Shown here: piece by piece, positions 1-17,594 of the stretch | Layout: every line of letters begins with the position of its first letter | Position numbering within the stretch: position 1 is the first letter of the stretch | Assembly: GCA_016928395.1 (NCBI GenBank) | Contig: JAFGKV010000185.1 | Coordinates: 1-17,594 of the forward strand | Source: Candidatus Fermentibacterota bacterium | Lineage (GTDB): Bacteria > JAFGKV01 | Direction of reading: 5' to 3' | DNA length: 17,594 bases | Made by a program: the position numbers and the translations under genes | The notes under the pieces: generated by a model | What the model saw: the letters and a program-made list of their open reading frames with translations, nothing else | Database searches by the model: none | Told to the model about the DNA's origin: nothing

Positions 1-3
1 TCT

Positions 4-60
4 GTAGGAGCGGCTTCAGCCGCGACACGCAACCCCCGTCGGGCCTGAAGGCCCTCCTAC
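4..60. repeat. Pair of opposed REP-like palindromes (BIME-like)
   Basis: Two short hairpins lie side by side: GCGGCT/AGCCGC at 10-23 and GGGCCT/AGGCCC at 41-54. They are enclosed by complementary outer arms GTAGGAG (4-10) and CTCCTAC (54-60), so the whole unit can also fold as one cruciform. The first half resembles the GTAGGAGCGGCTTCAGCCGC type of dispersed extragenic palindrome known from Pseudomonas and Xanthomonas genomes (from memory). Such elements can be mobilised by RAYT transposases, but none is encoded here. The pair lies beyond the 3' end of the minus-strand propeller gene. Confidence 0.65.
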
Positions 61-106
61 TCTGTTCATGCACCCCCCGTCGCCCGCGGGAGGGCGGGGC
101 TCGGAG

Positions 107-126
107 TCGGTATCGGTATCGGTATC
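107..126. repeat. Hexanucleotide microsatellite (TCGGTA)3
   Basis: Three perfect tandem copies of TCGGTA plus a partial copy (TC). They are followed at once by a small hairpin, GGAGG-CGTA-CCTCC at 128-141, and by a second inverted repeat, GAGTAC (142-147) / GTACTC (160-165). The cluster is 98 bases or more beyond the stop of the propeller gene. No T-run follows on the minus strand, so a role as intrinsic terminator is weak. No gene is seen in 1-223. Confidence 0.6.
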
Positions 127-223
127 AGGAGGCGTACCTCCGAGTACGAGAGGGTGGATGTACTCTCAAACGGGGCTGCAGGCCGTGAGGGTGATCGAGT
201 GAGCCTGGCGGTCATCCGGCCTG

Positions 224-1612
224 TCAGGGAAGAACGACCTGGTAGTCGAATTCCCCGACACGGTTGGAGCGGGCCAACTCAACCCCTCCTGCATTCACGG
301 CCATGAGCAGGTATGTCCAGTTCTGCGCAGGGTCGCCGAGTCCGTTCGGTGTGGACCACGTTGTCTCAGTGGAAGGCAGTTGCGTCAGCCGGTTGTCGAA
401 TCCGGGCGCCGCACCGGGAACAAAGATTTGGTTGTTGCCGGCGCCGAATACCCAGAATTCGGCCGCACCGTCGTACGGCTCCCAGCTCAAGGTGTAGAGC
501 CCGCCGGCCTCGGTGCCGGCGATGATGAGCAGTTCGGGTACTACGTGCGCGTACTTCAGATCGAGATTCGTTCCGTCATAGTAGGCGATGTGGGGCCTCT
601 CCGTGGCGTCCAGGCAAAGCGACGCGTACCGGCCGACGCTGAGGGACTGATCGATGAAACGCCGATTCCAGCCCGCGCCGTCCTTGTAGGCATACTCCAG
701 GATTCCCCAGTCCGCATTGTAGTAGGCCACGTGGGGTAAACCCTCTCCGTCCACTGCCAGCGAGGTGTACATGGCATTGAAGTAGCTTGGATCGAGAAAC
801 TCGCTCTGCCACCCCGTGGCAGTCTTGCGCACGTATTTCGGAGGCCCGTCGGCCATGTGGGTGATGTGGGGCCTGTCTGACCCATCCAGGGCCAGGGAGC
901 TATGCTCTCCGTAGACTACTCACCCGCCGGGAGGCACATCGGCGTTCTCGATGTGCCATCCCACGGCATCCTGATAGGCGTACCGTAACGCGGTGCACGA
1001 CGTGAACGAGGCATAGCTGATGTGGGGGAATCCCGCCGAGTCCAGAGCCAGCGATGCGTAGGTGCCCGCATTGCCCGCGGCATCGACAAGTTGGGTCTGC
1101 CATGCACCGCCATCGTGGAACGAGTAGCAAAGGTCCTGATCTATCTCATCGTAGTACGCGATGTGGGGCCGGCCCGCCCCGTCAAGGGCCAGCGAGCTGT
1201 ACGAGCCGACCATGCCTGTGCTCGCCACGGTCTGCACGATCCAGGTGGCGCCCTCCCACCGGGCATACTTCAGATCATAGCCGAGCCCATCCATGTAGCT
1301 GATGTGGGGCGCACCGCCGGCATCCAGGGCCAGGGAAGCGAAGAACCCCGGATCACCCGAGTCGTCCACTACCTGGAACACCCACGCGGCGCCGTCCCAC
1401 CAGGCATAGCAAAGACTTTGGTCCGTAGCGTCATGGTAGGCGATGTGCGGCCTGCCAGATGAGTCCAGGGCCAGGGAGCTGAAGCTGCCCCGGTCGCCCG
1501 GGGCGTCGACCGTCGTGATCTTCCACCCGTCAGGCGGGGGGGCGCTCTGGGCAGTTTTTCCCAGGAGGGCGAACACAACGAGAGAGACGAAGGCGAGGAT
1601 CCTGAGCATCAT
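224..1612 (-). pseudogene. Secreted seven-repeat beta-propeller protein, interrupted by in-frame TGA
   Basis: ATG at 1610-1612 has GAGGTG just upstream and opens a signal peptide of about 23 residues (MMLRIL..., hydrophobic core, AQSA cleavage region). Repeats of about 45 residues follow, each with a core like SLALDxxGRPHIAYYD. Four lie before an in-frame TGA at 920-922 (codon 231) and three continue in the same frame after it, giving seven, the number for a closed seven-bladed propeller. The last ~100 residues form an FN3-like domain ending in a SNRVGEFDY-like motif, then a normal TGA at 224-226. There is no frame change; the stop alone breaks the gene. The product is probably extracellular; its ligand is unknown. 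Options are a real nonsense mutation, a base-call error, or readthrough. TGA is the ordinary stop of neighbouring genes, so code reassignment is unlikely. The 110-bp gap to the upstream operon leaves co-transcription possible. Confidence 0.8.
920..922 (-). other. In-frame TGA within the propeller gene
   Basis: The codon lies between VPPGG and VVYGEHSSLALD. The 21 codons from the TGA to the next in-frame ATG (854-856) are open and encode the front half of the fifth repeat (SSLALDGSDRPHI), so the reading frame is intact on both sides. A single change from CGA or TGG would restore a 462-residue protein. Confidence 0.85.
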
Positions 1613-1722
1613 AGACACCTCATCGATTCGGTGAGAAATCCGTACACGAACGATGCATGAGGAGAGGCCAATGCAACCCACGGGCCGTGTCTCGGTGCCA
1701 CCGATACCGGCAGGCCCGGCGC

Positions 1723-2559
1723 TCAGTACTCCTCCGGCAACTCCTCTAGCTCCTCCAAGGTGAACACCGGGCCGTCCTTGCAGACGAAGACCTTGCCGAC
1801 ATTGCAGCGGCCACACTTTCCTATGCCGCACTTCATGCGGTTCTCCAGGGTCGTGTAGGTCATGTTCTTGGCGAACCTGAGCTTCTCCAGCACCGGAAGC
1901 GTGAACTTGATCATGATGGGGGGTCCGCACACCAACGCTACGGTATCCGCGCTGGAAGGCGCGATCTGCTCCACGACCGTGGGCACGAACCCGATCTCGC
2001 CACTCCAGTCAGGGGTCTCACCCCCCGGATCCACCGTGGTGATCACTCGCACATCCCCCCGGGCGTGCCACTCTTCCAGTTCGTGCTTGTACACCAGGTC
2101 AGCGACACTGCGGGCGCCATAGATGATACTCACATCCTTGAATCGTTCCCGCAAATCCAGCACGTTCCAGATCACGCAGCGCAACGGCGGCAAGGCAATC
2201 CCGCCGGCGATGAACAGGATGCTCTTGCCTTCCCATGTCTCAATAGGAAACGTATTGCCGTAGGGGCCGCGGAATCCGATGATGTCTCCGACATCACAGT
2301 CCGCCAACGCGGTGGTCACCCGTCCCATCGTGCGGAAGGTGCACTCGAGGTAGCCGCTGCGCGTCGGTGACGAGGCAATGCAAAAGGTGCTCTCTCCTTG
2401 TCCGAACACCGAGTAGAGGCCGAATTGGCCGGCCTTGAACCGGAATCGGGCACCGGCCTCCTCGTCCTGAAACGTGAGCCGGAACGTCTTGATCCCCGGC
2501 GCCTCATCCACGATGTGCGCGATGCGCATGAGATAGGGTCTATAGATGTTCTCGCTCAT
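1723..2559 (-). CDS. flxA: FAD/NAD(P)-binding oxidoreductase subunit, FlxA / sulfhydrogenase-gamma type
   Basis: 278 residues of the ferredoxin-NADP reductase superfamily, close in layout to sulfhydrogenase gamma, AsrB and dihydroorotate dehydrogenase PyrK subunits. Residues 1-105 form the FAD barrel, with the flavin motif FCIASSP at 59-65. Residues 110-215 are the NAD(P) domain, with AGGIALPPLR near 118-127 and CGPPIM at 211-216. The C-terminus carries a [2Fe-2S] motif, C244-x4-C249-x2-C252-x7-C260. The likely role is to accept electrons from NAD(P)H in the cytoplasm and pass them to the Fe-S partners next door. The start (MSENIYRPYL) is chosen because its ATG shares ATGA with the upstream stop at 2556-2559; a longer reading to 2646 would run into the upstream gene. 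It is the last gene of the hdr operon. Family assignment is firm; the flx name rests on context. Confidence 0.88.
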   Translation of the reverse strand: MSENIYRPYLMRIAHIVDEAPGIKTFRLTFQDEEAGARFRFKAGQFGLYSVFGQGESTFCIASSPTRSGYLECTFRTMGRVTTALADCDVGDIIGFRGPYGNTFPIETWEGKSILFIAGGIALPPLRCVIWNVLDLRERFKDVSIIYGARSVADLVYKHELEEWHARGDVRVITTVDPGGETPDWSGEIGFVPTVVEQIAPSSADTVALVCGPPIMIKFTLPVLEKLRFAKNMTYTTLENRMKCGIGKCGRCNVGKVFVCKDGPVFTLEELEELPEEY

Positions 2560-3572
2560 TCGCCACTCTCCGCGATAACGGCCAGGTGCTCCGCGAGGTT
2601 CATGTCCACAGGGCAGGCCCGGGAACACCGGCCGCACCCGACGCACCCCAGAACCTGGAGACGCTCAGGCATGTAGGCGAACTTGTGCATCACCCTCTGC
2701 CGCCAACGATGGCTCTGGACCTCGCGGGGATTATGCCCTGACGTGTGCAGCGTGAACAGAGAGAATCCGCAGGAATCCCAGCAGCGTACTCTGGCGCCGC
2801 CGTGGCGGGTGGCTTCGTCCTGGATGTCGAAACACACGCAGGTCGGGCATACATAGGCGCATGCGCCACAGCCGAGGCATCGCAGTGACTGATCGATCCA
2901 CAGCTCCTCCCGGTCAAAGGTCTTCGGCAGAACCTGGCGCAGCCGGTCAAGATCAAAACGAACGGGAACAGAGGCCAGATGGGCCGCCTTGTCCATACCC
3001 TCGGCCGGCCCGAAAAGCTCTCCGGCGATGCCCGCCAGCTCCACTCCCCGCTCCGTCACGACTTCGACAAGGTACTCATCCCCGACCCCAGTGAGCAGCA
3101 GGTCGCTGCCTGCCGTGTCGCCCGGCCCACCCCCGGTCGAGGTGCAGAAGCAGTAGTCATCCGCCTGGTTGCACGCGATCGAGACAAATGCAACCTTGTT
3201 CCGGCGGGCCAGATACGGCTCATCTTGAGAGTCCCATGTGAACACCGCATCCAGTGCGGCAAAGGCTCTGGCATCACAGGGCCTCAGCCCGAATATGATG
3301 GTGGGAACGCTGGACTCCGCAGCCTCCACCACTTCAATGCCCGACTCCCCCCGACGGAACCGGAACAACTCCTCCCAGATAGGCAAGACGGCCGACTTGG
3401 GCGACAGCGTCGTCTGGATCAGGCCAGCGGCGACGTCACCCGGTGAGTCGACCTCACCGAAGGTCGTGATGTCGCCCTCGGCACGGGGCGCCAGGATCCA
3501 CCACCCCGCGGTCTTGTACCGCTGGAACAGGGCCTCCAGTGAGGTGGTGCTCATACGTTTCTGTTCAATCAT
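2556..3572 (-). CDS. 4Fe-4S dicluster electron-transfer protein, sulfhydrogenase-beta / AsrA-like (Flx subunit)
   Basis: 338 residues, resembling sulfhydrogenase beta and anaerobic sulfite reductase A subunits. The N-terminal 225 residues are the family-specific domain, including RPCDARAF at 97-104 and a Cys-rich loop CNQADDYCFC at 134-143. Two ferredoxin-type clusters follow: C232-x2-C235-x2-C238-x3-C242-P and C310-x2-C313-x2-C316-x3-C320-P. In such complexes this subunit relays electrons between the flavin subunit and the rest. The start at 3570-3572 has AGGTAG about 6 nt upstream, overlapping the stop of the preceding gene; a second in-frame ATG (MSTTS) six codons later is possible. It overlaps the next gene by ATGA. 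I cannot say which of the Flx B and C names fits, so no symbol is given. Confidence 0.87.
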   Translation of the reverse strand: MIEQKRMSTTSLEALFQRYKTAGWWILAPRAEGDITTFGEVDSPGDVAAGLIQTTLSPKSAVLPIWEELFRFRRGESGIEVVEAAESSVPTIIFGLRPCDARAFAALDAVFTWDSQDEPYLARRNKVAFVSIACNQADDYCFCTSTGGGPGDTAGSDLLLTGVGDEYLVEVVTERGVELAGIAGELFGPAEGMDKAAHLASVPVRFDLDRLRQVLPKTFDREELWIDQSLRCLGCGACAYVCPTCVCFDIQDEATRHGGARVRCWDSCGFSLFTLHTSGHNPREVQSHRWRQRVMHKFAYMPERLQVLGCVGCGRCSRACPVDMNLAEHLAVIAESGE

Positions 3573-3578
3573 CGTCTG

Positions 3579-4382
3579 CTACCTGATGAAGGTGTCTTTG
3601 TCGTCGGTCGTGAAGGTCGAGAGGGCGTATGACGCCGTTGCGGAGAGGCCGGCCTTGCCCCCGAACTGCTCGGCGACTTCCTTCTCGATGACCTGATTGA
3701 GCAGATTCAGCGGAATGTCCACCGGGCAGGCCCGGGCACATTCCCCGCAATTGACGCAGCGCCCTGCCAAGTGCATGGCTCGTACCAGATGCCAGCCCAT
3801 GTTCCCCAGAGGATGAGCCGGCACCGGAATCCATTGGGGTTGATTCACCTCCACGATGCACTGGCTGCAGTAGCACATCGGGCAGGCTGCCCTGCACGCG
3901 TAGCATTTCAGGCATCGGGAGAACTCCTCCTGCCAGAATCGCCACCGCTCTTCCCGTGAAAGCGAGGCGATTTCGTCGAGGCAGTTCTGTTCCTCAGGCG
4001 AAAGCACAGCATCCGGCTTGCTCACCGCGCCTTCGATCTCCCCCAGGGTCTCTAGCCGGCGCACCCCGCCATCGGCCTCGGGAATGAGCGCGATGACATC
4101 GCGGTCTTTCACCTGCTGCTCCGAGGCCAATTGGAGGATCGACCGCAGAACCGCCTGGGTCCCAACTATGGCGGGCTTGCCCAATGACTTCACTTCCGGT
4201 TTCAGGAGATACACCGCCAGATTGTGCACGCACCGGTCATCGAAGATCAGGTCACCCACGCTGGTGGGGTCGCGGACCATGAGGGGGCGCGCCCCTCCCG
4301 CGCTCCCACCCCCAAAGCCGATCACTACCGCCGCTTCACCCGACTGCAGAAGGTCCCTTGCGGCATCCTGCAACCCTGTCAT
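3579..4382 (-). CDS. 4Fe-4S dicluster electron-transfer protein, FrhB-related (Flx subunit)
   Basis: 267 residues. The N-terminal ~150 residues resemble the coenzyme F420 hydrogenase/dehydrogenase beta-like fold, seen as short motifs IGFGGGS and DLIFDDRCVHNLAVYLLK. The C-terminal part has two ferredoxin-type clusters: C157-x2-C160-x2-C163-x3-C167-P and C209-x2-C212-x2-C215-x3-C219-P. Three extra cysteines (170, 172, 175) directly follow the first cluster. It is a soluble relay subunit by context; no transmembrane segment is visible. Its ATG shares ATGA with the mvhD stop (4379-4382), and its TAG stop is 6 bases before the next start, so translation is coupled on both sides. The link to FrhB is from general sequence impression; the Fe-S motifs are directly seen. 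Confidence 0.85.
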   Translation of the reverse strand: MTGLQDAARDLLQSGEAAVVIGFGGGSAGGARPLMVRDPTSVGDLIFDDRCVHNLAVYLLKPEVKSLGKPAIVGTQAVLRSILQLASEQQVKDRDVIALIPEADGGVRRLETLGEIEGAVSKPDAVLSPEEQNCLDEIASLSREERWRFWQEEFSRCLKCYACRAACPMCYCSQCIVEVNQPQWIPVPAHPLGNMGWHLVRAMHLAGRCVNCGECARACPVDIPLNLLNQVIEKEVAEQFGGKAGLSATASYALSTFTTDDKDTFIR

Positions 4383-4831
4383 ACTGCGATCCCTCCTGGC
4401 CGGATGTGAGCGGGAATGGTTTGCCGGTACTCGTCGTAGGGCCCCAGCTCCCTGACATTCGAGACGACGGAATTCACCAGATCAGCCCACTTGGCGCCCT
4501 CGGCCGCCGACACCCACGCGAAGTGAATCCGCCGGGTATCGACTCCCACGAAGTCCAGGAGCGCGCGCAGTACAATCCATCTCCGCCGCGCGTGGTAGTT
4601 GCCCGAGGTGTAGTGGCAATCAGCAGGATGGCAGCCCGAGATGATGATCCCGTCGGCGCCCTGGGTGAAGGCCTGCAAGACGTACATGAAGTCAATCCTG
4701 CCGGTGCACGGCACCCGAAGCACGCGCACGTTTGACGCGTACTTGATGCGGCTCGTACCCGTCAGGTCGGCGCCGGCATAGGTGCACCACGTGCAGACAA
4801 ACGCGGTGACCTTGGGTTCAAATTCCGCCAT
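4379..4831 (-). CDS. mvhD: MvhD/FlxD-type [2Fe-2S] electron-transfer subunit
   Basis: 150 residues, the usual length for the stand-alone MvhD (methyl-viologen-reducing hydrogenase delta) family. The five expected cysteines are present: C13-x2-C16, C42 in VPCTGR, and C67 and C72 in SGCHPADCHY. In methanogens MvhD docks on HdrA and hands it electrons from the donor module; FlxD is the bacterial counterpart in NADH-linked complexes. The start has AGGAG 7-8 nt upstream. It is normally found directly after or before hdrA; here 548 bp holding the four-helix-bundle cassette separate the two, and the stop codon of that gene lies inside the first codons of mvhD. Its own stop overlaps the next gene by ATGA. 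Confidence 0.93.
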   Translation of the reverse strand: MAEFEPKVTAFVCTWCTYAGADLTGTSRIKYASNVRVLRVPCTGRIDFMYVLQAFTQGADGIIISGCHPADCHYTSGNYHARRRWIVLRALLDFVGVDTRRIHFAWVSAAEGAKWADLVNSVVSNVRELGPYDEYRQTIPAHIRPGGIAV

Positions 4832-5327
4832 TGTGATCTCCTGGTATCCCGTTGGGCACAGGGTTCAGGGTTCGGGGTTCAGGAAGCCCCTGAGCATATG
4901 CGTCGTACTCCTCGGTGTCCTCCTGCACAGACTCCACGGGCCAGCGCCGGTCAGACTCGGGTAGATTCCTCTCGAGGGAACGTTCGATACCGTTGAGCAT
5001 GCGAATGCACTCCTGATATCGCGCACGATACTCCTCGTACGTTTCCTGTGTTTCGTAGCCTTTCAGCCACGCCATGTACAGGTGATGCACGGTCTCGGCG
5101 GCCTCTCCGCGACTCCGATTCACTCCTTCGATCTTGTTTCGCACATGCCGGTCATCGTATTTCTCGGCGAGCTGGCCAGCAGCGCTGTTTGACGCCCGTC
5201 GAGCCTGAGACCCCAGCTCGTACTTCTCCTCGATTGGCCACCGCTGCGTAAGCTTTCCGACACATATGTGCAGACGACAGAGCTTCTGGTACACGACCAG
5301 GTCCTCTAGCCTACGATATGCTGCCAT
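4818..5327 (-). CDS. Four-helix-bundle protein (23S rRNA intervening-sequence protein-like)
   Basis: 169 residues from ATG at 5325-5327. The core (about residues 1-125) fits the S23/IVP-like helical family, with LEDLVVYQKLCRL, then EEKYELGSQARRASNSAAGQLAE, and a final amphipathic helix ECIRMLNGIERSLER. Family members are small cytoplasmic helical bundles with no assigned enzyme activity; relatives occur inside 23S rRNA insertions and as accessory proteins of diversity-generating retroelements. Neither context is present here. The last ~45 residues look non-native: they are read through the flanking heptamer repeat and into the mvhD leader, and the stop falls 14 nt inside mvhD. The Shine-Dalgarno-like AGGGGAG comes from the repeat itself. 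An upstream start at 5414 is rejected because it lies within hdrA. The gene has no evident role in electron transfer and appears inserted. Confidence 0.82.
   Translation of the reverse strand: MAAYRRLEDLVVYQKLCRLHICVGKLTQRWPIEEKYELGSQARRASNSAAGQLAEKYDDRHVRNKIEGVNRSRGEAAETVHHLYMAWLKGYETQETYEEYRARYQECIRMLNGIERSLERNLPESDRRWPVESVQEDTEEYDAYAQGLPEPRTLNPVPNGIPGDHNGGI
4854..4883 (+). repeat. Left inverted heptamer array of the cassette
   Basis: GGGCAC is followed by units AGGGTTC, AGGGTTC, GGGGTTC and a partial AGG. It overlaps the 3' coding end of the four-helix-bundle gene, where its complement encodes the Pro/Asn-rich tail (LPEPRTLNPVP). Confidence 0.8.
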
Positions 5328-5330
5328 CTC

Positions 5331-5378
5331 CCTCTCCCCTGAACCCTGTTCCCTGAACCCTGACCCCCGAACGTGCCC
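5331..5378 (-). repeat. Right inverted heptamer array of the cassette
   Basis: Read on the minus strand, GGGCACGTTC is followed by units GGGGGTC, AGGGTTC, AGGGAAC, AGGGTTC and AGGGGAG. It begins two bases beyond the hdrA stop and ends at the start codon of the four-helix-bundle gene, so its last purine-rich unit serves as a ribosome binding site. Confidence 0.8.
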
Positions 5379-5379
5379 C

Positions 5380-7371
5380 TCACAGCGCCACGAGTTCCGC
5401 AAAGACCTGTTCATTCGTGAAGCCCTGCAAATCGATGGCTTTCACGCGGCACAAGGCGACGCAAGTGCCGCATCCCTGGCACAGGCCGGGGTTCACCTTG
5501 GCCACAACCTTGAGCACCCTTCCCTGCCTATCCTTGATCTCCTCGCGCTCGATGGCCCGGTAGGGGCACGCGCTCTCACAGAGGAAGCAGCCCACGCACT
5601 TGGAAAACAGCGGTGGCGCCGTGCGATGGACCACGGCGATCACCGGCTCTCGCGACAGCTCGCTCTGGGAAAACAACCCTACCACCTTCGCCGCGGCGCC
5701 GGATGCCTGGGACACCGTTTCCGGGATATCCCGGGGCGCCTGGCATGCTCCTGCCAGGAAGATCCCGGCGGTATTGGTCTCCACCGGCCTGAGCTTGGGA
5801 TGGGCCTCGGCGAAGAAGAAGTACGGATCATAGCTTATGTGCAGCTTCTGCGCCAGTTCCTCAGCGCCCTCGCCGGCCACTACGGCGGTGCCCAGCACCA
5901 CCAGATCGGCCCGCACGTCGATGGGTCGTCCGCCCAGGAGGGTGTCGGCGCCCTTCACCACCAGCTTCCCATCTTCCTCGTAAATGCGCGAAACACGGCC
6001 GCGGATGTAGGAAACGTGATCCTCCTCGATGGCGCGCCGGACGAACTCCTCGTACATCTTGCCGCCGGCCCGGATGTCCATGTAGAACACATAGGCCTTG
6101 CCATGGTGGACCTTGTGCTTGTACAACATGGCGTGCTTGGCCAGATACATACAGCAGATCTTGGAGCAGTATTCGATACCCTTGGCGGGATCCCGGGAGC
6201 CCGCGCAGGAAATGAACACCACCGTCTCGGCGATCGTGCCGTCGGAAGGCCTGCGGATCTCGCCCAACGTCGGCCCCGAGGCCGAGGCAAGGCGCTCGAA
6301 CTGGAGGCCCGTGATCACATCGGGATACTTGCCAAAGCCGTACTCGGGGAAGAAGTCGCACCCCTTGACCTCAAAACCCGTGGCAGCCACGATGGCGCCC
6401 ACATCGGCCTCGATGATCGTGTCTTCCTGGTCGTAGCGGATCGCCTTGGTGGGGCAGACCTTCTCGCAGACACGGCACTTGCCCTTCTGGAAGTAGAGAC
6501 AGTTGTCCGTATCGATCACCGGCTTATTGGGTACCGCCTGGGGAAACGGCACATAGATGGCGGTGCGCGTTCCCACACCCGCGTCGAACTCGCTGGGAAT
6601 CTTCTTCTGGGGGCACTTCAGGGCGCAGAGTCCGCAGCCCGTGCAGAGCGTCTCGTCGATATGGCGGGCCTTCTTGCGGATCTTCACGTTGAAGTTGCCG
6701 ATGAATCCCTCGACACTCTCCAGCTCCGAGTAGGTGTGGAGCGTGATGTTGGGATGCTGGGCGACCTCTACCATCCGAGGCGTGAGGATACACTGGGAAC
6801 AATCCAGCGTAGGGAAGGTCTCGGAAAGCTGGGCCATGTGCCCGCCGATGGAGGGTTCCCGCTCCACCATGATGACTGTGTGCCCGGCATTGGCGATGTC
6901 CAACGCCGCCTGAATGCCGGCGACGCCGCCGCCAAGCACCAATGCCGTCTTGGTTACGGGCACTTTGATGGGAAAAAGTGGCTCATTCCGCCGCACCTTC
7001 TCCACCATGACCCGCACCAAGTCCGTGGCCTTCTCCGTTGTAGCCTCGCTCTTCTCGTGCACCCAGGAGCAGTGCTCCCGCACATTGGCCATCTCGCAGA
7101 GGTACGGGTTCAATCCGGCGTCGGCGCAGGCCCTTCGGAACGTTGGCTCGTGCATGCGGGGCGAGCAGGCGGCCACCACAACCCCTGTCAGGTTCTTCTC
7201 CTTGATGGCATCCCGGATCATGGTCTGCCCGGGATCAGAGCACATATACTTGTAGTCGACGCTGTGGACCACGCCGGGGACACCCGACATCGTCTCGGCA
7301 ACCTTTGCGCAATCCACCGTTGCACTGATATTCTCGCCACAGTGGCAGACGAACACACCGATTCGTGCCAT
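5380..7371 (-). CDS. hdrA: HdrA, FAD-containing iron-sulfur subunit of heterodisulfide reductase-type complex
   Basis: 663 residues, normal for a stand-alone HdrA. The N-terminal domain begins ARIGVFVCHCG (C9, C11, with C44 and C69). A dinucleotide fold LGGGVAGIQAALDIA starts at 146, and the flavin/cluster loop GGHMAQLSETFPTLDCSQC ends near 194. Inserted ferredoxin motifs are C243/246/249/253 and C291/299/302/306; the C-terminus has C592/595/598/602 and C631/634/637/641. The last motif has Arg where Pro usually follows the fourth Cys. HdrA's FAD is the site of flavin-based electron bifurcation in characterised Hdr complexes, splitting electrons between ferredoxin and HdrB. Start ATG 7369-7371 has GGAGG 9 nt upstream, and the gap to hdrB is 22 nt. 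Downstream, the cassette separates it from its usual partner mvhD. Cytoplasmic. Confidence 0.96.
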   Translation of the reverse strand: MARIGVFVCHCGENISATVDCAKVAETMSGVPGVVHSVDYKYMCSDPGQTMIRDAIKEKNLTGVVVAACSPRMHEPTFRRACADAGLNPYLCEMANVREHCSWVHEKSEATTEKATDLVRVMVEKVRRNEPLFPIKVPVTKTALVLGGGVAGIQAALDIANAGHTVIMVEREPSIGGHMAQLSETFPTLDCSQCILTPRMVEVAQHPNITLHTYSELESVEGFIGNFNVKIRKKARHIDETLCTGCGLCALKCPQKKIPSEFDAGVGTRTAIYVPFPQAVPNKPVIDTDNCLYFQKGKCRVCEKVCPTKAIRYDQEDTIIEADVGAIVAATGFEVKGCDFFPEYGFGKYPDVITGLQFERLASASGPTLGEIRRPSDGTIAETVVFISCAGSRDPAKGIEYCSKICCMYLAKHAMLYKHKVHHGKAYVFYMDIRAGGKMYEEFVRRAIEEDHVSYIRGRVSRIYEEDGKLVVKGADTLLGGRPIDVRADLVVLGTAVVAGEGAEELAQKLHISYDPYFFFAEAHPKLRPVETNTAGIFLAGACQAPRDIPETVSQASGAAAKVVGLFSQSELSREPVIAVVHRTAPPLFSKCVGCFLCESACPYRAIEREEIKDRQGRVLKVVAKVNPGLCQGCGTCVALCRVKAIDLQGFTNEQVFAELVAL

Positions 7372-7393
7372 TCTTAGTCCTCCATGCCCCTTC

Positions 7394-8269
7394 TCATGCG
7401 CCCACCACCGCCCGCCGTGGCAGGGCCACCTTCACCAGGTGCCGCTGCAGCCCGAGGTCCTTTCGATCGATGCCCAGGGCCAGGCCGATGGCCTGGGTGA
7501 TGTACAGCACGGGGATATGCGCCTCGGCCTCGGACATTCCCTTGATCGCGCACCGCCGCATGTCCAGGTTAGACTGGCACATTGGGCATGCCACGATGAG
7601 GGCTTCGGCGCCACGCTTCACGGCATCCGTCACGATGGGCTTGCAGAGCTTGGCAACGAGATCCGTGCGCGATACCGAAAACCCGGCGCCACAGCATTCC
7701 ACCTTGAATGCCCAATCGATAGGCTCCGCCCCAACCCGCTCCATCATCCTGTCCATGGTCATGGGATCCTCGGGCTGATCGAAGCGCAAGACCTTGGGCG
7801 GCCGTACCATGAGACAGCCATAGTAGCAGGCAACCTTGTAGGCAAGGGGGGCCACCACCAGAGACTCAAGCGACGCGCCCTCCAAGGCGCGATCCAAGGC
7901 CTGGATGACGTTGATGGGCACCGCGTTCAGCGCCAGGTCCATTTCGATGATATCCGCGATCTCGGCCTTCAGGGCCTCGTTCTCCTGCAGCTCGTGCCGA
8001 GTCATGACCAAGCGGCTGTAGCATGCCGAGCACGGCACCGCGATCTCCTGCATCCCCGCCCCTTCCGCCAGGGCCAGAATCCGGGCCGGCAAAGAAAGGG
8101 AGAGCGCATGATTCAGATTATGGGCTGCCGTGGCGCCGCAGCAATTCCAATCCGGCACCTCTTCCAGTTCCACGCCGAGCTTGTCCATGACGGCGCACAG
8201 CGACTCGTTGAACTCCCGGGACGACCCCTTGAGCGAGCATCCGGGGTAGAATCCCATCTTCATGGTCAT
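7394..8269 (-). CDS. hdrB: HdrB, heterodisulfide/disulfide-reducing subunit with two CCG domains
   Basis: 291 residues. Both CCG domains are intact: C11-x31-C43C44-x35-C80-x2-C83 and C152-x39-C192C193-x34-C228-x2-C231. In characterised HdrB these cysteines bind two noncubane [4Fe-4S] clusters that cleave the disulfide substrate. Keeping both sets suggests an active disulfide reductase rather than a simple electron carrier. In bacteria the substrate is not CoM-S-S-CoB; DsrC-type trisulfide/disulfide proteins have been proposed for sulfate reducers, and the substrate here is unknown. Its ATG shares ATGA with the hdrC stop (8266-8269). It ends with TGA 22 nt before hdrA. Confidence 0.95.
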   Translation of the reverse strand: MTMKMGFYPGCSLKGSSREFNESLCAVMDKLGVELEEVPDWNCCGATAAHNLNHALSLSLPARILALAEGAGMQEIAVPCSACYSRLVMTRHELQENEALKAEIADIIEMDLALNAVPINVIQALDRALEGASLESLVVAPLAYKVACYYGCLMVRPPKVLRFDQPEDPMTMDRMMERVGAEPIDWAFKVECCGAGFSVSRTDLVAKLCKPIVTDAVKRGAEALIVACPMCQSNLDMRRCAIKGMSEAEAHIPVLYITQAIGLALGIDRKDLGLQRHLVKVALPRRAVVGA

Positions 8270-8838
8270 CCATCCTTCCTCTGGGCCCGCTGGAATATCC
8301 TGGCCATGTGACTGCGGCCGCGGATCAATTCGGGAATCGGGTTCAGCTTGCCCCGCACGAAGAGCTTGGGCGCCATCAGAAGATCCTGCAGCAGATGCCG
8401 GGTGCGCACCTTGTAGGCCACGATCAGGAGGATCTCGTAGAGGCGGCCGCAGGTCCGTATGGAGTCGAGGAACGACTTGTGAAAGGCGATGATATCCCTG
8501 GCCTTGGGATGGGCGACCTTGCGCCGAAGCGATTCAGCTCGGAGGGAATCCATGACCTTGGGCAGGTCGATCTCCTTGGGGCACCGCGCATAGCACATCT
8601 CGCAGGTCAGGCACAGCCAGATGGTGTGCGAGCGGAGCACCTCGTCGTCAAGCTCGGGCATCTCCAGTTGCAGCATGCGCAGGATCTGGCTGGGCGTGAT
8701 GTCCATCTCGTCGGCCAACGGGCATCCCGCTGAGCACTTGCCGCACTGGTAGCACTCGGCCACTGCCACGCCGGTGTCATGCAAGACCCTACCTGCCAGC
8801 GTGTCGGTGGCGGAGACGGTATGAAGGGCAGAACTCAT
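8266..8838 (-). CDS. hdrC: HdrC, 4Fe-4S dicluster subunit
   Basis: 190 residues, first gene of the operon. Two ferredoxin-type clusters are clear: C29-x2-C32-x2-C35-x3-C39-P and C76-x2-C79-x2-C82-x3-C86-P. The helical C-terminus (FHKSFLDSIRTCGRLYE...) is typical of soluble HdrC. It carries electrons from HdrA to HdrB. The start at 8836-8838 (MSSALHT) is preferred because GGGAG lies 8 nt upstream; an in-frame ATG at 8883 would add 15 residues without family similarity. No transmembrane segment is seen, in contrast to the membrane HdrE/DsrM-linked systems. Confidence 0.93.
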   Translation of the reverse strand: MSSALHTVSATDTLAGRVLHDTGVAVAECYQCGKCSAGCPLADEMDITPSQILRMLQLEMPELDDEVLRSHTIWLCLTCEMCYARCPKEIDLPKVMDSLRAESLRRKVAHPKARDIIAFHKSFLDSIRTCGRLYEILLIVAYKVRTRHLLQDLLMAPKLFVRGKLNPIPELIRGRSHMARIFQRAQRKDG

Positions 8839-9050
8839 GACATACTCCCGGGACTCCCCACGGGAATCCGCATGGTTGATCAACAGATCCCTCTCACGAC
8901 TCGCGACGGGGCTCTGGGCGAACCGCGGGCACGGCGCAGCAGGATCAGCATGGAAAGGCTCTTGAGGAGCGATTCAAGTAACGGCCTCACCCGCTGCGTT
9001 ACCACTGAAAACCGAACATAGCGTCGGAGGCCTCGCGCGTAGGCCCTCAC

Positions 9051-9064
9051 GGTTCGGGATTCAG
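9051..9064 (+). repeat. Solo copy of the cassette-end repeat
   Basis: GGTTCGGGATTCAG matches GGTTCGGGGTTCAG at 4869-4882 in 13 of 14 bases. No opposing copy and no four-helix-bundle gene are near it, so it could be a solo end or a relic. At this length chance resemblance is not excluded. Confidence 0.4.
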
Positions 9065-9367
9065 ACCGGATTGCCCACTGCCCGACTGAGGAGTGAAGAG
9101 ATAGGAGTGTGCAGACATCCCACACTGCCGACTGCGACGAGCTCCCGCACCTGGGAGAGGGCATGAACCGCGCACTATGCATCTTGGTCCAGCGCGTTGC
9201 CTTTTCCCTGCATGGAGAAGCAGGGATGAGGGTGCCTTGTGCACCGGGGTCTGTCGATTTGACCTCTGCTCGCACGCTCGGTTTCACCTGTACTTACGCG
9301 CAAGCCCATGGAGGTTGTGTCAGCAAATGCGTGACCCAGGAAGACTCGACTGATGCTCGGTTTTCCC

Positions 9368-9401
9368 ATATAGGACGTGTCATATATAGGACTCATCCTA
9401 T
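9368..9401. promoter_or_regulatory. Candidate operator: three ATAGGA half-sites
   Basis: ATAGGA occurs at 9370-9375 and again at 9386-9391 (16 bp apart). The second copy forms a palindrome with TCCTAT at 9396-9401 (ATAGGA-N4-TCCTAT). The stretch is AT-rich in an otherwise GC-rich region and lies just downstream of the hairpin that closes the lipoprotein operon, that is, at the 5' side of the hdr transcription unit. This fits a promoter/operator, but the regulator is unknown and the site is over 500 bp from hdrC. Confidence 0.4.
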
Positions 9402-9441
9402 GCGATTCTGATGTGAGCCTCTAGAACCGGTCAAACTCCGC

Positions 9442-9475
9442 CATACATGCCCCGGCCAAAGCCGGGGCATGTATG
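9442..9475 (-). terminator. Perfect 15-bp hairpin after the lipoprotein operon
   Basis: CATACATGCCCCGGC (9442-9456) pairs perfectly with GCCGGGGCATGTATG (9461-9475) around a CAAA loop. It lies 46 bp beyond the stop at 9521, in the direction of minus-strand transcription. There is no long T-run afterwards on the minus strand (GGCGGAGTTTG), so it may stop transcription inefficiently or protect the mRNA 3' end. Confidence 0.6.
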
Positions 9476-9520
9476 CAGTCTCCACAAACCAATGCGTCGG
9501 CGGTGATTCAGGCAGGAGGC

Positions 9521-12500
9521 TCAGTTCTCCAGTACTACCACCCCTCCCTGCGCCGCAAGCCGCGTCACGTAGATCTTGTTCCCCCCTGAATCGGAGACCA
9601 TCCCCAGGGCGCTGGCCAGTGGTATGGTGTCGATCTCCTGCCAGGTCTGAGTATTGAGTACCTTCACGACGTTATCATCCTTACAGGCAACATAGAGGTA
9701 CTGATTGCCCGGCACCAGCATGCAGTTGGCAGGCCGCGCCGTGAGCTGGAGTTCGCGCTGGACCTGCATGTTCCACCGCCCGATGACGGTCACACGATAG
9801 TCATCGGGGTGGCATAGGAAGATAAAGTCTTGTGTCACGGTCATGTCGAAGATGCCGCGGAACCCTCCCCAAACCTGCGCGATGTTCCACCATTGCGGAT
9901 CGATGGTGGCGATCGTACCGCCAGGGCTGGCCGCATAGATAGTCTCGTTGTCGGGACTGGCGCCGAAGTGGGAGTATCCGGCTCCTGCCGGGATATAGTA
10001 GTCAACAACCCCCGTATACAGGTTCATGACCGCGATACTGTCCCCGGCGCCCGCGAACGCGTAGAGGGTGTCACCGCGACCCCACGCACAGTCCACATCC
10101 CAAGGGCTGCTGCTGACCGACATTGGCGCCTCGGTGAAGTCAAGGTTGAACCCGTGTACTCGGTAAATCTTTCTATCCGTGAAGCCCGCCACCAATGCCT
10201 CATGGTAGGGGTTAGTGCATACGCCCACCGTCCAACCCGGAACCTCCAGGGTACGAAACACTCCATTGGTAGCCTGGTTGATGATGCGGACCTGCCCGGG
10301 TGAGGTGAGGTGGGAGAGCATGACGTAGTTGCCTGCTGATGTCGAAAGTCGAGCCATGTAGCATGGATTGTCGCCGCTTGGGATGACGAAGGTCTGCTCC
10401 GAGGGCCAACTGTCGATCACCGCGCTCACCTCGTTACTACCCGCGTTGGCTCCCAGCAGATCGCGTACAAACACGCGGTAGTAATAGCGCTGACCAGGAC
10501 TCAATGCGGGGTCACGATCGGTGTAGAACACGCTGTCTTGGCCGATGGCATTGATGGTGGCTACCAGTGTTGAGAGCGTATCCACTCCTGCCGAGGTCTT
10601 CCGGTACAGCCGATAGTCAAGGAAATCGGGGATGGTCGAGGCAGTCCACCGCAGGTACACGGCCTGGCTCGTGATCTGGGTTGGGCCCGGCTGCACCAAG
10701 GTGACGGTGCCAGGGGGAGCGTTAATCGTGATAGTGTTCACCGCGCTCTGAGACAAGGCTTCATTCCCTACTTGATCCGTGAAATCCCCGATCACTTGAG
10801 CCTGAAACACCTCGTCGCCTGCCTGCACCGTGTAGTCGACCATATAGATGCCGTCGTCGGCAGTCACGTCGCCCCGAGTACCGTCGTCATACAACGCGAT
10901 GCCCGTGTGTACGGTACCGATATCCACAGTGGCCGTGCCGTTCGGCTCTCCGGCATTCACCCAGAACAGCACGTGATCACCGACATTCAGGACCTGGCCG
11001 GCCGCATCATGGTCGACCTCCTGTATCTGGGCCTGCGTGTCCAGGGTGACGCTCACGGTCGGGCTGCTACCGGTATTGCCGGCCAGGTCCGTGGCTCGGG
11101 CGCGCAGCGTGTTGACGCCTTCGACAAGGGTCACCTGGGCGCTGAACGTGCCATTGAGGGGCGTCGCGTTCACACCGAACCCATTGACCTCCACGGTGAC
11201 TGTGCCTACCGCAAGATCATCGATCTGACCTGCGACGGAGATCGAAGGGCTGTTGCCGATACTGCCGTTCGTCGGAGAAGTGACCGTCAAGACAGGAGGG
11301 GTCGTATCCACCGTGACGCGGATTGTATCGGATGAACCCGGCCGGTCGTACTGATCGACCACCTCGACCCAGAAGCGATGGATGCCATCGCTGCCCACGG
11401 TCGTTGAAACCAGAAAGATGCCGCTTTGAATCGCGATGATCTGCGGTGTCCCGTTTACGAACAGTGTTCCCGCGATGATGGCGGGATCGGTCACTGTGCC
11501 GCCCACCTCGACAACGCGGCTGTTCAACAACGCTTCGTTCTCAGGCGTGGTGATGCGAACCGTGGGTCCCTGGCTATTGAGATAGACCGTGGCTGACGCG
11601 GAACCTGAATTCCCCGCCAGGTCAACGGCCGACACGACGATCTGGTTGGGACCCTCGCTCAGTTCGCTCCATGCCTGGAACTGCCCGTCGGCAAGAATGA
11701 GCTTGCGCACGATGCCTGAGACATTGAGGGTCACACTGTCGGGAGGGTTCGCATCAGTGACCGTGCCTGATACGAAGATAGGGCTCTCCTGGAAGGGCGT
11801 GCCATCCAGCGGCTGGATGAGACTGACCTGAGGCGCCTGGGAATCGCGGATTATCGTCATCGGCCCGGAATCGCCAGAGGTGCCGGCCTGGTTCGATGCG
11901 GTGACCCGGATCACATTGGATCCTTCCTCCAGATCAGCGGTACCGGCGAACTGCCCGTTGACTACGGCCAGGGTACTCCCGGCGCCATTGACCACCAGCG
12001 TCGCCGAGGTGACGCTCTGATCACTGATCACGCCCGAGACTGCAATCCGATTCTCCCGGGTGATGACACCGCTGGCCGGCTGGAGGATCTGGACGACCAC
12101 CGCGCTGGTGTCCCGCATCACGCTGATCTCGGCGCTGGTGCCGGTATTGCCGTTGGGATCGGTGGCCTGAGCCTTGATAAGGTTGAGGCCCGTTCCCAAC
12201 GTCACCGGCCCGGAGAAGGCCCCCGCCACCACGGACACCTGCGAAACCACAGAGCCGTTGACGAGGAGAGAAATCGTCGCTACGGTCTGGCTGTCGACCA
12301 CAGAGCCTTGCACCGCCACGGATGGCTGATTGGTCACATGCCCATCCGCCGGAGAGGTGATGGTCACCAGGGGCCCCTTCGTGTCGAAGGTCACGGGTGA
12401 CGAGCTCACCGGCGTACTCTCGTTCAAGCTGTCGTCCACCGCCGTGACGGTGTAGACATAGGTCATACCCTCCGTGACGCTCCGATCCAGATAGGCGCTT

Positions 12501-12775
12501 TCCATTGCGAACACGGAGTCCGCGGCAAACCCGGGATCACGCCGCACATAGTAGCCTTTCAGATCGGGAACAGGTTGGCCACCGTCCAGGGGAATCTCCC
12601 AATCGAGAAAGAGCCCCAGCGCCTGCTGCGCGACAGTGAGATCGGTCACCGGGGGAGGCGGTGTTGTATCGGGGTCCGGCCCGGAGGGGCTCTCCTTGTT
12701 GCACGCCAGAGCAACCATAAGGACGAACGCGCCCGCTACGGCCACACCACTGAGAAACCGGGATGTCTTGTTCAT
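9521..12775 (-). CDS. Giant lipoprotein with FN3 and Ig-like modules and a C-terminal YncE-like propeller
   Basis: 1084 residues. A lipoprotein signal peptide ends in VALAC, with Cys25 as the lipid site. Modules in order: FN3 at about 38-132; five Ig-like modules at about 133-580, each opening with a (P/G)xVxITSPxxG-like strand and closing with a DxxGN-type turn; a domain with YDDGTRGDVTADDGIY at about 629-644; FN3 at about 687-790; then a beta-propeller region at 795-1084 with YncE/surface-layer-like motifs (NETIYAASPGGTIATID, YLYVACKDDNVVKVLN). It is probably anchored in the outer membrane facing outward, serving adhesion or binding rather than catalysis. Its ATG shares ATGA with the upstream gene's stop, with GAGGTG ahead of it, so the two are co-translated. 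TAA/TGA-type end at 9521, followed by a hairpin. No enzyme motif is seen. Confidence 0.85.
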   Translation of the reverse strand: MNKTSRFLSGVAVAGAFVLMVALACNKESPSGPDPDTTPPPPVTDLTVAQQALGLFLDWEIPLDGGQPVPDLKGYYVRRDPGFAADSVFAMESAYLDRSVTEGMTYVYTVTAVDDSLNESTPVSSSPVTFDTKGPLVTITSPADGHVTNQPSVAVQGSVVDSQTVATISLLVNGSVVSQVSVVAGAFSGPVTLGTGLNLIKAQATDPNGNTGTSAEISVMRDTSAVVVQILQPASGVITRENRIAVSGVISDQSVTSATLVVNGAGSTLAVVNGQFAGTADLEEGSNVIRVTASNQAGTSGDSGPMTIIRDSQAPQVSLIQPLDGTPFQESPIFVSGTVTDANPPDSVTLNVSGIVRKLILADGQFQAWSELSEGPNQIVVSAVDLAGNSGSASATVYLNSQGPTVRITTPENEALLNSRVVEVGGTVTDPAIIAGTLFVNGTPQIIAIQSGIFLVSTTVGSDGIHRFWVEVVDQYDRPGSSDTIRVTVDTTPPVLTVTSPTNGSIGNSPSISVAGQIDDLAVGTVTVEVNGFGVNATPLNGTFSAQVTLVEGVNTLRARATDLAGNTGSSPTVSVTLDTQAQIQEVDHDAAGQVLNVGDHVLFWVNAGEPNGTATVDIGTVHTGIALYDDGTRGDVTADDGIYMVDYTVQAGDEVFQAQVIGDFTDQVGNEALSQSAVNTITINAPPGTVTLVQPGPTQITSQAVYLRWTASTIPDFLDYRLYRKTSAGVDTLSTLVATINAIGQDSVFYTDRDPALSPGQRYYYRVFVRDLLGANAGSNEVSAVIDSWPSEQTFVIPSGDNPCYMARLSTSAGNYVMLSHLTSPGQVRIINQATNGVFRTLEVPGWTVGVCTNPYHEALVAGFTDRKIYRVHGFNLDFTEAPMSVSSSPWDVDCAWGRGDTLYAFAGAGDSIAVMNLYTGVVDYYIPAGAGYSHFGASPDNETIYAASPGGTIATIDPQWWNIAQVWGGFRGIFDMTVTQDFIFLCHPDDYRVTVIGRWNMQVQRELQLTARPANCMLVPGNQYLYVACKDDNVVKVLNTQTWQEIDTIPLASALGMVSDSGGNKIYVTRLAAQGGVVVLEN

Positions 12776-15700
12776 TGCACCTCTCCAAGATGAGAAGCCT
12801 GCGCCTGCGCGGCGCGGCGAACCATGCCCATAAGCGGGTAGTCATCACTGCCCGTCAGGGCATGATACCATACTTCCGCCATTACCGAATACCCTAGATC
12901 GCTGGGATGCACACCATCTGGGCATACGACCCTCGACAGACTGCCGGCGGCGACCTCAACGAGCCGCGTGTAGTGGTCGGCGACCATAACGCCATTCCCG
13001 TCAGCAAGCTGCCTGAGAAGGGTGTTGAGCTGTTGCGCGCGCGCGTTCGTCGCCTCATCAAGCAAAGGTGGCACGGTGCCGACAACGGCCACCATGCCTA
13101 AAGAGCGCGCGTATGACGCTATCGCCGCTACGTTGTTCCTCACCCCCTGGAAGTTGACGGCCGCATCGAGAATATCAATGGTGCCAAACAAGATCAGGAC
13201 ATAGGCTTCGGGACGGCCCCCAAGCCGCCCCTGCATCTCAGCCACGCCGCTGGCGCTGGTGCCTCCGGGTACCCAGGTAGTGTCGACGATGGCGTCCCCG
13301 AAAAACGCGGTAAGCGCCAACTCCAGTTCCTCCCGGTACCCTTCGCACCAGATCCACCCTCCGTTTTGCGTCTGAGCGCCCGCGGTTATGCTGTCACCGT
13401 ACCCTAGAACGCGATGGGGGTTCCGAGCGCCGATATCGGGAATCCGGAAGGTCGCCACCGCCGACCATGGTCCCCAGAGCAGGCCATCAAAGGCCCGCGC
13501 CCGCCAGTAGCGGGTCCCTCCCGTGAGCGAGAGCTCAGGAACGATGGCCCAGGCGACCGTACCACCGGAAGCGGGAAGCGGCGGGCTCTGGGCCACGCGC
13601 AGGGTGAGCGTCGGGTCCGAGTAGACCTCCATGGTGTGGAGGAGGGCATCGCCATTGACATCGGTCGCCGGCGCCATGGCCAACGTGTGTCGCCCGGTGG
13701 GGACAAAGATGCCTCCATCGGGACGTAACGAGGTCGGCGCTGTGGGCAAATCATTCCGGACGACGTGACGCCGCAACTCGGTTGTCCACCCGGCCCTATC
13801 CGTGGCGACCACCACGATGGTCGTCCAGCCAAACGGAAGGCTCACCACGCCGCTGAACCCGCCTCCAGCGTCGACGCTCACCGGCGATCCCTGGATTGTG
13901 ACCAGAGATCCGACCTCGGTGGTCCCCGCTACCGTTACGCTACTGCTCTGCGTGAGCAGGCTGTCAGCGGGGCCGGAGAGGAGTATGAACGGGGGCGTGG
14001 TGTCCAGACTCAGGGGAAGCCTGACTGTGGTTCCGTTGCCGACAGCATCGGTGGCCGCCACCACCACCGTGTCAGGCCCCTCCGCCAGAGATACGAGAGC
14101 CTGGAATGCCCCGTCGACAACCGCGGCTTCCAGCCCGTCGATAGTCACCATGGCGCCGCTCTCGGCGACGCCGCACACGGTCACCGGACTTGCGGAGAAG
14201 AGCTCACCCGCTTCGGGGGAGGTGACCACAAGCGCGGGCGGTTCCCGATCGAGGATTATCACGCAGGGCTCGCCGGCGGCGCTGGTGTGCCCGGCGGTGT
14301 CCACGGCGACAGCGTACAGGGTAAGTGGACCGTCGTCCTCGAACGCCTCAATGGTAACACTCCATGCCCCCGTGGCACTGGCCACCGTCTGTCCCAAGGT
14401 CTCATCGCCCGAGAAGACGCTCACAGAAGCCCGGGGTTCCGCTGCCCCGGCTACATTGACCACAGAAAGACCCCAAGTAGTGCTCTCGGGAGGCTGGAGA
14501 ATGACCGGCGGGAGAGGAGGAGTGAGATCCACGGAGAAGCCGACGGAATCACCCCTCACCCATCCTGCTCCAGGGGTCGACGCGGCTCGAACGCTGACCC
14601 TGTGGCCTCCATCTGGAGTGGGAGTCGGCAGCGCTATCTCGAAACTCGACGCGGAGATCAACCCGTCGGCGACATTACCGTCGATAAGTACCTCAAGCCA
14701 CGAGCCGCTCTGAGCAGAGCCTGCCACCGTGAAGGTATCTCCCACGAGCAGGTCACCGTCGATCGGGGTGCTCAAAGCCGGCGCAGATGGTGCGGCGCTG
14801 TCCACAACGATCGTGCGTGGAGAAGAGTTCCCGCCGACATTGCCCGCCTTGTCAGTCGATCTGGCGGTGAGGGCATAGCTACCGTCACCGGGAAGAACCA
14901 GCACAGTGGAAAAAGCGCCGGCGGCATCAGCGTGTACGGAGGCAAGCCACGACCCGTCCACGGCGAGTTCCACCAAGGCGTTGGCCTCCGCGGCACCCTC
15001 GACACTGATGGTGCCGTCGAGGTGAACCTCCGCCGCCGCGGGCCGGAGAATAACTGGAGGAGGCGGGGCAATTCTGTCGACCCAGAGCCGGACGGCGTCT
15101 TCAGCCACCCGACTCTGGCCTCGTAGGGACACAATCCCAACAATGTGCGGCCCTTCATCCAGCAGGACGGCCGGTCCCAACGAGAACTCCCCACTCGCGG
15201 GGAGTGCCCGTAGCCCCGTATCTCCTCCGTCGATGAGCAAACCCAACTCATCGGAGCCGGAGACCAGCCCCTGGACGATGACGTGGAGCCCGGCCAGAAC
15301 GGTATCCGGCGCCGGGCTCAGTACAGACTGCACCGTCGGGCTTGCGCCTCCACCCACAATTACCGTGACGCTCTCACTGAAGGCGGTATGTCCTCCCGCG
15401 GCAGTCATGCCTCTGGCCCACAGATCCACATACCCAGAGCCCGAAGGATCCATGCCGGGCAGGAGAAACGCACCGTTGCAGACGGGCACAGTCGCAGTAA
15501 CCGTACCGTTCCGATAGATTTCTACCTCGACCACCTCAGTGGGAACCCGGCCGGCCACAGGGATGGACCCCGCCGGAATGACGGCGCCGTGCACCGGGAA
15601 GAGCAACACCGGTGTTGCCAGTGTGGCATAGCTCATGGTGACCGCCACCGGGGAGCTCACCAAGGATGTGTCATGCACCATCCGAGCCCAGATGACCCGT

Positions 15701-15975
15701 CCCCCCTGCCCACCCAGGGGAAGATCGCCCGCTTCAAACACGCCGGCATTCGAGGAGTACACCCGCACCGGCGAGGCGCCGCCGTCTACAAAGATGTCAA
15801 CCGCGCGATCGGGCTCGGCAGTTCCCTGAACGGTGATCTTCAAGCGCCCCGAGGTGCTGCCCGAACGCGGCGCGATGATAACCGGGACCCTGCGGGTTTC
15901 AACCTGCGTAGTATCCTTTCCGCATCCGCCCCAGAGCAGCGGCAGGAACAGGAGCGGAGCGAGCGATCGTCTCAT
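12772..15975 (-). CDS. Giant lipoprotein: Ig-like modules with C-terminal SGNH/GDSL hydrolase domain
   Basis: 1067 residues from ATG 15973-15975, chosen for GGAGG 9 nt upstream and the immediate lipoprotein signal peptide (MRRSLAPLLFLPLLWGGC, lipid Cys18). Residues 30-745 are about eight Ig-like modules of 85-95 residues, often joined by (D)xxPPxPPVI linkers. Residues 746-846 are an FN3/sugar-binding-like module ending WRARAFDGLLWGPWS. Residues 853-1045 are an SGNH hydrolase: block I GYGDSIT with Ser862, block II GG at 904-905, block III FGTID at 930-934, block V DGVH with Asp1020 and His1023. The usual Asn of block III (GxND) is Ile here. The Ser-Asp-His triad suggests an esterase or deacetylase acting on an extracellular substrate, possibly a polysaccharide acyl group; this is inferred. 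It is the first gene of a two-gene operon. Confidence 0.87.
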   Translation of the reverse strand: MRRSLAPLLFLPLLWGGCGKDTTQVETRRVPVIIAPRSGSTSGRLKITVQGTAEPDRAVDIFVDGGASPVRVYSSNAGVFEAGDLPLGGQGGRVIWARMVHDTSLVSSPVAVTMSYATLATPVLLFPVHGAVIPAGSIPVAGRVPTEVVEVEIYRNGTVTATVPVCNGAFLLPGMDPSGSGYVDLWARGMTAAGGHTAFSESVTVIVGGGASPTVQSVLSPAPDTVLAGLHVIVQGLVSGSDELGLLIDGGDTGLRALPASGEFSLGPAVLLDEGPHIVGIVSLRGQSRVAEDAVRLWVDRIAPPPPVILRPAAAEVHLDGTISVEGAAEANALVELAVDGSWLASVHADAAGAFSTVLVLPGDGSYALTARSTDKAGNVGGNSSPRTIVVDSAAPSAPALSTPIDGDLLVGDTFTVAGSAQSGSWLEVLIDGNVADGLISASSFEIALPTPTPDGGHRVSVRAASTPGAGWVRGDSVGFSVDLTPPLPPVILQPPESTTWGLSVVNVAGAAEPRASVSVFSGDETLGQTVASATGAWSVTIEAFEDDGPLTLYAVAVDTAGHTSAAGEPCVIILDREPPALVVTSPEAGELFSASPVTVCGVAESGAMVTIDGLEAAVVDGAFQALVSLAEGPDTVVVAATDAVGNGTTVRLPLSLDTTPPFILLSGPADSLLTQSSSVTVAGTTEVGSLVTIQGSPVSVDAGGGFSGVVSLPFGWTTIVVVATDRAGWTTELRRHVVRNDLPTAPTSLRPDGGIFVPTGRHTLAMAPATDVNGDALLHTMEVYSDPTLTLRVAQSPPLPASGGTVAWAIVPELSLTGGTRYWRARAFDGLLWGPWSAVATFRIPDIGARNPHRVLGYGDSITAGAQTQNGGWIWCEGYREELELALTAFFGDAIVDTTWVPGGTSASGVAEMQGRLGGRPEAYVLILFGTIDILDAAVNFQGVRNNVAAIASYARSLGMVAVVGTVPPLLDEATNARAQQLNTLLRQLADGNGVMVADHYTRLVEVAAGSLSRVVCPDGVHPSDLGYSVMAEVWYHALTGSDDYPLMGMVRRAAQAQASHLGEVQ

Positions 15976-16189
15976 TGAGAGCCTCCAGAGGCAAGACAGG
16001 CATGAACCCAAGCCCCGGCCGCGTCCTTCGGGAAAGAACGGTGTCCAGCCGATTCCGCCGCTGCAACCAAGGGCCTGCCCGGTGACCCTGGGGACTGTCG
16101 GAGACGGATAGGCGATTGTCTGCGCGTGAGCGTGGGTGCGTCGGTGCCACAAGACCGTTTGACCCGCGCATGTGCACCATGAGGCAATC

Positions 16190-16218
16190 AAGGTAGCAGA
16201 GAGAGCCGCTTTCGTCCA
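16190..16218 (-). promoter_or_regulatory. Weak candidate sigma-70-like promoter for the lipoprotein operon
   Basis: On the minus strand, TGGACG (16218-16213) is followed after 17 bases by TACCTT (16195-16190). Four of six -35 bases and three of six -10 bases match consensus. It would give a leader of roughly 200 nt before the start at 15975. The match could be chance. Confidence 0.28.
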
Positions 16219-16377
16219 CAGTCTGAAAGGATGGGGAAGAACAGCATCGAGTGGCGCGGTGAGAAGGTGGAGATGGATCGGGTGATGGCCTCCCCTCACA
16301 CCTGTTGGTGCCCGAGGCTGCCTCGACCCCTGCGCCGGCCTGACGGTGATAGCCGATACTCTTATGACCCACAGGTA

Positions 16378-16406
16378 TTGACACTGCCTGCTCTCGGTCG
16401 TATCTT
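16378..16406 (+). promoter_or_regulatory. Sigma-70-like promoter reading toward the sulfatase-fold gene
   Basis: TTGACA (16378-16383), a spacer of exactly 17 bases, and TATCTT (16401-16406). The -35 box is perfect and the -10 box matches four of six. The expected start is near 16413. That leaves ~370 nt before the sulfatase ATG at 16783, or ~90 nt before a possible GTG start at 16501. Confidence 0.55.
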
Positions 16407-16515
16407 GCTATCCCCAAAGGCCTGTCTCGTCTTAGGTGGGAGAATTCCCGTGATGCGGGGGCTCTCACTCCGCTGTCGATTTCTCCCCGGATGGAGGTTC
16501 GTGTGGCTCTTGTGT

Positions 16516-16552
16516 GTTCGGCACGGCCAGAGCATGCCGAGCAGTGCCGAAC
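16516..16552. repeat. Inverted repeat with clustered TGCCGA copies
   Basis: GTTCGGCAC (16516-16524) pairs with GTGCCGAAC (16544-16552) around 19 bases. TGCCGA recurs at 16535, 16546 and 16561, and ACGGCCAG at 16523 and 16551. The transcript from the upstream promoter could fold here. No known riboswitch pattern is recognised. Confidence 0.35.
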
Positions 16553-16782
16553 GGCCAGCGTGCCGAAATGGCCTTGTCAGACAGGAGCATTGCTTGAGTG
16601 CGAGGGCCCTTAGACGCCACGCGGCGCTACTCACCGCATTGTCGACGGAAGGTCGCCGCGTGCGGCTTCTCGCTGAAACCACTGCGCTGCGCGTCTTCCA
16701 CACGGCCCGTGCCCAGGAGAACCGGGCTCGTGCTCATGGGCCGCGCACGCCGTCGATCCGATTCGTCGGGTGGGGCTCTCCC

Positions 16783-17594
16783 ATGAAATGCTACTTCATC
16801 ACAGTCTTGGTCGTTCTCTCAGCCGCGTTTCAGGGATGCGGCCCGGTAGCGCCGGACATCGTGCTCGTAGTGATGGACACTGTACGCCCGGATCATCTCT
16901 CCTGCTACGGCTACGAGCGAGACACCTCTCCCAATCTCTCGGCGCTCGCTGAGTCATCCGCCGTCTGGACGAACGCCTATTCGACCAGCTGTTGGACTGC
17001 GCCGGCTCATGCGTCAATGTTCACCGGTCTGTATCCGGTGGCGCATCGATGCACACAGGAAAACCCGGATCTCCAGCCGGCATTGGTGTCCCTGGCGGAG
17101 ATCCTGTCCGATCACGGGTATGTCACCATCGGCATAACAGAGAACGGGGTGCTTCACCGAGAGAGCAACTTCTCCCAAGGGTTTGATGAGTACTACGAGA
17201 CATGGGTGGAGAATACTGTCGGAAGTGATGAAGAGACTACTCTTGGCTTGTTCTCCGAAGCCCTCGGCAGGCGGGTAGGGAAGCAGCCCATGTTCATCTT
17301 CATCAATCTCATCGCCGCGCATGTCCCCTATGAGCCTCCACAACGCTTCCTCACGCGTCTGGATTCGGGATCCCGTCAGCCTCGCTGTTCGGGCGAAGTC
17401 TGGAAGGATCTTCTCCTCGGCCGGGTGAGTCTTTCCCACGAGGAGGTCGCCTGCATCGAAGCGCACTACGACGCGGAGATCATGTTCGTGGACCATGTCG
17501 TGGGGAGAATGGTTGGAGAGCTCAAGAGCCGGGGGCGGTGGGAGAACACCGTGTTCGTCGCAACATCGGACCATGGTGAGAATCTCGGGGATCA
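16783..17594 (+). CDS. Lipoprotein sulfatase-fold hydrolase (alkaline phosphatase superfamily), 3'-incomplete
   Basis: 270 residues are in the window and the frame runs off the right end. The ATG at 16783-16785 gives a lipoprotein signal peptide MKCYFITVLVVLSAAFQGC (lipid Cys19), which supports this start although the ribosome site is weak (GGGG about 8 nt upstream). The sulfatase core follows: VLVVMDTVRPDHLSCYGY with metal ligand Asp32, the nucleophile segment WTAPAHASMFTGLYP, then AAHVPYEPP, and TSDHGENLGD with metal ligands Asp263 and His264. At the C/S-x-P-x-R position stands Thr72-Ala-Pro-Ala-His76, so formylglycine cannot form and the Arg is His. Thr is the nucleophile in phosphoethanolamine and lipoteichoic acid transferases of the same fold, so this may be a phosphotransferase or phosphodiesterase instead of a sulfatase. 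It is divergent from the lipoprotein operon. Confidence 0.85.
   Translation, partial: MKCYFITVLVVLSAAFQGCGPVAPDIVLVVMDTVRPDHLSCYGYERDTSPNLSALAESSAVWTNAYSTSCWTAPAHASMFTGLYPVAHRCTQENPDLQPALVSLAEILSDHGYVTIGITENGVLHRESNFSQGFDEYYETWVENTVGSDEETTLGLFSEALGRRVGKQPMFIFINLIAAHVPYEPPQRFLTRLDSGSRQPRCSGEVWKDLLLGRVSLSHEEVACIEAHYDAEIMFVDHVVGRMVGELKSRGRWENTVFVATSDHGENLGD

Follow-up and report, generated by a model that had tools for sequence, protein, structure and literature searches.

Genes annotated as S23 or 'four helix bundle' are found across many bacterial phyla without an assigned function; they have been interpreted as ribosomal proteins or as cas-associated genes. The S23 protein (S23p) is known from selfish intervening sequences (IVS) of 23S rRNA genes, the complementary ends of which are cut by RNase III (PMC4990558), and S23 genes within cas loci have been listed as possible cas genes (PMC3936711). 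Heptamer repeats are described in Xanthomonas and Nostoc, with 70-75 convergent pairs noted (PMC4692102), and the heptamer TAACTGA is described in Beggiatoaceae and cyanobacteria (PMC4679880). The searched passages of these two papers make no link between the heptamer repeats and S23 genes, and full-text searches of open-access literature, a scope outside of which most subscription papers lie, turned up no report that connects S23 genes with heptamer arrays at their flanks.

Here we analyze a 526-bp stretch within a 17,594-nucleotide contig of a Candidatus Fermentibacterota bacterium (JAFGKV010000185.1; hereafter, the window denotes this entire contig). With a probability that we put at roughly 0.7, this stretch belongs to a widespread class of single-gene mobile cassettes, in which an S23 gene lies between convergent quasi-tandem arrays.

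A single-gene cassette between hdrA and mvhD

The features of the locus are as follows.

4379..4831, minus strand: mvhD/FlpD, intact, downstream neighbour (PF02662, E 1.1e-47)
4818..5327, minus strand: S23 / 23S rRNA IVP four-helix-bundle gene, 169 aa from the likely ATG (PF05635, TIGR02436, AlphaFold, Foldseek)
4854..4883, plus strand: left arm, GGGCAC plus AGGGTTC-type heptamer array, on the mvhD side, that is, the downstream arm of the S23 gene (sequence; inverted match score 20)
5337..5379, minus strand: right arm, inverted heptamer array led by GGGCAC, located upstream of the S23 gene and adjoining the hdrA stop (sequence, inverted match, predicted RNA fold)
5380..7371, minus strand: hdrA, heterodisulfide reductase subunit A, HdrA2-like, intact, upstream neighbour (NF040770, E 2.5e-235, a match below the full-length cut-off of the model)

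An earlier reading of the sequence alone (hereafter, the sequence-only reading) placed a 23S-IVP-like gene between inward-facing AGGGTTC arrays, each led by GGGCAC, in the gap between hdrA and mvhD; this arrangement is confirmed at 4854-5379, and so are the integrity of both neighbours and the tightness of the remaining operon junctions, all of which are overlaps or gaps of at most 22 nt. On the plus strand, the left arm reads GGGCAC-AGGGTTC-AGGGTTC-GGGGTTC-AGG, and the right arm, read on the minus strand, is GGGGCAC-GTTCGGGGGTC-AGGGTTC-AGGGAAC-AGGGTTC-AGGG. In inverted orientation, the two arms align over 30 nt with a score of 20. Of 5,000 placements with the same geometry in the window, a set that includes neighbours of the arms themselves, 3 reach this score.

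The longest S23 ORF in the window extends from 4818 to 5414, and the likely start is the ATG at 5327, which is preceded by GGGGAGAGGGAG and yields a protein of 169 aa; the purine-rich end of the right arm adjoins this ribosome-binding site. The S23 frame continues through the downstream (left) arm, where it encodes the C-terminus EPRTLNPVPNG, and overlaps the start of mvhD by 14 nt. The AGGAG ribosome-binding site of mvhD itself is preserved and lies between the cassette and the mvhD ATG. No target duplication is evident in the window.

In profile searches, the encoded protein matches PF05635 with 73.1 bits (cut-off 33.8, E 2.6e-20) and TIGR02436 with 70.3 (cut-off 24). The PF05635 match is the only domain match in the cassette, which encodes no Y1 (PF01797) transposase, and no reverse transcriptase (RT) is present among the operon proteins scanned by profile. 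The AlphaFold model (pLDDT 87, about 97 in the core) consists of four helices (residues 11-27, 32-57, 62-88, and 94-120) and a low-confidence C-terminal tail. The best Foldseek match in the PDB is 2gsc (XCC0516; E 6.8e-6, TMt 0.92), followed by a Bacteroides S23 protein and then by Avd (4dwl, 8ub7), with probability 1.0, TMt of about 0.8-0.9, and sequence identity of about 10%. With XCC0516 as the query, no S23 was found in 50,697 phage records.

The hdrA-mvhD gap is 548 nt long in the window vs at most 241 nt in other lineages, where the two genes can also be fused, and none of the other junctions examined in these lineages contains an S23 gene. This comparison fits insertion into a formerly short junction but does not amount to an allelic empty site. 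Both close relatives examined, a congener and a genome of the same family, lack mvhD and the hdrA-mvhD operon, which is why the window copy has no such site. Thus, of the junctions without the cassette that the sequence-only reading proposed to align, the short, uninterrupted ones were found in distant lineages, but there is no empty allele from a close relative.

Inverted arms across S23 loci

We examined 88 S23 loci from 36 diverse genomes, comprising the source genome and relatives that mostly belong to different families, by local alignment of the upstream flank with the reverse complement of the downstream flank, using the 99th percentile of mismatched pairs as the cut. Inverted arms exceed this cut at 58 of the 88 loci (14 of 88 in direct orientation), with a mean score of 22.3 vs 10.0 for mismatched pairs; about a third of the loci fall short. 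None of the 25 control mvhD genes that were treated alike scored above the same cut. Clear periodicity is detected in 45 of the 88 upstream and 43 of the 88 downstream S23 flanks, compared to 5 of 341 control windows; the best period is most often 7, then 8, and in some cases, 6 or 14. The arms are visible by eye at named loci from Xanthomonas, Clostridia, Bacteroidota, Planctomycetota, Chloroflexota, and candidate phyla. Across the class, the cassette is roughly 400-550 bp in size, with one four-helix-bundle gene between two facing arrays, and the S23 insertions between neighbouring genes are mostly co-directional; the neighbour orientations derived from ORF calls were set aside as too noisy in high-GC genomes.

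Some related arrangements depart from this plan. In one genome (G010; L202, L203, L204), a dispersed element present in several copies carries a CTCCTTTTCAAAAAAAGTTC hairpin between two S23-like genes that diverge head to head, and its two halves are inverted copies of each other. The GxxExxY (PF13366) nuclease-like genes of the relatives (L364-L393) have inverted, word-like ends of the CACAGAG and CACAAAG types; 8 of 21 such loci, without S23, score above the 99th percentile of mismatched pairs, and these genes may be another cargo that cassettes of this kind carry.

Filled and empty insertion sites

On cyanobacterial plasmids, a cassette of about 420 bp occupies three unrelated sites (1, 4, and 5). 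The three cassettes are 78-82% identical, arms included, and align to each other over about 420 nt and no further: this is one element at three places. Site 1 is filled in Trichormus and Scytonema plasmids and empty in Nostoc linckia, N. carneum, Tolypothrix, and others, within a shared backbone that is 97-98% identical; the empty allele reads AAAAAGTAATTAACAAATAAAT, and in the filled allele, the insert is flanked by GTAA(T) on either side. There are also variants of site 1 in which the cassette is decayed or reduced to its arms. Filled and empty plasmids also occur for sites 4 and 5, where the flanks are about 91-93% identical. A target duplication was seen only at site 1: site 4 lacks 8 nt of the target, and site 5 is ambiguous. 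One plasmid S23 gene is antisense to its nrd neighbours. Sites 2 and 3 were not clean enough to define the ends, and the cas6|cas4 junction in Dolichospermum, considered as a clean empty site, was discounted given that it holds a different, 245-nt spacer. S23 genes also lie within cmr2|cmr3 and cas6|cas4 operons of cyanobacterial plasmids (L420, L421, L424), with flanking repeats that are inverted in two cases and direct in one, namely, the AAAGCTA arrays of L424.

In the Xanthomonas family, S23 is present in 109 of the 247 genomes. The accB|accC junction is filled in Xanthomonas, Luteimonas, and Dokdonella by an S23 gene with GGGAATC- or GGGATTC-type arms, and is empty, with a gap of about 10 nt, in 49 of the 247 genomes, 8 of which carry S23 elsewhere. 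By a strict pattern, carA|carB is empty in 9 genomes; where this junction is filled, the last carA codons are replaced by array-encoded ones, so that the cassette alters the tail of the host enzyme. At several such loci (L311, L312, L313, and others), CarA LFDRFTALM is followed by RDSGLGTRDSSSVQ in place of ENN. An in-frame CarA-S23 fusion, at which long open frames had hinted, is ruled out by the different frames of the two genes. Each site in Xanthomonadaceae tends to carry its own S23 lineage, which indicates that many copies are old and vertically inherited. Luteimonas G101 and other S23-bearing Xanthomonadales also contain many convergent GGGAATC pairs that are only about 70-130 bp apart, leaving no room for a gene; these are possibly gene-less derivatives of the cassette.

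The mobility of the class is manifest in the inverted arms, in polymorphic insertion with clean empty sites, and in the presence of the same cassette at unrelated sites. The view that mobility explains why S23 genes turn up in unrelated places is accordingly supported for the class by the element with three locations. The proposal of a mobile one-gene cassette, with array ends acting as terminal inverted repeats, holds for the class on the same grounds; for the window copy, which has no empty allele in close relatives, it is the best reading.

One word per cassette

Across 134 loci, a set that includes the Xanthomonadaceae, the arms of the same locus have a mean similarity of 23.1 vs 11.3 between S23 loci of one genome. 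At carA|carB of Xanthomonadaceae, there are six commonest words among 16 genomes, and the commonest heptamer is identical in both arms at 13 of the 16 loci, compared to 23% for arms taken from different genomes. The two related S23 genes of another genome (G136) carry GAAACCT and GAAATCT, respectively, throughout both arms. Because the two arms share a word while cassettes differ, the arms change together, as expected if they pair with or correct each other; homogenization between paired arms would then change the word in both at once.

In the source genome, there are 102 AGGGTTCAGGGTTC dimers vs 0 for the reversed control. Most of these belong to solo arrays that mark one end of a composite intergenic repeat with multiple copies, and AGGGTTC arrays are found without S23 at dozens of places. 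Two further convincing S23 genes are present in this genome, both with inverted arms, but of other words, AGCTGTC-type and GGAATGATGG-type; a fourth match (C10) was below the cut-off and was treated as spurious. Three cassettes with three words rule out a species-specific word and make the arrangement, not the array sequence, the hallmark of these elements. The expectation that the array sequence would mark the family thus failed, given that the word varies among cassettes whereas the architecture and the period are kept. The search for the same ends elsewhere in the source genome succeeded in part: the AGGGTTC word recurs, but mostly in solo arrays, and the other S23 genes carry different words.

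The composite intergenic repeat (L043-L102 in the source genome, G000; e.g., L065:2605-2900 and L070:1534-1790) mostly has the AGGGTTC array at its end and contains AGTCGGGCCTCTGAGGG and an inner inverted pair, GGTTGAGAGTAC / GTACTCTCAAAC, along with nested REP-like hairpins. Many contigs of the source assembly end in this repeat.

The solo arrays bear on the possibility that S23 relates to heptamer arrays as RAYT does to REPs: together with a host nuclease or polymerase, S23 would recognize, copy, and disperse the arrays, the solo arrays being the products. Inverted REPs, which are also scattered over the whole genome, invariably flank RAYT genes (PMC2817692), and similarly, the window gene is flanked by inverted copies of a repeat dispersed throughout its genome, the AGGGTTC arms with their 102 dimers. 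All five S23-bearing genomes checked hold 19-188 dimers vs 0 for the reversed control, and the known Xanthomonas GGGAATC repeat (PMC4692102) forms the arms of the accB|accC S23 genes. However, S23 contains no known catalytic motif, the GxxExxY genes have similar inverted ends without S23, and the other two S23 genes of the source genome use other words, so we consider this scenario unlikely.

Possible mechanism of movement

Under the mobile cassette reading, the window copy would be a selfish insertion into a previously intact hdrA-mvhD junction, tolerated thanks to its position between cistrons, its orientation along the operon, and a ribosome site of its own, with that of mvhD left intact. 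The arms may pair as foldback strands and serve as the recognized ends, and the cassette DNA would be moved by an enzyme encoded elsewhere, the leading candidate being a Y1/HUH transposase. The S23 protein might assist the movement; by analogy with Avd, it is probably a pentamer that binds nucleic acids.

The action of an enzyme encoded elsewhere, already supposed in the sequence-only reading, is suggested by the co-occurrence of S23 with Y1/RAYT-type transposases. Across 98 genomes, the counts of Y1_Tnp and S23 are correlated (rho 0.42, p 1.3e-5; 32/37 vs 30/61); the link of S23 counts to genome size is weaker (rho 0.23), and there is no co-occurrence with reverse transcriptase (rho 0.02). 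A role of S23 as an Avd-like RT helper is thereby ruled out as a general rule. The Y1-S23 co-occurrence may reflect the general load of mobile elements, and a Y1 enzyme acting on foldback ends is the leading candidate for the helper. The known IS200/IS605 elements produce no larger target duplications (PMC2817692), so a different enzyme is conceivable in view of the GTAA(T) at site 1. The Y1_Tnp genes themselves have inverted ends in 16 of 20 cases; in many lineages (L398-L417), these are RAYT-like, with short inverted ends, such as GGGGTCAGGTCTTGACATTT, right at the start and stop codons.

The cassette could, alternatively, be an RNA-level intervening sequence, with the arms forming a stem in the transcript, RNase III excising the cassette from the mRNA, and rare spread by an RNA route. 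There is precedent in the Coxiella IVS, which contains an S23p ORF and 28-bp complementary ends and is excised by RNase III (PMC4990558); the conservation of the same word in both arms and the co-directionality of most copies with the operon agree with this mechanism, and in the predicted transcript fold of the window, the arms pair and close the structure in both the MFE and the centroid models. This fold, however, is only modestly more stable than shuffles (z-score -1.9), S23 shows no co-occurrence with RT, one copy runs antisense to the genes beside it, and the duplicated GTAA(T) at site 1 is what a DNA insertion would give. Taken together, the plasmid insertions, this duplication, and the antisense copy at nrd favour a DNA-level element, and we regard the RNA route as unlikely.

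It is highly implausible that S23 is an ordinary, vertically inherited accessory or regulatory operon gene, with the arrays being slippage-prone spacers unrelated to mobility: the S23 lineages at carA|carB and accB|accC are indeed common to several genera, and S23 recurs in cas operons and is listed as cas-associated (PMC3936711), but the empty alleles are clean and their flanks nearly identical, one and the same cassette is found at unrelated sites, and random spacers would be neither inverted nor word-matched.

Comparison with known systems

If S23 genes are the cargo of heptamer-ended mobile cassettes, their scatter, their placement in operons, and their recurrence in cas loci are all explained, and 2gsc, a solved structure of unknown role with close relatives between accB and accC, gains a link to the heptamer repeat that is best known, and so far unexplained, in Xanthomonas. 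Where bacterial heptamer repeats come from can then be tested with defined pairs of plasmids, one filled and one empty. More tentatively, and with less than even confidence, we suggest that S23 cassettes are a new class of mobile elements with ends that are defined by architecture (inverted, with a period of about 7, and homogenized between the arms) rather than by a fixed sequence; that their activity generates the dispersed and so far unexplained heptamer arrays (GGGAATC, AGGGTTC, and perhaps TAACTGA and other cyanobacterial heptamers); and that the GxxExxY nuclease cassettes are a sister class with other cargo.

The heptamer repeats GGGAATC (PMC4692102) and TAACTGA (PMC4679880) resemble the S23 arms in unit length and intergenic location, and those of Xanthomonas often form convergent pairs. 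The Xanthomonas word GGGAATC is the arm word of the XCC0516-type cassette. The solo arrays lack the gene. Like MITEs and other non-autonomous insertion elements, S23 cassettes are short, have inverted ends and empty sites in relatives, and lack a transposase; unlike these, they encode a conserved protein, their ends differ from copy to copy, and there is no consistent target duplication. Avd of the diversity-generating retroelements (4dwl, 8ub7) shares the four-helix-bundle fold with the window S23, but the S23 cassette has no RT in the operon and no RT co-occurrence at the genome level. With the RAYT-REP units and REPINs (PMC2817692, PMC3116915), the cassettes have in common one small intergenic gene bracketed by inverted repeats that are dispersed in the genome. 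They differ from these units in that their cargo is something other than a Y1 transposase, cassettes of a single genome use different words, and the ends are heptamer arrays in contrast to the GTAG-headed palindromes of RAYT-REP.

The closest counterpart is the 23S rRNA IVS, such as that of Coxiella burnetii, an element of about 430 nt that has a patchy distribution and has been called selfish (PMC4990558). The protein family and fold are the same, and in both cases, a single ORF is bracketed by complementary ends. S23 cassettes differ in their quasi-tandem heptamer-array ends and in the presence of several copies per genome, each with its own word, and the window cassette occupies the hdrA-mvhD junction instead of a 23S rRNA gene. 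The best reading of the cassette is, therefore, a variant of the selfish 23S rRNA IVS element that lives between protein-coding genes.
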